DNA from: Rikenellaceae bacterium
GTDB lineage: Bacteria > Bacteroidota > Bacteroidia > Bacteroidales > Rikenellaceae
Assembly (NCBI GenBank): GCA_017936385.1
Contig: JAGBFQ010000023.1
Span: 62,001 to 126,000, forward strand
DNA length: 64,000 bases
Direction: 5' to 3'
Every line of letters begins with the position of its first letter. The stretch's first letter is position 1. The notes beneath the pieces are model-generated. The model worked only from the letters and a program-made list of their open reading frames with translations, was not told the DNA's origin and searched no databases. Of the stretch, positions 1 through 64,000 are shown piece after piece. Position numbers and translations under genes: made by a program.

Positions 1-1638
1 AAAACCGATGACTACAGTGGAGCTGTTCGCAAAGACACACGCAATACATACTTCCCTGCACCCAATAATATCGAAAGTATCATCACATACACTTGCACTA
101 AAACAAAAACTTCGGGCCACCTACAAATAGCCACCAACTCGGCTGTTGCGGCAAACAATATGTATGCAGTTCGCGCAACTATAAACCCGTCTGGCAGTAT
201 CTATTTCTCCGGTAGTGGTTCAACTTGGGAGCAACAAGCTGCGGCTGTTCAAGTTCGTTGCGTAAAAGATGCAACTGTAAGTACATCGGACGAGGCAGAT
301 GCATTCTTCAGTGAAGCTATTGACTTGAGCGAAAACGGTACTGCAAACACTTATATTGTTAACAAATCTGGAGTTTCGTACAAATTCAAAGCTACCGTCA
401 AAGGTAACGGAAAGGTTCAAAGCATCTACTCGAAACGCGACAAAAAGGACACCTCGTGGTCGTTCGTTGAGGGTACCGCTGGTGCTGGTCAAACCAGCGT
501 AACCATCGCACCTACCAAATCTGCGCTTTTGTGGTACGATTCTCACTTCAAAAATAATTATGTAAAAGTTTGCCCGATTGATGTTTCGAGCGTTCAATTG
601 AAAGATGGATACATCTACTTCAAAACTCCTACCACATTCGTGGACGGTAATGCAGTAATCGCCGCCTACAACGAAGCGAACGAGATTGTATGGAGCTGGC
701 AAATGTGGTGCTGCGAGGGCTACGACATCGAGGCAACCAAGAAACTTTTTGGCACAACTTCAACTGGCTATGTCATGGACCGTAACCTCGGTGCTACAAT
801 GGCAGAAGATGCAGAGTATCAAACCAATAGCTGGAATGCTGCTGCCGCAGTCGGCATGTACTATCAACACGGTCGAAAAGACCCGTTCACAGCTCCTTTG
901 GATTTGTCTGCAGGTGACGGTAACCGTGGTGGTGTGGGTGCTGCTGCACGTGATGCCAATGGCAACATTATGTATGGTGGTGATAACACTGCATACATTT
1001 ACATTGGCAACACTCAATATGTAGCTAAAATTAAAGAACTTTTGGGTAAGGATAGCTGGAAATTCAATGAAGCTGCCGACCTCATAACTAAATACCCTCA
1101 CTACAAAGCACAACAAGGTGCCAATACTGCTTCGGCGGGTGATAGTAAACGTGATTGGTGGGGTTCGCGTTCTCACGACAATGAATTCTTCTACTATTGG
1201 GGACACCCCTACTGGCAGAACTGGACCAATGCAACACAAAAGACCATTTACGACCCGTGTCCTGCTGGCTGGGTAGTTCCTTCGACCGATTTCTTAAGCA
1301 CCATCAAAAATGGAACGATTACATTTGGTAATTATGGCTGGACTGTTACACCTGCAGACAACAGTCGAGATGCCGTATACTTCCCATTGACTGGTCAACG
1401 TTGGGGTGATAATTGGAATGTAGGTGACGTAACTACCATCGGTGGTTACTGGACCAGCAACATTGGTGACAATGGTTGTGCAGCCTATATTTTCTACAAA
1501 GGTGACCAAGGCGATGGTCCTGGATTCTACTCTACTGCTGTTGGTGGCGACACGGATGGAGGTACTGAAGGCACAAAAACTATTTTCTGGGGCGTTAACG
1601 GTCGTGCAGTTCGTTGCGTAGCCGAAAATTACAGATAA
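1..1638 (+). CDS. FISUMP-like surface protein, 5' end cut by window
   Basis: The reading frame is open from base 1, so this is the C-terminal part (545 residues visible) of a larger protein; the first ATG at 160 is internal. Residues 1-95 look like the end of one module, closing with VQVRCVKD. A full second module follows: a TYIV/YKFKATVKGNGK segment, WSWQMW, MDRNLGA, YYQHGRKDPF, YDPCPAGWVVP and a closing AVRCVAENYR. These motifs resemble the Fibrobacter succinogenes major paralogous domain (FISUMP) found in secreted Bacteroidota proteins of unknown role. Two more proteins in this window carry the same module. Cell-surface location is inferred from those lipoprotein paralogues. A strong terminator follows. 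Function is unknown; an adhesin or glycan-associated role would be a guess. Confidence 0.7.
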   Translation, partial: KTDDYSGAVRKDTRNTYFPAPNNIESIITYTCTKTKTSGHLQIATNSAVAANNMYAVRATINPSGSIYFSGSGSTWEQQAAAVQVRCVKDATVSTSDEADAFFSEAIDLSENGTANTYIVNKSGVSYKFKATVKGNGKVQSIYSKRDKKDTSWSFVEGTAGAGQTSVTIAPTKSALLWYDSHFKNNYVKVCPIDVSSVQLKDGYIYFKTPTTFVDGNAVIAAYNEANEIVWSWQMWCCEGYDIEATKKLFGTTSTGYVMDRNLGATMAEDAEYQTNSWNAAAAVGMYYQHGRKDPFTAPLDLSAGDGNRGGVGAAARDANGNIMYGGDNTAYIYIGNTQYVAKIKELLGKDSWKFNEAADLITKYPHYKAQQGANTASAGDSKRDWWGSRSHDNEFFYYWGHPYWQNWTNATQKTIYDPCPAGWVVPSTDFLSTIKNGTITFGNYGWTVTPADNSRDAVYFPLTGQRWGDNWNVGDVTTIGGYWTSNIGDNGCAAYIFYKGDQGDGPGFYSTAVGGDTDGGTEGTKTIFWGVNGRAVRCVAENYR

Positions 1639-1668
1639 AAACTGCTTTGTGATAATTAATAATTTGGG

Positions 1669-1702
1669 TTCGAGGGTGCTTCCGTGGGGAAGCACCCTCG
1701 AA
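1669..1702 (+). terminator. Intrinsic terminator of the FISUMP-like gene
   Basis: A perfect 13-bp stem (TTCGAGGGTGCTT / AAGCACCCTCGAA) with an 8-nt loop is followed by TGTTTT, 31 bp after the stop codon. Confidence 0.85.
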
Positions 1703-1799
1703 TGTTTTAAGTGGGGGGCGAGGAAAAATTAACCACTTTTAGGGAGTTCGGACGAAATTTTAACCAACTTTTGGGATTACCACAAATGATTTTTTGCGC

Positions 1800-1807
1800 T
1801 ACCTTTG
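1800..1807 (+). promoter_or_regulatory. -7 box (TACCTTTG) of the TonB-dependent receptor gene
   Basis: It matches the Bacteroidota consensus TAnnTTTG. It lies 29 bp before the ATG at 1837, which rules out in-frame starts further upstream. The -33 element is weak. Confidence 0.7.
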
Positions 1808-1836
1808 CACCCAAAATTAAAACGCACAACACAATT

Positions 1837-4158
1837 ATGAGAAAATTCGGACTCCTACTCACTCTGCTCGCGACCACAACGCAGCTTGCTCTCGCACAAG
1901 AGCACAAACACGAGCATGGGCACAACCACACACATGCGCACGCGCACACAACTGACGCTCACATCACAGGACACGTAACCGATGCCTCTTCGGGACAACA
2001 CCTGCCATATATCACCATTGTAATAGAAGGTACGCAACTCGCATCGCTAACCGATGGCACGGGGCACTTCACGCTCTACAACGTCAAGCCCGGAAACTAC
2101 AAAATCACCGCCTCGTCGGTCGGTTATCAAAGTCAAACGCTCGAAGTAACAATCACACGCGACCGAACAACCGAGATTAAATTCTCGCTCGAACCGTCGG
2201 TTCTGCAAATCAACGAAATCGTGGTCTCGGGCTCGCGAAACCAATCAAGTCGCAAAGAATCAAGCAGTATCGTAGGTGTGCTTTCGACCAAACTCTTTGA
2301 GCGCACGGCCGCCGTAAACACTGCCGAAGTTCTCAACTATCAGCCAGGCCTGAGGGTCGAATACAACTGTTCGAACTGCGGTGTTCCACAGCTGAGAATC
2401 AACGGACTGGAGGGTCAATATTCACAAATTCTGATGGACAGCCGCCCAATCTTCTCGTCGCTCGCCTCGGTTTACGGACTTGAGCAACTGCCCGCAGGTA
2501 TGATTGAACGCGTAGAGGTTATTCGCGGTGGCGGCTCGGCACTTTTCGGTTCGAGCGCAATCGGCGGCGTGGTCAACATCATCACCAAAGAGCCCCTGCG
2601 TAGCAGCGCAATGCTCTCGAACCAAACCTCGTTCAATGAAAATGGCGGCGCTGACGTCAACACCACGTTCAACGCATCGGTGGTTTCGAACGACTTCCGC
2701 AGCGGTGCCTACATCTACGGAACGGTCAAAAACCGCGACAACTACGACCGCAACGGCGATGGTTTCAGCGAAGTACCTCTACTCAAAGGCGCAACCGTCG
2801 GCATGAGAGCCTATCACCGTTTTGGCAAATACTCCAAAATCACGGCCGACTACCACTACATCAATGAGTTCCGCCGAGGTGGCAGCCACTTCGACCGTCA
2901 GCCACACGAGGCCGATGTCACCGAACAACTCAAGCACGACATCCACGGCGGAGGTTTGACCTACGACTTTTTGAGCCGCGACGAGCAACATCACGCAAGC
3001 GTCTACGCCTCGGTACAACACATCGGCCGCGAAAGCTACTTCGGCGCGGGGCAGGACCCCAACGCCTTCGGACGCACCAAAGGTCTCACAGCAACAGCCG
3101 GAGGTCAATACACTTGGGACTATTTGCAGGATTGGTATCTGCCCTCGCAGCTCACAGGCGGCGTGGAGTACACCTATGACTATCTGAACGACGCGATGCT
3201 CGGCTACAACCGCATAATCGACCAAACAAGCACCTGCGTAGGCGGTTATCTCCAAAACGAGATGAAAAACGACAAGCTCGGAATCTTGGTCGGTGTGCGC
3301 GTCGACAAACACAACAAAATCAAGAAGGGTATCGCCAGCCCACGTGCCAATATCCGTTACGCCCCCATTGACGAGTTGGCGTTCCGTGTGAGCTACTCGA
3401 GCGGCTATCGTGCACCCCAGGCATACGACGAGGACCTGCACGTGACAGCCGTAGGAGGCGAGGTGACACTGATTTCGCTCGACCCCAATCTGCGTCCCGA
3501 GTACTCGCACAGCGTGAGCGGTTCGGCCGATTTCTACAAGAAGTTCGGGCGTTTCGAGATGAACCTGCTGTTGGAGGGTTTCTACACCGAGCTGACCGAC
3601 GTGTTTGCGTTGCGCGAAATGGGGCACGACGCCGATGGTAACATCCTCATGCAGAGGGTCAACGCATCGGGAGCAACCATCGCAGGCCTTAACGTCGAAT
3701 TGAAAGCCGGCCTGCAAAACAAGTTAGTCTTGGACGCCGGTTTCACCTTCCAAAAGAGTCGTTACAAGGAGGATTTCGTATGGTCGGAGGACCCCGCAAT
3801 CACCCCGCATCGTCGCATGTTCCGCACACCCGACACCTATGGATATGCCATTCTGACCTACAACCCGCTGCAAAGACTCTCCATCTCGGCCGACCTGAAG
3901 TATACGGGACGCATGCTCGTGCAACACGTCGAGCCTGATTGGGAACGCGAAACTCAAGCCTTCTGGGAACTTGGCGCCAAAGCAGGCTACAACTTCCGCC
4001 TGTCGCAAAGCGTCAACATGGAAATTAACGTCGGTGTCAAAAACATCCTCGACCAATTCCAAGACGACTTGGACGTGGGTATGAATCGTGACGCAGGCTA
4101 CATCTACGGTCCCGTCTTCCCCCGAACCTACTTCTTCGGAGTTAAATTTACGCTTTAG
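1837..4158 (+). CDS. TonB-dependent receptor with histidine-rich N-terminus
   Basis: A 773-residue outer-membrane active transporter energised by TonB/ExbBD. Residues 1-20 are a signal peptide ending in ALA. A periplasmic segment at about 22-48 then holds ten histidines. A carboxypeptidase-regulatory-like domain follows at about 46-130 (ITGHVTDASSGQHLPY). The plug is at about 140-255 (VEVIRGGGSALFGSSAIGG) and the 22-strand barrel runs to an aromatic C-terminal beta-strand ending in FTL. The start at 1837 is chosen because the -7 box at 1800 lies upstream of it and because the signal peptide begins there. The His-rich segment suggests a transition-metal or metal-complex substrate; that is inference. 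The gene is monocistronic, with a bidirectional terminator downstream. Confidence 0.92.
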   Translation: MRKFGLLLTLLATTTQLALAQEHKHEHGHNHTHAHAHTTDAHITGHVTDASSGQHLPYITIVIEGTQLASLTDGTGHFTLYNVKPGNYKITASSVGYQSQTLEVTITRDRTTEIKFSLEPSVLQINEIVVSGSRNQSSRKESSSIVGVLSTKLFERTAAVNTAEVLNYQPGLRVEYNCSNCGVPQLRINGLEGQYSQILMDSRPIFSSLASVYGLEQLPAGMIERVEVIRGGGSALFGSSAIGGVVNIITKEPLRSSAMLSNQTSFNENGGADVNTTFNASVVSNDFRSGAYIYGTVKNRDNYDRNGDGFSEVPLLKGATVGMRAYHRFGKYSKITADYHYINEFRRGGSHFDRQPHEADVTEQLKHDIHGGGLTYDFLSRDEQHHASVYASVQHIGRESYFGAGQDPNAFGRTKGLTATAGGQYTWDYLQDWYLPSQLTGGVEYTYDYLNDAMLGYNRIIDQTSTCVGGYLQNEMKNDKLGILVGVRVDKHNKIKKGIASPRANIRYAPIDELAFRVSYSSGYRAPQAYDEDLHVTAVGGEVTLISLDPNLRPEYSHSVSGSADFYKKFGRFEMNLLLEGFYTELTDVFALREMGHDADGNILMQRVNASGATIAGLNVELKAGLQNKLVLDAGFTFQKSRYKEDFVWSEDPAITPHRRMFRTPDTYGYAILTYNPLQRLSISADLKYTGRMLVQHVEPDWERETQAFWELGAKAGYNFRLSQSVNMEINVGVKNILDQFQDDLDVGMNRDAGYIYGPVFPRTYFFGVKFTL

Positions 4159-4200
4159 TGAGGATAACTATCTTCGTGAATTAATCTCCCACACAAAAAA

Positions 4201-4229
4201 GCAATTGTGAATTGTGAATTGTGAATTTA
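4201..4229 (+). repeat. GTGAATT-type short tandem repeat, copy 1
   Basis: Three tandem units of TTGTGAA lie between the receptor stop codon and its terminator. Related stretches in the same orientation occur at 42446-42466 and 46446-46476. Confidence 0.6.
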
Positions 4230-4277
4230 AAATGTAAAGCCCCGATTGCTGAAGTGCAATCGGGGTTTTACATTTTT
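4229..4277. terminator. Bidirectional terminator between receptor gene and HTH gene
   Basis: A long near-perfect stem (AAAATGTAAAGCCCCGATTG paired with its complement, one G-T) with loop TGAAGT has A-rich and T-rich ends on both strands, so it can serve both convergent genes. Confidence 0.85.
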
Positions 4278-4290
4278 AGCAAGGTTCAAA

Positions 4291-4536
4291 TTATTTCAGC
4301 TCATTCAGAATACGCATCGCAGCATCCAAAATTGCAGTATCGTCCAGAGTTACAACACCACCATCGGGACCTTTCTCGAAGTGAACTCCCACGCTGTTTT
4401 GAGCGTCAAAGTGACGGCCACCAAAATAGTTTCTAACGGTTTCAACATCAATACCTAATTCATCTGCGATGCGTTGCGAACTGCCGCTGGGCAATTTGTC
4501 TTTGATACGACGCAACTCGTTAAATGTAATAATCAT
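4291..4536 (-). CDS. Small helix-turn-helix DNA-binding protein
   Basis: An 81-residue protein. Residues 19-40 (SSQRIADELGIDVETVRNYF) read as a helix-turn-helix that follows an RRIKDKLPSG segment. The C-terminal half ends in a helix (DDTAILDAAMRILNELK). I recognise it as a type of short protein common in Bacteroidales and annotated only as DNA-binding; no target is known to me. It is transcribed away from dnaK, and its start codon lies 346 bp from the dnaK start, so a role at that intergenic region is possible but unproven. No good TAnnTTTG box is visible; the nearest is TAATTTAG about 50 bp upstream of its start. Confidence 0.75.
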   Translation of the reverse strand: MIITFNELRRIKDKLPSGSSQRIADELGIDVETVRNYFGGRHFDAQNSVGVHFEKGPDGGVVTLDDTAILDAAMRILNELK

Positions 4537-4665
4537 ATTTTTTTAGTTTTTAAAGTTGTACTTGACAAAATTTCGTTTGCTAAATTAATAACTTTTTTTG
4601 AGCCATCCAAACATCCAGCAATATTTTTTTCTTTTTTTCATTCCAAGCCTCCATCGAAATTGGTT

Positions 4666-4687
4666 TGTCACATCCTCACGGGTGACA
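4666..4687. promoter_or_regulatory. Inverted repeat TGTCAC-N10-GTGACA upstream of dnaK
   Basis: Perfect 6-bp arms separated by 10 bp, about 130-150 bp upstream of the predicted dnaK transcription start. It is a candidate activator or repressor site. Confidence 0.45.
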
Positions 4688-4711
4688 TCGCATAGGGCAA
4701 AAGTGACGTTT

Positions 4712-4760
4712 TGGCAGTCGGGATGGCAGTATTTTCTGCCAAAAAGGGGCGGCATGGCAG
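4712..4760. promoter_or_regulatory. TGGCAG repeat cluster upstream of dnaK
   Basis: TGGCAG occurs at 4712, 4724 and 4755, and the inverted form CTGCCA at 4736. The copies at 4724 and 4736 form a perfect palindrome with a TATTTT loop. The spacing (about 60-105 bp before the predicted start) fits an enhancer-type activator site. Confidence 0.5.
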
Positions 4761-4791
4761 AAAAACAGACCCGGAAACCACCAAAATCGAC

Positions 4792-4808
4792 TTGGCACAC
4801 GGTTTGAA
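4792..4808 (+). promoter_or_regulatory. Sigma-54-like promoter of dnaK
   Basis: TTGGCAC followed five bases later by TTTGA matches the sigma-54 -24/-12 consensus (TTGGCACrnnnTTGCW) with the right GG-to-G spacing. The -12 dinucleotide is GA instead of GC. No TAnnTTTG box was found in the 346-bp dnaK upstream region. The predicted transcription start is about 4818. Confidence 0.5.
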
Positions 4809-4882
4809 GTTTTAGAGAACAAAGGCTGAAAAGCAAAAAAACAGACAAAACAAATTAAAAACTTAATAATACATTTAAAATT

Positions 4883-6796
4883 ATGGCAAAGATTATCGGT
4901 ATTGACCTGGGAACCACCAACTCTTGTGTGGCAGTAATGGAGGGTAACGAACCCGTAGTTATTCCCAATAGCGAGGGACACCGCACAACTCCTTCGATTG
5001 TAGCTTTCACGGATGGTGGCGAGCGCAAAGTGGGCGACCCCGCAAAACGTCAAGCCATCACTAACCCCAAGAAGACCATCTTCTCGATTAAACGTTTCAT
5101 GGGCGAGACTTTTGACGCTGTGCAAAACGATGTCAATCGCGTACCTTATAATGTAGTACGCGGCGCAGGTAACACCCCTCGCGTGGAGATTGACGACCGC
5201 CAATACACTCCCCAAGAGATTTCGGCCATCGTGCTCCAAAAAATGAAAAAGACCGCCGAGGACTACCTTGGACAAGAGGTGACCGAGGCTGTGATTACCG
5301 TTCCCGCATACTTTTCGGACTCGCAACGCCAAGCAACCAAAGAGGCGGGCGAAATCGCAGGTCTGAAGGTGAAACGTATCATCAACGAGCCTACCGCGGC
5401 AGCCCTGGCTTACGGTCTGGATAAGAAAAATAGCGATATGAAAATCGCAGTTTATGACCTCGGTGGCGGTACCTTCGATATCTCGATTCTGGAGCTGGGT
5501 GACGGCGTATTCGAGGTTAAGTCGACCAACGGTGATACCCACCTGGGTGGTGACGACTTCGACCACGTAATCATCGACTTCCTGGCTGCTCAATTCCAAA
5601 ACGAGCATGGTGTAGACCTACGTCAAGACCCCATGGCTCTGCAACGTCTGAAAGAGGCTGCCGAGAAGGCCAAAATCGAGCTGTCGAGCTCGGTATCGAC
5701 CGAAGTTAACCTCCCCTACATCGCTCCCGTAAACGGTGTACCCCAACACTTGAACGTAACGCTGACTCGTGCAAAATTCGAGCAACTGGCCGACAACCTG
5801 ATTCGTTCGACCATCGAGCCTTGCCGCATTGCTCTGCGCGACGCAGGTCTGAACGCTTCGCAAATCGACGAGGTTATCTTGGTGGGTGGTTCTACCCGTA
5901 TCCCCGCCGTTCAAAAAGTTGTTGAGGAGTTCTTCGGTAAAGCCCCCAGCCGTGGCGTTAACCCCGACGAGGTTGTAGCCGTAGGTGCTGCTATCCAAGG
6001 TGGCGTGCTGACCGGTGAGGTGAAAGACGTACTGCTGTTGGACGTTACTCCGCTGTCGCTGGGTATCGAGACCCTTGGCGGTGTGTTCACCAAACTCATC
6101 GAGGCCAACACCACTATCCCCACCCGCAAGAGCGAGGTATTCTCGACCGCACAAGACAACCAACCCAGCGTTGAAATCAACGTATGCCAAGGAGAGCGCC
6201 CCATGGCTCGTGACAACAAGAGCATCGGTCGTTTCCACTTGGACGGCATTCCCGCCGCTCCCCGTGGCGTTCCCCAAATCGAGGTTACTTTCGACATCGA
6301 CGCCAACGGTATTCTGAACGTTTCGGCCAAGGACAAAGGCACCGGCAAGGAGCAAAAAATCCGTATCGAGGCTTCGAGCGGCCTGACCGAACAAGAGATT
6401 CAACGTATGCGCGACGAGGCCAAAGCCAACGAGGCTAAAGACAAAGAGGAGAAGGAGCGTATCGACAAAATCAATACCGCCGACTCGATGATTTTCTCGA
6501 CCGAGAAACAACTCAAAGAGTATGGCGACAAGATTCCCGCCGACAAGAAATCGGCAATCGAAGGCGCACTCGGCAAACTCAAAGAGGCTCACAAGTCGCA
6601 AAACCTGGCCGATATAGACACCTACACCGCCGAGTTGAACAACGCATGGCAAGCAGCAAGCCAAGACATCTATGCCGCCAGCCAAGCTCAACAAGGTGCT
6701 CAAGCTAACCCGGGTGCAGGTGCACAAAGCGGTGCCGGCGCACAAGGTGGTCAAGCCAACGATGTAACCGACGTAGACTTCGAGGAGGTTAAATAA
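4883..6796 (+). CDS. dnaK: Molecular chaperone DnaK (Hsp70)
   Basis: A full-length 637-residue Hsp70 that refolds and protects cytoplasmic proteins with DnaJ and GrpE. The ATPase domain is at about 1-385, starting with [17 protein letters not shown] and containing [17 protein letters not shown] and [13 protein letters not shown]. The linker reads [15 protein letters not shown]. The substrate-binding domain follows, and the Gly/Ala/Gln-rich tail ends in [10 protein letters not shown]. The gene stands alone; dnaJ and grpE are not adjacent. The upstream region holds a sigma-54-like promoter and several inverted repeats rather than a CIRCE element, which suggests a non-HrcA form of control. A strong terminator follows. 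Confidence 0.98.
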
Positions 6797-6822
6797 ACTC
6801 GCTTAAAAGCACTGTTATTTGC

Positions 6823-6855
6823 GCGATGCAGAGGACGCGAAGTCCTCTGCATCGC
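6823..6855 (+). terminator. dnaK terminator
   Basis: A 13-bp stem, GCGATGCAGAGGA / TCCTCTGCATCGC, with a 7-nt loop is followed by CTGTTTTTT. Confidence 0.9.
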
Positions 6856-6898
6856 CTGTTTTTTGCGCCCCTCGCTGGTTAAAAACCGTTCGAAAATA

Positions 6899-6928
6899 TT
6901 GTAATTCTAAAGTTTTTTAGTAATTTTG
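6899..6928 (+). promoter_or_regulatory. secDF promoter
   Basis: The -7 box TAATTTTG (6921-6928) has a -33 TTG at 6899 with 19-bp spacing. The 5' leader would be about 58 nt. Confidence 0.7.
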
Positions 6929-6993
6929 CGCTCTATTGTGGACATACCATAAAGCGAATTAACAATTAAAACTAATAAAACTCAATTCAAACA

Positions 6994-9900
6994 ATGCAAA
7001 ACAAAGGTGCACTCAAACTGTTGGCGGTGCTTTTTGCAATCGCCTGTGCCTACCAACTCTCGTTCACTTTCGTGGGCAAGAGCGTAGAGCGCAAAGCGGC
7101 CGAATACGCCGCTCAATTCGCTCCCGAGTTACAGCTCCAAAAAGAGCAAGCCTACTTGGATTCAATTAAATCCAAAACGGTCTACAACCTGGGAATCGTA
7201 AAATTCAACTACCGCGAGGTTAAAGAGAAAGAAATCAACCTCGGTCTGGACCTCCGCGGAGGTATGAACGTGATGTTGGAAATCTCGGTTGAGGACGTGG
7301 TTCGCGCTCTGTCGAACGACAACCAAGACCCGATGTTCAACCAGGCTCTGGCCGAAGCTCGCAAAGCTCAACAAAACAGCAGCGACTTCATCAGCGCATT
7401 CGCTTCGTCGTATGAGAAACTGTCGGGCGGCGCTCCTCTGGCCTATCTGTTCAATACCCCCGAGCTCAAAGAGAAAATCACTCCCCAAAGCACCAACGCT
7501 CAAGTGATTGAGGTGCTGCGTGCCGAGTCGGAGAGTGCTATCGCAAACTCGTTCAACGTATTGCGTAGCCGTATCGACCGCTTCGGTGTTGCTCAACCCA
7601 ACATCCAACGTCTTGAGAACTCGGGCCGTATCTTGGTGGAGCTTCCGGGTGTTAAAGAGCCCGAACGTGTACGTAAACTTCTCCAAGGTACCGCATCGCT
7701 CGAGTTCTGGTCGACCTATAATAATAGCGAGATTTATCCCATCTTGGCTCAAGCTAACGCCGAGTTGAGCAAAGTAAACGCTGCTGAGGCTGCTCAAACC
7801 GAGGAAACCGCTACCGAGGAAACCGCTACCGAGGCTGCCGCAGAGGATGCCGAGGGCGACCTGTTGGCACAACTTGGTGACAGCACCGTAAACGAGGCTG
7901 CTGCTCGTGCCGCATGGGAGAAACAATTCCCTCTGTTCTCGAAACTCAACCCCTCGACCTATAACGGTCAAGTAGCTCCCGGTCCCGTTGTAGGTATCGC
8001 AATGAGCTACGACACCGCAGCTGTCAACAAGATGTTGAGCACTCCTCAAATCAAAGCCATGCTGCCCCGTGACCTCAAACTCTTGTGGGGCGTTAAGGGT
8101 ATCGACGAGGACAACACCGCATTCCAACTCTACGCAATCAAAGCCAACACCCGTGACGGTAAGGCTCCCCTCGATGGTGGCGTAATCACCGAGGCTCAAG
8201 CTACTTATTCGCAAACCGGCTCGTCGGCTGAGGTTGACATGACCATGAATAGTACCGGTGCCCGCACTTGGGCTCGTCTGACAGCCGACAACATTGGCAA
8301 CAGCATTGCCATCGTTCTGGACGGTTACGTATATTCGGCTCCTATGGTTCACGGTGAGATTTCGGGCGGCCGCTCGCAAATCACCGGCGACTTCACCATC
8401 CAAGAGGCTACCGACTTGGCTAACGTACTGAAATCGGGTAAACTGCCCGCCCCCGCACGTATCATCCAAGACACCGTTGTAGGTCCTTCGCTGGGTGCCG
8501 AGTCGATTAGCAAAGGTATGATGTCGTTCGTTATCGCATTCTGCTTGGTACTGCTCTATATGGGTCTGTTCTACAGCCAAGCCGGTTGGTTGGCTAACGT
8601 AGCTCTGCTGTGCAACGTATTCTTCTTGATTGGTATTTTGGTTTCGTTCGGCGCGGTTCTGACCCTGCCCGGTATTGCCGGTATCGTACTGACCATGGGT
8701 ATGGCAGTGGACGCCAACGTAATTATCTACGAGCGTATCAAAGAGGAGTTGCGTGCAGGTAAAGGCCTTTCGGCTGCTGTTTCGGACGGTTTCTCGAACG
8801 CTCTGTCGGCTATCTTGGACGGTAACATCACCACCATCATCACCGGTATCGTTCTGTTTATGTTCGGTACGGGTCCCGTTCAAGGTTTTGCTACCACTCT
8901 TATCATTGGTATCATCACCTCGCTGTTTTGTTCGATTATCATCACCCGTCTGTTGATTGCCAGCCGCGTTGAGAAGGGCAAATCGCTCAAATTCTCGCAC
9001 AAATGGAGTGCAAACTTCTTGAGCAACACCAAGATTGACTTCATCAAACTGCGCAAAGTATCGTACATCATCTCGGGTGTACTGATTGCAGCGACACTGA
9101 TTAGCTTCGCAGTACGCGGTTTCAACTATGGTGTAGATTTCTCGGGAGGTCGTGCATACGTTGTTGCATTCGACCAAGAGGTTAGCGACGACCAGGTTCG
9201 TGAACAACTCTCGACCGTGTTCACCGGCGATGACGAAAGTTTTGAGGTTAAACAATACGGTGCAGGCAACCAAAAACGTATCGTAACCCAATACCTGTAT
9301 GATGACCAAAGCGACGACGCAACCGCTAAGGTTAACGAGATGCTGCACAAAGCTCTCAATCCTCTGTTTGCAAATTCGCTCACTTTGGACCAATTCATCA
9401 GTACCCAAGAGGTTGAGTATGGTATCATCCAATCGGACAAAGTAGGTCCGAGTGTGGCACGCGACATCAAGGTTAACTCGATTATCTCGGTTCTGTTCTC
9501 GCTGCTGGCTATCGGTCTGTACATCATCTTGCGATTCAAGAAGTGGCAATGGGGTATGGGTGCCGTGGTTTCGTTGACTCACAACGCTCTGTTGGTAATG
9601 GGTCTGTACTCGCTGTGCTATGGTTTGTTCCCCTTCACCTTGGAGGTTGACCAATCGTTCATCGCGGCAATCCTGACCATCATCGGTTACTCGATTAACG
9701 ATACCGTGGTTATCTTCGACCGTATCCGTGAATATCAAACCTTGTATCCCAAACGTGCGTTGCGTGACAACATCAACAACGCTATCAACTCGACTCTGTC
9801 GCGTACCATCAACACCTCGGGTACCACTGTCGTTACCCTGCTGGCGATTATCATCTTCGGTGGTACTGTAATTCGTGGTTTCGTTGTAGCTCTGTTGTGG

Positions 9901-10002
9901 GGTATCATCGTAGGTACCTATTCGTCGGTATTCGTTGCAACTCCCGTTGCGTACGAGATGATGAAAAAACAAGACGAGAAGAAACTCAAAGAGGTGAAAT
10001 AA
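6994..10002 (+). CDS. secDF: Fused protein translocase subunit SecDF
   Basis: A 1002-residue inner-membrane protein that uses the proton gradient to pull exported proteins through SecYEG. One TM helix at about 7-28 precedes the SecD signature INLGLDLRGGMNVMLE, a large periplasmic domain and five TM helices with GMAVDANVIIYERIKEEL. The SecF half starts near residue 670 (GVDFSGGRAYVV, IGYSINDTVVIFDRI). SecD-SecF fusion is normal in Bacteroidota. At about residues 260-297 the periplasmic part carries a low-complexity Ala/Glu/Thr stretch with a repeated TEETA unit. It is a single gene with its own promoter and terminator; long open frames on the other strand are codon-bias shadows. Confidence 0.97.
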   Translation: MQNKGALKLLAVLFAIACAYQLSFTFVGKSVERKAAEYAAQFAPELQLQKEQAYLDSIKSKTVYNLGIVKFNYREVKEKEINLGLDLRGGMNVMLEISVEDVVRALSNDNQDPMFNQALAEARKAQQNSSDFISAFASSYEKLSGGAPLAYLFNTPELKEKITPQSTNAQVIEVLRAESESAIANSFNVLRSRIDRFGVAQPNIQRLENSGRILVELPGVKEPERVRKLLQGTASLEFWSTYNNSEIYPILAQANAELSKVNAAEAAQTEETATEETATEAAAEDAEGDLLAQLGDSTVNEAAARAAWEKQFPLFSKLNPSTYNGQVAPGPVVGIAMSYDTAAVNKMLSTPQIKAMLPRDLKLLWGVKGIDEDNTAFQLYAIKANTRDGKAPLDGGVITEAQATYSQTGSSAEVDMTMNSTGARTWARLTADNIGNSIAIVLDGYVYSAPMVHGEISGGRSQITGDFTIQEATDLANVLKSGKLPAPARIIQDTVVGPSLGAESISKGMMSFVIAFCLVLLYMGLFYSQAGWLANVALLCNVFFLIGILVSFGAVLTLPGIAGIVLTMGMAVDANVIIYERIKEELRAGKGLSAAVSDGFSNALSAILDGNITTIITGIVLFMFGTGPVQGFATTLIIGIITSLFCSIIITRLLIASRVEKGKSLKFSHKWSANFLSNTKIDFIKLRKVSYIISGVLIAATLISFAVRGFNYGVDFSGGRAYVVAFDQEVSDDQVREQLSTVFTGDDESFEVKQYGAGNQKRIVTQYLYDDQSDDATAKVNEMLHKALNPLFANSLTLDQFISTQEVEYGIIQSDKVGPSVARDIKVNSIISVLFSLLAIGLYIILRFKKWQWGMGAVVSLTHNALLVMGLYSLCYGLFPFTLEVDQSFIAAILTIIGYSINDTVVIFDRIREYQTLYPKRALRDNINNAINSTLSRTINTSGTTVVTLLAIIIFGGTVIRGFVVALLWGIIVGTYSSVFVATPVAYEMMKKQDEKKLKEVK

Positions 10003-10027
10003 TCACCTGCAAAGAGAAATATTTTCG

Positions 10028-10060
10028 AGAACATCCGCAAAGAGGTTTTGCGGATGTTCT
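10028..10060 (+). terminator. secDF terminator
   Basis: The stem AGAACATCCGCAA / TTGCGGATGTTCT is followed by seven T. The cdaA promoter begins almost at once. Confidence 0.9.
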
Positions 10061-10069
10061 TTTTTTGTG

Positions 10070-10077
10070 TAGATTTG
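10070..10077 (+). promoter_or_regulatory. -7 box (TAGATTTG) of cdaA
   Basis: It matches TAnnTTTG and lies 23 bp before the ATG, just after the secDF terminator. Confidence 0.55.
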
Positions 10078-10100
10078 TGGAGTGAAAAAACTTTGAAGCA

Positions 10101-10901
10101 ATGCTCGACTTCATAAATTTCGGAATAATCGACGTCATCGACATCGTAGCCGTAGCTTTGGGAATGTACTATATCTATAAGATGACCCGTGGTTCAGTAG
10201 CCATGAATATCATCATGGGTGTGGTATTTATCTATATTGTGTGGGTTGTCACACGGGCACTGAACATGGAATTGGTGTCGGCTATTCTGGGCGGTGTGAT
10301 TAACACGGGTATTATAGCTCTATTTATCTTGTTTCAGCCCGAGTTGCGCCAATTCTTGCAGAACGTAGGTATGAGCCAAAAGCGCAATGCGCTGTTGCGC
10401 CGTCTGTTTCCGTCAGGCAAAACCGCATCATTCGACAACACCCAACTGCTCAATGCTGTGGTGAATATGTCTGAGAGTAAGACGGGTGCACTGATTGTGC
10501 TGACTCAGGAGAGCGACCTTTCGCTGATTATCGATACGGGAATTGTGGTAGATGCGCAACTTTCGACTCCGCTGATTGAGAACCTGTTTTTCAAGAATTC
10601 GCCCCTGCATGACGGAGCGGTTATTGTCAATGGTGACCGTATTGTTGCGGCTCGTTGCGTGTTGCCTTCGACCCAGCAGAAGGTTCCCAAATCGACAGGT
10701 ATGCGTCACCGTGCAGCGCTTGGCATCAGCGACATTTCGGATGTCATTGTGATTGTTGTTTCGGAGGAGACGGGAGCCATTTCGATTGCCCACGACGGCC
10801 AGCTTAATCGAGGAATCGCCCCCGACCAACTGCGTAATGAGATAGCCCGTTACTATCGCCTAATACGCAAACAACAGCAAACCAAGCAAACCAAGAAATA
10901 A
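10101..10901 (+). CDS. cdaA: Diadenylate cyclase CdaA (c-di-AMP synthase)
   Basis: A 266-residue membrane protein that condenses two ATP into cyclic di-AMP. Three TM helices fill residues 1-75. A cytoplasmic DAC domain at about 100-240 carries the diagnostic SPLHDGAVIV (near 170) and GMRHRAALGISD (near 200) motifs. The second messenger controls osmotic and cell-wall homeostasis in other bacteria; the Bacteroidota targets are less well known. No CdaR regulator or glmM lies next to it, unlike in Firmicutes. It is monocistronic here, convergent with proA across a shared terminator. Confidence 0.95.
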   Translation: MLDFINFGIIDVIDIVAVALGMYYIYKMTRGSVAMNIIMGVVFIYIVWVVTRALNMELVSAILGGVINTGIIALFILFQPELRQFLQNVGMSQKRNALLRRLFPSGKTASFDNTQLLNAVVNMSESKTGALIVLTQESDLSLIIDTGIVVDAQLSTPLIENLFFKNSPLHDGAVIVNGDRIVAARCVLPSTQQKVPKSTGMRHRAALGISDISDVIVIVVSEETGAISIAHDGQLNRGIAPDQLRNEIARYYRLIRKQQQTKQTKK

Positions 10902-10905
10902 TAAC

Positions 10906-10940
10906 AAAAAATCGTAGAAGGTGTCCTTCTACGATTTTTT
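10906..10940. terminator. Bidirectional terminator between cdaA and proA
   Basis: A stem of about 16 bp (AAAAATCGTAGAAGG / CCTTCTACGATTTTT) with a 3-nt loop has A and T tracts on both sides, between convergent genes. Confidence 0.9.
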
Positions 10941-10941
10941 G

Positions 10942-12186
10942 TTAGTTACGGGTTTGTCCATTGCCCGTTATTATATATTTATAGGTAGTAAGTTCGCGCA
11001 AAGCCATAGGGCCTCGGGCGTGGAGTTTCTGGGTACTGATGCCAATTTCGGCACCGAAACCAAACTGTCCTCCATCGGTAAAAGCCGTCGAAACATTGAC
11101 ATACACACAAGCCGCATCCACACGCGAGATAAACAATTCGGCCGTGCGCGTGTTGTCGGTCACAATGGCCTCGCTGTGTCCCGACGAGTAGCGTGCAATA
11201 TGCTGGAGTGCCTGCTCTGCTGAGTCTACCGTGCGAATAGCCATTTTGTAATCGAGAAACTCCGTGCCGAAACTCTCTTCCGAAGCCTGCTGCAACAACT
11301 CCGCAGGGTAGCACCCCTCAAGAGCGGCATAGCTCTCCGCATCAGCATAAATCACCACTCTGCTCTCGGCCATGCGTGCACACACCTCGGGCAAATCCCC
11401 CAAGCGGCTACGATGGATTATCAAACAGTCCAAAGCATTGCAAACACTCACACGGCGCGTCTTGGCATTAGTTACGATGGCTGCGGCTATGTCCACATCA
11501 CCATCAATATCAAAATAGGTGTGAACAACCCCGGCTCCCGTTTCGATAACGGGCACTTGGGCATTCTCGCGGACATAGCGAATCAGCGAAGCACTGCCGC
11601 GCGGAATAACCACATCCACCTGCCCCACGGCCCTCAATAGCTGCTCGGTGTTGCTACGTTCGCAACCCAGCAACAACGCCGCATCACACGTCACATCACA
11701 CTCTGCGAGCGAACGGTGAATAATCTCGATAGCGGCAAGGTTCGTTTGGTAGGCATCACTTCCCCCCTTGAGTACGCATACATTGCCCGTCTTAAGACAA
11801 AGCGAAAACACATCGAAAGTCACATTGGGTCGAGCCTCATAAATCACGCCTACCACGCCCAGAGGTACACGACGGCGTGTAATGGTCATACCATTGGGGC
11901 GCGTCCACTGCTCCATCACCTCACCCACGGGCGAAGACAACCGAGCCACCGAGCGCATATCGTCGGCAATGGCACGGATACGTTCGGGAGTCAGGCGCAG
12001 GCGGTCGACCATCGGGTTTTCGGGCGACATTGCGGCAACATCTCGGTCGTTGGCAGCCATAAGCGCCGCCGTTGCGGCAACAATATTATCGGCCGTATGG
12101 TTCAGCACAAGGTTTATTTGTTCGACACCGAGAGCGGCAACTTCAATGGCTGCTCGGCGGGCTGTTTCAAAAACGGTCATACTCAT
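10942..12186 (-). CDS. proA: Glutamate-5-semialdehyde dehydrogenase
   Basis: The second step of proline synthesis: NADPH-dependent reduction of gamma-glutamyl phosphate. The 414-residue length is typical. Visible hallmarks are GVVGVIYEARPNVTFDVF, the KGGSDA loop, and VSVCNALDCLIIHRS around the catalytic cysteine. The ATG at 12186 shares one base with the proB stop codon (TGATG), so translational coupling is expected and this start is preferred over a TTG three bases upstream. It is the last gene of the proC-proB-proA operon. Confidence 0.97.
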   Translation of the reverse strand: MSMTVFETARRAAIEVAALGVEQINLVLNHTADNIVAATAALMAANDRDVAAMSPENPMVDRLRLTPERIRAIADDMRSVARLSSPVGEVMEQWTRPNGMTITRRRVPLGVVGVIYEARPNVTFDVFSLCLKTGNVCVLKGGSDAYQTNLAAIEIIHRSLAECDVTCDAALLLGCERSNTEQLLRAVGQVDVVIPRGSASLIRYVRENAQVPVIETGAGVVHTYFDIDGDVDIAAAIVTNAKTRRVSVCNALDCLIIHRSRLGDLPEVCARMAESRVVIYADAESYAALEGCYPAELLQQASEESFGTEFLDYKMAIRTVDSAEQALQHIARYSSGHSEAIVTDNTRTAELFISRVDAACVYVNVSTAFTDGGQFGFGAEIGISTQKLHARGPMALRELTTYKYIITGNGQTRN

Positions 12187-13271
12187 CAAACTGTTTCGAT
12201 ATACATATAATCATAGTGAACAATGGGTTTGGCTCCCTTGACTCCCAGCTGGCTGCGCGCCGTGTCGCTATCTATCGAAGCACGTCCCACGCCTATGGCT
12301 ACACCTCTGTGGTCAAATATGCGCACAATGTCGTCACGTTCGAAGTCACCCTCGACACGCACCACACCCACGGGCAGAATACTCGCTGCACGACTCTCAA
12401 GCACGGCTTGGCACGCGCCCTCATTAAGGTGAAGTTCACCCTTGGCAAAGCCCTCACTATGGGCAATCCACATTTTGACACCCGACGTCGTTTTGGCAGC
12501 AGGCTCAAAGCGGGTGCAGACAACATCCTTGTCACCTAACACCAAGTCGGTGAGGATTCCCGGACGGGTTCCGTTGGCGATAATCACCTCGATACCTTCG
12601 GCAGCCACCTTTTGCGAAATGCGACTCTTGGTACCCATACCACCACGGCCACACGACGAGCGCGAGGTTTGAATATATTGGTCGAGTCCCTGCCCTATCC
12701 CCACGCGGCGTACAACCTTCGAGGTGGGTTCTGCGGGGTTACCGTCGTAAATTCCATCAATATTGCTCAATATAATCAGTGCGTCGGCACCCATCATCGT
12801 ACACAGCAGTCCCGAAAGCTCGTCATTGTCGGTGAACATCAACTCCGACACCGAGATTGTATCGTTCTCGTTGACAATGGGGATTACCCCTCCGGCCAAC
12901 ATCGTCTCGACACAGTTGCGTTGATTGAGGTAGTGTCGACGGGTCGAAAGACTCTCCTTGGTTGTCAGTACCTGACCGCACACAATCCCCCACTGCTCAA
13001 ATAGGTCACAGTATCGGTTCATCAGACGCACCTGACCCACGGCCGAAAAGAGTTGTCGCGCCGACACGCTGTCGAGGTGTTCCATCGAATGCATCACGCC
13101 ACGACCCGAGGCCACGGCTCCCGACGACACCAAAATCACCTGCACACCCTCGGAGTGAAGGCGCGCAATTTGGTCGACCAGCGACGACATACGTGTAATG
13201 TCGGGCATCCCGTCAGCACGAGTCAGCACATTGCTGCCCACTTTGACAACGATTCTCTTATAGTTATTCAT
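12186..13271 (-). CDS. proB: Glutamate 5-kinase
   Basis: Phosphorylates L-glutamate in the first committed step of proline synthesis, and is usually feedback-inhibited by proline. 361 residues: an amino-acid-kinase domain with IVVKVGSNVLT at the start and VILVSSGAVASGR near 45, then a C-terminal PUA domain (about 270-355, GVVRVEGDFERDDIVRIFD). It sits 11 bp downstream of proC and overlaps proA by one base, so all three enzymes of the glutamate-to-proline route are made from one transcript. Confidence 0.97.
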   Translation of the reverse strand: MNNYKRIVVKVGSNVLTRADGMPDITRMSSLVDQIARLHSEGVQVILVSSGAVASGRGVMHSMEHLDSVSARQLFSAVGQVRLMNRYCDLFEQWGIVCGQVLTTKESLSTRRHYLNQRNCVETMLAGGVIPIVNENDTISVSELMFTDNDELSGLLCTMMGADALIILSNIDGIYDGNPAEPTSKVVRRVGIGQGLDQYIQTSRSSCGRGGMGTKSRISQKVAAEGIEVIIANGTRPGILTDLVLGDKDVVCTRFEPAAKTTSGVKMWIAHSEGFAKGELHLNEGACQAVLESRAASILPVGVVRVEGDFERDDIVRIFDHRGVAIGVGRASIDSDTARSQLGVKGAKPIVHYDYMYIETV

Positions 13272-13282
13272 AATTCTTAGCT

Positions 13283-14071
13283 CTATTTACTTGCTTTGAT
13301 ACCCTCGGCCACAGCCGCCGAAAAACCTTCGCGTTCCATAGCCTCCAAACCTCGCAGGGTGATACCTCCGGGGGTTGTTACTCGGTCTATTTCGCTTTGG
13401 GGCGAGGCTCCGCTGTGACGCAAAACGCTGAGCGCACCCTGCACCGTCTCAATCACCACGTCAAGTGCCATCCTCGGTTCTATGCCCGCGTCGACACCTG
13501 CACGACTCGCGGCGTCAATATATCGCAGGGCATAAGCAATGCCACACGATGCGAGAGCCGTAGCCGCCTGCATTTGCTCCTCGGCAATGTTGTAGACAAC
13601 ACCCAATGCACCGAATATTTGGTTAACCACACCGAGTTGCTCATCGCTTGCTCCGCTGTGCGCTACAAAAGTCACACTACATCCCACCGACACCGCGGTA
13701 TTAGGAATCACACGTAACAGCGCAGGCACACCCTTTGCACCTGCCAGCCACTCGCCATGAGTTGCAAAATCGACACCAGCAACGACCGACACAATGGCCA
13801 CTCGCTCTACGTCGATGTGGGGTGCAAGTTCATCCAACACACCTTGCAGCAGCCACGGCTTGACGGCTACCACCACAAGGTATGCCCCCTCAACGGCTTC
13901 AATATTGTTGCGCGTCGTGTGCACCCCTTCGGGCAGAGCGAGTCCCGCCTTGAGATGCGAAACGGTCACTCGGTCGGCGCTCAATATGCCTTTCGACACT
14001 ACACCTGCGGCTATTGCGGCACCCATATTTCCGCCACCGATGACGGCTATTTTGAGGTTTGTATTAATCAT
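13283..14071 (-). CDS. proC: Pyrroline-5-carboxylate reductase
   Basis: The last step of proline synthesis, reducing pyrroline-5-carboxylate with NAD(P)H. 262 residues: N-terminal Rossmann motif IAVIGGGNMGAAIAAG and the C-terminal dimerisation signature TPGGITLRGLEAME. First gene of proCBA. A short inverted repeat, TAGGCG-N9-CGCCTA at 14085-14105, lies 13 bp before its start codon and could act as an operator or 5' hairpin. Three tandem palindromic repeats fill the DNA further upstream. Confidence 0.97.
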   Translation of the reverse strand: MINTNLKIAVIGGGNMGAAIAAGVVSKGILSADRVTVSHLKAGLALPEGVHTTRNNIEAVEGAYLVVVAVKPWLLQGVLDELAPHIDVERVAIVSVVAGVDFATHGEWLAGAKGVPALLRVIPNTAVSVGCSVTFVAHSGASDEQLGVVNQIFGALGVVYNIAEEQMQAATALASCGIAYALRYIDAASRAGVDAGIEPRMALDVVIETVQGALSVLRHSGASPQSEIDRVTTPGGITLRGLEAMEREGFSAAVAEGIKASK

Positions 14072-14084
14072 AATCGGAATTATT

Positions 14085-14105
14085 TAGGCGACCCGAGGCC
14101 GCCTA
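14085..14105. promoter_or_regulatory. Short inverted repeat before proC
   Basis: Six-base arms TAGGCG / CGCCTA with a 9-nt loop, 13 bp upstream of the proC ATG. Role unknown. Confidence 0.35.
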
Positions 14106-14126
14106 TTTTCTATTGAGTATTTTAAT

Positions 14127-14478
14127 ATTGCGGAGGAATTTTTGTGCCGCGGGGTTCTGACGAGCGCGCAGCGTACTATACGTATGTGAGCAGCTCGGCA
14201 CGGTTCTCGCGGTGCAAATTTACTTGCAAGCCCTCCAATCAACGGCTAATATTGCGGAGGAAATTTTGTGCCGCGGGGTTCTGACGAGCGCGCAGCATAC
14301 TCTACGTATGTGAGCAGCTCAGCACGGTCCTCACGGTGCAAATTTACTTGCAAACCCTCCAATCAACGGCTAATATTGCGGAGGAAATTTTGTGCCGCGG
14401 GGTTCTGACGAGCGCGCAGCATACTCTACGTATGTGAGCAGCTCGGCACGGTTCTCGCGGTGCAAAATTTACCCGCAA
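14127..14478. repeat. Tandem array of three type-A palindromic repeats
   Basis: Three copies start at 14127, 14251 and 14375, a period of exactly 124 bp. Each copy is about 104 bp and folds on itself: ATTGCGGAGGAAATTTTG on one side against CAAAATTTACCCGCAA on the other, with the apex CAGCATAC...GTATGTGAG in the middle. About 20 bp (CCCTCCAATCAACGGCTAAT) separate copies. The array fills the 409-bp gap between proC and ychF; its last base is 2 bp from the ychF stop codon. A fourth copy is at 37597. No open frame of note is present. Confidence 0.85.
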
Positions 14479-14480
14479 GA

Positions 14481-15584
14481 TTAGACGTTAAAAAGGAAGT
14501 GCATAATATCCCCGTCCTGCACTACATACTCCTTGCCCTCGATGCCGATTTTGCCCTGCTCGCGGCAAGCCTTCTCCGAACCAAGCGACACATAATCAGC
14601 ATACTTGATAACCTCAGCACGGATGAAACCACGCTCAAAATCGGTGTGGATAATACCCGCCGCTTGGGGGGCTTTGATACCCTTGCGATAGGTCCAAGCA
14701 CGAGTCTCGTCGGGACCCGTGGTAAAGTAGGTTTCGAGGTTCAGCAGACGGTAAGCCGACTTAATCAGACGAGCCACACCCGACTCGCTCAAACCAACCT
14801 CCTCCAAGAACATCTGGCGCTCCTCGTAGGTTTCGAGTTCGGCAATGTCGGCCTCGGTAGCCGCAGCAACAATCAACAACTCGGCACCCTCCTCCTTGAT
14901 GGCCTCGCGCACCTGCTCAACATACTCGTTACCCGACACGGCACTCGCCTCGTCAACGTTACAAACGTACATTACGGGTTTGACAGTCAGCAGATTCAGC
15001 TCGGCGGCCAACTTTTCGTCCTCCTTGTTGTCGAGGTGAACGGTACGCGCACTCTTGCCTTGCTCCAAAGCCGCCTTATACTGCAACAGAATATCGCACA
15101 GGCGTTTAGCGGCTTTATCGCCACCCGTTTGGGCCTGCTTTTGGATTTTCGACAGACGATTTTCGACCGTTTCGAGGTCTTTGAGTTGAAGCTCTGTGTC
15201 GATGATTTCCTTATCACGCACGGGGTTGATAGAGCCGTCAACGTGAGTGATATTACCATTGTCGAAGCAACGCAGAACGTGGATAATGGCGTTGGTGTTA
15301 CGAATGTTATCAAGGAATTTGTTACCCAAACCCTCGCCTTTGGATGCACCTTTAACCAAACCGGCAATGTCCACAATCTCGATGGTCGTAGGGACAACCT
15401 TACGCGGGTTATCAATCTTAGCCAGGGCGGTCAGTCGCTCGTCGGGAACGGTGATTACACCCACGTTGGGTTCGATGGTACAGAAAGGGAAGTTCGCCGC
15501 TTGCGCCTTGGCGTTAGACAGCGAGTTGAAAAGTGTGGATTTGCCCACGTTGGGCAGGCCCACAATACCGCATTGAAGTGCCAT
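14481..15584 (-). CDS. ychF: Ribosome-binding ATPase/GTPase YchF
   Basis: An Obg-family P-loop NTPase (OLA1/YchF) that prefers ATP and binds ribosomes; linked to stress responses. 367 residues: G1 GLPNVGKSTLFNSLSNAKA at 9-27, G3 DIAGLVKGASKGEGLGN, G4-equivalent YVCNVDE, and a C-terminal TGS domain (about 280-365, IHTDFERGFIRAEVIKYADY). It lies 24 bp downstream of miaB and probably shares its transcript. The palindromic array begins 2 bp past its stop codon. Confidence 0.96.
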   Translation of the reverse strand: MALQCGIVGLPNVGKSTLFNSLSNAKAQAANFPFCTIEPNVGVITVPDERLTALAKIDNPRKVVPTTIEIVDIAGLVKGASKGEGLGNKFLDNIRNTNAIIHVLRCFDNGNITHVDGSINPVRDKEIIDTELQLKDLETVENRLSKIQKQAQTGGDKAAKRLCDILLQYKAALEQGKSARTVHLDNKEDEKLAAELNLLTVKPVMYVCNVDEASAVSGNEYVEQVREAIKEEGAELLIVAAATEADIAELETYEERQMFLEEVGLSESGVARLIKSAYRLLNLETYFTTGPDETRAWTYRKGIKAPQAAGIIHTDFERGFIRAEVIKYADYVSLGSEKACREQGKIGIEGKEYVVQDGDIMHFLFNV

Positions 15585-15608
15585 AAGTAGTTTATCTTCG
15601 TTTTGTTA

Positions 15609-16952
15609 TTATTCGATTTCCTGGCCCATCAGCGTTGCCGACGAGCAGTCTGTAACGCGCACACGAACGTAGTCGCCCACGCGGTGGTAGCGGCGGTCGA
15701 TAATCACCACCTTATTCTGAGAAGTGCGGCCGAACATCTTATCGTCGCTACGTTTGCTGGTGCCCTCCAACAAAATCTCGAACTCGCCACCCACATCGCG
15801 GCGGTTGGATTCCAACGACAACTCGTTTTGCAGGGCGATGATTTCGTTCAGACGGCGAATCTTCTCTTCGGGCGAAACATCGTCGGCCAAGTGGCGTGCC
15901 GAATAGGTGTTTGGCCGCTCCGAGTAGTGGAACATAAAGGCCGACGCATAGCCCACCTCACGCATAAGCGACAAGGTCATCTGGTGGTCCTCCTCGGTTT
16001 CGGTGCAGAAACCGGCAATGAGGTCGGTCGTGATGGCGCAGTCGGGGATATATTTGCGGATGGCCTCGATACGGCCCAAGTACCACTCACGAGTATATTT
16101 TCGGTTCATCAGAGCCAGCATACGGCTGCTACCCGATTGCGCAGGCAGGTGGATAGCGCGGCAGATATTGGGATAGGCAGCAATAACCTGCAACAACTCG
16201 TCGCTCATATCCTTGGGGTGCGAAGTCGAAAAGCGCACACGCAACAGAGGACTCACCTCGGCAACTTTGGCCATAAGTTCGGGGAATCCCACTTCGCCAC
16301 ACTTATAGGAGTTTACGTTCTGTCCGAGCAGTGTCACCTCGCGGTAGCCCGCTGCAAACAGTTCCTCAACCTCGTGGACAATGGTCTGCCAATCGCGGCT
16401 ACGCTCCGCACCACGGGTATAAGGCACCACGCAGTAGGCGCACATATTGTTACAGCCGCGCATGATGGACACGAAAGCCGTAACGCCATTCTTATCAAGA
16501 CGCACGGGCGAAATCTCGGCATAGGTCTCCTCGCGGCTCAGTTTGGTGTTAATACCCTTTTGTCCCTCGCGTGCCATACGAATCAGGTGCGGCAGGTCAC
16601 GGAAGGCATCGGGGCCGGCCACAACGTTCACCATCTCCTCGTCAAGCAGTCGTTCTTTGAGTCGCTCGGCCATGCATCCGATGATACCCACAATCAGTCC
16701 TTTGCGTGCACGTTTGTAACGGCGGAACTCATTGAGGCGTCCCCAGATACGTTGTTCGGCATTATCACGAATCGAGCAGGTATTTACCAGAATGACCTCG
16801 GCTTGGGCAATGTCCTCGGTATAGATATAACCCTCTTTTTGGAGAATCGCCAGCACCACTTCGCTATCGGCGAAGTTCATCTGGCAGCCATAGGTTTCGA
16901 TATGTACTTTGCATCCCGCGCCCACGGCGGGTCGTAAATTATTGATATTCAT
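15609..16952 (-). CDS. miaB: tRNA-2-methylthio-N6-dimethylallyladenosine synthase
   Basis: A radical-SAM methylthiotransferase that adds a methylthio group at C2 of i6A37 in tRNA. 447 residues: an N-terminal UPF0004 domain with the cluster cysteines (ETYGCQMNFADSEVV, VNTCSIRDNAEQRIW), the radical-SAM motif CNNMCAYC near 168, and a C-terminal TRAM domain from about 385. A TAnnTTTG promoter lies about 20 bp upstream. First gene of a miaB-ychF pair. Confidence 0.97.
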   Translation of the reverse strand: MNINNLRPAVGAGCKVHIETYGCQMNFADSEVVLAILQKEGYIYTEDIAQAEVILVNTCSIRDNAEQRIWGRLNEFRRYKRARKGLIVGIIGCMAERLKERLLDEEMVNVVAGPDAFRDLPHLIRMAREGQKGINTKLSREETYAEISPVRLDKNGVTAFVSIMRGCNNMCAYCVVPYTRGAERSRDWQTIVHEVEELFAAGYREVTLLGQNVNSYKCGEVGFPELMAKVAEVSPLLRVRFSTSHPKDMSDELLQVIAAYPNICRAIHLPAQSGSSRMLALMNRKYTREWYLGRIEAIRKYIPDCAITTDLIAGFCTETEEDHQMTLSLMREVGYASAFMFHYSERPNTYSARHLADDVSPEEKIRRLNEIIALQNELSLESNRRDVGGEFEILLEGTSKRSDDKMFGRTSQNKVVIIDRRYHRVGDYVRVRVTDCSSATLMGQEIE

Positions 16953-16971
16953 AAGTCACCGTTTATCCCGA

Positions 16972-16979
16972 CAAAGGTA
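16972..16979 (-). promoter_or_regulatory. miaB promoter -7 box (TACCTTTG)
   Basis: A perfect consensus on the minus strand with an upstream TTG 20 bp away, 19 bp before the miaB start codon. Confidence 0.75.
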
Positions 16980-17062
16980 CGGATTTTCTGCTATTTTAAC
17001 AAGCGATGAGAGCCAAACCGACAGGCTTAGTCTAAAAATTACACTCTTGCGGCAGAGTACGA

Positions 17063-18736
17063 TTACTCCGCGATTTCGATGTTTTGGCAGTTCTCGACGC
17101 GGACGTAGTTCGGGTGGGTGGTCATATTGTTGCTGACCTCGACATTCTCGGCGTCCCGCAGAAGGACTGCTACACGTTTGTCGGTATCAAAAACGTTGTT
17201 GCGTATTACGATATTTCGGTTCAGATAGGGCGGACGCTCCAATGCCTCGGTGCTCAACGTTATGCACGACGGCGCATCGGCACCCGACACGTAACCACAA
17301 TCCGTAATATAGTTATTCTCGACCAGCACATTCTCGGCAGGACCACTCTCGCGCCACCCAAGTTCCGCGCCCAACTTTATAGCCGTGAGCGTGCTGTTTT
17401 GGATGCAGTTACCGGCAATCACCACATCACGGCTCTTGATAAGAAACGAGCGAGCCAAGTGGCTGTGTACCGAGTTATTGAGAATACGCACGCGAGGGAA
17501 TCTGCTGCGGTTCCACATATAGTAGTCCGACGGATTTTCAAACTCAATGGGGCGGTCAAGGCCAACCTTCACAGTCCAATTCATCAGCGAGGTATCGACA
17601 CTTTGAACCACGTAGCGTGCCTGCTCGGCCATACTTCGGGAGTTAATAACCACCATCGTATCACCCTTCTGGGGGTAATCAAGCCACTGTGCGTGCAGGT
17701 CGGCACCTTCGATTCGCATCTCCACGCGGCCATCCTCCTCGGGATAGATTCGGTAGTAATAGCCGTGAATATTGGTGCAGTCGTCGCCCTGTCCCTTGAA
17801 CTTGGAGTTTTGAATTGTTACTGTTCCCGAGCAGGAGGTAAAGTGCGTAGCGTCGGTATTTGTCGAGATGACGCTCCCCGCCTCGGGCACAACTTGCAGA
17901 TTGTCAATCATAATATCCCGAGTCAGGTGTCCCACAACACCCATACCCGGTTGGCTGTGAATTTTCACATCGCGCAGAGTAATATCCTCACATTCACGAA
18001 TCATCACCGCAGGGCGATAGTGTCCTCCATGGCGCAACACAAAATAGTCGCCCACAGCAGGTTGCGCACTCGACTGAAAACGGATTTTACCCGCAGCAGT
18101 CAACTCCTTACTTTTGGCCCATCCCGTATAAAGACGATTACGAACGTGGTCGAACAGATGCAGACGACCCGTCACCCGCTCCGTGATAAAGCCATAGCGT
18201 ACCGTATCAAACTCGGCATCGAACCACTCCTTGGTACTCTCCACCACACGGCCAATGGTTGCGGGCGGGCGATTATATCGAATCGAAATGCCCTCGATGG
18301 TCACCCCTTCGGCCCGTTCAATCGAAAGCACCTCATACCAGCCGTGCAACATCAGGGTTGCCCCTTGGGCCTTGATGGTCGTATTGTCACACCCAGCCAA
18401 TTCCACAGCCTTGACATAGGGCGCATCGGGGCGGAACAGAGTCGCTTGAACCCTCTCTCCATAAGCTCCGCTAATAGCTTCAAACTCGATTTTCCGAGCC
18501 AGCGGATGGTCTATATCATATTGTCCTGCGGGAAAGCGGAGTGTCGTTCCCGGATTCTCGCGGCAGTAGTCCGTAGCCCTGCGCAGCGCCTCGAAGTCGT
18601 TCTGTCCATCATCGGGCAGAGCCCCGAACTTCTCGACCGACACCTCTCGTTGCGAGATGTCACCACACGCACCCAGCAGCACACCCACCGAGCAAACAGC
18701 CAATTTTGCTATCTGTTTCAGACTCCAGCCAGCCAT
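17063..18736 (-). CDS. Beta-helix lipoprotein, GH110-like (alpha-1,3-galactosidase family candidate)
   Basis: 557 residues with a lipobox ending at Cys24 (VGVLLGAC), so probably a membrane-anchored lipoprotein. The rest is a right-handed parallel beta-helix: an N-terminal GALPDDGQNDFEALRRAT segment typical of pectate-lyase folds, then many short rungs such as VTIQNSKFKGQGDDCTNIHG. The TNTDATHF / GQGDD-TN-HG pattern recalls family GH110 exo-alpha-1,3-galactosidases, which cut terminal galactose from blood-group-B-type glycans. I assign the family from memory of these motifs and cannot align it, so substrate is uncertain. It begins 35 bp after the yitT-like gene and probably shares its transcript. 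Confidence 0.6.
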   Translation of the reverse strand: MAGWSLKQIAKLAVCSVGVLLGACGDISQREVSVEKFGALPDDGQNDFEALRRATDYCRENPGTTLRFPAGQYDIDHPLARKIEFEAISGAYGERVQATLFRPDAPYVKAVELAGCDNTTIKAQGATLMLHGWYEVLSIERAEGVTIEGISIRYNRPPATIGRVVESTKEWFDAEFDTVRYGFITERVTGRLHLFDHVRNRLYTGWAKSKELTAAGKIRFQSSAQPAVGDYFVLRHGGHYRPAVMIRECEDITLRDVKIHSQPGMGVVGHLTRDIMIDNLQVVPEAGSVISTNTDATHFTSCSGTVTIQNSKFKGQGDDCTNIHGYYYRIYPEEDGRVEMRIEGADLHAQWLDYPQKGDTMVVINSRSMAEQARYVVQSVDTSLMNWTVKVGLDRPIEFENPSDYYMWNRSRFPRVRILNNSVHSHLARSFLIKSRDVVIAGNCIQNSTLTAIKLGAELGWRESGPAENVLVENNYITDCGYVSGADAPSCITLSTEALERPPYLNRNIVIRNNVFDTDKRVAVLLRDAENVEVSNNMTTHPNYVRVENCQNIEIAE

Positions 18737-18771
18737 ACCGTCATCACGGTTTTATTTTTTTGCGGCTCCTC

Positions 18772-19776
18772 TTAATCCTCGCTCAAAGGTTGGAATCCCT
18801 CACCCAAAGTTTCGTGAGCATCGGCCACAACCATAAACAGCGTCGGGTCTATTTTACGCAGACGTTTTTTGACCTTTGTCAGTTCGCGCTTGGCAACCAC
18901 CAGGAATATCATGTCCTTCGGCGCCTTGGTGTACATACCCGAGCTCTTGATATAGGTAGCACCGCGTTGCAACTCCTCCAAAATAAACTGCTCGATTTCG
19001 GGTTGGTGACGCTCGCTGACGATAAACATAATTTTCGAATCGTTGGCGCCCTCTACCACGTAGTCCAAAATCTTGACTGCCACATAGATAGTTACCATCG
19101 AGTACAAAGGCAGAATCACATCCTCGCCATTCATTCCGCACAACACAATGATACTGCACGCAACAACAAATATATCGGCAGCCATAACGCCCGTACCGAA
19201 CGACGTATGCAAGTATTTTTTCATAAACATCGACACAATGTCGGTACCACCCGTAGTCGCGCCCGCGCGAACAACAATTCCGACACCCAAACCGATAAGT
19301 ACAGCACCACACAGAGCTGCCAACAGCATGTGGTCACTCAGATTGAGCATTCCACCCAACAGTGTTTCGGCCGTCTGAACCGATGGGTCGGGATAGACCA
19401 AACGCGGCAACACCAACATCCACACCGGATTCAACAGACAGGCATAGACCGTGCGTATTCCGAATACGGGACCGAATACCAAAAACGCCGCCGTAAGCAA
19501 TGGAATATCCATCATATAACCGAACCAACCGATTTCGATGTTCGGGAACAGTTCATGCAGCACCACCGCCATACCCCAGATTCCTCCGGGAGTAAGTTTG
19601 TAGGGGTACATAAACAGCACAAAACCGAACGACAGAATAAGCGTTCCGATGGCAATCCACAGCCACGACAACCACCATTCGCGCGATTGCAAATCCTCTT
19701 TGGTCACAAAACGGAATCCGCGCCACTTGTCGGCCACAGATGCCCAAAATCCTTTAGTTTGTTTATTTTCTGTCAT
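18772..19776 (-). CDS. YitT family membrane protein
   Basis: 334 residues. A soluble N-terminus of about 35 residues precedes five to six TM helices (about 38-255: LWIAIGTLILSFGFVLFMYP, GGTDIVSMFMKKY). A C-terminal DUF2179 domain follows (about 260-325: SKIMFIVSERHQPEIEQFI, YTKAPKDMIFLVVAKRE). Function of the family is unknown; transport has been suggested. It has its own promoter at 19804 and is followed at 35 bp by the GH110-like gene. Confidence 0.9.
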   Translation of the reverse strand: MTENKQTKGFWASVADKWRGFRFVTKEDLQSREWWLSWLWIAIGTLILSFGFVLFMYPYKLTPGGIWGMAVVLHELFPNIEIGWFGYMMDIPLLTAAFLVFGPVFGIRTVYACLLNPVWMLVLPRLVYPDPSVQTAETLLGGMLNLSDHMLLAALCGAVLIGLGVGIVVRAGATTGGTDIVSMFMKKYLHTSFGTGVMAADIFVVACSIIVLCGMNGEDVILPLYSMVTIYVAVKILDYVVEGANDSKIMFIVSERHQPEIEQFILEELQRGATYIKSSGMYTKAPKDMIFLVVAKRELTKVKKRLRKIDPTLFMVVADAHETLGEGFQPLSED

Positions 19777-19803
19777 AAAAACCTCACTTGGTTAAAAACG
19801 CAA

Positions 19804-19811
19804 CAAAATTA
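19804..19811 (-). promoter_or_regulatory. yitT-like gene promoter -7 box (TAATTTTG)
   Basis: A minus-strand consensus match with a TTG 20 bp upstream, 27 bp before the start codon. Confidence 0.65.
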
Positions 19812-19839
19812 CAAAATTCAGTTAAAACTTACAACACGC

Positions 19840-19876
19840 AAGAGCAGATTGCGGCATTTTTCCACAACCTGCTCTT
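19840..19876 (-). terminator. Hairpin downstream of pyrF
   Basis: A 12-bp stem AAGAGCAGGTTG / CAATCTGCTCTT (one G-T) with a 13-nt loop. The T tract after it is poor, so termination is likely but not certain. Confidence 0.5.
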
Positions 19877-19958
19877 CATTATTATTTGGTTTAGGTATAT
19901 TCGGTCGGGGTTCTCGCCCGCCACTTTCTGAACGTGCCTAAGGTTTTGTCGGCACTTC

Positions 19959-20783
19959 TTATAAATATTGCTCCAGTAGTTGTGCCATTTCGGCCTGCAT
20001 CTCGGCAGCCTTTTGGCCGGCAACCTCGGCGTAACGCTCGCTCTTATCGGCATAGATAATGCCACGCGACGAGTTCACCAATAGTCCGCACTGCGAATTC
20101 ATACCATAAGCGGCAACATCCTTCAGACTACCACCTTGAGCACCTACACCCGGAACGAGCAGGAAGTGATTGGGCACAATCTGACGAATCGACTCCAACA
20201 TAAATGCTTTGGTCGCACCCACTACGTACATGGTGTTGTTCTCATCGCCCCACTTTTTCGAGGTCTCAAGCACCATCTCATACAGACGGCGACCGTCGGC
20301 CATACGTTGCATCTCGAAGTCATCGGCACTTGGGTTCGAGGTCAAAGCCAAAATCACGCTCCACTTACCCTCATATTTAAGGAAAGGTGCAACGGTATCA
20401 AGACCCATATATGGTGACAAAGTCACAGCGTCTGCTAAATTGGTATCAAAAAACGCCTTGGCATACTGCTCCGAGGTATTACCGATGTCGCCACGTTTAG
20501 CGTCGGCGATAATCATAATTTCGGGATAGTTCTCGCGGATGTATTCACACGTCTGCTCAAAGCAACGCATACCCTCGGCACCTTGCACCTCATAGAATGC
20601 CAAGTTGGGTTTATAGCACACCGTATAGGGTGCGGTTGCATCGATGATGGCTTTGTTGAAAGTCAGCGCAGCATCGGGTTGTCCCTTCAGGCACTCGGGG
20701 ATTTTGTTAAGGTCGGTATCAAGACCCACGCACAGAAAACTGCGTTTGGCTTTGATTTGCTCGAAAAGTTGCTCGGCGTTCAT
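19959..20783 (-). CDS. pyrF: Orotidine 5'-phosphate decarboxylase
   Basis: Converts OMP to UMP, the last step of de novo pyrimidine synthesis. 274 residues from the ATG at 20783, the longer group-3 form common in Bacteroidota. Hallmarks are [14 protein letters not shown], the catalytic [20 protein letters not shown] and [14 protein letters not shown]. The longer in-frame start at 20849 is rejected because it runs into the prfA coding end. It lies 22 bp after prfA and is probably co-transcribed. Confidence 0.96.
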
Positions 20784-20805
20784 TGCTGTATAATTTTGTG
20801 AATAA

Positions 20806-21891
20806 TTACAAGTTGCTCTCTTTGAGTCGCTCGGCGTTCTCTGCCACAATCAGGTGGTCGATGCAGTCCTGAATGTCGCCATCCATAAATGCTCCGAGGT
20901 TGTAGATTGTGTAGTTGATACGGTGGTCGGTGATACGTCCCTGCGGGTAGTTGTAGGTACGAATCTTGGCACTACGGTCACCTGTCGACACCATGGTTTT
21001 ACGTTTCGAAGCGATTTCGTCCAGATATTTCTGATACTCCAGGTTGAAGATACGGGTACGCAACTCCTCCAACGCTTTGTCGAAGTTCTTGAGTTGCGAC
21101 TTTTGGTCTTGACACTGCACTACGATACCTGTGGGGATGTGGGTAAGACGGATTGCCGAATAGGTGGTATTCACCGACTGACCACCGGGGCCCGATGCAC
21201 AGAACGTATCCTTACGAATATCATTCATATTCAGCTCAATATCAAACTCCTCGGCCTCGGGCAACACTGCCACCGAAGCTGCCGAAGTGTGAACACGACC
21301 CTGAGTTTCGGTTTGGGGCACACGTTGCACACGGTGAACACCCGACTCATACTTAAGCGTTCCGTACACACCCTGACCGATAACCTTCAGCACAACCTCC
21401 TTATAGCCACCCGAGGTACCCTCGCTCTGGGAGTTGATTTCGTACTTCCAGCCTTTGGTTTCGATATAGTGAGTGTACATACGCAGCAGGTCGCCGGCGA
21501 AGATTGCAGCCTCGTCGCCACCCGTACCACCACGGATTTCGAGGATTGCATTCTTGTCGTCTTGAGGGTCTTTGGGAATGAAGAGCAATTTGATTTCCTC
21601 CTCCAAGATGGGGAGTTTAGGCTCAAGTTCGGCCAGCTCAAGGCGAGCCATTTCGCGGAACTCCTCGTCCTTCTCGTTGGCCAAAACATCTTTGGCCTCG
21701 GCGATGTTGTTATATACTGTTTTGTAGTTTTCGCAGGCGGCGATAATGGGTTGAATCTCTTTGTACTCTTTGTTGAGTTGTACAAACTGTTTCATATCGG
21801 CCAGCACGGCGGGGTCGGTGATTTTTTGGGAAATCTCCTCAAAGCGTGCTTTCAGGCCGTCGAGTTTGCTGAGAATAATGTTGTCTGCCAT
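20806..21891 (-). CDS. prfA: Peptide chain release factor 1
   Basis: Reads UAA and UAG stops and triggers peptide release. 361 residues from [10 protein letters not shown]. The GGQ loop is visible in [17 protein letters not shown], with the N-terminal coiled-coil domain at about 1-105 and a basic C-terminal tail. The start at 21891 is chosen because its promoter (-7 box 21915-21922) lies just upstream of it. The promoter region is shared with the divergent xseA. Relevant to the TAG codon in the ltaE gene of this window, since an intact RF1 argues against TAG reassignment. Confidence 0.96.
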
Positions 21892-21914
21892 AAACGTTGA
21901 ATATATTTTGACCG

Positions 21915-21946
21915 CAAATTTAATGAAAGTTTGAGCAACCACCAAA
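21915..21946 (-). promoter_or_regulatory. prfA promoter
   Basis: The -7 TAAATTTG (minus strand, 21915-21922) and -33 TTTG (21943-21946) are 20 bp apart. It overlaps the xseA promoter. Confidence 0.65.
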
Positions 21947-21960
21947 TATTTGTATCTTTG
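21930..21960 (+). promoter_or_regulatory. xseA promoter
   Basis: The -33 TTTG (21930-21933) and -7 TATCTTTG (21953-21960) are 19 bp apart. The ATG follows only 12 bp later, so the leader is about 6 nt and the mRNA is nearly leaderless. Confidence 0.7.
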
Positions 21961-21972
21961 TAGCATGCGAAA

Positions 21973-23289
21973 ATGAGCACAACCGACCACATAACGCTCA
22001 GCCGACTCCAGCAGTTGGTTCGCCAGGGCATCGAAAGTGTTCTGCCACTACCCGTGTGGGTAAGTGCCGAGGTGTCCGACATCAAGGTCAACCGCTCGGG
22101 TCACTGCTACCTCGAACTCATTGAGAAGGGCGAAAGCGACGCCATTCCGCGTGCCAAGGCAAGTGCCGTTGTGTGGCGTAATCGCTGGGAGGCTTTGGCT
22201 GTGTGGTTTGCCTCGTCGACGGGCGCACCCCTTGGAGTGGGTATGAAGGTGCTGGTTAGGGTATCTCCCTCCTACCACGAACTTTACGGTTTCTCGCTGG
22301 TCATCAGCGATATCGACCCCACCTACACACTCGGAGATATGCAGGCGCAACGCCAACAAACCATCGACTCGCTGCGTGCCGATGGAGTGTGGGACATGAA
22401 CCGCGAATGTGCAATGCCCACGGTGTGCCAACGCTTGGCTGTGGTGTCATCGGCAACGGCGGCAGGCTACCGCGATTTCTGCAACGAACTCGGTGCATAC
22501 CCCTATCGTTTCGATGTGACGCTGTTCGAAGCGGTGGTGCAGGGACACGGTGCCGAAGAGTCTATTACGGCAGCTCTGAGTGCCGTGGCCGACAGGTACG
22601 AGGAGTTCGACGCAGTGGTGATTATTCGTGGTGGCGGCTCGACCACCGACTTGGCATGTTTCAACTCCTACATGGTGTGTAGCTACATCGCACAATTTCC
22701 GCTACCCGTGGTTACGGGTATCGGGCACGACAAGGACCAAAGTGTTGCCGACATGGTGGCACACACGGCGCTTAAAACGCCAACGGCCGTAGCTGATTTC
22801 TTAGGTTCGCAAGCCGCCGAGGTGGACGCCCGCCTTGTGGAGCTCGACCGCCTGCTGCGCGTATCTGTCGAAAATGCTCTGAACACCGAACGCACCCGCC
22901 TGACCGTTGCAAGCCATGCCACAAGCGAGGGTTGCGCACGTGTGGCGCGAGATGTGGAGGTACGCCTGCAAAGTCTGGGCGAACGTGTTGCACTGCTGTC
23001 GAAGGAGATTCTTACACGACAAGGCGAGCGCCTGGAACGCTACGACGAAGGTTTGAGGAGCACCTCAGCTGTACTTATGGAGCGTTTCGCCTCGCAGCTC
23101 GACTCCTTGGCAGGTGTGGTTGCGGCCAATGACCCGCAGCGAATCCTCTCGCACGGATTTTCGATTGTGCGCATTGGGGGCAAGACCCTAAAGAGTGTCG
23201 AACAAGCACAAAAGGGCGAAACTGCCGAAGTGAGCCTTGCCGACGGAACGATGAACGTAAAAATTACAGATATATGGAAAAAGAGTTAA
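21973..23289 (+). CDS. xseA: Exodeoxyribonuclease VII large subunit
   Basis: The catalytic subunit of ExoVII, which degrades single-stranded DNA. 438 residues: N-terminal OB-fold (about 5-105, LPVWVSAEVSDIKVNRSGHC), then the nuclease domain with FDAVVIIRGGGSTTDLACFN and VVTGIGHDKDQSVADMVAH, and a long coiled-coil region. It overlaps xseB by 16 bp. An ATG at 21965 is out of frame, so 21973 is used. Confidence 0.95.
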   Translation: MSTTDHITLSRLQQLVRQGIESVLPLPVWVSAEVSDIKVNRSGHCYLELIEKGESDAIPRAKASAVVWRNRWEALAVWFASSTGAPLGVGMKVLVRVSPSYHELYGFSLVISDIDPTYTLGDMQAQRQQTIDSLRADGVWDMNRECAMPTVCQRLAVVSSATAAGYRDFCNELGAYPYRFDVTLFEAVVQGHGAEESITAALSAVADRYEEFDAVVIIRGGGSTTDLACFNSYMVCSYIAQFPLPVVTGIGHDKDQSVADMVAHTALKTPTAVADFLGSQAAEVDARLVELDRLLRVSVENALNTERTRLTVASHATSEGCARVARDVEVRLQSLGERVALLSKEILTRQGERLERYDEGLRSTSAVLMERFASQLDSLAGVVAANDPQRILSHGFSIVRIGGKTLKSVEQAQKGETAEVSLADGTMNVKITDIWKKS

Positions 23290-23465
23290 GTTACGCCGAA
23301 GCTATTGCCGAGGTTGAGCAGATTGTTGCCCGCTTCGCCTCGGGCGGAATGGATGTCGACTCGCTGGCAGCTAATGTCAAACGTGCCACCGAACTGATTG
23401 CCGTGTGCCGCAAACGCTTGGCCAAGGCCGAAAAGGAGGTCGCCAAAATCCTCAAAACCGAGTAA
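23274..23465 (+). CDS. xseB: Exodeoxyribonuclease VII small subunit
   Basis: A 63-residue helical protein (YAEAIAEVEQIVARFASGG, then MDVDSLAANVKRATELI) that binds the coiled coil of XseA. The start lies inside xseA, 16 bp before its stop codon, indicating coupled translation. Length is normal for the family. Confidence 0.92.
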   Translation: MEKELSYAEAIAEVEQIVARFASGGMDVDSLAANVKRATELIAVCRKRLAKAEKEVAKILKTE

Positions 23466-23472
23466 ACGCACC

Positions 23473-24252
23473 ATGAAACGACTGATTAAATTTGCCCTCA
23501 ACCACATCCCGCGCCCCGTGGTGCAACGCATGGCCGGATGGGCTGTACCCATAATGGGCTTGGTCTACAAGGGTCACGGCCGTGAATGCCCCGTGTGTGG
23601 CAGCCGCTATCGCAAGTTCTTGCCTTATGGTTACACCGACGCCGGCTCGCGCGAAAATGCGCTGTGTCCGTCGTGTCTGTCACTCGAGCGTCACCGCATG
23701 CTGTGGATGTGGCTTGAGCGTAATACCGATATTATGACCTCACTCCCCGTCGTATTGCACGTTGCGCCCGAGGTGTGCCTGATGCGCAAGTTCCGTCGCG
23801 CCTACAAGGGGTGTCCCGAACGCTACATTACGGCCGACTTGGAGAGTCCGCTGGCCGACCTTCAGATGGATATTCAGGCTATTCCATTGGCCGACCAGAG
23901 TGTGGATGTAATCTTCTGCAACCACATTCTCGAACACGTCGAGGACGACCGCTTGGCTATGCGCGAGATGTGGCGTGTAATGCGTTCGGGTGGCTGGGGC
24001 GTACTGCTGTCGCCCGTTGATTTGTCGCTCGCCAAAACTTTTGAGGACGACACCATCACCGACCCCGAAGAGCGCACCCGAATATTCGGGCAGTACGACC
24101 ACCGTCGCAACTACGGACTCGACTACGCTGACCGCTTGCGCGAGGCCGGCTTCGAGGTCGAGGAGTGCGACTACTCTGCGGAGTTCACCCCCGAGGAGCG
24201 CGAACGCTACGGTCTGCGCCGCGAAATCATCTACGTCGTCCGCAAGGCATAA
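23473..24252 (+). CDS. Class I SAM-dependent methyltransferase with zinc-ribbon-like N-terminus
   Basis: 259 residues from the ATG at 23473, 7 bp after xseB. A four-cysteine region at about 35-75 (CPVCGSRYRKF and CPSCLSLERHR) looks like a zinc ribbon. A Methyltransf_11-type domain follows with VIFCNHILEHVEDDRLAM near 145. The first glycine-rich SAM loop is weak (VVLHVAPEVCLMRKF). Substrate unknown; relatives often sit among glycan-synthesis genes. It is the last gene of the xseA-xseB transcript, with a terminator 22 bp downstream. Confidence 0.85.
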   Translation: MKRLIKFALNHIPRPVVQRMAGWAVPIMGLVYKGHGRECPVCGSRYRKFLPYGYTDAGSRENALCPSCLSLERHRMLWMWLERNTDIMTSLPVVLHVAPEVCLMRKFRRAYKGCPERYITADLESPLADLQMDIQAIPLADQSVDVIFCNHILEHVEDDRLAMREMWRVMRSGGWGVLLSPVDLSLAKTFEDDTITDPEERTRIFGQYDHRRNYGLDYADRLREAGFEVEECDYSAEFTPEERERYGLRREIIYVVRKA

Positions 24253-24273
24253 CATCACCAAACTCAATAGTTA

Positions 24274-24307
24274 AGGGGCTGTTCAACCGTCAAGTCGAAC
24301 AACCCCT
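24274..24307 (+). terminator. Terminator of the xseA-xseB-methyltransferase operon
   Basis: The stem AGGGGCTGTTC / GAACAACCCCT (one mismatch) with a 12-nt loop is followed by TTTTTGT. Confidence 0.85.
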
Positions 24308-24383
24308 TTTTGTATTGCAGTCCCTCTCCTCCCAAACCTTTGGTAACGAGAGCAACAGCTATTCCTTGCGTTCTGCGCCCGAA

Positions 24384-24640
24384 GAAATCACCTCTTTTTC
24401 GCACAGAATGTGTATAAAAGTGAGATTTCAAGGCTTGCGATGTTTGCCAAACCGCAGCATACTAACGTATGTGAGGATTTGCAAACGAGTATAACGCAGA
24501 AATCACCTTATTTTTTTTCGCACAGAATGTGTATAAAAGTGGGATTTCAAGGCTTGCGAAGTTTGCCAAACCGCAGCATACTGACGTATGTGAGGATTTT
24601 TCATTGGGCGCGTAACGAAGAAATCACCTTGTTTTACAAT
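24384..24640. repeat. Array of two type-B palindromic repeats plus a partial third
   Basis: Units beginning GAAATCACCT start at 24384, 24499 and 24620 (periods 115 and 121). Each contains CGCACAGAATGTGTATAAAA, then a hairpin: GATTTC...GTTTGCCAAACCGCAGCATAC against GTATGTGAGGATTTGCAAAC...GAAATC. The apex CGCAGCATACT/CGTATGTGAG is the same as in the type-A repeats at 14127 and 37597. The array sits in the 394-bp gap between convergent genes and ends within about 7 bp of the slyD stop codon. Nothing else is seen in this gap apart from the terminator at 24274. Confidence 0.85.
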
Positions 24641-24646
24641 TTATAC

Positions 24647-25201
24647 CTAATCGTGGCAGCTACAATCACAATCCTCATCACAACTGCAATCGCCACCCTC
24701 GCAGCCGCAGCCACAGCCGCAACCACCTTGACCATTGAGTTGAGCCTCCTCCTCGGCAGTCAGCTCGCGAACCGAGATAATCTCACCCGAGAAGTTCAGA
24801 GTTTTACCCGCCATAGGAGCATTCAGGTCAATCTTCACGCTCTCGGCATCAACAGCCTTGACAACACCCATAAAACGAGCGCCATCTTGCGACTGCAAAG
24901 GAATTTGGTTGCCAATCTCCAACAGACCGTCCTCGATAACACCGTTAATCATGAAGGTCTCCTTGGGAAGGTCTACCACCATATCCTCGCGGTAGGGACC
25001 GTAGCCCTCCTCGGGAGTAAGGGTGAAGGCAAATTTCTCACCGGGCTCCAAACCCTCTACATTAGCCTCAAACTTGGGCAACAAGTAACCCACGCCAAAG
25101 GGGAAGGTCAAGGGGCGTTCGGGGGTCGATTGGTCTACAATCTCGCCCTCAACTTCGAGTTGGTATTGGAGCGAAACTACTGTTTTGTTTCCTGCTTTCA
25201 T
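24647..25201 (-). CDS. slyD: FKBP-type peptidyl-prolyl isomerase SlyD with cysteine-rich tail
   Basis: 184 residues. The FKBP half-domains flank an insert-in-flap domain (about 70-125: GYGPYREDMVVDLPKETF, IPLQSQDGARFMGVVKAV). A proline-isomerase core opens with VVSLQYQLEVEGEIVDQS. The last 26 residues are a metal-binding tail with nine cysteines and one histidine; E. coli SlyD has a mixed His/Cys tail that binds nickel. A role in folding and metal delivery is inferred from the family. It lies 22 bp after gcvP and is probably co-transcribed. Confidence 0.93.
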   Translation of the reverse strand: MKAGNKTVVSLQYQLEVEGEIVDQSTPERPLTFPFGVGYLLPKFEANVEGLEPGEKFAFTLTPEEGYGPYREDMVVDLPKETFMINGVIEDGLLEIGNQIPLQSQDGARFMGVVKAVDAESVKIDLNAPMAGKTLNFSGEIISVRELTAEEEAQLNGQGGCGCGCGCEGGDCSCDEDCDCSCHD

Positions 25202-25223
25202 TCTATTTTCTTATTTGAATTAA

Positions 25224-28070
25224 TTAATAAAGTTCTTCACAAGTACATACCAGGTTGCGGTCGCCATAGCCACCATCAATCTTAGTCACATAAGCCCATA
25301 CTTTGCTATTGCGAACCCACTCCAAGGGGAAGGCAGCCAAAGTGCGCGAATAGGGGTGCGCCCACTCGTCCGAAGCAATCTCAACGGCAGTGTGAGGAGC
25401 ATTTGCCACTACGTTATCGGGGTTCTTGCCCTCGGCAGCGATTTGCTCGCACTCGCGTTTGATAGCCACCATAGCCTCGATGAAGCGGTCCATCTCGGCC
25501 TTAGGCTCACTCTCGGTAGGCTCAACCATAAAGGTGTCGTGTACGGGGAACGACAGCGTGGGTGCGTGGAATCCGTAGTCCATCAAACGACGAGCCACAT
25601 CGGCAACCTCCACACCGTAATCTTTCTTGAAGTTGGTCAGGTCCAGAATCATCTCGTGACCTACGCGGCCCGTTTCGCCCGAGTAGTAGGTGCGGTACTC
25701 GCCGGCAATGGCCTTCGACATATAGTTGGCGTTGACAATTGCCATCTCGCTCGACATACGCAGACCCTCCTCGCCCAACATCTTGATGTAGGCATACGAG
25801 ATGGGCAACAGCAGGGCGTTACCGAACGGAGCGGCTGCCAGCGCAGTGATACCCTCCGAGCCGCCGGTCTCGACGATGGGGTGACCGGGCAGGAATTTAG
25901 CCAGGTGCTCGGCCACACAAATGGGGCCTACACCGGGACCGCCGCCACCGTGAGGCATTGCGAAGGTCTTGTGCAGGTTCAAGTGGCAAACGTCGGCGCC
26001 GATATATCCGGGATTGGTCAGACCAACTTGGGCGTTCATATTTGCACCGTCCATATAGACTTGACCGCCAGCGTCGTGAACAGCGTCCACAATCTCGCGT
26101 ATGCGGCTCTCGAACACACCGTGGGTCGAAGGATAGGTTACCATCAGACCACACAATTCGCTGCTGTATTGCTCGGCTTTGGCTTTGAGGTCCTCAACGT
26201 CGATGTTACCATTGGCGTCGCAAGCCACGGTCACAATCTTCATACCTGCCATAGCGGCACTTGCGGGGTTGGTACCGTGGGCCGAAGCGGGAATAAGCAT
26301 AATGTTACGATAACCCTGACCGCGACTCTCGTGGTAAGCACGAATAACCATCAGACCCGAGTACTCACCTGCGGCACCCGAGTTGGGTTGCAACGAGCAA
26401 GCGGCAAAACCGGTAATGGTTGCCAAATCGGCCTCCAGATTGTGAATCATCTCCATATAGCCCTCGGCTTGGTCGGCAGGTGCAAACGGGTGCATACCTG
26501 CGAACTCGGCCATACTCATAGGCAACATCGACACTGCCGAGTTAAGTTTCATAGTACACGAGCCGAGCGAAATCATACTGTTAGCCAGCGAGATGTCGCG
26601 CAGTTCGAGTTTCTTGATATAGCGCATCAGGTCGCTCTCCGAGCGGTATTGATTGAACACGGGTTGAGTCAGGAAGTCGCTGGTACGAGCCTCGGCCATC
26701 GGCTCTACATCCGCAATTTTAATCGACTTGGGAGCCTTCTTACCACATGCAACGGCAAAAATCTCAACCACTGCGGCTACCTCCTCAGCGGTGGTAACCT
26801 CATCGAAACTCATACGAACGCTCTCACGCGAGGGGTAGAAGAAGTTGATACCTTTCTCCAAAGCCAATTGCTCAACAACTGCAACCTCGGCATCCACCTC
26901 GATAGTGTCGAAGTAGTTTTCGGTACGCAGCACATAGCCCATTGCTTTGAGTGCATTACCAACTGCCACAGCGTGAGCGTGAGCGTGGTTTGCAATACGT
27001 CGCAGACCCTCGGCACCGTGATAAACGGCATAGAAGCCAACCATCGAAGCAACCAGAGCCGAAGCGGTACAGATGTTCGAAGTTGCACGCTCGCGTTTAA
27101 TGTGTTGCTCACGCATTTGGAGCGACATACGCAGAGCCTTCTTGCCCATACGGTCTACCGAAACACCAATGATACGACCGGGCATATTACGTTTGTAAGC
27201 CTCTTTGGTAGCCATATAGCCTGCTTGCGGGCCGCCAAATCCCATCGGCAGACCCATTCGTTGGGTGCTACCAACGGCGATGTCGGCACCCCACTCTCCC
27301 GGAGCCTTCAACACTGCCAACGCGAGTAGGTCACTGTAAGCCGTTACCAAACAACCTGCGGCGTGAGCCTTGGCGGCAAACTCCTCATACGAACGAATCT
27401 CGCCATTTGCAGCGGGGTATTGAACGAACACACCGAACTCCTTGCCCGAGAACTCATAATCGGCATAGTTGTCCGAAATGATTTCGATACCATAGGGCTC
27501 GCTGCGGGTCATCAGCAGGTCAAGCACCTGAGGATAGATATTCTCGTCTACCACCAATTGGTTGCGTCCCTCCTTAACAGCCTCTCTCGAGCGCAGGGCA
27601 AACATCATCAGCATAGCCTCGGCAGCAGCAGTCGCATCGTCCAACAGCGAGCAGTTGCCAATCTCCATACCTGTCATCGAGATAACGGCGGTTTGGTAGT
27701 TCAGCAGAGCCTCCAGACGACCTTGCGAGATTTCGGCCTGATAGGGGGTGTACGAAGTGTACCACGCGGGGTTCTCAAATACGTTGCGTTGGATAGCAGC
27801 GGGCACGGCTGTAGGATAGTAGCCCATACCGATAAACGAACGATAGAGTTTGTTCTTGGCTGCCAGCGAACGAATGTGCTCCGAGAATTGATACTCGGTC
27901 ATACCCTCAGTGGGCAGAGCCAGCGGTTGGCGCAGGCGGATGTTGGCAGGCACAACCTGCGAAATAAGTTCTTCAACCGAGCCTACTCCAATGACTTCGA
28001 ACATTGCTTTGAGGTCCGCGCTCTCGGGTACATTACCCAAGTGGCGGGTGTAGAATTTATCAAAAGACAT
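25224..28070 (-). CDS. gcvP: Glycine dehydrogenase (decarboxylating), P-protein
   Basis: The PLP enzyme of the glycine cleavage system, decarboxylating glycine and passing the aminomethyl group to the H protein. 948 residues, so the fused (N+C half) form. The PLP lysine lies in HLNLHKTFAMPHGGGGPGVG near 690. N-terminal FDKFYTRHLG and GSTQRMGLPMGFGGPQAGY are also typical. gcvT and gcvH are not adjacent. A TAnnTTTG promoter lies 54 bp upstream; no glycine riboswitch was seen. Confidence 0.97.
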   Translation of the reverse strand: MSFDKFYTRHLGNVPESADLKAMFEVIGVGSVEELISQVVPANIRLRQPLALPTEGMTEYQFSEHIRSLAAKNKLYRSFIGMGYYPTAVPAAIQRNVFENPAWYTSYTPYQAEISQGRLEALLNYQTAVISMTGMEIGNCSLLDDATAAAEAMLMMFALRSREAVKEGRNQLVVDENIYPQVLDLLMTRSEPYGIEIISDNYADYEFSGKEFGVFVQYPAANGEIRSYEEFAAKAHAAGCLVTAYSDLLALAVLKAPGEWGADIAVGSTQRMGLPMGFGGPQAGYMATKEAYKRNMPGRIIGVSVDRMGKKALRMSLQMREQHIKRERATSNICTASALVASMVGFYAVYHGAEGLRRIANHAHAHAVAVGNALKAMGYVLRTENYFDTIEVDAEVAVVEQLALEKGINFFYPSRESVRMSFDEVTTAEEVAAVVEIFAVACGKKAPKSIKIADVEPMAEARTSDFLTQPVFNQYRSESDLMRYIKKLELRDISLANSMISLGSCTMKLNSAVSMLPMSMAEFAGMHPFAPADQAEGYMEMIHNLEADLATITGFAACSLQPNSGAAGEYSGLMVIRAYHESRGQGYRNIMLIPASAHGTNPASAAMAGMKIVTVACDANGNIDVEDLKAKAEQYSSELCGLMVTYPSTHGVFESRIREIVDAVHDAGGQVYMDGANMNAQVGLTNPGYIGADVCHLNLHKTFAMPHGGGGPGVGPICVAEHLAKFLPGHPIVETGGSEGITALAAAPFGNALLLPISYAYIKMLGEEGLRMSSEMAIVNANYMSKAIAGEYRTYYSGETGRVGHEMILDLTNFKKDYGVEVADVARRLMDYGFHAPTLSFPVHDTFMVEPTESEPKAEMDRFIEAMVAIKRECEQIAAEGKNPDNVVANAPHTAVEIASDEWAHPYSRTLAAFPLEWVRNSKVWAYVTKIDGGYGDRNLVCTCEELY

Positions 28071-28123
28071 AGTTTTGTGTATGTTAGTTTTTCATGAATT
28101 TACTCCAAGAGTCATAATCATTG

Positions 28124-28131
28124 CAAAGTTA
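28124..28131 (-). promoter_or_regulatory. gcvP promoter -7 box (TAACTTTG)
   Basis: A minus-strand consensus match 54 bp before the gcvP start codon. The -33 element is not clear. Confidence 0.6.
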
Positions 28132-28206
28132 CTATTTTTTTCGCAAAAGTTGTTATTCCATCGCATTTATTTCACTCTCTCGCTCAAGCCACACGCCACA
28201 AAAACA

Positions 28207-28238
28207 AGAGGTCGCTCCCAACGAAGGAAACGACCTCT
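28207..28238 (-). terminator. Terminator of the BACON/FISUMP-like gene
   Basis: The minus-strand stem AGAGGTCG / CGACCTCT with a 16-nt loop is followed by TGTTTTTG, 38 bp past the stop codon. Confidence 0.8.
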
Positions 28239-28275
28239 CGAATATATGTGAGTTTTATTAAAACTCTGTTAAGAA

Positions 28276-31107
28276 TTAGATACCCTCCTCAATCTCAGGA
28301 GCAACGTCTTTCATACAACGTACCGAGTAACCAGCAGCTTGGTGGAACGACGAACCAGGCGAGCCACCTGCACCGGGGAAGCTGTGAACTTTGGTCTCGT
28401 TGTCATAGTTCCAGCTCTCGGTGATATTGCCCGAGGGAGCGTAAATCTCCAGACGCGAGATGTATTGTTTGTAACCGTTTTGAGCATTCGTAGCATACGA
28501 AGCCGACGAACCCCAACCCGAGTAGTCACTCTCAGGACGACCCGAGTCGTACGACAATTGACCCGACATCGGCAGGAACATAGTCTCACCGGTTTGGTAA
28601 CCGCCGGTATAAACCTCGTAACCAGCCTTGAACTCGGTGTTGTAAGCTTGGTTGTCACGACCCTCGAAAATAGGCTCATAAACGTAGCTTGCACCCAGCG
28701 GGTTGTCACCCTCGTTAGCTTTCGACCAAGTGGTCTCACCGGTTACGTTCAAGTGTTTGAAGATTTGACCATTCTCGTCTTTACGCAGAGGCGAGCTCGA
28801 CCAGAAAGGAGCGATGAAGTTGAATGCAGCTGCATCGGGCACACGCCATCCGGGAGGACACGGGTCATAGATGGTCTTTTGACCATAGGTAGTGAAACCG
28901 TTGTTCGAGTTACCCCACAAGTAAGTAGGCCAGCTCCAATCAGAGTAGTAGCCCGAAGCGTTACGCAGGTTCTCGGGAACGAACAACCAAGTCGAAGGAA
29001 GGTTACGAGCACCGGTAAATTCAGCACCTTGGTCATCAACACCGGTTACATCAGCGTAAACACTGCCTTGACCACCACCGGTGATATAGATGGTAGGATT
29101 AGCAACAGCATAGTTGATGGTGGTAGTCTCGTCGGGAGTCTCACCGTTGTTGATAGCCTCGTTGTAAACACCCTCAATCGAAGTGCCGTTGAAAATCGAG
29201 GTAACATCGGTAGCTACACCATCAACGGTACGCCACAATTGGTAACGAGTCGAACCCAGGTAAGTAGTGTACTCGCTGTCACGGTAGGGCGAGAATGCCT
29301 CGTTACAGCCAGGGAACGGGTCTTTACGGCCCCACTCATAGTGCATACCGTACGAGTCTTGAACACCACCGTTGCCATAAGTAACCTCACCCAGCGATGC
29401 GCCACGACCATTAATCAAGGCACCCAGGTTACGGTCCATCATGGTAACAGCTACGGTAGGACCGCTGGTGAACTCAGGATAGGTGATAGGCATAGCTTTA
29501 GCCTCGATATCCTCGTTGTTCACCCAGATGTGCCAGCTCCAGTAAACTTTGTTTACGATGGTATAGTCGAACTCATCCAGCTCAGCCAGAGCGATAACAA
29601 CGTTACCGTTGGGCACGCCCTCGTTAACTTTGAAAGTGATATAGCCGGTCTCAGCGTTCAACTCGATACCCGAGATAAGCTCGGTTTGGTTGTCACGCCA
29701 CAACTCGATAGCTTGCATACCGTCAACCTCCAAGTCGATAGGTTGAACGTCGATATACATCTCTTGGTCGCTCTTGCCATTACCACGAACGGCTGCGTTG
29801 AATTTGTAAACGCAGTTGGTTTTGGTAGTGATATAGCAGTTTGCAGTCTCAACCTCGCTCAGGTCATAACCGTCAAACTCTGCTTGTTTGATGGTCACGG
29901 TCTTTTTAACAGTCAGGCTGTTGTCTTGGGGGTGAGTACAGATAATGTCGATAGTACCCTCACGCTCAGCACCTTTGCTTTCCTCATCGGGAGTATTGGC
30001 ACCGATGGTGAGTTTCAGAGTGTTGTTACCGGCAGCACCCGAAGATTTATCAAGTGCAATCCAGCTGTCGTTAGCCAAAGCGGTCCAGCCGTAGTTTGCG
30101 CTGAAAGTGAATTCAACCACACCTGCTGCGCACGATGCCTCAACAACATCCTCAGCGGTGATTTCGGGCTCGTTACCTGCTTGAGTTGCGGGCAGAGTCA
30201 GAACAACGTCATTTTTCAGGCTCGATTTAACAACGATTTCGCCTTGTTTCTTTGCGGGAGCGTCGTTAGCAGCAACCGAAACAGCGATGGTAGTCTCGCC
30301 GGTTTTACCCTCGGTAGGAGTAACGGTAGCCCACTCGGGAGCAGTCAGAGTCCAAGGACCAGCTGCAGTCAGAGTAAAGGTCATCTCGCCTTTATCGGTG
30401 GTAGCGAAGGTTACAGCCTCAACACTTGCGCTCAGTGCGGGAACACAAGCAGCTTGCTCCAGGGTTACAACAACCGATTTATCCTCGTTGCCATCTTTGA
30501 AGTTAATCGAGTAGGTACCGGTACGAACCTCAAGAGTCTCGTTGGCCTCGGTTACGGTAACGGTAACAGCGGTACGCGAGTTGCTCTCCGAAGTCTCAAC
30601 TTTGAACCAGTTGCCATCTTGAGCACCTTCCCATTTAACGTTCGAAGTTACGGTGAAACCTTGTTGTGCGCCTACCTCGTTAGCGATAGCGAGTTTGCCG
30701 TCTTTGATGTCACCTTGCAACTCAACGGTAGCAGCGGTACCCATTTGAACTACAGCAACACTGGTCGAAACTTTACCGGTAGCATCGGTAATAGTCAAGT
30801 TTGCAGTACGCGAAGCAGTCTCCGAATTCTCTTTTGCGGTCAGAGTAATTTGTTTGGTGCCATTGCCCATACGGGGGTTAATGGTCAACCACGAAGTTTG
30901 GTCACTTGTTGCCACCCATTCGCAGTTGGCGGTAACATTCACTGTTGCTTTAGCATTTTTGGTTGCCTCCAAAACGACTTGCTCCTCAGCAACGGTAATG
31001 CTGGGGGCGTCGCCGCCTTCTTTATTTTCACAACCAACAAACGCCATCGACAACAAAGCCATAGTCAGGCTGGGCAAAAGCCAAGCTTTCATGAAATTTG
31101 TTCTCAT
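28276..31107 (-). CDS. Lipoprotein with BACON repeats and a FISUMP-like C-terminal module
   Basis: 943 residues from the ATG at 31107, giving a signal peptide and lipobox ending at Cys26 (SMAFVGC). A start at 31170 would put 46 residues before the cysteine and is less likely. Residues about 32-440 hold four BACON-type beta-sandwich repeats (CEWVATSDQTSWLTI, VKWEGAQDGNWFKVE, GPWTLTAPEWATVTP, YGWTALANDSWIALD), modules thought to bind carbohydrate or mucin. The C-terminal half has the same module as two other proteins in this window: ANCYIT, WSWHIW, MDRNLGA, YEWGRKDPFPG, YDPCPPGWRVP, SVRCMKD. Probably surface-exposed; function unknown. Confidence 0.85.
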   Translation of the reverse strand: MRTNFMKAWLLPSLTMALLSMAFVGCENKEGGDAPSITVAEEQVVLEATKNAKATVNVTANCEWVATSDQTSWLTINPRMGNGTKQITLTAKENSETASRTANLTITDATGKVSTSVAVVQMGTAATVELQGDIKDGKLAIANEVGAQQGFTVTSNVKWEGAQDGNWFKVETSESNSRTAVTVTVTEANETLEVRTGTYSINFKDGNEDKSVVVTLEQAACVPALSASVEAVTFATTDKGEMTFTLTAAGPWTLTAPEWATVTPTEGKTGETTIAVSVAANDAPAKKQGEIVVKSSLKNDVVLTLPATQAGNEPEITAEDVVEASCAAGVVEFTFSANYGWTALANDSWIALDKSSGAAGNNTLKLTIGANTPDEESKGAEREGTIDIICTHPQDNSLTVKKTVTIKQAEFDGYDLSEVETANCYITTKTNCVYKFNAAVRGNGKSDQEMYIDVQPIDLEVDGMQAIELWRDNQTELISGIELNAETGYITFKVNEGVPNGNVVIALAELDEFDYTIVNKVYWSWHIWVNNEDIEAKAMPITYPEFTSGPTVAVTMMDRNLGALINGRGASLGEVTYGNGGVQDSYGMHYEWGRKDPFPGCNEAFSPYRDSEYTTYLGSTRYQLWRTVDGVATDVTSIFNGTSIEGVYNEAINNGETPDETTTINYAVANPTIYITGGGQGSVYADVTGVDDQGAEFTGARNLPSTWLFVPENLRNASGYYSDWSWPTYLWGNSNNGFTTYGQKTIYDPCPPGWRVPDAAAFNFIAPFWSSSPLRKDENGQIFKHLNVTGETTWSKANEGDNPLGASYVYEPIFEGRDNQAYNTEFKAGYEVYTGGYQTGETMFLPMSGQLSYDSGRPESDYSGWGSSASYATNAQNGYKQYISRLEIYAPSGNITESWNYDNETKVHSFPGAGGSPGSSFHQAAGYSVRCMKDVAPEIEEGI

Positions 31108-31291
31108 AATAGAGTTGTTAAAAAAGTTAATAAATTTAGTTAATAAAGTGTATTTCAAATTCTTAGACATAAATTCGCATTACATCACCCGTGCAAGATA
31201 CGACATTTTTGCAAAAACACCAAAAAACACAGTTTTATTTTTGCAACTTTTTCGAAACAAATCCGCCTCACAAACCGTTATCGCTCTTTTT

Positions 31292-31323
31292 TTTGCTTTT
31301 CTCGGCAAAACAACGTACCTTTG
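31292..31323 (+). promoter_or_regulatory. rnpB promoter
   Basis: The -33 TTTG (31292-31295) and -7 TACCTTTG (31316-31323) are 20 bp apart, an ideal Bacteroidota sigma-ABfr-type promoter, just upstream of the RNA. Confidence 0.8.
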
Positions 31324-31329
31324 TGGACG

Positions 31330-31700
31330 CTAAGTAGCAAGCGAGGTTTGTCGCCGGTCGGCCGAAGTCGACAGGAGGAAAGTCCGAGCACCACAGAGCA
31401 CCGTGCTTTCTAACGGAAAGATGTTCGTAAGGGCGTGGCAGAGTGTAACAGAAAATAACCGCCGAGACACATGACTCGGTAAGGGTGAAAAGGCAGGGTA
31501 AGAGCCTACCGCGAAGGTGGTGACACTCTTCGGCTGTACATCCCACGGGGTGCAAGACCAAGTATATCGACGCATGTAGGGCTGCTCGTCCGATGTCGAG
31601 GGGTAGGTTGCTTGAGGTTGCGGGTGACCGCAATCGTAGATAAATGACAAACACCGTTCGTCAGAACGGCACAGAACTCGGCTTATATCGCATGCTACAT
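31330..31700 (+). ncRNA. rnpB: RNase P RNA (catalytic RNA for tRNA 5' processing)
   Basis: It contains the conserved bacterial type-A blocks GAGGAAAGTCCGAGC near the 5' end and ACAGAACTCGGCTTA near the 3' end, the GGTAAGGGTGAAAAGG region, and a P1 helix in which TAGCAAGCG (from 31335) pairs with CGCATGCTA (to about 31698). Ends are set from P1 and the promoter and are accurate to a few bases. Open frames across it on either strand are not genes. Confidence 0.95.
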
Positions 31701-31707
31701 TTTTAGG

Positions 31708-31743
31708 GGGCGTGTCCAACAAGTTTTTTGGGAGGACACGCCC
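31708..31743 (+). terminator. rnpB terminator
   Basis: The 10-bp stem GGGCGTGTCC / GGACACGCCC is followed by TTTTTGT. The left arm and loop (GTGTCCAACAAGTTTTT) are nearly the same as in the terminator at 35101. Confidence 0.9.
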
Positions 31744-31811
31744 TTTTTGTATACACGCTCTTTTTGTATATAATAAATCGGATGTGAATTGCTATTTCGA
31801 AAGTTGTTTAT

Positions 31812-31819
31812 TACATTTG
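31812..31819 (+). promoter_or_regulatory. -7 box (TACATTTG) of the threonine aldolase gene
   Basis: A consensus match placing transcription start near 31826, upstream of the ATG at 31842 and of the in-frame TAG. Confidence 0.65.
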
Positions 31820-31841
31820 CATTTTGTAAACCATCCAACCT

Positions 31842-32867
31842 ATGATTCGTTTCGACTCGGATTATATGTAGGGCGCGCACCCCGAAGTACTCAAGGCCCT
31901 CACCGAAACCAACATGCTGCAAACGGCCGGCTACGGTGCCGACCCTCACACGGCTCATGCGGCCGAACTTATTCGCAGGGCGTGCGACGCGCCCGAGGCA
32001 CGAGTACAGTTGTTGGTGGGTGGTACTCAGACCAATGCAACAATTATTGACGGGCTCTTGGCGCAACATCAAGGCGTCTTGGCGGCCGATTGCGGACACA
32101 TCAACGTGCACGAAGCGGGAGCTATCGAGGCGTCGGGACACAAAGTACTAACCCTGCCCCATCACTCGGGAAAGGTGGCGGCCGAAGAGGTGGAGCGATA
32201 CATCACGGAGTTCTATGCCGACGACACCTATCCCCACATGGTTGCCCCTGGAATGTTGTATATTTCTCACCCGACGGAGTACGGAACCATATACACGCTG
32301 GCCGAATTGGAGGCTCTGAGCAAGGTCTGCCACGCGCACGACATACCTTTATATATTGATGGCGCACGCATGGGTTATGGTTTGGCTGCCGAAGGGACGG
32401 ACGTAACTTTGCGGGATATTGCACGACTTGCCGATGTGTTTTACATCGGAGGTACCAAAGTGGGTGCACTGATGGGTGAGGCGGTGGTTGTGACAAACCC
32501 CAAGTTGCTGAAAAACCTTTTCTCGCTGGTCAAACTGCACGGTGCGCTGCTGGCCAAGGGACGATTGTTGGGGGTTCAGTTCGAAGCATTGTTCGAGGAG
32601 GGGTTGTATTTCCGTTTGGGAGAACACGCCGTAGGATTGGCTCGACGCATCCGCGAGGCATTCCGAGCCAAAGGGTACGAGGTGGTGGTCGACTCGCCGA
32701 CCAACCAACAGTTCTTCCGCCTGCCCAACAGCGAAATCGACCGCCTGAGCCGCGAAGTTTCGATGGAGTATTGGGGGCCGAGAGGCACAACACACAGCAC
32801 CGTGCGCCTTGTTACAAGTTGGGCCACCCGCCCCGAGGATGTCGACCATCTCATCGAACTATTGTAG
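31842..32867 (+). pseudogene. ltaE: Low-specificity L-threonine aldolase with in-frame TAG at codon 10
   Basis: The frame opens at the ATG at 31842 with MIRFDSDYM, meets TAG at 31869-31871, then continues GAHPEVLKALTETN without further stops to 32867 (341 codons). The residues on both sides of the TAG fit the family start (…D-x-GAHPEVL…), so translation normally crosses this point. The rest is intact: the PLP lysine in FYIGGTKVGALMGEAVV, PLYIDGARMGYGL, and the C-terminal domain. The enzyme cleaves threonine to glycine and acetaldehyde. The next in-frame ATG (31914) would give 317 residues lacking the first helix. It may be a point mutation, a sequencing error or a shorter functional form. Confidence 0.75.
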
Positions 32868-32899
32868 GCACGCCGTTTGGAGAAATGCACAAAAAGCAC

Positions 32900-32907
32900 T
32901 AACTTTG
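32900..32907 (+). promoter_or_regulatory. -7 box (TAACTTTG) of the LysM-glucosaminidase operon
   Basis: A consensus match 30 bp before the ATG at 32938 and after the stop of the preceding gene. Confidence 0.65.
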
Positions 32908-32937
32908 TCGGGATTTACACACCGAATATTGATAAAT

Positions 32938-33924
32938 ATGAACATTCGCACATACCTCTGCGTGGTGGCCCTGCTTGTGGTGGCAGGCCACAGCCTTTGC
33001 GCTCAGGACCGAACCACCAAAGAGCAATACATCGAACAGTACAAACAACTCGCCATCGACGATATGGAGAAGTACGGAATCCCCGCAAGTATCAAAATGG
33101 CTCAAGCACTGCTCGAAAGTGATGCCGGCAACAGCCGCCTGGCTCGACAAGGCAACAACCACTTCGGCATCAAGTGTAAAAAGGAGTGGACGGGCGAAAC
33201 CATACACCACGATGACGATGCTCCGCAGGAGTGTTTCCGTAAATACCCTTCGGCCGAAGCTTCGTTTCACGACCACTCGGAGTTTCTCGACCGTTCGCCG
33301 CGATATCAGGCTCTCTTCGAACTCGACCCGCTCGATTACAAGGCGTGGGCACACGGACTCAAAGCCGCAGGATATGCCACCAATCCCAAATACCCCGAGC
33401 TGCTGATTAAAATCATCGAAGATAACAAGCTATATCTGTTGGATAAGGGCGAAACCACGGTTGTGGCAGTAGCCGAACCCGCTCCCGTACAGCCCGAGCC
33501 GACTCCCGAACCCGAAAATATTGTCACCACACCCATCAGCCAGGTGGATGTCGACAACTACGTGCTTGCTCTGCACAATCGCGGCGGATATGACATCTAT
33601 CTGAATAACGGTTGCGAGTTTGTGATTGCAGCCGAGGGCGACAATATCAACAGCCTCGAACAATCGCTTGGTATCAGTGCCAAACGTCTGCGCAAAATGA
33701 ACGACTTGGCCAAAGATGGTGACTTCGAGGGTGGCGACGTGGTTTACATCAAACCCAAAGCCAAACGTAGCGAAAACGGCCACCTGTTGCATACCGTACG
33801 CGAGGGCGAGAGCCTGCATGCCATATCGCAGATTTACGGCATCCGCATGCGTAACCTGGCAACACTCAACCACTTGACCGCCGATGGAAAGATATTCGCC
33901 GGCCAACAACTCAAATTACGATAA
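32938..33924 (+). CDS. Secreted glucosaminidase with two LysM domains
   Basis: 328 residues. The signal peptide is at 1-22 (ending LCA). A GH73-type endo-beta-N-acetylglucosaminidase domain at about 30-165 carries the predicted catalytic glutamate in ALLESDAGNSRLARQGNNHFG. A Pro/Glu-rich linker follows at about 180-198. The first LysM is at about 218-265 and lacks a strong canonical start; the second is clear at about 283-327 (HTVREGESLHAISQIYGI). It is predicted to act on peptidoglycan in the periplasm or outside, for example in cell separation. The start is downstream of a -7 box, and the signal peptide supports it. First gene of a three-gene run ending in rnhA. Confidence 0.9.
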   Translation: MNIRTYLCVVALLVVAGHSLCAQDRTTKEQYIEQYKQLAIDDMEKYGIPASIKMAQALLESDAGNSRLARQGNNHFGIKCKKEWTGETIHHDDDAPQECFRKYPSAEASFHDHSEFLDRSPRYQALFELDPLDYKAWAHGLKAAGYATNPKYPELLIKIIEDNKLYLLDKGETTVVAVAEPAPVQPEPTPEPENIVTTPISQVDVDNYVLALHNRGGYDIYLNNGCEFVIAAEGDNINSLEQSLGISAKRLRKMNDLAKDGDFEGGDVVYIKPKAKRSENGHLLHTVREGESLHAISQIYGIRMRNLATLNHLTADGKIFAGQQLKLR

Positions 33925-33944
33925 CCAATACCTTAATATCTTAT

Positions 33945-34622
33945 ATGGACGATAGTCGCACGCCCCTGAGGGCCAAAATCACGGAAGTAATCGCCGACCG
34001 CTCAAACTACGACCAACAGGTCTTTGACAACACCTACGCCGTAATGGGCAAAATCAAATCCATCCTGCACGAACTCTCAGCCGACTTGGACGACGAGCTG
34101 GAGGAGAAACTCGAAGATGGAGTACAAATCGACTACCGTGACCGAGGACGTTTTGCGGCACGACTCTACGTGGGCGAAGATGTGGTGCAGTTCAACATGC
34201 ACTCCAACGTGTTCTGTTTTCCCGCGAGTGACCCCGTGTGGCAACTGCCATACATGACAGAGAACCGCCGACGCGGATATTGCGGAATCATCAACATCTA
34301 CAACTTTCTGGCCGACTCGTTCAACTACAATCGCCCCGATGACGAGGGCTACCTGATTGGCCGCATTTTCATCAACCACGACAAGTGCGTACACTTGGAC
34401 GGACCCGTTGGAGAGTTGCTGCCCGACGTAAAGTTCAACGGACAGGAGGTTACCCCCGAGGTGCTGGAGCGCATCATCGAAACGGCCGTCAACTATGCCG
34501 TTCAGTTTGACATGCTGGTGCCTCCTTACGAGAAGGTGAAACGTGTTACGGTTGAGCCCTTCAACACCAAGGACGAAACCCCCAAAATACCCACCGGCAA
34601 ACGTATTAACCACGAATTCTAA
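33945..34622 (+). CDS. Conserved protein of unknown function
   Basis: 225 residues, no signal peptide, no TM helix. I do not recognise the family. Visible features are an acidic helix at about 40-60 (SADLDDELEEKLEDGVQID), a stretch with WQLPYMTENRRRGYCGIINI, and FADSFNYNRPDDEGYLIGRI-like text that suggests an alpha/beta cytoplasmic domain. It starts 20 bp after the LysM glucosaminidase gene and ends 5 bp before rnhA, so it is firmly in that operon. Codon use is like its neighbours. A cytoplasmic housekeeping role is likely, but no function can be given. Confidence 0.8.
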   Translation: MDDSRTPLRAKITEVIADRSNYDQQVFDNTYAVMGKIKSILHELSADLDDELEEKLEDGVQIDYRDRGRFAARLYVGEDVVQFNMHSNVFCFPASDPVWQLPYMTENRRRGYCGIINIYNFLADSFNYNRPDDEGYLIGRIFINHDKCVHLDGPVGELLPDVKFNGQEVTPEVLERIIETAVNYAVQFDMLVPPYEKVKRVTVEPFNTKDETPKIPTGKRINHEF

Positions 34623-34627
34623 ACCCG

Positions 34628-35083
34628 ATGCCGGCCCCTATTACCATCTACACCGACGGCTCATCACGCGGAAACCCCGGTCCCGGAGGTTATGGCGTGG
34701 TGCTGATTTGTCCACCCTACCGCAAGGAGTTGAGTGCAGGGTATCGCCGCACGACAAACAACCGCATGGAGCTGTTGGGGGTGATTGTGGGTTTGGAGGC
34801 GTTGAAGTTCGAAGGCTCGGATGTGACTATTTACAGCGACTCGAAGTACGTTGTGGATGCGGTGAGCAAGGGCTGGGTATATGGCTGGGAGCGCAAGGGA
34901 TTTGCGGGCAAGAAGAATCCCGACTTGTGGGCTCGTTTCCTGAGAGTTTTCCGCCGCCACAAGGTTCGTTTCGTGTGGGTCAAGGGCCACGCCGACAATG
35001 TCGAAAACGAACGCTGCGACAGATTGGCCGTGGCTGCTGCCGAGAGTGGTAATCTGCTTGACGACTTCGGTTACGAGGAGTAG
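34628..35083 (+). CDS. rnhA: Ribonuclease HI
   Basis: Cleaves the RNA strand of RNA-DNA hybrids. 151 residues with the four catalytic acidic residues in place: ITIYTDGSSRGNPGPGGYG, NNRMELLGVI, IYSDSKYVVDAV and NERCDRLAVAAA, plus the WVKGHADN loop. Last gene of the operon, followed by a bidirectional terminator. Confidence 0.96.
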   Translation: MPAPITIYTDGSSRGNPGPGGYGVVLICPPYRKELSAGYRRTTNNRMELLGVIVGLEALKFEGSDVTIYSDSKYVVDAVSKGWVYGWERKGFAGKKNPDLWARFLRVFRRHKVRFVWVKGHADNVENERCDRLAVAAAESGNLLDDFGYEE

Positions 35084-35100
35084 TTCCCTACTTACGATAT

Positions 35101-35143
35101 AAGAAAAGAGCGTGTCCAACAAGTTTTTGGACACGCTCTTTTC
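35101..35143. terminator. Bidirectional terminator between rnhA and the lipid kinase gene
   Basis: The long stem AAGAAAAGAGCGTGTCC / GGACACGCTCTTTTCTT with an 11-nt loop has T-rich ends on both strands. The core is shared with the rnpB terminator at 31708. Confidence 0.9.
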
Positions 35144-35148
35144 TTGTT

Positions 35149-36081
35149 TTAGAAATTTTTGGGGACTATCACCCGCAACGCTCGGGGAATAACTTCGTAC
35201 TCCACGGAAGTGCGGCCAACCAACTCGCCATCCAATTCCACAGGGTTTTCACCCTCGAAGTCGAACGAAATGCGACGACAACGAAAGTTCTCGACCGTGG
35301 CAATCTCGTTTATGCGGCCATTCAGCAACAGCCACAGCGCACGGGGAACCATACCTGCGGTCAGGCTACGCATAATCATCACCTCGGCCAAACCATCATC
35401 CGACTTTGCACAAGGCAACTGCTCGAGTCCGCCACCATTGAAGCGGTTGTTACCCACGGCGGCTGTAAAAATCTTGGGATAGCTGCACTCACGGCCATCC
35501 ACCGTCACACGACACGGCTGCGGCGAGTGCGAAAACACCGTTCGCAACAGGCATTTCATATAGGTTCCCCTACCCTTGCGGCCACGTGACCAAGCGGCCT
35601 CAACAGCCTTAATCACCTCGGCGTCAAGTCCCAAACCCGCTATATTTGCCACCACGCGCTCACCCACACCTTTGTCGGTGCGGTAACGTGCACGAATGAT
35701 GTCTTGGTGGTAGATGCGGCCGGTGAGAATCACCTGAATCGCAGCCTCATAGTCATGAGGGATACCAACGTGACGCACCCAATCGTTACCCGTACCTACG
35801 GGGATTACGCCCACGGTAAGTTCTTCGAGGGGAACATCGGTTTGACGCCACAAGCCATTGAGCACCTCGTGCATAGTGCCGTCGCCACCTACAACCATAA
35901 TCTTGCGGTAGCCCATACGCACCACACTCTCGGCCAGGTCAATAGCCTCGTAGCGTGCAGGCGAGAAATTGAATGTATAACTCACCCCTGCACGGTCCAG
36001 CAACTCAGCAATGCGGGGCCAGTCGCGGCCTCCACGACCGCGACCCGACACCGGATTGACTATGACGAACCACTCTTCCAC
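35149..36081 (-). CDS. Diacylglycerol kinase-family lipid kinase (YegS/BmrU type)
   Basis: 310 residues. The DAGK catalytic domain starts with FVIVNPVSGRGRG and carries the nucleotide motif KIMVVGGDGTMHEVLNGL near 60. The C-terminal half has the family beta-sandwich with FTAAVGNNRFNGGG and NPVELDGELVG. It is predicted to phosphorylate a membrane lipid; relatives act on diacylglycerol, sphingosine-like lipids or phosphatidylglycerol. Bacteroidota make sphingolipids, so a sphingosine-type substrate is possible but not shown by the sequence. It lies 13 bp after pepD, likely the same transcript. Confidence 0.9.
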   Translation of the reverse strand: MEEWFVIVNPVSGRGRGGRDWPRIAELLDRAGVSYTFNFSPARYEAIDLAESVVRMGYRKIMVVGGDGTMHEVLNGLWRQTDVPLEELTVGVIPVGTGNDWVRHVGIPHDYEAAIQVILTGRIYHQDIIRARYRTDKGVGERVVANIAGLGLDAEVIKAVEAAWSRGRKGRGTYMKCLLRTVFSHSPQPCRVTVDGRECSYPKIFTAAVGNNRFNGGGLEQLPCAKSDDGLAEVMIMRSLTAGMVPRALWLLLNGRINEIATVENFRCRRISFDFEGENPVELDGELVGRTSVEYEVIPRALRVIVPKNF

Positions 36082-36094
36082 TTGCGGAGCAGTG

Positions 36095-37549
36095 TTATTT
36101 GAGCGGCGAGTTTGCCAAAGTGTTGCACAAGAAGTCCCAGAACTTGGCTACGCTGGCAATGTTCACCTTCTCATCGGGCGAGTGGGGGTAGCAGATGGTG
36201 GGACCGAACGAAATCATATCCATTCCGGGGTAAGTTCCGCCGATGATACCACACTCCAGACCTGCGTGAATTGCCATAATGCGGGGACGCACGCCATAGA
36301 GTTTTTCGTAACTCTCGCACATCGAGTGCAGGATAGGCGACTCCATATCGGGATTCCAGCCGTCATAGCTTCCCGACAACTCCACCTCTGCACCTGCAAG
36401 AGTGAATACCGAACGAATCATCTCCGAGACGTATTGTTTCTCGCTACGCACCGAACTGCGGGTCAGAGCCTGCATCTTGATGCACTTGCCGTCGCTCACC
36501 ACGCGCGCAAAGTTGTTCGAGGTCTGTACCAAGCCCTCCATAGCCTTGCTCATGGTGATAACACCATTGGGGCAGGCCACGATTGCACGCGCCAGAGCCA
36601 CTGCGCTCTCGGTTGCAATCACCTCGGCGGGGGTTTCGGTGGGGGTTGCCGTCACCACAATACCGTCGTCTATACCTTTAAACTCGGCCTTGTAGGTTGC
36701 CAACATCTCGGCTACCATAGTCTCCCAAGCGGCAGCATTGGCACTCGGAACGGTAACCACAGCCAAAGCCTCACGTGGTATGGCATTGCGCAGGCCACCG
36801 CCATCAACACTTGCCAGCTCCAAGCCCAACTCCATCTGTGCTTTGCGCACCAGGCGGAACATCAGTTTGTTGGCATTTGCGCGGTCGAGGATGATTTCAA
36901 TTCCAGAGTGTCCTCCTTTGAGTCCTTTGACTTCGAGCGTATAGGCCACTGAGTCTGCGGGGGTGGGGATTGTGGTGTAGGGCAGCGACATATTGGCGTC
37001 GGTACCTCCGGCGCAACCGACATACAACTCGCCTTCGGTTTCGGAATCGAGGTTGAGCAGAGTGCGACCCTCCAACAGACCGGGTTTCAGACCAAATGCA
37101 CCATCCATACCGGTCTCCTCGGTGGCGGTAAAGAGTGCCTCAATAGCACCGTGCGCCAACTCCTTGGACTCCAACACTGCCAAGATAGCAGCCACACCGA
37201 TACCGTTGTCGGCACCGAGGGTTGTTCCGTCGGCAGTCACCCACTCGCCATCGACGTATGCTTGGATGCCGTCTTTTTCGAAATCGAACACCTTGTCGTT
37301 GTTCTTTTGGGGTACCATATCGAGGTGTGCCTGAATCACTACGGTGCGACGATTCTCCATACCTGCGGTTGCGGGCTTGCGCACCAAGACGTTGCACGCA
37401 TCATCGACCACACACTCCAAACCTTGCGCTGCGGCAAAGTCGATGACGTATTGACGAATTGCGGCCTCATGATGCGATGGACGCGGGATATGTGTAATAG
37501 CCTCGAAGTGACGCCATAGGGCCTCGGGCTTCAAATCTGTAAGTTTCAT
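36095..37549 (-). CDS. pepD: Aminoacyl-histidine dipeptidase (peptidase D, M20 family)
   Basis: A 484-residue cytosolic di-zinc dipeptidase that hydrolyses Xaa-His and other dipeptides. Metal ligands and catalytic residues are seen in VVIQAHLDMVPQKNN, TTLGADNGIGVAAILAVLE, FTATEETGMDGAFGL and LNLDSETEGELYVGCAG; the last metal histidine lies near the C-terminus in CYPHSPDEKVNI. Upstream of its start lie a palindromic type-A repeat and then purC. No TAnnTTTG box is evident. Confidence 0.95.
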   Translation of the reverse strand: MKLTDLKPEALWRHFEAITHIPRPSHHEAAIRQYVIDFAAAQGLECVVDDACNVLVRKPATAGMENRRTVVIQAHLDMVPQKNNDKVFDFEKDGIQAYVDGEWVTADGTTLGADNGIGVAAILAVLESKELAHGAIEALFTATEETGMDGAFGLKPGLLEGRTLLNLDSETEGELYVGCAGGTDANMSLPYTTIPTPADSVAYTLEVKGLKGGHSGIEIILDRANANKLMFRLVRKAQMELGLELASVDGGGLRNAIPREALAVVTVPSANAAAWETMVAEMLATYKAEFKGIDDGIVVTATPTETPAEVIATESAVALARAIVACPNGVITMSKAMEGLVQTSNNFARVVSDGKCIKMQALTRSSVRSEKQYVSEMIRSVFTLAGAEVELSGSYDGWNPDMESPILHSMCESYEKLYGVRPRIMAIHAGLECGIIGGTYPGMDMISFGPTICYPHSPDEKVNIASVAKFWDFLCNTLANSPLK

Positions 37550-37596
37550 TTTGGTATTGATTTTAGATAAATATGTGTTTAATACTAAAAGTGGTT

Positions 37597-37701
37597 ATTG
37601 CGGAGGAAATTTTGTGCCGTGAGGTTCTGACGCGCCCGCAGCATACTGAGCGTATGTGAGGAGCGCGTCAAGGTTCTCATCGGTGCAAAATTTACCCGCA
37701 A
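37597..37701. repeat. Type-A palindromic repeat, fourth copy
   Basis: Same arms (ATTGCGGAGGAAATTTTG and CAAAATTTACCCGCAA) and apex (CCGCAGCATACT...CGTATGTGAG) as the array at 14127, with a diverged middle. It ends 10 bp from the purC stop codon, the same orientation relative to the preceding gene as the array next to ychF. Confidence 0.85.
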
Positions 37702-37710
37702 GAATCACTT

Positions 37711-38661
37711 TTACAAGCGGGCGAGCATATTCTTGATGTTAGCCTCCATAACCTCCAAACGGTCGGCCGAGTCACCCTTAACAAACTCCTCGCCTGCAAT
37801 GTGCTCGTACAACTCAACGTAACGGTCGGTAACGCTCTGTACAAACTCGTCGGTCATCTCGGGTACAACTTCACCCTCGCGGCCCTGGAAACCGTTGGCC
37901 ATCAACCACTCACGAACAAACTCCTTGGAAAGTTGGCGTTGTTGTTTGCCCTCGCGGAACAACTCCTCATAGGTGTCGGCATAGAAATAACGGCTCGAAT
38001 CGGGGGTGTGGATTTCGTCCATCAAGGTAATCTCACCATCGATTTTACCGAACTCATATTTGGTATCTACCAAAATCAAGCCGCGCTCGGCTGCCATTTG
38101 GCTACCACGCTCAAACAGAGCCAAAGCGTACTCCTCCAATTTGGCATACTCCTCGGCACTTACGATACCTTGCGCCACGATGTCGGCACCCGAAATGTTT
38201 TGGTCATGCTCACCGATTTCGGCTTTGGTAGTAGGGGTCACGATGGGACGCTCGAAGCGTTGGTGCTCGCGCATGCCCTCGGGCAGAGGCACACCGCAGA
38301 TTTCGCGTGCTCCGGCCTTGTAGTCGCGCCATGCGCTACCCGACAGATAACCGCGAACAATCATCTCAACGGCATAGGGTTCGCACTTGCGACCCACGGT
38401 AACCATCGGGTCGGGGCAGGCGATTTTCCAGTTGGGGCAGATGTCGGCGGTTGCATCAAGGAACTTCGATGCAATTTGGTTCAACACTTGGCCCTTGAAG
38501 GGAATACCCTTGGGAAGTACCACGTCAAAAGCCGAGATACGGTCCGTTGCGACCATCACCATATATTTGTCGGCAATGGTGTACACGTCGCGTACTTTAC
38601 CCACGTAGAGAGAGGTTTGACCCTCAAATTGGAAATTGGTTTTTGTAATTGCGTTGCTCAT
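37711..38661 (-). CDS. purC: Phosphoribosylaminoimidazole-succinocarboxamide synthase
   Basis: Joins CAIR and aspartate in de novo purine synthesis. 316 residues from [10 protein letters not shown]. Motifs are [47 protein letters not shown] and [20 protein letters not shown]. The longer open frame to 38850 overlaps phoH and is rejected. Third gene of an outer-membrane protein-phoH-purC run; purE is elsewhere in the window (50192). Confidence 0.96.
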
Positions 38662-38680
38662 AGTTTTATGTTTTTTAGGA

Positions 38681-39649
38681 TTATTTTTCGTCTTTTGCGG
38701 GACGGTCCGAAAGCGCGTCCACAATGTGTTTGACCAACGGGTGGCGGATGATGTCACCCTTGCCGAACTTGATGACACCAATGCCATCCACCTTCTCCAG
38801 TCGCTCAACAGCCATCGTAAGTCCCGAGTCGGAGTGGCGCGGAAGGTCAACCTGCGTCAAGTCACCCGTAACGATAAACTTGGCATTACGACCCATACGC
38901 GTAAGGAACATCTTGATTTGGGAGTGGGTTGTGTTTTGTGCCTCGTCCAAAATCACGGCTGCGTTATCCAGCGTACGACCACGCATATAGGCCAACGGCG
39001 CAATCTGAATGGTGCCCTCCTCGATGAATTTCGACAATTTACCCGACGGAATCATATCACCCAGCGCGTCGTACAGCGGTTGCAAATAGGGGTCGAGTTT
39101 CTCTTTCATATCGCCGGGCAGGAAACCCAACTTCTCTCCCGCCTCAACCGCAGGACGTGTGAGAATAATACGGCGAACGCGTTTCTCTTTGAGTTCGCGT
39201 ACTGCCAGGGCAATAGCCGTGTAGGTCTTACCCGAGCCGGCAGGACCGATAGCAAAAATCAGGTCATTATCCTCGAACATCTCGACCAGACGGCGTTGGT
39301 TTGCCGTGCGAGCCTTGACAACGTTGCCATTATTGCCATACAGAATCAGGTCTTTATCCTCGCTGCGTTCGGCCGCGGGAACTACGGTCTCTACACCCAC
39401 CGAGCCAAAGGTTTGCGCCAGCACCTCTTTGGACAGGTGGCCATATTTGGCAACATACTCCTCCAGCGCACGGAAACGGCGTTCGAAGTCCAGGATGTCG
39501 GCTTCGGCACCGAGGGCTTTAATCTTATTACCACGCACCACAAGTTTCAACTTCGGACACAGGCGCGCCAGAGTTTCGAAGTTCACACCCGACGGGTCGA
39601 ACAACTCTCGGGGGTCAATTTTCTGTATTTCAATCGTCTTCTCGTTCAT
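38681..39649 (-). CDS. phoH: PhoH-like ATPase
   Basis: 322 residues from [10 protein letters not shown]. An N-terminal KH-like region (about 1-110) precedes the PhoH domain with Walker [19 protein letters not shown] near 130 and Walker [21 protein letters not shown]. The family is an RNA-associated ATPase often linked to ybeY and RNA metabolism; its exact role is unsettled. It lies 19 bp after the outer-membrane protein gene and 19 bp before purC. Confidence 0.94.
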
Positions 39650-39668
39650 AATCACCGCTTTTAGTCCG

Positions 39669-40343
39669 TTAGAAAGCCACACCCAGGTTGATGCACCACG
39701 ACGACATGGCACCCGTCAGGTGCGCCGAGGTTTGGCTTTTCGATACGTCCCAGCTACCTTTGGTAAACTCACCGCAATAGCGACCATCGAGTGTCACTTT
39801 GCCGAAATCGAAACCTATACCCAACGTATAGCCACAAATCGGATTCGCGCCATTCACATTCACATCTCCGCTCTGCACGTCATACATCCTAAAGGCGTGC
39901 AACACGGGGCCTGCGCATAGTCGTACCACGCTGGCTCTCATGCAGAGCAACACAGGTACATCGACCGTCCGCAAAGTAATTTTCGAACTGATGAAATCAG
40001 TATCATCGGACTCACGGCGGGCATCTATGACAATATTATTTTGGGCATACTCTGCGTCGCACTCGACATACAGACTTGCGCCCTCCACCTCGTTTTTGGA
40101 TTGCCACACACGTGCACGGAACACAAGAGCGGCATTGAAACCATAGCGGCTTTCGACATTCAGCTTTTCGTAACTTTGCACAGCAGTGCCATGGGCGTCC
40201 GTAAAGTTCAGCGCCTTATCGTCCAAGGTCAGCGAACGGCTGAGCAGACCTGCACGTGCACCGAGTTTGATGCGTCGTTCGGCCATCGCCTCGGTGCAAA
40301 CGCACATCAAGGCGCACAGTAGTATGAGTAGTCGTTTATTCAT
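39669..40343 (-). CDS. Outer-membrane beta-barrel protein (porin-like)
   Basis: 224 residues from MNKRLLILL. The signal peptide ends near residue 21 (TEAMA). The mature part has alternating beta-strand pattern and ends in an aromatic strand (SSWCINLGVAF), as in small eight-stranded OMP_b-brl barrels. Start supported by a TATATTTG -7 box 18 bp upstream. Substrate or partner unknown. It is the promoter-proximal gene of a run with phoH and purC, an unusual mix that may only reflect compact spacing. Confidence 0.8.
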   Translation of the reverse strand: MNKRLLILLCALMCVCTEAMAERRIKLGARAGLLSRSLTLDDKALNFTDAHGTAVQSYEKLNVESRYGFNAALVFRARVWQSKNEVEGASLYVECDAEYAQNNIVIDARRESDDTDFISSKITLRTVDVPVLLCMRASVVRLCAGPVLHAFRMYDVQSGDVNVNGANPICGYTLGIGFDFGKVTLDGRYCGEFTKGSWDVSKSQTSAHLTGAMSSWCINLGVAF

Positions 40344-40361
40344 AGAGTTTGCTTCATCGTA

Positions 40362-40369
40362 CAAATATA
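40362..40369 (-). promoter_or_regulatory. -7 box (TATATTTG) of the outer-membrane protein gene
   Basis: A minus-strand consensus match 18 bp before the start codon. Confidence 0.65.
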
Positions 40370-40443
40370 CGTTTTTTTTGCGGGACTATTGCCTTTTACG
40401 CCCAAGTTTCTGCATCGTGTGCAGTTTTTTTGTTCTCGGTCGG

Positions 40444-41535
40444 CTACAAAAGCGGATGCAATGGCCGCACAAGCAGTTCGGCAGCGCGACGCATCACGCT
40501 CACACCTCCTCGTTCCACGCGACGCGAAAGTGTCAGCGCGTGGACAAAATCATCAGCTATAGACTCCACAACACAGCCTCGCAACAGAACCATCACCTCA
40601 CGATTACGCCTCAGGCTCCGTCTATCGCAGTTCACCGAGCCCATCATCGCAACATCATCCGCAACCAGCACCTTAGCATGGTTGAAACCTGCCACATAGC
40701 TCCACACCGAGGCCCCTTGCTCCATCAATCGTCGAGCGCACTCGCCCGTTGCCACATCCACAAGCGGCGTATCGCTGCGCTCCGGAACTAACACCACAAC
40801 CTCCACGCCCCTTTGCACACTCTCCACCAGCGCCCTCTCCACCCTGCGGGTAGGCACAAGATAGGGCGTACTAAGCAACACACGCCGTCGGGTTCGCTCC
40901 ACCAATCGCACAAACACCTCCTCGGTGTTTCGCGCCACACATCCGACCGACGCACTTTTATCGCACTCGGTTGCAGGCTCAAGCACCTCGCCACACGCCC
41001 TATGCCAATCCGTCAAGAAGAGTCGGGCAAAGCGTTCCACCGAGCCGTCACCAATCTCGACGCACACATCCCGCCAACTACGCAGGTATCGAACGGCTAT
41101 ATTCACACCACCCACCACAGCGACATCGTCCGCCACCAACATCTTTCGATGGTTACGGCAGTCGGGCCACTCACCCCATCGAAAACCATCCACAGCCACA
41201 CGCACACCCTCTCGACGCAACCTACGCATCAATGTCAGGCGGCTGCGACGACAACCATATCCATCACACAGCACGCGCACATCCACACCCCGTTCGACGC
41301 ACCCCACAAGCGCTCGTTCGAAACAACGTCCCAGCGCATCGTCATCGAACACATACATCTGCAACCACACTCTCTGTCGGGCTGTCATCACTCTGCTCAA
41401 CATTCTCTCGAACACCCTACGGCAGTCGGCCAGCAACGTCACCTCGTTGGTTGGCGCACCCTCTGTCTGTGCAAAAAAATAATCGAAACCCCTCTCGAAG
41501 TTTCGATTACTCACTCTATTATCTCTCTGTTTCAT
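40444..41535 (-). CDS. Phospholipase D/cardiolipin synthase-like protein
   Basis: 363 residues with two HKD motifs: NHRKMLVADDVAVVGGVN near 128 and NHAKVLVADDVAMMGSVN near 293, the pair expected of an active PLD-superfamily enzyme. Unlike ordinary cardiolipin synthases it has no N-terminal TM helices; it opens with a charged 30-residue region. It is very rich in Arg and Val. Likely a phosphatidyl transferase or phospholipase, in the ClsB/ClsC-like group without membrane anchor. Its ATG overlaps the deoC stop by one base (TAATG), so translation is coupled to deoC. Confidence 0.85.
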   Translation of the reverse strand: MKQRDNRVSNRNFERGFDYFFAQTEGAPTNEVTLLADCRRVFERMLSRVMTARQRVWLQMYVFDDDALGRCFERALVGCVERGVDVRVLCDGYGCRRSRLTLMRRLRREGVRVAVDGFRWGEWPDCRNHRKMLVADDVAVVGGVNIAVRYLRSWRDVCVEIGDGSVERFARLFLTDWHRACGEVLEPATECDKSASVGCVARNTEEVFVRLVERTRRRVLLSTPYLVPTRRVERALVESVQRGVEVVVLVPERSDTPLVDVATGECARRLMEQGASVWSYVAGFNHAKVLVADDVAMMGSVNCDRRSLRRNREVMVLLRGCVVESIADDFVHALTLSRRVERGGVSVMRRAAELLVRPLHPLL

Positions 41536-42413
41536 TAATAGTACCTGACTTCGTGTCCTTCGATGGCCGAAATCAAATTATTTGCCAAAGAGCTTGCGCC
41601 GATTCTGAAAAGCGAAGGAGTGAGCCACTCCGAGCCCAACATCTGTTCGACGATTGTATAGTACAACGCTGCCTGCTCGGCCGTACGCACACCACCGGCC
41701 ACTTTAAGTCCCACTTTGCGACCTGTCGCTGCATGGTAGTCGCGGATTGCACAGCACATAGCCACAGCCGCCTCGGGAGTTGCCGACACTGCGGTCTTGC
41801 CGGTCGAAGTCTTAACAAAGTCGGCTCCCGACAGCATCGCCAGCAACGACGCCTTGTAAATCCTTTCGGGGGTTTGGAGCGCACCCGACTCGATGATAAC
41901 CTTCAGCACAATCTCGTCATCCAGTTCACCGCGCAGTACCTCCAACGTCGAGGCCATACGGTCGTACTCACCCTCAAGCATTTCGCCCACGTTGATTACC
42001 ACATCCACCTCGTCGGCACCACTTTCAGCCGCCATAGCCACCTCCAACATTTTGACCTCAATGAAGGTTTGCGAGGCAGGGAAACCACCCGCAACGCTCG
42101 TTATGGCAATATTACTGCTTCCCAAACCCACTCCCACGGTTTCGACAAACGAAGGGTAGACGCAGATTGAGGCTACATCGGGGATTCCGGGATAGGCGGC
42201 GCGAAACTCCACCGCACGACGCACAAACTCACTCACCGAACGCTCCGAATCACAGCAGTCGAGTGTGGTCAGGTCAATGGCCGCAAAACACTTGCGATAC
42301 ACCTCCGAAGTGTAATTCATTGGAGCAATCTCTCTGATTCGAGCCACCTGCTCGGCCACCTGCTCGGCGGTAGGCACCACGGTATAATTTTCGAGTTGTT
42401 TTGTATAATCCAT
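41535..42413 (-). CDS. deoC: Deoxyribose-phosphate aldolase
   Basis: Cleaves 2-deoxyribose 5-phosphate to glyceraldehyde 3-phosphate and acetaldehyde in nucleoside breakdown. 292 residues, a TIM barrel with the Schiff-base lysine in GADFVKTSTGKTAVSA and the second lysine in VGLKVAGGVRT; DEVDVVINVGEM is also typical. The approximately 40-residue N-terminal extension is common in Bacteroidota. Coupled to the PLD-like gene by a one-base overlap. Confidence 0.96.
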   Translation of the reverse strand: MDYTKQLENYTVVPTAEQVAEQVARIREIAPMNYTSEVYRKCFAAIDLTTLDCCDSERSVSEFVRRAVEFRAAYPGIPDVASICVYPSFVETVGVGLGSSNIAITSVAGGFPASQTFIEVKMLEVAMAAESGADEVDVVINVGEMLEGEYDRMASTLEVLRGELDDEIVLKVIIESGALQTPERIYKASLLAMLSGADFVKTSTGKTAVSATPEAAVAMCCAIRDYHAATGRKVGLKVAGGVRTAEQAALYYTIVEQMLGSEWLTPSLFRIGASSLANNLISAIEGHEVRYY

Positions 42414-42445
42414 AGCTATATATTTTTTTCAATCCCATCAAATGC

Positions 42446-42466
42446 CAATTGTGAATTGTGAATTTA
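42446..42466 (+). repeat. GTGAATT-type short repeat, copy 2
   Basis: AATTGTGAATTGTGAATT followed by TAAAA lies 6 bp from the stop codon of the LtaS-like gene, in the same orientation as the copies at 4201 and 46446. Confidence 0.6.
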
Positions 42467-42471
42467 AAAAA

Positions 42472-44319
42472 TCATCTCTCTTGGAGCTCCTTATAAACGC
42501 CCCACATATACTCTTCGGTGCGGAAACGCACGGCACTCGCCACGGAATCCGGCACATAGTACGGCTGCCCGACACGAAAACGCAATACATCACCTCCGCT
42601 CACCGCGCCATAGCCACCTTTGAAGGTGAAATAGGCCTCACGCTCGGCATCACTTGCCAAGTCCTCCCCATAAGGGAACGCCTCAGCACTCAATCCCATC
42701 TGTGCCGCCAGGGTTCTGGGCAGGTCAGCCTGCGAACCTATGCGCTCAATAACACCGAAACCATCCACTGCACCGCCAACCATCATCATCGGAACACCGA
42801 GCACCTCGCCATCCGCGTCACCGACTATCACAATCAGCAGGTCATTCCACTTGCCGCTATACTTCAATCGGCGCACCATGACTCCGATTTGCTCATCCAC
42901 AAAGGCCGCAGCATTGCTCCTTCGATTGTCGTATTTGGTGTACGGCAGGCGTCGGTCGACATCCATACTATTAGTGACGTAGACTCCAAAGAATGGCTCC
43001 TCGCTCTCCATCAACCGTTCAGTCAGCATGGGCAACACAACGGCATCATCCATACCTCCCATCACACCGTAGACCAACAACTTATGCGAATCGACAACAT
43101 TATCGAAACCCGTACCATAGAGATATGCCCTCATATTGTTGTGCAACAGGTCGCCTCCACACCACGCCTCGGTACGATAACCCATCGAGTCGAGTTGCGC
43201 CGTGAGTGTTGTCATTCGTTCGCACTTGAACGGTATATCCTGATTAGCCGCTCCGGGCAGGGTCATGTATCCACTCGTCACAGCCACCAAAGCCGCATTA
43301 TCCTCCCCCTCGGACACCGCATAAAAGTTCTCAAACAGATAACCCTCACTACACAGCGTATTAAGGTGCGACATTACGTATCGTCCATCTTCCACTCTGT
43401 CGAAGTCGCTGCGAGTAATGCCATCCATGACTATCATCAACACATTCGGGTGCTCCACAGACAACATTCGTCGCCACTGCGGCTCATTCACCTCTCTCGG
43501 AAGCGAATCCACCGCCAACGAATCCACCATCTGTTCGGCCACTTCAACAAGCACGCTATCCGACGCCAGGCTATCTGCCGGTTGCACCCTCTGGGGTTTG
43601 GGCGGCTCGGGCATCTGTCGTTGAGCCAAAGCCTCCATGGGCGAATAATCGGGGCGCACCAAAGCCGACTCCACAAGCGACATGGTAGGATTCACCGCAG
43701 CCGCATTCATAAACGGATGACTCGAAAAGTAGGCCGCTCCATATCTCGGGATATGTCCGCTACCCCATCCGGCGCCAAACACTATCACTCCCAACATCAA
43801 CGCCATAGGCAACACTGCCCTACGTCGCGGTATGACCTCTCCGAAACGACGCACTCCACGCACGACCAGCCACATCACATAGCCGCTCACCATCCAGGCC
43901 GCAACCCACAGCCCCACATATCGCAACATTACACTCGGTGGCACGGCTGCTTCGGCCAACAGCATCAACGCCGCCACATCCAAGCGGTGACCAACCACCT
44001 CATACAACGCCACATCGGCCGCAAAAACCGCTGACATTGCTCCCGTAACTATCAGCAAATAAGCTCTTAGCACGCGTCGCCACCAAACTCCCGTGCCACA
44101 GACCGTCGACAAAGTCACCATCAACCATGGAACCGTCATCAACAACATCACGGCACTCAGGTCGATAGCACCTCCGTTGACCAACGTAAAGAGTCCGTCA
44201 GCAACCGACAGTCCCTCGGCGTGCGACACATAGAAGAACATAAACAGCACGCGGAACGCCGTCATCATCAACAACAGCGCCACACCAAGCATTATCAGAA
44301 CTCCCACACGTCGCCCCAT
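42472..44319 (-). CDS. LtaS-like membrane protein with degenerate sulfatase/phosphatase domain
   Basis: 615 residues: five TM helices in about the first 200 residues, a Pro/Ser-rich periplasmic linker (about 225-285), then an alkaline-phosphatase-superfamily domain (about 288-600: HPNVLMIVMDGITRSDFDRV, FFGVYVTNS, LLIVIVGDADGEVLGVP). The layout is that of lipoteichoic-acid-synthase-like phosphoglycerol transferases. Key positions differ: where the nucleophilic Thr/Ser is expected the text is SEGEDNAALVAVTSG, the usual DHG motif reads DADG, and the SxHxP motif reads SMDVDRRLP. It may have lost metal binding and catalysis. Follows upp at 21 bp. Confidence 0.8.
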   Translation of the reverse strand: MGRRVGVLIMLGVALLLMMTAFRVLFMFFYVSHAEGLSVADGLFTLVNGGAIDLSAVMLLMTVPWLMVTLSTVCGTGVWWRRVLRAYLLIVTGAMSAVFAADVALYEVVGHRLDVAALMLLAEAAVPPSVMLRYVGLWVAAWMVSGYVMWLVVRGVRRFGEVIPRRRAVLPMALMLGVIVFGAGWGSGHIPRYGAAYFSSHPFMNAAAVNPTMSLVESALVRPDYSPMEALAQRQMPEPPKPQRVQPADSLASDSVLVEVAEQMVDSLAVDSLPREVNEPQWRRMLSVEHPNVLMIVMDGITRSDFDRVEDGRYVMSHLNTLCSEGYLFENFYAVSEGEDNAALVAVTSGYMTLPGAANQDIPFKCERMTTLTAQLDSMGYRTEAWCGGDLLHNNMRAYLYGTGFDNVVDSHKLLVYGVMGGMDDAVVLPMLTERLMESEEPFFGVYVTNSMDVDRRLPYTKYDNRRSNAAAFVDEQIGVMVRRLKYSGKWNDLLIVIVGDADGEVLGVPMMMVGGAVDGFGVIERIGSQADLPRTLAAQMGLSAEAFPYGEDLASDAEREAYFTFKGGYGAVSGGDVLRFRVGQPYYVPDSVASAVRFRTEEYMWGVYKELQER

Positions 44320-44340
44320 ATCTCTCAGATTGGCAATTAA

Positions 44341-45048
44341 TTACTCTTCCTGCTCATCCTCTTCGTCCTGTTCTATCTCGATGGGGCGGGGCGAAAGTTT
44401 CTCGCCATAAGCCAAGTCACCCGCATCGCCCAGGCCGGGGATTATATACGATTTGACGGTCAGTTCCTCGTCCACCGAGGCACACCATACCGACACACTC
44501 TTCTTGGGCATGTGGCTGCACACATACTCCAAGCCCTCCTCGCTGGCAATCACCGCCGCAACATGGGTATGGCGAGGTGTTCCGAACTTCGACACCAAAG
44601 CCTCGTAGGCCAACACCATCGACGAACCCGTAGCCATCATCGGGTCAACCAACAACAGCACCTTATCGGTCAAATCGCAACACGACATATACTCCACCTT
44701 GGCCTTGAACGAACCATCCTTACTATACTTACGGTAAGCCGACACAAAGGCATTTTGCGCATCGTCAAAGTAGTTCAGAAAGCCCTGATGATAAGGCAGA
44801 CCCGCACGCAGGATGGTAGCCACAACCACACGGTCGTTAATCATCGCAACCTCGGCCTGACCCAGCGGAGTGTCCACCACTCGGGGCTCATAGTCGAGCG
44901 TCTTGCTGATTTCGTAGGCCATCACTTCGCCCACGCGCTCCAGATTGCGGCGGAAACGCATGCTGTCGGTTTGCACTCGGGCATCCCTCAATTCCGCCAT
45001 AAATTTGTTGAGTATGGTATTACACTCACGGTCCAAAATCCTTACCAT
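44341..45048 (-). CDS. upp: Uracil phosphoribosyltransferase
   Basis: Makes UMP from uracil and PRPP (pyrimidine salvage). 235 residues; VVATILRAGLPYHQG and the PRPP loop LLLVDPMMATGSSM are present, as is IIPGLGDAGDLAYG near the end. An acidic C-terminal tail (EQDEEDEQEE) extends beyond the usual length. It lies 24 bp after hflX. Confidence 0.95.
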   Translation of the reverse strand: MVRILDRECNTILNKFMAELRDARVQTDSMRFRRNLERVGEVMAYEISKTLDYEPRVVDTPLGQAEVAMINDRVVVATILRAGLPYHQGFLNYFDDAQNAFVSAYRKYSKDGSFKAKVEYMSCCDLTDKVLLLVDPMMATGSSMVLAYEALVSKFGTPRHTHVAAVIASEEGLEYVCSHMPKKSVSVWCASVDEELTVKSYIIPGLGDAGDLAYGEKLSPRPIEIEQDEEDEQEE

Positions 45049-45072
45049 AGTATTTAGGTTTTAAGTGTTTTG

Positions 45073-46293
45073 CTAATACAAGAAGTTGTTGAACGGATAG
45101 CGTCCGCTGTGGATTTCGCGCACCATACCGTACAGGTCGCTACGCAGCTTATCAATACCCACCTTGTCACGCGCCGAGATAAAGATACAGGGTGTATTGG
45201 CCTTGGCTATCCAGCTCTGTTTCAACTCGTCGAGCGAGATATTCTCGCGCGTTGCAGGGGTCAGGTCATCCTCCTCTTTGGGCACATAGTGATAGGCGTC
45301 AATCTTATTGAAAATCAAGAATACGGGTTTATCCGCCGCACCTATTTCGGACAGCGTCTGCTTAACCACAGCCAATTGCTCCTCGAAGTTGGGATGCGAA
45401 ATATCCACCACGTGCAACAGCAGGTCGGCCTCACGCACCTCGTCGAGGGTCGATTTGAACGACTCGATAAGTTGGTGGGGCAACTTGCGAATGAAACCAA
45501 CGGTGTCCGACAGCAGGAACGGAAGGTTGTCCAACACCACCTTGCGCACCGTGGTATCCAGTGTCGCAAACAGCTTATTTTCGGCAAAAACCTCGCTTTT
45601 GCTCACCAGATTCATAATGGTCGACTTACCGACGTTGGTATAACCAACCAACGCCACGCGAACCATCGAACCACGGTTACCACGTTGCACTGCCATCTGG
45701 CAGTCAATCTTTTTGAGTTCGGCCTTGAGTTTGGCAATCTTGTCACGCACAATACGGCGGTCGGTCTCAATCTCACGTTCTCCTGCACCACCACGGGTAC
45801 CTGTACCACCACGTTGACGCTCCAAGTGAGTCCACATACCCGTCAGGCGCGGCAACATATACTCATAATTGGCCAACTGCACCTGCGCCTTGGCATAGGC
45901 CGTACGCGCACGGCTCATGAAAATATCCAAAATCAAGCGTGTGCGGTCTATCACTCGGCACGGCATCTCCTTCTCGATATTTCGAATCTGAACGGGCGAC
46001 AACTCATCGTCAAAAATCACTGTATCAATCTCATTCTCCTTGCAATACAGCGCAACCTCTTCCAACTTACCCGGGCCTATATATATACGCGAGTTGGGAG
46101 TCGACATACGTTGCGTAAAACGTTTCACCGTCACGTAGTCGGCCGTCAGCGCCAAAAACTCCAACTCATCGAGGTACTCGTTACATTGGTCGACCTTATC
46201 CTTATCGGTAATGATGGCCACCAACACTGCACGAGCCGGCTCATCGGGTTTTCGCACCACCGCTTCCTGTTGTTCCTTATTATTATCTGTCAT
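45073..46293 (-). CDS. hflX: GTPase HflX
   Basis: A ribosome-associated GTPase that splits stalled ribosomes under stress. 406 residues from MTDNNKEQQE: an N-terminal HflX domain (SRIYIGPGKLEEVALYC, VIFDDELSPVQIRNIE), a glycine-rich linker GGTGTRGGAGEREIETDRR, then the G domain with G1 VGYTNVGKSTIMNL, G3 DTVGFI and G4 NKID. First gene of hflX-upp-LtaS-like. A 26-bp palindrome lies 18 bp before the ATG; the GTG two codons earlier is not preferred. Confidence 0.95.
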   Translation of the reverse strand: MTDNNKEQQEAVVRKPDEPARAVLVAIITDKDKVDQCNEYLDELEFLALTADYVTVKRFTQRMSTPNSRIYIGPGKLEEVALYCKENEIDTVIFDDELSPVQIRNIEKEMPCRVIDRTRLILDIFMSRARTAYAKAQVQLANYEYMLPRLTGMWTHLERQRGGTGTRGGAGEREIETDRRIVRDKIAKLKAELKKIDCQMAVQRGNRGSMVRVALVGYTNVGKSTIMNLVSKSEVFAENKLFATLDTTVRKVVLDNLPFLLSDTVGFIRKLPHQLIESFKSTLDEVREADLLLHVVDISHPNFEEQLAVVKQTLSEIGAADKPVFLIFNKIDAYHYVPKEEDDLTPATRENISLDELKQSWIAKANTPCIFISARDKVGIDKLRSDLYGMVREIHSGRYPFNNFLY

Positions 46294-46310
46294 ATACACT
46301 TAATATTATT

Positions 46311-46336
46311 GTACTTTTTGAGCGCTCTAAAAGTAC
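46311..46336. promoter_or_regulatory. 26-bp palindrome upstream of hflX
   Basis: The two 13-bp halves, GTACTTTTTGAGC and GCTCTAAAAGTAC, are reverse complements with one mismatch. It lies 18 bp before the hflX ATG, where it could overlap the promoter or form a 5' hairpin. No perfect TAnnTTTG box is seen here; the closest is TACTTTTA inside the palindrome. Confidence 0.5.
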
Positions 46337-46445
46337 CCAAAAACACCGGCCGCCGACCAGCGGAATTAGCAGCCGCTCGCGTTCACTCCAACAGCACAAT
46401 CGTCTATTGCCAGCTAATGGCTAACCGCCAACAGCTTCAATAATT

Positions 46446-46476
46446 TTGAATTATGAATTGTACATTGTGAATTTAA
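46446..46476 (+). repeat. GTGAATT-type short repeat, copy 3 (degenerate)
   Basis: TTGAATTATGAATTG then ACATTGTGAATTTAAAAT, same orientation as copies 1 and 2, in the 282-bp gap between hflX and the tonB stop. The rest of this gap holds the palindrome at 46311 and the hairpins at 46482-46548. Confidence 0.5.
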
Positions 46477-46481
46477 AATTA

Positions 46482-46548
46482 GGGTATCCGACCACATCAG
46501 ACACCCCATATTCGCAAAGCGAGGGCATCCGACACATCAGACACCCTC
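46482..46548 (-). terminator. Two tandem related hairpins downstream of tonB
   Basis: 46521-46548 (minus strand GAGGGTGTCTGA / TCGGATGCCCTC) and 46482-46506 (GGGTGTCTGA / TCGGATACCC) are near-identical hairpins joined by 14 bp; arm differences are all G-T pairs. No long T tract follows, so they may act as an RNA 3' stabiliser as much as a terminator. Confidence 0.55.
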
Positions 46549-46575
46549 ACATATTTCAAACCAAAACCCGAGGGT

Positions 46576-47259
46576 TTAGTGTTGAATCTTGAACACAACC
46601 GGCAGGATGTACTTCACACGCACAGGCGAGTTACGTTGTTTACCGGGTTTCCACTTCGGCGACATCGCCAACACACGGGCTGCCTCGTCACCCAGCGAAC
46701 GGTCGGGAGCTTGAAGCACTTGAATACCGGTCAGACGGCCGTCACGCTCAATCACGAACGACATAACTGCTTGACCTTGTACATTGTTCTCAAGAGCCAC
46801 TTGGGGATATTTCAGACGACTTTGAACCCAGTTACGGAAGGTATTCAGGTCACCACCTTGGAACGAGGGCATCTCCTCAGCAATAAGCACGGGAGCGTCA
46901 TCCTCTACAATCTCCTCCTCTACGATTTCTTGCTCAACAACCACGATATCCTCCGAGAACTCGGTAAAGTCGAACTCGGTTTCGATTTTTTGGTCATTTT
47001 GCACGACTTTGATGAAGTCCGAAAGCACCTGCACCTGTTGTTGTTTGATGGGTTCGGGCGGTTTTTGGTCTTGACGAGTCACCTCAATCAGCTCCTCCTC
47101 AACAGCGATGATTTCGCTTTCAATTTTTTCTACTTCACGTTCTCTTTGGCTGTAGCTGAGGGCAACAATAACGATAGCCAACGATACAACCAAACCGATT
47201 TCCATAAACAAACCACGTTTGTTCTGCAAATCCGCTTTCGGGGTTTTCTTTTGTTCCAT
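46576..47259 (-). CDS. tonB: Energy transducer TonB
   Basis: 227 residues. One TM helix at about 19-36 (MEIGLVVSLAIVIVALSYS), a periplasmic acidic and Pro-poor spacer rich in Glu/Val (about 40-130, with KPPEP near 66), then the C-terminal TonB domain (about 140-225: FRNWVQSRLKYPQVALENN, GQAVMSFVIERDGRLTGIQV, PKWKPGKQRNSPVRVKYILP). It couples the proton gradient to outer-membrane receptors such as the one at 1837. ExbB/ExbD are not adjacent. Its promoter is predicted about 209 nt upstream, leaving a long leader. Confidence 0.95.
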   Translation of the reverse strand: MEQKKTPKADLQNKRGLFMEIGLVVSLAIVIVALSYSQREREVEKIESEIIAVEEELIEVTRQDQKPPEPIKQQQVQVLSDFIKVVQNDQKIETEFDFTEFSEDIVVVEQEIVEEEIVEDDAPVLIAEEMPSFQGGDLNTFRNWVQSRLKYPQVALENNVQGQAVMSFVIERDGRLTGIQVLQAPDRSLGDEAARVLAMSPKWKPGKQRNSPVRVKYILPVVFKIQH

Positions 47260-47482
47260 ATAGTTATTTTTTATTGTTTAGCGTAAAAAAAAATGCTCAT
47301 TCATAACCGTCAATCCGACCGGACACGTAGAGTTATTCACCACCACACGTCTGACCCGCCTCTGTCACCCACAAGCTCCATTTCACAACAAAGCCCCTGC
47401 AACAAACGCATCATCAAACACTTAGCCACTCCACTCACCACTCGGAAGTCCGAAATAGGTGACGGTTGCAAGCACAAATATA
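47260..47482 (-). promoter_or_regulatory. tonB promoter and long 5' leader
   Basis: The only consensus -7 box on the minus strand upstream of tonB is TATATTTG at 47475-47482, giving a leader of about 209 nt that ends in a run of nine T some 30 nt before the ATG. No strong hairpin precedes the T run. The 306-bp gap between tonB and rlmN contains nothing else recognisable apart from the rlmN promoter. Confidence 0.45.
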
Positions 47483-47537
47483 TAAAGAATTATTTAAAAA
47501 AAGAGTAAGGAGCGCGAAAAAATCACTTTTTTTGCGT

Positions 47538-47545
47538 TACCTTTG
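47538..47545 (+). promoter_or_regulatory. rlmN promoter -7 box (TACCTTTG)
   Basis: A perfect consensus 20 bp before the rlmN ATG. Confidence 0.7.
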
Positions 47546-47565
47546 TCTGAAAGAGCACCCCGCAA

Positions 47566-48588
47566 ATGAAACAACACTTGTTCGGAAAAACACTCTCGCA
47601 ACTCACCGAGATAGCCGCCGAGGTAGGCATGCCGCGATTTGCAGCAGGTCAACTTGCCACGTGGCTCTATGCCAAAAACACAGACTCCATCGACTCCATG
47701 TCGAACATTTCGATGCGTCATCGTGCTACACTGAGCGAACGCTATGATGTAGGACGCACGGCTCCCATGCGCGTCACAACCTCGAGCGACGGAACCAAGA
47801 AGTATCTCTATCAAACTTCGGGCGGACACTTCATCGAGAGCGCCTACATCCCAGACGGCGAACGCGCCACGCTGTGCGTATCTTCGGAGGTGGGATGTAA
47901 GATGGGTTGTAAGTTCTGCGCCACGGGCAAGCAGGGTTTCCAACAAGCGCTCACCGCGGGCGAAATCCTCAATCAGGCCGCCTCGCTACCCGAACGCGAA
48001 CAACTCACCAATATGGTCTATATGGGTATGGGAGAACCGCTGGACAACACCGACGAGGTGCTGCGTTCCATCGAGATTCTGACCTCGCCTTGGGGTTACG
48101 GCTGGAGTCCGACGCGTATCACGCTGTCGACTGTTGGCGTGGCTCCGCAGTTGGAACGTTTCCTTACGGAGAGCAAAGCCCACTTGGCTGTAAGTTTGCA
48201 CAACCCATTCCCCGACGAGCGAGCCGAAATAATGCCTGCCGAGCGCATGTGGAGTATCGAACAGGTGATTGACATCATTCGCCGTTACGACTTCTCGCAC
48301 CAACGACGAGTCAGTTTCGAGTACATTGTATTAGAGGGCATGAACCACTCGCCGCGCCACGTGGCAGGATTGGCCAAATTGCTCAACGGATTGAGTTGCC
48401 GCATCAACCTCATACGTTTCCACAAAGTCCCCGGCTCGCCATTCGTGAGTCCCGACATGCGCCACGTCGAGCAGTTCCAAAACGCGCTAAAGGCCAAAGG
48501 GTTCACCGTTACGATTCGCGCCTCGCGCGGCGAAGACATCGAAGCCGCATGCGGACTGCTATCAACCCGAGAGTTGCTAAAAAAGTAG
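47566..48588 (+). CDS. rlmN: 23S rRNA (adenine2503-C2)-/tRNA (adenine37-C2)-methyltransferase
   Basis: A radical-SAM methyltransferase that modifies A2503 of 23S rRNA and A37 of some tRNAs. 340 residues: the iron-sulfur motif CKMGCKFC near 113 inside EVGCKMGCKFCATGKQGFQ, GMGEPLDN near 155, and C-terminal RASRGEDIEAACG with the essential cysteine near 331. The first catalytic cysteine is expected in this C-terminal motif. lspA follows with its own promoter. Confidence 0.96.
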   Translation: MKQHLFGKTLSQLTEIAAEVGMPRFAAGQLATWLYAKNTDSIDSMSNISMRHRATLSERYDVGRTAPMRVTTSSDGTKKYLYQTSGGHFIESAYIPDGERATLCVSSEVGCKMGCKFCATGKQGFQQALTAGEILNQAASLPEREQLTNMVYMGMGEPLDNTDEVLRSIEILTSPWGYGWSPTRITLSTVGVAPQLERFLTESKAHLAVSLHNPFPDERAEIMPAERMWSIEQVIDIIRRYDFSHQRRVSFEYIVLEGMNHSPRHVAGLAKLLNGLSCRINLIRFHKVPGSPFVSPDMRHVEQFQNALKAKGFTVTIRASRGEDIEAACGLLSTRELLKK

Positions 48589-48595
48589 CCGCGAA

Positions 48596-48625
48596 TTGCA
48601 GGCGCAAATAATTGTATTATCTTTG
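48596..48625 (+). promoter_or_regulatory. lspA promoter
   Basis: The -33 TTG (48596-48598) and -7 TATCTTTG (48618-48625) are 19 bp apart, just after the rlmN stop codon. Confidence 0.7.
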
Positions 48626-48650
48626 CACCGCGCAAAACACAGCAAACACT

Positions 48651-49265
48651 ATGAACAACAAGAAAGCCGCCATACTTATCATCACACTGCTCATCCTCGA
48701 CCAGGTGGTCAAACTGCTCGTCAAATGCAACATGACCCTGGGCGAAAGTATCCATGTTGCGGGTGATTGGTTCCAGATTTATTTTGTCGAAAACCCCGGA
48801 TTCGCCTACGGCATGCAACTTGGTGGCGGTCAGTGGGGTAAGTTGGCTCTCAGTCTGTTCCGCATTGTGGCTTCGGCGGGTATCGGCTGGTACATTTGGC
48901 GTCTGATTAACAAAGAGAAAGCCCCGGCGGGTGTAGTTGTCGGTTTTTCGATGATTCTGGCCGGTGCATTGGGCAACATCATCGACAGTGCTTTCTACGG
49001 AATGTTATTCTCCGAAAGTACCTACACCACCGTTGCAACATTCCTGCCCGAGGGCGGCGGTTACGCATCGTTCCTACACGGCAAGGTGGTCGACATGCTC
49101 TATTTCCCGTTGTTCACCATTCAGAATATGCCCTCGTGGTTGAGTTGGATGGCCGACGCCGACGGCTCGTGGACCTTCTTCAGTCCCGTGTTTAATGTTG
49201 CCGACTCGTATATCACCTGCGCGGTGATTTACCTTATCCTTTTTCAACACCGATTCTTTAAGTAG
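48651..49265 (+). CDS. lspA: Lipoprotein signal peptidase (signal peptidase II)
   Basis: An inner-membrane aspartyl protease that cuts the signal peptide of diacylglyceryl-prolipoproteins, such as the FISUMP/BACON and GH110-like lipoproteins here. 204 residues, four TM helices, catalytic Asp residues in LGNIIDSAFYG and FNVADSYI. It is about 40 residues longer than E. coli LspA because of a periplasmic insert (about 120-165), as is usual in Bacteroidota. The ATG at 48651 is chosen over 48612 because the -7 box lies at 48618. Confidence 0.95.
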   Translation: MNNKKAAILIITLLILDQVVKLLVKCNMTLGESIHVAGDWFQIYFVENPGFAYGMQLGGGQWGKLALSLFRIVASAGIGWYIWRLINKEKAPAGVVVGFSMILAGALGNIIDSAFYGMLFSESTYTTVATFLPEGGGYASFLHGKVVDMLYFPLFTIQNMPSWLSWMADADGSWTFFSPVFNVADSYITCAVIYLILFQHRFFK

Positions 49266-49275
49266 TTTTACAATA

Positions 49276-49316
49276 AAAAAGTGTGGCTGTACGAAATTTG
49301 TACAGCCACACTTTTT
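49276..49316. terminator. Bidirectional terminator between lspA and zupT
   Basis: A perfect 17-bp stem (AAAAAGTGTGGCTGTAC / GTACAGCCACACTTTTT) with a 7-nt loop and A/T tracts on both sides. Confidence 0.92.
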
Positions 49317-49320
49317 CTTT

Positions 49321-49345
49321 AGCGTAACGCAGAAATCGCCTTGTT
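49321..49345. repeat. Remnant of a type-B palindromic repeat
   Basis: AGCGTAACGCAGAAATCGCC then TTGTT matches the end of the type-B repeat at 24610 (GCGTAACGAAGAAATCACC then TTGTT) at nearly every base. It lies 15 bp from the zupT stop codon, in the same relative position as the complete copies, and is cut off by the terminator at 49276. Confidence 0.6.
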
Positions 49346-49359
49346 ACACAACACAAGAA

Positions 49360-50160
49360 CTACATCATCAAGATTATACTCAGCGCCATAATTGCCATGC
49401 CGACAATCAGTCCATACATCTCGATATGGTTCTCGCCATACTCACGTGCAGCAGGCAGAAGTTCATCCAACGAGATATAAATCATAATTCCCGACACAGC
49501 GGCCAGCACCAAGTTCATAGTCAGCGCCGACAGCAGAGGCATCAGCACCAAGAATCCCACCAAAGCACCCAACGGCTCGGCCAATCCCGAAGCAAACGAG
49601 TACCAAAAAGCCTTACTACGGCTGCCCGTGGCGGCATAAATCGGAACCGACACTGCCACGCCCTCGGGAATATTGTGGATTGCCACAGCTACGGCCACAG
49701 CCAAGCCCGTGGTTGTCGACTCATAGGCCGACATAAAGGTGGCTATACCCTCGGGAAAGTTGTGAATGGCAATGGCCAAAGCGGTGACCAACCCCATACG
49801 TTGCAGGCGGTGGTGGTTATTCTTGTCGTTAAGTTCCTCTACCGAGTGCATCTCGTGCGGGTTCTCGACCTCAGGCACAAGGCGGTCGATAATCATCGCC
49901 AACAACAGTCCGCCGAACATCGCCAACACGGCATAGATTGTACCCGTACGCTCGCCATAGTTCATCACAAGAGCAGCCTGCGAGTCGGCAAACATCTCGC
50001 AAAACGACACATAGAGCATCACTCCGGCCGACAGGCCCAATGCAAACGAGATGAACCGTCGGTTGGTGGTGCGTGTCAGCAGGGCTATAAGACTGCCCAC
50101 ACCCGTCGCCATTCCGGCCAGGAGCGACATCACAAAGGCATATATAATTGCCGAAGTCAT
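49360..50160 (-). CDS. zupT: ZIP-family zinc/metal transporter ZupT
   Basis: 266 residues, eight TM helices. Metal-binding helices carry LAIAIHNFPEGIATFMSAY and VAVAIHNIPEGVAVSVPIY, the ZIP signatures. A short His-containing cytoplasmic loop (NDKNNHHRLQR) sits between TM3 and TM4. Imports Zn2+ and perhaps other divalent metals. It lies 31 bp after purE and may be transcribed from its promoter. Confidence 0.94.
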   Translation of the reverse strand: MTSAIIYAFVMSLLAGMATGVGSLIALLTRTTNRRFISFALGLSAGVMLYVSFCEMFADSQAALVMNYGERTGTIYAVLAMFGGLLLAMIIDRLVPEVENPHEMHSVEELNDKNNHHRLQRMGLVTALAIAIHNFPEGIATFMSAYESTTTGLAVAVAVAIHNIPEGVAVSVPIYAATGSRSKAFWYSFASGLAEPLGALVGFLVLMPLLSALTMNLVLAAVSGIMIYISLDELLPAAREYGENHIEMYGLIVGMAIMALSIILMM

Positions 50161-50191
50161 AGCGCGTCAGCTTGACAATTTAAGAATCCGA

Positions 50192-50704
50192 TTAGTTGAC
50201 CTTCATAGGCATTTGAACCTTGCACAGTTCGTCGTTAGCCTTGTCGATTTTGGCTGCCAAATCGGCTTTGAATTTAACGATTTTCTCGCGCAGGGTTGCA
50301 TCACCGTTAGCCATGATTTGGCAAGCCAGGATTGCCGCATTGCGCGCACCATCCAAAGCTACGGTAGCCACGGGAATACCCGAAGGCATTTGCAGAATAG
50401 ACAAAATGCTGTCCAAACCCTCAATCGAGTTCGACGAACGGATGGGTACTCCAATCACGGGCAGCGGAGTCGAGGCTGCAATAACTCCCGGCAGATGGGC
50501 CGCACCACCCGCACCGGCAATAATAACTTCGATACCTCGCTCGGCAGCCGTTGCAGCAAATTCAGCCACACGGTCGGGAGTACGGTGGGCCGACAGAGCC
50601 AACACTTCGTAAGGCACCTCCATCGAATCGAGCAGTTCGCATGCACCCTGCATAACCTTCAAATCCGAGGTACTTCCCATAATAACTGTAACACGTGCTT
50701 TCAT
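50192..50704 (-). CDS. purE: N5-carboxyaminoimidazole ribonucleotide mutase
   Basis: Isomerises N5-CAIR to CAIR in purine synthesis. 170 residues with VTVIMGSTSDLKVMQGACEL, LSAHRTPDRVAEFA and IAGAGGAAHLPGVIAASTPL. No purK next to it. The -7 box is at 50764 on the minus strand, inside an imperfect inverted repeat (ATTAACTT...AAGTTAAT) that also lies before hpt, a purine-salvage gene reading the other way. Confidence 0.96.
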   Translation of the reverse strand: MKARVTVIMGSTSDLKVMQGACELLDSMEVPYEVLALSAHRTPDRVAEFAATAAERGIEVIIAGAGGAAHLPGVIAASTPLPVIGVPIRSSNSIEGLDSILSILQMPSGIPVATVALDGARNAAILACQIMANGDATLREKIVKFKADLAAKIDKANDELCKVQMPMKVN

Positions 50705-50763
50705 AAAATCTTACTATTTTTGGTTTATAAATTTTCTAAATCGAGTTATAATTATTAACTTCG

Positions 50764-50771
50764 CAAAGTTA
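50764..50771 (-). promoter_or_regulatory. purE promoter -7 box (TAACTTTG) within an inverted repeat
   Basis: A minus-strand consensus match about 60 bp before purE. ATTAACTT and AAGTTAAT flank it symmetrically, between the divergent genes purE and hpt. Confidence 0.55.
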
Positions 50772-50811
50772 ATTCTTTTTTGGTGAATTGCCATACGGCA
50801 GAACTATAATT

Positions 50812-51372
50812 ATGACTACCGCAACAAAGAAACGAGTATCACTCTACGACAAGACATTCGAAGAGATGATTCCCTTCGAGGAGTTGGACCGACATATCGC
50901 AAGGATTGCCGAGCGCATCAACCGCGATTACAGCAACTCTTCGCAGCCTCCCATCATGTTGGCTGTACTGAACGGCTCGTTTATGTTCATGGGTGATTTG
51001 ATGAAGAAAATCACATTCAACTGCGAGGTGCAGTTCATCAAAATAGCATCGTACGACGGAGGACACAGCACGGGCAAAGTTCATGAACTGATTGGTCTGA
51101 ACAGCCCGCTGGAGGGACGCGATATTATTGTGGTTGAAGATATTGTAGAGACGGGCAACAGTATTTCGCACTTGATTTCGTTGCTGCAAAATAAGGGCGT
51201 GGCAAGCGTGGCCGTGGCTACAATGTTCTATAAACCTGCTCTCTACAACAAGGAGTTCGAAATCAAATACCCTGCAATGGAGATTGGCAACGATTTTATC
51301 GTTGGCTATGGTTTGGATTACAAACAGCAGGGACGCAACCTTAAAGATATTTATGTTATTGTAAATGAATAA
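50812..51372 (+). CDS. hpt: Hypoxanthine phosphoribosyltransferase
   Basis: Purine salvage: converts hypoxanthine (and guanine) to IMP/GMP with PRPP. 186 residues from MTTATKKRVS. The PRPP loop DIIVVEDIVETGNSISHL is near 105, and MLAVLNGSFMFMGDL and VGYGLDYKQQGRNL are family motifs. It overlaps queE by 8 bp. Confidence 0.94.
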   Translation: MTTATKKRVSLYDKTFEEMIPFEELDRHIARIAERINRDYSNSSQPPIMLAVLNGSFMFMGDLMKKITFNCEVQFIKIASYDGGHSTGKVHELIGLNSPLEGRDIIVVEDIVETGNSISHLISLLQNKGVASVAVATMFYKPALYNKEFEIKYPAMEIGNDFIVGYGLDYKQQGRNLKDIYVIVNE

Positions 51373-51988
51373 ACCGGATTATAAAGAGGGTCGACTGTTG
51401 CCGCTGGTCGAAGAGTTCTACACGCTTCAGGGTGAGGGCTATCATACGGGCGTTGCGGCTTACTTCATCCGCCTGGGCGGCTGTGATGTGGGTTGTCGTT
51501 GGTGCGACGCCAAATACACTTGGAACGCTGCGGCTCACCCGCTCACCGAGGCCGACAAAATCGTCGAAAGAGCTGCCTCGCATCCTGCTCGTTCAATAGT
51601 GATTACGGGAGGTGAACCACTGCTCTACCCGCTGGACTATCTGACCGAGCAACTGCACCAACAAGGACTCGAAATTTTCCTTGAGACCTCGGGTTCGCAT
51701 CCGTGGAGTGGCCAGTTCGATTGGGTGTGCCTATCACCCAAACGTCAAATGCCCCCGTTGGAAGATGCTTTCGGTCGCGCCGACGAACTGAAGGTCATAA
51801 TCGAGAAGGCCGAGGACTTGGAGTGGGCCGAGAGTTGCGCCGCACGTGTAGGCGAGAAGTGCCGCCTTTATCTGCAACCCGAGTGGAGTCGCTTCAACGA
51901 GGTCATCGAGACCATCGTCAACTACGCCATGGCACATCCCGAGTGGAAGGTGTCGATTCAGACGCACAAATACATGAACATTCCTTAA
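51365..51988 (+). CDS. queE: 7-carboxy-7-deazaguanine synthase
   Basis: A radical-SAM enzyme that forms the 7-deazaguanine core in queuosine biosynthesis. 207 residues; substrate-capping YTLQGEGYHTG and the CDVGCRWC (Cx3Cx2C) cluster motif near 40, then SIVITGGEPLLYP. Translation is coupled to hpt by an 8-bp overlap. Other queuosine genes (queC, queD, queF) are not in the window. Confidence 0.95.
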   Translation: MNKPDYKEGRLLPLVEEFYTLQGEGYHTGVAAYFIRLGGCDVGCRWCDAKYTWNAAAHPLTEADKIVERAASHPARSIVITGGEPLLYPLDYLTEQLHQQGLEIFLETSGSHPWSGQFDWVCLSPKRQMPPLEDAFGRADELKVIIEKAEDLEWAESCAARVGEKCRLYLQPEWSRFNEVIETIVNYAMAHPEWKVSIQTHKYMNIP

Positions 51989-51994
51989 AACCAG

Positions 51995-52279
51995 ATGAAT
52001 CTACGAGAAAGAATCAGCGAGCTATCGTTACGCGCCAAGATTTTGTGCGCGCTATTGGTCGTGGGAGGAATTTGGGCCATCGGCAACGAGTTTATCACCA
52101 TGCTGCGCCTGCGAATCGAGATAGCCGAACTGCGCGACCGCATAGAGTACTACCAAGAGCGTCTGCGCCATGACAGCATGCTTATTCGCAACCTCGAATC
52201 CCCCGAATATCTCGAACGGTACGCCCGCGAGAAATATCACATGCACGCCGCTGACGAGGATATTTACATCATACGTTAG
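51995..52279 (+). CDS. FtsB/DivIC-like septum formation initiator
   Basis: 94 residues. A short basic N-terminus, one TM helix at about 15-32 (AKILCALLVVGGIWAIGN), a coiled coil at about 38-70 (LRIEIAELRDRIEYYQERL) and the typical end LESPEYLERYAREKYHMHAADEDIYII. This is the FtsB/DivIC architecture of the divisome FtsQLB complex. It starts 6 bp after queE, so it belongs to the hpt-queE transcript. Confidence 0.9.
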   Translation: MNLRERISELSLRAKILCALLVVGGIWAIGNEFITMLRLRIEIAELRDRIEYYQERLRHDSMLIRNLESPEYLERYAREKYHMHAADEDIYIIR

Positions 52280-52343
52280 TTTACACCTATTATAATAATA
52301 CTCTCTGATGGCGTGTGAGATTGCCAAAGGTGCAAACGTTTTT

Positions 52344-52375
52344 TTTGCAGTTTCAAAAAAATGATACTATCTTTG
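52344..52375 (+). promoter_or_regulatory. tRNA-Leu promoter
   Basis: The -33 TTTG (52344-52347) and -7 TATCTTTG (52368-52375) are 20 bp apart, 15 bp before the mature tRNA. Confidence 0.75.
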
Positions 52376-52390
52376 CGGCTGCTTCTGCAA

Positions 52391-52476
52391 GCTCGGATGG
52401 TGGAATAGGTAGACACGCCGGACTTAAAATCCTGTGGGCAGAAATGCCCGTGCGGGTTCGATTCCCGCTCCGAGTA
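52391..52476 (+). tRNA. tRNA-Leu (anticodon TAA)
   Basis: 86 nt including the discriminator A; CCA is not encoded. The acceptor stem is GCTCGGA / TCCGAGT (first pair G-T). The D arm has GGTAGAC, the anticodon loop CTTAAAA gives TAA, the long variable arm is GTGGGCAGAAATGCCCG, and the T arm is GCGGGTTCGATTCCCGC. The anticodon stem CCGGA/TCCTG has one C-U mismatch. It is class II, as expected for leucine. Downstream terminator at 52479. Confidence 0.95.
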
Positions 52477-52478
52477 CA

Positions 52479-52515
52479 ACCGAGGACCGCACACAATATT
52501 GTTGCGGCCCTCGGT
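52479..52515 (+). terminator. tRNA-Leu terminator
   Basis: The stem ACCGAGG-CCGC / GCGG-CCTCGGT (one mismatch) is followed by GTTTT. Confidence 0.85.
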
Positions 52516-52589
52516 GTTTTAAATATAAATTATTACAACACCCACTCTCTAAAAATTTGACAGAGCAGTGAATTTTCTAATCTTTTTCG

Positions 52590-52597
52590 TACATTTG
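52590..52597 (+). promoter_or_regulatory. -7 box (TACATTTG) of the FISUMP-like lipoprotein gene
   Basis: A consensus match 26 bp before the ATG at 52624. The -33 element is not clear. Confidence 0.6.
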
Positions 52598-52623
52598 TCC
52601 GATATTTGCACACTAAAGCACCT

Positions 52624-53946
52624 ATGAATATGCTCAAAAAAGTCACTAAAATAGCAATGTCGCTTGCACTCTCGGCTCTGATGTTGGTTGGGTGTAAGGC
52701 CGATGACGACATTATAATCACCTCGTTCTCGCTCGACGGTGCCGAGTACGTATGCTTCGAGCCGACACAGACCATCAAGGTAGGCTACAACAAGCAACGT
52801 ATCTCGAAAATCGAAGTCACTCAGTCGCCCGAGGGTTGGACCGTAACCAACCGCGACAACAAATATCTCGAAATCACCGCACCCAACACGACACATACCG
52901 ACATCGAGACTATCGAAGTGAAGGGTATTTCGCCCGAGGGCAACAGCAACTCGGACAAACTCAAAGTGCAGGTACTCGCTGCCGACAACCTTTCGACCAA
53001 GGGCGTGGCCAACTGCTACATTGCCCCGACCGAGGGACGTTTGGCATTCGACGGAACGGCCGTTGCAGGTAGCAACAAGGCGTTGGATTTCACCTCAGCC
53101 GAACTGCTGTGGTGCGCGCCCGAGGGCTGTGTCTATTCGGTACAGGTGCTCAATGGCAAGGTTTCGTTCTCGACCTCGGCAACATCCGGAAATGCAGTGA
53201 TAGCCGTACGTGACGCCAAAAAGAACATCCTTTGGAGCTGGCACATCTGGGTGGCCGACTACAATCCCGAAGAGAACATCATAGACGGAATGATGTCGCG
53301 CAACTTAGGTGCATCGGACCAAGTGGGCGACACCGAGTCGTCGGCATGGGCGGCAAGCGGACTCTATTACCAATGGGGACGCAAAGACCCGTTCGTGGGT
53401 GGCAAAAGCTACATGTCGACCGTCAACCAAAATATGTACAATGCCGACGGAGAGTGGGTCGGTGTGAAGTATCTGAAAACCGGCAAAACATACGGAACGG
53501 TAGATTACGCCATCAAGAACCCTTTGACGCTGCTCTATGGCATCGAGAGCACCGACTACGATTGGCACTTCGCCAAACGTGACAACACACTGTGGAGTGC
53601 TACCACCAAGAGCATGTACGACCCCTGCCCTGCCGGCTGGCGAGTTGCCGCCGAGAGTGCCTTTGCGGGAATTTCGATGGAGAGCGTCGAGGGTGAGTAC
53701 CTGCGTGGTTGGGAGGTTCGAATGGCCGATACGGTATCCTATTTCGCCGCCGCAGGTCGTCGCAGTTTTGTAAGTGGTGAGTTGACCAATGTCGACGTGA
53801 CGGGCTATCTTCCCGTTGGTTTTGTGTGGAGCGCCTCGGCCAAAGCAACCAAAGCCGCAGCACTGGAATTCACCCCCACAACACTTGCTATGGGTGAGAT
53901 TTACAGAGCAAACGCCTGCCCGGTGAGATGTTGCAAAATCCAGTAA
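52624..53946 (+). CDS. FISUMP-like lipoprotein (third paralogue)
   Basis: 440 residues from the ATG at 52624. Signal peptide and lipobox end at Cys24 (SALMLVGC). Residues about 30-120 form a beta-rich N-terminal domain. The shared module then runs to the end: GVANCYIAP, WSWHIWVADYNP, MSRNLGA, YYQWGRKDPFVGG, YDPCPAGWRVA and ACPVRCC. It lacks the BACON repeats of the paralogue at 28276. It has its own promoter and terminator and stands between tRNA-Leu and the PqqD/ABC operon, so it is not co-transcribed with that operon. Function unknown; surface location inferred. Confidence 0.82.
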   Translation: MNMLKKVTKIAMSLALSALMLVGCKADDDIIITSFSLDGAEYVCFEPTQTIKVGYNKQRISKIEVTQSPEGWTVTNRDNKYLEITAPNTTHTDIETIEVKGISPEGNSNSDKLKVQVLAADNLSTKGVANCYIAPTEGRLAFDGTAVAGSNKALDFTSAELLWCAPEGCVYSVQVLNGKVSFSTSATSGNAVIAVRDAKKNILWSWHIWVADYNPEENIIDGMMSRNLGASDQVGDTESSAWAASGLYYQWGRKDPFVGGKSYMSTVNQNMYNADGEWVGVKYLKTGKTYGTVDYAIKNPLTLLYGIESTDYDWHFAKRDNTLWSATTKSMYDPCPAGWRVAAESAFAGISMESVEGEYLRGWEVRMADTVSYFAAAGRRSFVSGELTNVDVTGYLPVGFVWSASAKATKAAALEFTPTTLAMGEIYRANACPVRCCKIQ

Positions 53947-53968
53947 GATTACATTCAACAAGACATGC

Positions 53969-54004
53969 GCGGCAGTCACCCTCTCTTTTCGGGTCGACTG
54001 CCGC
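53969..54004 (+). terminator. Terminator of the FISUMP-like lipoprotein gene
   Basis: The stem GCGGCAGTC / GACTGCCGC with an 18-nt loop is followed by ACTTTTTTC. It separates the lipoprotein gene from the next operon. Confidence 0.8.
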
Positions 54005-54026
54005 ACTTTTTTCTCAAAAAAAACAC

Positions 54027-54034
54027 TACCTTTG
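54027..54034 (+). promoter_or_regulatory. -7 box (TACCTTTG) of the PqqD/ABC/HprK/S26 operon
   Basis: A perfect consensus 30 bp before the PqqD-like ATG and after the lipoprotein terminator, so the four genes form an independent operon. Confidence 0.75.
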
Positions 54035-54064
54035 TCAAATGATTGAATAAAACTAATAAACACC

Positions 54065-54334
54065 ATGAAAATAGAGAGCAAATTCAAAGTACGCGAAATA
54101 GCCGGCGAGAAAATCATCATCCTGCAAGGAACCTACGGCTCGGACATGACAAAAATCATCTCACTCAACGACTCGGCCGAGTTGCTTTTCAACGAGCTTT
54201 CGGGACGCGACTTCGAGATGGAGGACGCCGCCAAAGTACTCACCGACAACTACGATGTAGAACCACAAGTGGCACTTGCCGATGCCACCAAATGGGTTGA
54301 TTCACTGACCGAGTGCGGTGTAATCGTACGATAA
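54065..54334 (+). CDS. PqqD-like protein (RiPP recognition element candidate)
   Basis: 89 residues. Three N-terminal beta-strands (FKVREIAGEKIIILQG, DMTKIISLNDSAELLFNEL) and a helical winged-helix half (MEDAAKVLTDNYDVEP, ALADATKWVDSLTECGVIV) match the PqqD fold that binds leader peptides of ribosomally made, modified peptides. Stand-alone PqqD-like proteins also occur in kinase and exporter clusters of unknown product. First gene of a four-gene operon. No precursor-like small ORF was seen between promoter and this gene. Confidence 0.8.
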   Translation: MKIESKFKVREIAGEKIIILQGTYGSDMTKIISLNDSAELLFNELSGRDFEMEDAAKVLTDNYDVEPQVALADATKWVDSLTECGVIVR

Positions 54335-54343
54335 CTGCGAAGT

Positions 54344-54373
54344 CCCCACACTCCAAAGCCCCACACTCCAAAG
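54344..54373 (+). repeat. Perfect 15-bp tandem duplication before the ABC exporter gene
   Basis: CCCCACACTCCAAAG occurs twice in a row, ending one base before the ABC exporter ATG, in the 40-bp gap after the PqqD-like gene. Confidence 0.9.
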
Positions 54374-54374
54374 T

Positions 54375-56045
54375 ATGAAAAAAATCCTCGGGCTAATACC
54401 TCAATCGTTCCGTCGTCGCGGAATCGGAGTACTACTGTCGATACTCGTACAGGCGTTGCTCGATTTCGTGGGGTTGGCCGTGCTGTTGCCCGTAATCATC
54501 CTGGTTGCCGACCCGAATGCCATCAGTACAAACCGATGGCTGGGTGAGTTGTGGGCCTGGGGCGGCTTTACTGATGGACGCACATTCACGTTAGCCGTGT
54601 GCGGCGCCGTGGTGGGAGTGATTGCCATCAAGGGTGGTCTGGGCATGTGGCTGTGGAGGGGCCAGAACCGATATATCATGGGGCTTTATCGCCACTACTC
54701 CGAAAGGCTTTTTGCCCACTACCACAACAACGGCCTGCTCTTTATCAAGGGACACAACAGCGCAAAACTTGCTCACGAAATAAACTTCGTATGCTTGGCC
54801 TTTGTGGTAAATGTACTGATGACCGCCGCCGTGCTGGCAACCAACGTAATACTGATGACGCTGATGATTGTGGCTCTGATGGTCTACAACGTCAAGGTGG
54901 CAGGTCTGTTGATTGCAATTTTGGTTCCCATCGTGGCGCTCTACTTCCACTTTGTGAGGGGACGTATCGGAGAGTTCGGCCGCAAGGAGAACGAAATACG
55001 CCGAAGTCAAAACCGTCTGGTGGTTGAGTCGTTGGTGGGTTATTCCGAAATCGAGGTGGCAGGCATGTTCCCCGAGATGGAGCGACGTTTCGACCAAGGA
55101 ATACGCGAAATTGCCGACATGCGACTTCAAATCGGTACACTTTCACAGGTGCCAAACATAATTCTCGACCTGTGTATCGCCGTTGCGTTGGCGGTGTTGG
55201 TTACATTCCGTGCCGACGCCGTGGCCTTTGGAATTTTTGCCGTGGCAGCAGTCAAGATTCTGCCCACGGCCAAAAGTATCGTGGGACGATGGATAACCCT
55301 GCGCAACAATCTCTACACGGCCGACATTGTGGCTCTGACGACGGATGCACAACCCGCAACAGCAAAAGTGAGCGAACAAAGAATCTCTTTCAAGCAGGAA
55401 ATCCGTCTGGAGGATGTATCGTTCCGCTTCCCGGATGGTGACCAAGAGGTTTTGGAAAACATCTCTTTGAGGGTACGCAAAGGCGAAACCATTGGCATTA
55501 AGGGTGTGTCGGGCGGCGGAAAGACCACGCTGTTTAACATCCTGCTCGGATTCTACCCCCCCACCAAGGGACAAATCACGGTCGACAATGTGGCTCTGAC
55601 GACCGACAACCTACGCAAATGGCACAACATCGTGGGCTACGTTCCACAAAACGTGTTTGTCATGGATAGCACCATCGCCGAAAACGTAGCTATGGGCGAC
55701 CCCACAGCCGACCGCGAGCAAATCAAAGACGCATTGCAAAGAGCCAGCCTTTGGGAGTTTGTGGAGTCACTTCCCGAGGGCATCGACACACACATCGGAG
55801 AGGCCGGTTGCCGACTATCGGGTGGACAAAAACAGCGCTTGGGAATTGCTCGAGCATTGTATAAACGCGCCGAAGTATTGTTCTTCGACGAGGCGACATC
55901 GGCTCTCGACTCCGACACCGAACGCGAAATCACACGCTCCATCGAGGAGCTGTCCCACAATCAGGGAGAACTTACAATATTCATCATCGCCCACCGCGAA
56001 ACGTCGCTCATCTTCTGCGACCGAGTGGTGGAACTCAACGGTTGA
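54375..56045 (+). CDS. ABC exporter, fused permease and ATPase
   Basis: 556 residues. Six TM helices fill about 1-310 (VLLSILVQALLDFVGLAVLL, TAAVLATNVILMTLMIVALM). The nucleotide-binding domain at about 335-556 has Walker A GVSGGGKTTLFNILLG, the signature CRLSGGQKQRLGIARALY, Walker B EVLFFDEATSALDS and the switch histidine in FIIAHRETSLI. There is no N-terminal C39 peptidase domain, so leader removal would need another protease such as the S26 protein encoded downstream. Exporters of this type move peptides, lipids or lipid-linked sugars; context suggests a peptide-related substrate (inference). Confidence 0.9.
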   Translation: MKKILGLIPQSFRRRGIGVLLSILVQALLDFVGLAVLLPVIILVADPNAISTNRWLGELWAWGGFTDGRTFTLAVCGAVVGVIAIKGGLGMWLWRGQNRYIMGLYRHYSERLFAHYHNNGLLFIKGHNSAKLAHEINFVCLAFVVNVLMTAAVLATNVILMTLMIVALMVYNVKVAGLLIAILVPIVALYFHFVRGRIGEFGRKENEIRRSQNRLVVESLVGYSEIEVAGMFPEMERRFDQGIREIADMRLQIGTLSQVPNIILDLCIAVALAVLVTFRADAVAFGIFAVAAVKILPTAKSIVGRWITLRNNLYTADIVALTTDAQPATAKVSEQRISFKQEIRLEDVSFRFPDGDQEVLENISLRVRKGETIGIKGVSGGGKTTLFNILLGFYPPTKGQITVDNVALTTDNLRKWHNIVGYVPQNVFVMDSTIAENVAMGDPTADREQIKDALQRASLWEFVESLPEGIDTHIGEAGCRLSGGQKQRLGIARALYKRAEVLFFDEATSALDSDTEREITRSIEELSHNQGELTIFIIAHRETSLIFCDRVVELNG

Positions 56046-56047
56046 CT

Positions 56048-56923
56048 ATGACTGCATACTACAAAATAGCAGAGCTGACCTTGCAGCTCACAGGAGAGAG
56101 TGCCGAACTCAACAGTTTGGACGGTTTCAAACCCTTCCGCATTGAACAATACGAAGGCACGGCCGACGCCACCATTTGTCTTGACTCAACGCTCGAAGAG
56201 TGCGACTTCGACTCGGCGGAGTGGATTTACTCGTCGGGCGAGGATGGCGTAAATTATGAATTCGGACGCCACGCCGAAGGTTTCTGTTGCCGCATAACCT
56301 CTACCCAAGGGGGCACGCTCAAACTATGGCATCGAACCGACAGCCGCACAATGTGGTGCAATGCTGACCATGTGAGCCAGGTCAACCCCTACGAGCTGCG
56401 TTTCCTGTTATGGATAGCCTATGGTCTGGCAGCCCTGCCGCACGGAGCAGTAGCCGTCCACACCTCGGTAATCATGCAAGGTGGCAAAGCCTATATGTTT
56501 CTGGGCGAAAGCGGAACGGGCAAAAGCACACACACTCGTCTGTGGCGCGAGAACATCGAAGGGGCTGAACTGCTCAATGACGACTCACCGATTCTGCGCA
56601 TAGCAGATGGACGTCCCGTAGTCTACGGCTCTCCGTGGAGTGGCAAAACCCCTTGTTACAAACCGTTGTGTGTACCCCTTGGGGGCGTAACACGTCTGAG
56701 TCAAGCACCGCACAACCGCATGCGAAAACTCAATCGAATCGAGGCTCTCGGCGCACTCCTACCCTCATGCCCTCCCAACTTCGCCTACGACGAGAAGTTA
56801 ACCGACCGCATGTGCGAAATCCTCGGCACGGTAATCCGCACAACTCCCGTTTATCACTTGGAGTGTCTGCCCGACAGTGCAGCTGCCGAGTTATCATTTA
56901 ACACATTGAAAGATGTCCAATAA
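56048..56923 (+). CDS. HPr-kinase-like P-loop protein
   Basis: 291 residues from the ATG at 56048, 2 bp after the exporter stop. The N-terminal half (about 1-130) is unassigned. The C-terminal half has a P-loop FLGESGTGKSTHTRLW near 152, an acidic motif LLNDDSPILRIADGRPVVYG and SPWSGKTPCYKP, as in HprK-related kinases that accompany lasso-peptide clusters and PqqD-like proteins. It lacks the full HPr kinase/phosphorylase architecture and no HPr gene is near, so the target is probably a peptide or sugar rather than HPr (inference). Overlaps the S26 gene by 11 bp. Confidence 0.8.
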   Translation: MTAYYKIAELTLQLTGESAELNSLDGFKPFRIEQYEGTADATICLDSTLEECDFDSAEWIYSSGEDGVNYEFGRHAEGFCCRITSTQGGTLKLWHRTDSRTMWCNADHVSQVNPYELRFLLWIAYGLAALPHGAVAVHTSVIMQGGKAYMFLGESGTGKSTHTRLWRENIEGAELLNDDSPILRIADGRPVVYGSPWSGKTPCYKPLCVPLGGVTRLSQAPHNRMRKLNRIEALGALLPSCPPNFAYDEKLTDRMCEILGTVIRTTPVYHLECLPDSAAAELSFNTLKDVQ

Positions 56924-57353
56924 GCGCACAATGCCCAATGGCACGATGTTCGGGTTGGCCGCCGAGGAGTTGAAGGCAGGTCGCGCAGTTCGCATCAACG
57001 TCATGGGACGTAGCATGCGACCCTTATTCCGCAGTGGACAGACCATCGAGCTTAAACCCATTCAGCCCGAAGCCCTATTTGTGGGAAGTGTCATCATGGC
57101 ACGTATTGCACCCGAGCGTTATGCCGTACATCGCATATTGGAAATCGACGGCGAGCACATCACCATGATGGGCGACGGAAATATCGTTGGCAAGGAGAGA
57201 GTTCACAGCACAGATATTTTCGGCTATGTGGAGTGTACGGAACGTCATCTCCGCTGGGCTCGCCTATGGCGACGCCTACTCCCCCTGCGCCGCTACCTGC
57301 TTGCTGTGGATAGAGTATTATGTTCACTGGGGCATCCCCAAGAACATAACTAA
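56913..57353 (+). CDS. S26/S24-family signal peptidase-like protein
   Basis: 146 residues. The nucleophile motif [20 protein letters not shown] is at about 28-47, with the serine in GRSMRP. A second catalytic motif, [13 protein letters not shown] near 70, is followed by [11 protein letters not shown]. Histidine stands where bacterial type I signal peptidases have lysine, as in SipW/ER-type enzymes. There is no N-terminal TM helix; a basic hydrophobic C-terminus ([17 protein letters not shown]) may anchor it. Last gene of the operon; its stop codon overlaps the convergent lepA stop. Confidence 0.8.
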
Positions 57354-59137
57354 TCCATCTTCAGCACGGCGAGGAAGGCTTGTTGAGGCACCTCGACGTT
57401 ACCAATTTGGCGCATACGTTTCTTACCCTTCTTCTGTTTTTCGAGCAGTTTACGTTTACGGCTGATGTCACCTCCGTAACATTTGGCGGTCACGTCTTTG
57501 CGCACGGCCTTGACGGTTTCGCGGGCAATAATCTTGGAGCCGATAGCTGCCTGAATTGCCACGTCGAATTGTTGGCGCGGGATAAGTTCTTTGAGTTTCT
57601 CGCACATGCGACGACCAAAGTCGTAAGCGTGGTCGTAGTAGATGAGCGAACTAAGCGCATCCACAGGCTCGCTGTTGAGCAGAATATCGAGTTTGGCGAG
57701 TTTGCTATCTTTATAACCCGTCGCGTGATAGTCGAATGAAGCGTATCCGCGCGAGATACTTTTGAGTTTGTCGTAGAAGTCGAACACAATCTCACTCAAC
57801 GGCATTTCGAAGTTAACCTCCACGCGGTCTTGTGTAAGGAAGGTTTGATTGAGCAGTGTACCGCGTCGGTCAATGCACAACTTGATTACGCTACCCAGAT
57901 AGTCCGACTTGGTGATGATTTGAGCCATGATATAAGGCTCTTCGATTTTCTGAATCAGTGTGGGTTCGGGCAATCCCGAGGGGTTGTGCACCTCGCTGAC
58001 CTCGCCTTTGGTGGTAGTCACGCGATACGACACGTTGGGCACGGTGGTGATAACGTCCATATCGAACTCGCGGTACAGACGCTCCTGCACGATGTCAAGG
58101 TGCAACAATCCGAGGAATCCGCAACGGAAACCGAATCCCAAAGCCAACGAACTCTCAGGTTCAAAGGTGAGCGATGCGTCGTTAAGTTGCAGTTTTTCGA
58201 TAGATGCTCGCAGGTCTTCGTACTCGCTGGTGTCTACGGGGTAAACACCAGCAAAAAGCATGGGTTTCACATTCTCAAAACCCTCGATACCCTTGTCGCA
58301 GGGGCGTGCCACATGTGTGATGGTGTCACCCACCTTGACGTCGGCCGAGTTCTTGATACCTGAAATGATGTAGCCCACGTCGCCGGCTTTAATCTCGTCG
58401 CGTGGCGAAAGTTTGAGTTTCAACACACCGATTTCGTCGGCCGAGTATTCGTTGCCCAAGTTGACAAACTTAACCTTGTCGCCCTTGCGCAGGGTTCCGT
58501 TCATCACGCGGAAATAAGCGATGATACCACGGAACGAGTTGAACACCGAGTCGAAAATCAGTGCTTGCAACGGAGCCTCCTCGTCGCCTTTGGGCGCAGG
58601 GATACGGTCGACAATGGCGTCCAGCACCTCAATCACACCTTGACCGGTTTTGCCGCTGGCCAGCAAAATCTCTTCGGGCTTGCAGCCGATGAGGTCGATA
58701 ATTTGGTCACGCACCTCGTCAACCATAGCCGAATCGACATCGATTTTATTCAACACGGGGATGATTTCGAGGTCGTTCTCGAGAGCCAGATATAAGTTTG
58801 AAATAGTCTGTGCCTGAATACCTTGTGTAGCGTCTACAACCAACAACGCACCTTCGCACGAGGCAATGGCGCGCGACACCTCGTACGAGAAGTCGACGTG
58901 TCCCGGGGTGTCAATCAGGTTAAGGGTGTATTTTTGTCCATCCTTGAGATACTCCATTTGTATGGCGTGACTCTTGATGGTGATACCTTTCTCGCGTTCG
59001 AGGTCCATATCATCCAAAACCTGATTCTGCAACTCTCTGTCGGACAGGGTGTTGGTCTTTTCAATCATTCGGTCGGCGAGTGTACTTTTGCCGTGGTCGA
59101 TATGGGCGATGATGCAAAAATTGCGAATATTTTTCAT
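57350..59137 (-). CDS. lepA: Elongation factor 4 (LepA)
   Basis: A translational GTPase that acts on stalled or assembling ribosomes. 595 residues: G1 [19 protein letters not shown]3 [13 protein letters not shown]4 LNKIDV, EF-G-like domains, and the LepA-specific C-terminus ([20 protein letters not shown]). Its tail overlaps the S26 peptidase gene by 4 bp with no terminator between them. The promoter on the minus strand at 59158 is back to back with that of the ubiA-like gene. Confidence 0.97.
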
Positions 59138-59157
59138 AAACTATCTATAAAACCGCA

Positions 59158-59165
59158 CAAAGTTA
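59158..59165 (-). promoter_or_regulatory. lepA promoter -7 box (TAACTTTG)
   Basis: A minus-strand consensus match 20 bp before the lepA ATG, 2 bp from the divergent -7 box at 59168. Confidence 0.65.
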
Positions 59166-59167
59166 AT

Positions 59168-59175
59168 TATTTTTG
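59168..59175 (+). promoter_or_regulatory. ubiA-like gene promoter -7 box (TATTTTTG)
   Basis: A consensus match 18 bp before the ATG at 59194. Confidence 0.55.
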
Positions 59176-59193
59176 TCGGAAATTAAAATTGTT

Positions 59194-60054
59194 ATGATGA
59201 CTACGATTCGCAAATATCTCTCGATGGTGAAATTTTCGCACACAATCTTCGCCATGCCTTTTGCCTTGGTGGGCTACACGTGGGCTCTGACCTCCACCCA
59301 AACCCCGTTTGATTGGGTGTTGCTGGTGCAGGTTGTGGCCTGTATGGTGCTGGCACGCAACACGGCAATGGGTTTCAACCGTTGGGCCGACCGCGACATT
59401 GATGCGGCAAATCCGCGTACCGCCTCGCGCGAGATTCCGTCGGGACAGATTTCGCCTCGTGCGGCTCTCACCTTCGTGATTATCAACGCCCTGCTATTCG
59501 TCGCCGTGGCCGCAACCATCAACCGTTTGACACTACTGCTTTCGCCCGTGGCACTGCTTGTAGTGATGGGATACAGCTACTGCAAACGCTTCACGGCGCT
59601 CGCACATATCGTACTCGGAATGGGACTCGGAATTGCCCCTACGGCGGCATATATTGCTGTTACAGGAGCGTTTGATGTGACAGCCGTGGTGTTATCGTGC
59701 TTGGTTCTGACGTGGGTCGGTGGTTTCGACATTATCTATGCCATGCAGGACGCCGAGTTCGACCGTGGCCGAGGTTTGCACTCCATTCCTGCAAGTTTTC
59801 CCGGCTGGGGAGCACTCTCAATCAGCATTGCACTGCACGTGGTAAGCCTCTGCGCGGTGTGGATGTTTGGATATTTGTGTGAACTGGGAACTCTCTATTG
59901 GATTGGCGCGGGATTGTTCGCTACCGTGCTGACACTCGAACACCTGCTCGTCACCCCCACACGCCAAAAGAATATCGGTATTGCCTTTGGAACACTCAAC
60001 GGTATCGCCAGCCTTGTGTTCGCAACCTTTGCCATCTTGGCTATGGTGTTATAG
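59194..60054 (+). CDS. UbiA-family prenyltransferase (UbiA/MqnP type)
   Basis: 286 residues, eight to nine TM helices. The two aspartate-rich prenyl-diphosphate motifs are NRWADRDIDAANPRTASREI near 68 and FDIIYAMQDAEFDRGRGLHS near 185. The second is of the 4-hydroxybenzoate-prenyltransferase type, also seen in MqnP of the futalosine route to menaquinone. Bacteroidota use menaquinone, so MqnP is plausible, but MenA-type function is not excluded. ATG at 59194 or 59197; a TTG at 59173 overlaps the promoter and is rejected. Confidence 0.88.
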   Translation: MMTTIRKYLSMVKFSHTIFAMPFALVGYTWALTSTQTPFDWVLLVQVVACMVLARNTAMGFNRWADRDIDAANPRTASREIPSGQISPRAALTFVIINALLFVAVAATINRLTLLLSPVALLVVMGYSYCKRFTALAHIVLGMGLGIAPTAAYIAVTGAFDVTAVVLSCLVLTWVGGFDIIYAMQDAEFDRGRGLHSIPASFPGWGALSISIALHVVSLCAVWMFGYLCELGTLYWIGAGLFATVLTLEHLLVTPTRQKNIGIAFGTLNGIASLVFATFAILAMVL

Positions 60055-60064
60055 CGTTTATCGC

Positions 60065-60538
60065 TCACTCGTGATGATAAGGTTCGCCTCGTAGGATGGT
60101 GAACGCGCGATAGAGTTGTTCGGTAAAGATGGGGCGGATGATTTGGTGTGAAAAGGTCATGCGGCTGAGCGACAGTTTCTCGGCGGCACGAGCGTAAACC
60201 TCTTTCGAAAAACCATAAGGTCCACCGACGATAAACACCACACGTTTCAAGCCGCTGTTCATCCGTTTTTGCATCCACTCGGCGAACTCCATCGAGGTGG
60301 GTTGCAGTCCCTTGTCATCGAGCAGCACAACGTAGTCGTCGGAGGAGAGTTGACGCAAAATCATCTCGCCTTCGGCACGTTTCTGACTCTCTTGGCTCAT
60401 ATTTTTGGCATTACGCACATCCGGCAGCTCGGTAACGGTGAATTTCAGGTAACGCGAAATGCGCCCTGCATACATTCGGGTCAGTTCGGCCACCTGTGCT
60501 GAGTCGGTCTTACCAACCACCAAAAAATCTATACTCAT
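60065..60538 (-). CDS. rlmH: 23S rRNA (pseudouridine1915-N3)-methyltransferase
   Basis: A SPOUT methyltransferase that modifies m3-pseudouridine 1915 in helix 69. 157 residues from MSIDFLVVGK. The SAM-binding knot is FIVGGPYGFSKEVYARA and the C-terminus IIRPIFTEQLYRAFTILRGEPYHH is diagnostic. It begins 4 bp after the GH2-like gene, so the two are probably on one transcript, although functionally unrelated. Confidence 0.95.
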   Translation of the reverse strand: MSIDFLVVGKTDSAQVAELTRMYAGRISRYLKFTVTELPDVRNAKNMSQESQKRAEGEMILRQLSSDDYVVLLDDKGLQPTSMEFAEWMQKRMNSGLKRVVFIVGGPYGFSKEVYARAAEKLSLSRMTFSHQIIRPIFTEQLYRAFTILRGEPYHHE

Positions 60539-60542
60539 ATCA

Positions 60543-61919
60543 CTACTCCAGAATTTCGGGTTGCGGCAACTCCAAGTCATTGTTCCACTCACCTTCGGCA
60601 TGACGATAGACTACCGGACGAAGCGTATCCAACGAGTGCAACAATTCGTATGATTTATAGAGGTTATATCCGTTACCACCACCTGCGGCCAGGCTCCACG
60701 CCACAACACACGAGTGGTTACGGGTGCGACGCTGCATGGCCAAAGTGCGGTAGAGAACTTCGTTGAGATAGGTCGGGTCATTAAGCACTGTTCCCCCATG
60801 GCGGCTACGGTTGCCACCTCGCGGGTCGGCGCATATTGCAGGGCAATCTATGACGTACATTCCCACACGGTCGCAGGCTCGGTAGAGAGCTATCTGTGCG
60901 GGCATTGTGAGAACTATTGCATTGAAACCCTTGCGTTTGAGCAGGCGTACTTGCTCCTCGATGGGGACGTTGTATTTGGGCATAAACTCCACGGGACGCA
61001 ACTCCACGGGCGCGTCATTACGCATCAGTACGCCCGAGTCCTTGAGTGTGCGCGGTGTGTAGGTTGTGGTACCCCATCCCACTGCCCACGGCACATATTC
61101 GGTCACTGTGCCGTGTTGTTTGATGTACATCGTAAGGGCGTAGAGATTGGGGGTTTCGGCACTCCACAGATATTTGGCCGTCGAGTAGACGATATTATGG
61201 AAACGAATGGTATCGCGGTCGCCAGGAGTCATCTCCAACTCACGCAGGTCGTAGGTTTTGAGTTTGCCCTTGGGGTCATAAATGTCGAAGCCCACAATCA
61301 GGCTTTGGTCGGCTCTCGAGCTATTACGTACCACGATGTGCAGGTCCAAAAGTCCGTGTTTGGTAGTCGAGTCGGGCGAAGTGCGGATGTCGAAATCCTC
61401 GATGTAGACCTTGGGTTGCGAGAAGATGTGACAGTTGCCGCCCATAACCATCATCGGCTCGTCGTACATCAACTCGACAGCCACTTGGTCGGCACTCGGT
61501 TCGCGTGCTTCGATACGAATATCGTTAAGTCCGTCAACCAAATAGGGCGAGATATAGACCTCCGAAGCAGTTTGTGTGTCGTGCGCCCCTCCCGCCGAGC
61601 GGTCGTTGACAAAGAGCTCGTAGGCACCCGTGCCACCCTCGCTACGGAAAAAAACATTGCGGTCACCAAAGGCGTACGGCGCAAACAGTCGCACGGCGCA
61701 CACTCCGTCTTCCGTAGTTCGGCTACGTATGCTCTTGAAATATTGCGAATTAATAATGGCCCCCGCCTCGGCATCTTCACGCAGTTCGTAGCTGAAGAAT
61801 TCGCTTCGGGGAGGTTGCACCGAAGGTCCTTGAGGTTGCTCGGCGTGTGCCGATTGAACGGTCGCGGCCATCAACCAAACAGCCGCCAGAAGTATTGAAA
61901 TAGGTCTTGAGTTCGACAT
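60543..61919 (-). CDS. GH2-like secreted protein lacking the catalytic acid/base
   Basis: 458 residues. The signal peptide is at about 1-26 (SAHA). A jelly-roll sugar-binding domain is at about 70-155, an Ig-like GH2 domain at about 165-285 (KYLWSAETPNLYALTMYIKQ), and a shortened TIM barrel from about 290 (RRVEF-like ELRPVEFMPKYN, RTRNHSCVVAWSLAAGGGNG). In active GH2 enzymes the last motif reads WSLGNE; here the Asn-Glu is replaced by Ala-Gly. The barrel ends soon after RPVVYRHAEG, before the nucleophile region. It therefore looks like a non-catalytic glycan-binding or relic protein of a beta-galactosidase. Confidence 0.75.
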   Translation of the reverse strand: MSNSRPISILLAAVWLMAATVQSAHAEQPQGPSVQPPRSEFFSYELREDAEAGAIINSQYFKSIRSRTTEDGVCAVRLFAPYAFGDRNVFFRSEGGTGAYELFVNDRSAGGAHDTQTASEVYISPYLVDGLNDIRIEAREPSADQVAVELMYDEPMMVMGGNCHIFSQPKVYIEDFDIRTSPDSTTKHGLLDLHIVVRNSSRADQSLIVGFDIYDPKGKLKTYDLRELEMTPGDRDTIRFHNIVYSTAKYLWSAETPNLYALTMYIKQHGTVTEYVPWAVGWGTTTYTPRTLKDSGVLMRNDAPVELRPVEFMPKYNVPIEEQVRLLKRKGFNAIVLTMPAQIALYRACDRVGMYVIDCPAICADPRGGNRSRHGGTVLNDPTYLNEVLYRTLAMQRRTRNHSCVVAWSLAAGGGNGYNLYKSYELLHSLDTLRPVVYRHAEGEWNNDLELPQPEILE

Positions 61920-61936
61920 CTTGCTTGTATTTTGGG

Positions 61937-61944
61937 CAAATATA
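61937..61944 (-). promoter_or_regulatory. -7 box (TATATTTG) of the GH2-like gene
   Basis: A minus-strand consensus match 17 bp before the start codon. The divergent asnS has a weaker GATATTTG at 61989-61996. Confidence 0.65.
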
Positions 61945-62037
61945 CCGATAAAAATGGGAGAAAGACGATTTTTCTCAAAAAAAATTCAGATATTTGCAAT
62001 TCATTTCGCTTAAGAAACTTAAACAAAAAAGATAACT

Positions 62038-63435
62038 ATGCTTAACGCCGACAAAAAAAGAATCGTAGAAATCCTCCACACCGAGGAACGCAACTGCGAT
62101 GTCACAGTTAAAGGTTGGGTTAGAACCAAACGAGGAAACAAAAACGTAGCTTTCATCGCACTGAACGACGGCTCGTGCGCGGCTAACATCCAAGTGGTTG
62201 TTGATGTTGCAGCTTTCGACGAAGAGCTGCTCCGACGTATTACCACGGGTGCCTGCCTGCGCGTAGACGGCGTGCTGGTAGAGAGCATGGGCTCGGGACA
62301 ACCCGTTGAGGTTCAAGCCAAAACTATCGAAATCTACGGCACCGCCGACCCCGAAACCTATCCCCTCCAAAAGAAAGGTCACTCGCTGGAGTTCCTGCGT
62401 GAAATCGCCTACCTGCGTCCGCGCACCAACACCTTCGGAGCAATCCTGCGTATCCGTCACAACATGGCTTACGCAATCCACAAATACTTCAACGACCGTG
62501 GTTTCTACTACATGCACACCCCCATCATCACCGCTTCGGACTGCGAAGGCGCGGGTGCTATGTTCCAAGTGACCACCATGGATATGAACAACCTGCCTCG
62601 CACCGAGGAGGGAGCAGTGGATTACTCGCAAGATTTCTTCGGCAAACCTTGCAGCATGACCGTGTCGGGTCAGCTGGAGGGTGAGCTGGGTGCTCTGGCC
62701 CTGGGTCGTATCTACACCTTCGGCCCGACGTTCCGCGCCGAGAACTCGCACACTCCTCGCCACTTGGCCGAATTCTGGATGATTGAGCCCGAGATGGCGT
62801 TCTATGAGCTGGAGGATGATATGGAGTTGGCCGAGGACTTCCTCAAATACCTTATCCAATACGCGCTGGACAACTGCGCCGAGGACCTCGAGTTCATGAA
62901 CAAAATGTGGGATAACGGCCTGATTGAGCGCTTGAAATTCGTTGTCGAGAACGACTTTGTGCGTCTGGACTACACCGAGGGTATCGAAATCCTCAAAGCC
63001 AGCGGCCGTAAATTCGAGTTCCCCTGCGAGTGGGGCTGCGACCTGCAAAGCGAACACGAACGATACCTGGTTGAGGAGCACTTCAAGAAACCGGTCATCT
63101 TGATTAACTACCCCAAGGAAATCAAGGCGTTCTATATGAAACAGAATGACGACGGCAAGACCGTACGCGCAATGGACGTGTTGTTCCCCCAAATCGGCGA
63201 GATTATCGGCGGTTCGGAGCGTGAGGCCGACTACGATAAGTTGACCACCCGCATCAAGGAGCTGGGAATGAGCGAGCGCGAGTTGTGGTGGTACCTCGAC
63301 ACCCGTCGTTGGGGTTCGGCACCGCACAGCGGCTTTGGCCTGGGATTTGAGCGTCTGTTGCTCTTCGTTACGGGCATGGCCAACATCCGTGACGTTATTC
63401 CGTTCCCGAGAACTCCGGGTAACGCCGAGTTCTAA
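62038..63435 (+). CDS. asnS: Asparaginyl-tRNA synthetase
   Basis: Charges tRNA-Asn. 465 residues: an N-terminal OB-fold anticodon-binding domain ([20 protein letters not shown]) and a class IIb core with [21 protein letters not shown] (motif 2) and [21 protein letters not shown] (motif 3), ending in [10 protein letters not shown], the AsnS rather than AspS form. Presence of AsnS indicates direct Asn-tRNA formation. Confidence 0.97.
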
Positions 63436-63458
63436 ACCGAGGAGCGTCAGAAAACAAG

Positions 63459-63497
63459 TTATTGGGGGAGTGGCAAGAGTGGTTGCGCCCCCAATAA
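63459..63497 (+). terminator. asnS terminator
   Basis: The 10-bp stem TTATTGGGGG / CCCCCAATAA with a 19-nt loop is followed by TTATTAT. Confidence 0.65.
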
Positions 63498-63595
63498 TTA
63501 TTATACCAACCTACACCAACACCAGAGCTTATTTGCGTGAAGACACTGCAATTTTAACTAACAAAACATCGTTACTAAAACAAAAAAGTGTCATT

Positions 63596-64000
63596 ATGGC
63601 AAACATCGGTCAAATTCAACAACAGCGTCTGTCGCAGAGTTTGTCGCCGCAGCAAATCCAGATGATTAAACTTCTGGAACTGCCAGCCGTGCAACTCGAA
63701 CAACGTGTCAAACAGGAAATTGAGGAGAATCCCGTGCTTGAGGACGAGCCCGCAATCAACCAAGAGGCGGACGAGCAACAAGAGCCCAAGGAAATCTCGG
63801 TCGAGGAGTACCTCCGAGAGGACGACACGCCGCACTACAAGATGCGAACCAACAACTACTCGAAAGACGACCCGCAGCGAAGTGTCCCCATTACGGGTGG
63901 CCGTTCGTTGCAGGAGTATCTGGTCGAGCAGTTGGGCTATCGCAGCTTGGGCGAGAGGGAACTGTTGATTGCTGAGTACATTGTTGGAAGTTTGGACGAG
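63596..64000 (+). CDS. rpoN: RNA polymerase sigma-54 factor, 3' end cut by window
   Basis: The first 135 residues are visible. Region I, rich in Gln/Leu (IQQQRLSQSLSPQQIQMIKLLELPAVQLE), contacts activators and the -12 element. The acidic region II follows (DEPAINQEADEQQEPKEI). The start of the core-binding domain comes next (SLQEYLVEQLGYRSLGEREL). Bacteroidota commonly keep sigma-54 beside their main sigma factor. Its presence supports, but does not prove, the sigma-54-like promoter seen before dnaK. Confidence 0.95.
   Translation, partial: MANIGQIQQQRLSQSLSPQQIQMIKLLELPAVQLEQRVKQEIEENPVLEDEPAINQEADEQQEPKEISVEEYLREDDTPHYKMRTNNYSKDDPQRSVPITGGRSLQEYLVEQLGYRSLGERELLIAEYIVGSLDE

Follow-up and report, generated by a model that had tools for sequence, protein, structure and literature searches.

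A four-gene operon of LPP-like gene kinds in a Rikenellaceae genome and candidate precursor peptides encoded upstream of lipoprotein genes

We analysed a PqqD-like / ABC exporter / HprK-like / S26 peptidase operon in the window, that is, the whole stretch of 64,000 nucleotides introduced above. Its four genes are of the kinds found in the pathway of linear polyphosphorylated peptides (LPPs) and probably act in trans on eight peptides encoded elsewhere in the genome, each just upstream of a predicted lipoprotein gene. LPPs were described in Bacillota in May 2026 (Popov et al. 2026, PMC13381572), where they are reported as restricted to Bacillota and their role as unknown. The original prediction had proposed a peptide or protein modification-export unit and a new system. 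The first proposal is borne out as to the gene set and the co-occurring peptides, with the chemistry being predicted, but not as to the FISUMP-like lipoprotein named as a possible product; as to the second, LPP is a described pathway with proteins of these kinds (PMC13381572).

The operon and the families of its proteins

The operon occupies positions 54065-57353 on the forward strand. Its first gene (54065..54334, +) encodes an 89-aa PqqD-like protein, an LppB-like discrete RRE predicted to bind leader peptides. It is followed by a gene for an MsbA-like, LppD-like ABC exporter without a C39 peptidase domain (54375..56045, +; 556 aa), by an LppK-like gene of the HprK/PEPCK fold for a predicted peptide serine kinase (56048..56923, +; 291 aa), and by an LppS-like gene for a SipW/Sec11-type S26 peptidase, predicted to be the leader peptidase (56913..57353, +; alternative start at 56931). 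The first two genes are separated by 40 bp and the second and third by 2 bp, while the third and fourth overlap by 11 bp. The gene order, coordinates, junctions, 89-residue PqqD-like protein and C39-less exporter all agree with the original prediction. The single promoter that it had also seen was not confirmed, because a sigma-70 scan of the operon gave no excess of sites over shuffled sequences. A sequence resembling the consensus TAnnTTTG lies at 54027-54034, ahead of the PqqD-like gene.

HMM searches, proposed earlier as a check, placed the PqqD-like protein above a family cut-off (PF05402, 41.2 bits; cut-off 23.4) and gave neither the HprK-like nor the S26 protein a family model above cut-off. 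A fold search found discrete lasso B1 proteins as the nearest folds of the PqqD-like protein. N35 and D73 of the PqqD-like protein are invariant in 13/13 sequences. The ABC protein matched ABC_tran with 114.4 bits, its top NCBIfam model was MsbA (275.4 bits, under the cut-off of 602), and the Pfam/NCBIfam profile search reported no C39 peptidase for it. For the HprK-like protein there were no Pfam matches above cut-off; PF27840, which the protein database lists for many of its relatives, was not reported by the Pfam search for the window protein, P0014 or P0087. The S26 protein scored under the cut-offs of both Peptidase_S24 (18.2 bits; cut-off 23.3) and sigpep_I_arch (32.8 bits; cut-off 51.85), and its profile matched SEC11A (7p2p) with an E value of 2.6e-7. 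Its Ser34 and His73, 39 residues apart, are invariant in 12/12 sequences, and no N-terminal membrane helix is visible in its sequence.

The nearness of the PqqD fold to lasso B1 proteins, together with a weak match of the paeninodin lasso family to one of the 27 peptides described below (E 0.12), would suit a pathway for a lasso or other cyclised RiPP with its cyclase encoded elsewhere in the genome. We regard such a pathway as highly unlikely, since the lasso B2 protease PF13471 has no match in the genome at E values up to 1, and the S26 peptidase would replace it, as in LPP (PMC13381572). For lack of B2 we rejected a lasso cluster, in keeping with the original statement that this is not a standard one, and no Asn-synthetase-like cyclase is present among the four operon proteins. 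Paeninodin-type phosphorylated lasso peptides likewise combine an RRE, an HprK-like kinase, an exporter and a [Y/W]xxP leader, as described in the LPP article (PMC13381572), but the unit studied here has an S26 peptidase instead of B2 in the genome or a cyclase in the operon, and its leaders are YxxP, not WxxP.

Two further families were rejected by score: HPr-rel-A (TIGR04352; 20.7 bits, cut-off 200) and SynChlorMet ScmC (TIGR04249; 23.3 bits, cut-off 125). Both of these systems also have an HprK-like protein, and a PqqD-like partner as well, but the earlier comparison with HPr-rel-A had picked the wrong family.

Candidate precursor peptides and the lipoprotein genes that follow them

A small peptide with the motif YxxPx(8-9)ExG(F/Y/M)xxS is encoded in homologous blocks of Bacteroidales. 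Of the 80 loci fetched, 18 contain one (21 matches, 19 distinct; L008 and L013 overlap). A profile, A1, was made from 17 of the 21 matches and two peptides from L121 and L123; an L013 duplicate and an L014 copy, each of an L008 peptide, were left out, as were two ORFs running into masked bases. Built without any peptide of the genome under study, it matched eight there (E 9e-10 to 0.002), one of them at G000:C31:64590-64724. The eight matches of the genome at E up to 0.01 are all outside the window, which has no match. This accords with the earlier remarks that no precursor is visible near the operon and that the substrate may be encoded elsewhere, the substrate role of the eight peptides being predicted. 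The small ORF that was to be sought in homologous blocks was thus found, whereas the nucleotidyltransferase sought with it came up as a cluster matching PF14907 (NTP transferase) in 19 of 110 gene-called sources and is not in the window operon.

Y, P, E, G and the later Ser are invariant in 27/27 peptides, and the sixth motif position is V or I in 24 of them. Because pN/pS ranged from 0.14 to 0.49 in 12 peptide pairs picked for identity >60%, we concluded that the peptides evolve under protein-level constraint.

Three lines were set aside. A motif scan for a precursor hidden between the window genes gave eight matches in ORFs of 20-110 aa, which by eye look like chance. In L002 a Cys-rich lipoprotein of 84 aa precedes PqqD; it was dropped as a candidate precursor, being absent from that place in L112, L113 and the window. 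An estimate of 0.05 expected peptide matches in L002-L081 was given no weight, as it assumed a mean genome size and used a profile drawn partly from the same loci.

Downstream of each of the eight peptide genes, after 4-49 bp, comes a gene whose product has a lipoprotein-type signal (seven recognised by pattern and the eighth, L140, by eye). In 20 further genomes, taking the best listed peptide of each, a lipoprotein came next by rule for 16 of the 19 motif-fitting peptides, compared with 5 of 50 window genes under a rule that was laxer for the peptide group; by eye, it did so in 19 of the 20 genomes. The rule missed L201 and L207, with early alternative starts, and the motif pattern missed L208. 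Since the 19 peptides were chosen by motif, they have no bearing on its conservation.

Distribution of the operon and the peptides

Among 150 Rikenellaceae genomes, the kinase was found in 79, the peptide in 80, both in 77, neither in 68 and one only in five (Fisher 3e-36, not corrected for kinship; G000, G002 and G019 had supplied rows to the peptide profile used here). Two of the 150 have the kinase without the peptide (G051, G078) and three the peptide without the kinase (G030, 54% complete; G110, 59%; G149, 89%). The 77 both-positive genomes have a median of 6 peptide matches and up to 23. In the genus of the window, four genomes carry the kinase, one PqqD and 3-8 peptides, and seven carry none of the three. 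Five of these seven show an empty operon site, with pdxB after ubiA at a gap of at most about 0.4 kb; in G052 the operon sits between ubiA and pdxB. Across the order, 295 genomes gave the peptide in 12, the kinase in 41 and both in eight, leaving 33 kinase-bearing genomes without an A2-type peptide and four peptide-bearing ones without the kinase. The link is looser there than within Rikenellaceae.

The relatives of the block were tabulated in 81 loci, namely the 80 fetched as best kinase relatives and the window. In 75 of them the kinase gene is followed within 2.5 kb by an S26 gene; over the whole locus, S26 was detected in 77/81, ABC in 63/81 and PqqD in 46/81. Counts of gene arrangement that rest on our own codon-usage gene caller are approximate, because this script failed in some loci, leaving the kinase uncalled in five of the 81 tabulated. 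Alignment A5 leaves out one kinase row, for which the coordinates yielded a stop codon. Homologues that never occur together would have spoken against the original prediction; since the kinase-S26 neighbourhood recurs so widely, we concluded that the four-gene block is not a chance grouping. It could still be asked whether an ordinary S26 signal peptidase and a regulatory HPr-type kinase lie by chance near an RRE and an exporter. Naming at the family level is indeed loose, with the kinase, S24 and signal peptidase I models missed or under cut-off, but the adjacency in 75/81 loci, the S26 sequence without a visible membrane helix, and the joint coming and going of kinase, PqqD and peptides within the genus make this explanation very improbable.

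The operon might also handle a protein or glycan product, such as FISUMP or a surface polysaccharide, with the peptides being unrelated regulatory leader ORFs. Leader ORFs, too, would sit right upstream of lipoprotein genes; some relatives adjoin gene cluster c23 (L008, L013, L014), whose L008 member matches Wzz; and a FISUMP lipoprotein gene lies directly upstream of the operon. Between that gene and the operon, however, is an intrinsic-terminator-like hairpin with a T-run (53969..54012, +); the fold of 53955-54020 has -25 kcal/mol with z -6.15 (200 shuffles), and TTTTTT comes next. A simple terminator scan, which takes loops of 3-8 nt only, does not list this hairpin. In the three operon-bearing sister genomes other genes stand in the FISUMP position, and the genome profile search gave no peptide match ahead of the FISUMP gene. 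Because of the terminator, the sister-genome difference and the lack of a preceding peptide, the original suggestion of FISUMP as a substrate is unsupported, and we rejected it both as operon member and as substrate. Moreover, the peptides have an RRE-type YxxP motif with E, G and S invariant throughout, are constrained as proteins, are almost confined to kinase carriers (77 of the 80 peptide-bearing Rikenellaceae genomes), and share one locus with the kinase in 18/80 cases. We therefore hold a protein or glycan product to be improbable. Four of the lipoproteins that do come after peptide genes are nevertheless homologues of the FISUMP lipoprotein in the window; a tRNA-Leu lies upstream of the FISUMP gene.

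Comparison with LPP and the proposed pathway

For LPP, leaders of the form YxxPxV are reported, with cleavage of the SipW-like kind and phosphorylation of Ser; the precursor consensus is YxxPxVLxHQxIxFETxxS, and a cluster has one to three precursor genes; LppB holds the YxxP leader with N33, D70 and F74, and the catalytic S29/H68 of LppS are 39 residues apart (PMC13381572). By sequence, the four operon genes correspond in kind to four of the five LPP core enzymes. Both systems have a discrete PqqD-fold RRE, an HprK-like kinase, a SipW-like S26 peptidase and an MsbA-like exporter, a YxxPxV-type leader, a conserved Ser past the predicted cleavage region, and an operon without a cyclase. The Ser34-His73 spacing of the window S26 protein equals that of LppS, which was compared by spacing alone, and N35, D73 and W77 of the PqqD-like protein align with N33, D70 and F74 of LppB in an alignment read by eye. 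LppB, the sole Lpp protein compared by sequence, was a marginal sequence match (E 0.063); the fold search, with entries up to April 2026, did not list its structure 9x8z, which was not counted against the likeness.

The two systems also differ. Here the leader ends in VExG, whereas in LPP it ends in HQxIxFET; Ser is one residue farther from Tyr in the Bacteroidales peptides, and their invariant Gly aligns with T-1 of LppA, each being residue 16 from Tyr = 1. The eight precursors are dispersed, with none in the operon, as against one to three in an LPP cluster, and every one precedes a lipoprotein gene. The comparison suggests an LPP-like system in Bacteroidales, a variant of the LPP kind.

What we observed is a set of genes with their folds, invariant motifs, co-occurrence across genomes and a pairing with lipoproteins; from this we infer the chemical steps, their order and a functional meaning of the pairing. 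The PqqD-like RRE would bind the YxxP leader, and the HprK-like kinase would phosphorylate the Ser that is invariant in the GFxxS motif. Cleavage, either at the invariant Gly or directly beside it, would be the work of the S26 peptidase, to which the RRE would present the leader, and the ABC protein would export the phosphorylated acidic core. One set of RRE, kinase, peptidase and exporter would serve many peptides in trans, an architecture unusual among RiPPs.

The downstream lipoproteins offer a concrete clue to peptide function. Tentatively, and with somewhat less than even confidence, we picture a hub-and-spoke arrangement in Rikenellaceae and related Bacteroidales, in which the one enzyme set makes phosphorylated surface or secreted cores from peptides encoded across the genome, each core the dedicated partner of its downstream lipoprotein. 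If so, the partners could be ligand, anchor, stalk subunit or regulator, and LPPs would be peptide halves of two-component surface structures, not antibiotics. Precursor mining around the enzyme genes would miss the peptides of this genome, and presence and absence inside one genus supply natural control genomes.

No report of LPP in Bacteroidota was found among the matches listed in the PMC literature, the scope searched, which leaves preprints aside; the available part of a survey of Bacteroidales RiPP clusters has PqqD in its reference list only and no HprK-type kinase (PMC10352776). The same kinds of machinery with candidate substrates in Bacteroidales mean that the LPP class is possibly wider than Bacillota. 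Judged by sequence, what appears to be new relative to known LPP is the Bacteroidota host, the dispersed precursors, the lipoprotein pairing and an operon without the NTP transferase that the LPP cluster has. Two PF14907 NTP transferase genes lie elsewhere in the genome, beside sugar-nucleotide-like genes.

The operon, its surroundings and its relatives

The operon consists of the genes for the PqqD-like protein (54065-54334), the MsbA-like ABC exporter (54375-56045), the HprK-like kinase (56048-56923) and the S26 peptidase (56913-57353), all on the forward strand. These coordinates give the 40-bp, 2-bp and overlapping junctions of the original prediction. Upstream, the gene of a FISUMP lipoprotein ends at 53946. 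Behind it come a terminator-like hairpin (-25 kcal/mol, z -6.15) and a T-run; therefore, the operon probably starts its own transcription unit. A tRNA-Leu (taa) gene at 52391-52477 lies upstream of the FISUMP gene. In each of the four genomes of the genus that carry the operon, lepA and ubiA adjoin it, and the three besides the window's have other genes upstream of PqqD. The hairpin and these differing neighbours argue against the earlier suggestion that the FISUMP lipoprotein might be the substrate.

A scan of genome contigs gave at least 594 kinase relatives among 596 candidate stretches, and the best 80 loci were kept. Among the nearest relatives of the kinase, two are named, both as Rikenellaceae. 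Of these best 80 of at least 594 loci plus the window (81 loci), iterated profiles showed 77 to have an S26 protein, 63 an ABC protein and 46 PqqD; in 75, the kinase is followed by S26 no more than 2.5 kb downstream. Homologous blocks had been proposed as the place to look for a linked small ORF or nucleotidyltransferase, and gene calling and clustering (110 sources) yielded candidates for both: a cluster of ORFs of about 40 aa in 15 loci and one of proteins of about 370 aa in 19, of which the tested member matches PF14907 (NTP_transf_5).

In Alistipes-named genomes (L004, L016, L020, L036 and similar loci), ABC-kinase-S26 often stands beside helicase/nuclease genes (clusters c3 and c0); the other flank holds either an ispF-like gene (c1) or genes that by eye resemble those of ribosomal proteins or elongation factors. 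Such housekeeping surroundings are unusual for RiPP genes. Bacteroides oleiciplenus (L008:2517-12187 and L013) has two ABC-kinase blocks in the vicinity of Wzz-like genes, and peptides are encoded nearby; an additional peptide ORF at this place extends into masked sequence.

Candidate substrate peptides and their co-occurrence with the operon

A profile of the 40-aa ORF cluster gave 21 peptide matches (19 distinct) in 18 of the best 80 of at least 594 loci, and two further peptides were found in Rikenellaceae loci L121 and L123. In an alignment of 19 peptides of 33-56 aa, Y, P, E, G and S are invariant. Run on the window's genome, of which it held no peptide, the profile of this alignment found ten places, eight at E 9e-10 to 0.002; the two weak matches (E 0.29 and 2.3) were discounted. 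With these eight ORFs (39-61 aa) added, the five residues remain invariant in 27/27 peptides, all of which fit the pattern YxxPx(8-9)ExG(F/Y/M)xxS. None of the eight lies within the 64-kb window (C5:62001-126000), the nearest being about 2 kb to its left (C5:59828-59989). Thus the operon indeed has no visible precursor beside it, and its likely substrates are encoded elsewhere, as had been thought possible, in the same genome. No Pfam or NCBIfam family covers the 27 peptides; matches to the paeninodin lasso family (E 0.12, one peptide) and adenylate kinase (E 0.11) are at chance level. pN/pS was 0.14-0.49 in twelve peptide pairs, which were chosen by identity (>60%) and in some of which synonymous sites are near saturation.

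Among 150 Rikenellaceae genomes, 79 have the kinase (E up to 0.001), 80 a peptide (E up to 0.01), 77 both and 68 neither (Fisher 3e-36, kinship uncorrected; three of the genomes, G000, G002 and G019, contributed rows to the peptide profile). Genomes with both hold 1-23 peptide matches (median 6). The kinase occurs without peptide in two genomes (G051, G078) and the peptide without kinase in three (G030, G110, G149), two of them less than 60% complete. In the genus itself, the kinase and one PqqD occur in G000 (the window's genome), G044, G052 and G058, together with 8, 6, 3 and 3 peptides, respectively, and the seven other genomes listed lack all three (Fisher 0.003, kinship uncorrected). Five of these seven have lepA, ubiA and pdxB in a row, with ubiA and pdxB at most about 0.4 kb apart, where G052 has the operon; no pdxB was seen in the fetched stretches of the remaining two. 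Across the order (295 genomes), 12 have a peptide, 41 the kinase (E up to 1e-10) and 8 both, three of these being Rikenellaceae (Fisher 2e-5, kinship uncorrected); 33 kinase-bearing genomes have no peptide of the 27-row type, and the link is looser than within Rikenellaceae.

PqqD is present in the discordant genomes G149, G051 and G078, and none was found in the incomplete G030 and G110. Four Rikenellaceae genomes (G084, G090, G115, G148) have the ABC-kinase-S26 block without adjoining PqqD and a single PqqD on another contig; the match in G090 has an in-frame stop. Lone PqqD genes far from the block were seen in three Rikenellaceae genomes (L180:1501-1767, L182:1501-1767, L184:1522-1767). 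Some 480-560 bp further downstream lies a gene whose start, judged by eye, is of the carboxypeptidase-like/TonB-receptor type.

Predicted lipoprotein genes downstream of the peptides

All eight peptide genes of the window's genome are followed, 4-49 bp downstream on the same strand, by a gene with a lipoprotein-type signal (seven called by lipobox pattern, L140 by eye). We further took the best listed peptide from each of 20 other genomes, irrespective of context. Nineteen fit the motif, and an automatic rule called a lipoprotein gene after 16 of the 19, versus 5 of 50 window genes (Fisher 8e-9), a contrast somewhat flattered because several starts were tried for the peptide group and one for the control. 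By eye, the lipoprotein is downstream in 19/20; in the exception, L199, the peptide comes just after a lipoprotein-like gene.

At E 0.01, Pfam gives nothing for seven of the eight own-genome partners; the remaining one shows a BspA-type LRR match. The L121 partner matches Mfa_like_1 and PCMD, that of L201 DUF4979 (below cut-off), and those of L123, L041 and L208 have no Pfam match. Four peptide-following lipoproteins are homologous to the window FISUMP lipoprotein (E 7e-37 to 2e-23), as is one without a peptide. These neighbouring genes suggest a surface role for the peptides. Second downstream of one own-genome peptide gene is a 1195-aa protein (L136:2673-6257, reverse strand) with Mfa-like, BspA-LRR, BACON and IgA-peptidase M64 matches.

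Comparison with polyphosphorylated peptides of Bacillota

The case for a new system had supposed that these proteins belong to no described pathway. The pathway of the linear polyphosphorylated peptides (LPP), as set out in PMC13381572, has proteins of these four kinds, a SipW-like peptidase, a discrete RRE, an HprK-like kinase and an MsbA-like exporter, and in addition an NTP transferase. The likeness of the window kinase and S26 protein to LppK and LppS is one of described protein kind. LPP are stated there to be restricted to Bacillota and their roles to be unknown; the one to three precursors per cluster (35-200 aa) have the consensus YxxPxVLxHQxIxFETxxS, LppS cleaves after T-1 assisted by LppB, LppK phosphorylates Ser3 of the core, and lppN deletion had no effect in a heterologous host. 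YxxP is the lasso-type RRE motif, as PMC12710340 also states. Aligned gaplessly from Tyr, the invariant Gly of our peptides falls at LppA T-1, which would make their conserved Ser core position 4 rather than 3. Two NTP_transf_5 genes lie in the window's genome outside the window, both adjoining sugar-nucleotide-like genes (by eye); the data are consistent with, and no evidence of, a dispersed LppN among them.

By analogy, the YxxP leader would join the fold of PqqD as an extra strand, and PqqD would present it to the S26 peptidase, which would trim near the Gly; the HprK-like kinase would phosphorylate the serine of GFxxS, the ABC protein would export the core, and every peptide of the cell would be handled by one enzyme set. 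No PqqD besides that of the window was found in its genome, a MAG of 1.84 Mb that is 90.5% complete, which bears on absences, and lasso B2 is absent from this genome. Therefore, if an RRE of the PqqD family binds the leaders, it is this protein; the absence of B2 genome-wide also bears out that this is not a standard lasso cluster.

A Prevotellaceae cluster (L072:46-3924) encodes two HprK-like and two PqqD proteins along with a radical SAM protein (PF04055, 73.7 bits) and a Cys-rich peptide of 46 aa that begins with FEKPxMEV, and is possibly a radical-SAM relative of the window's system.
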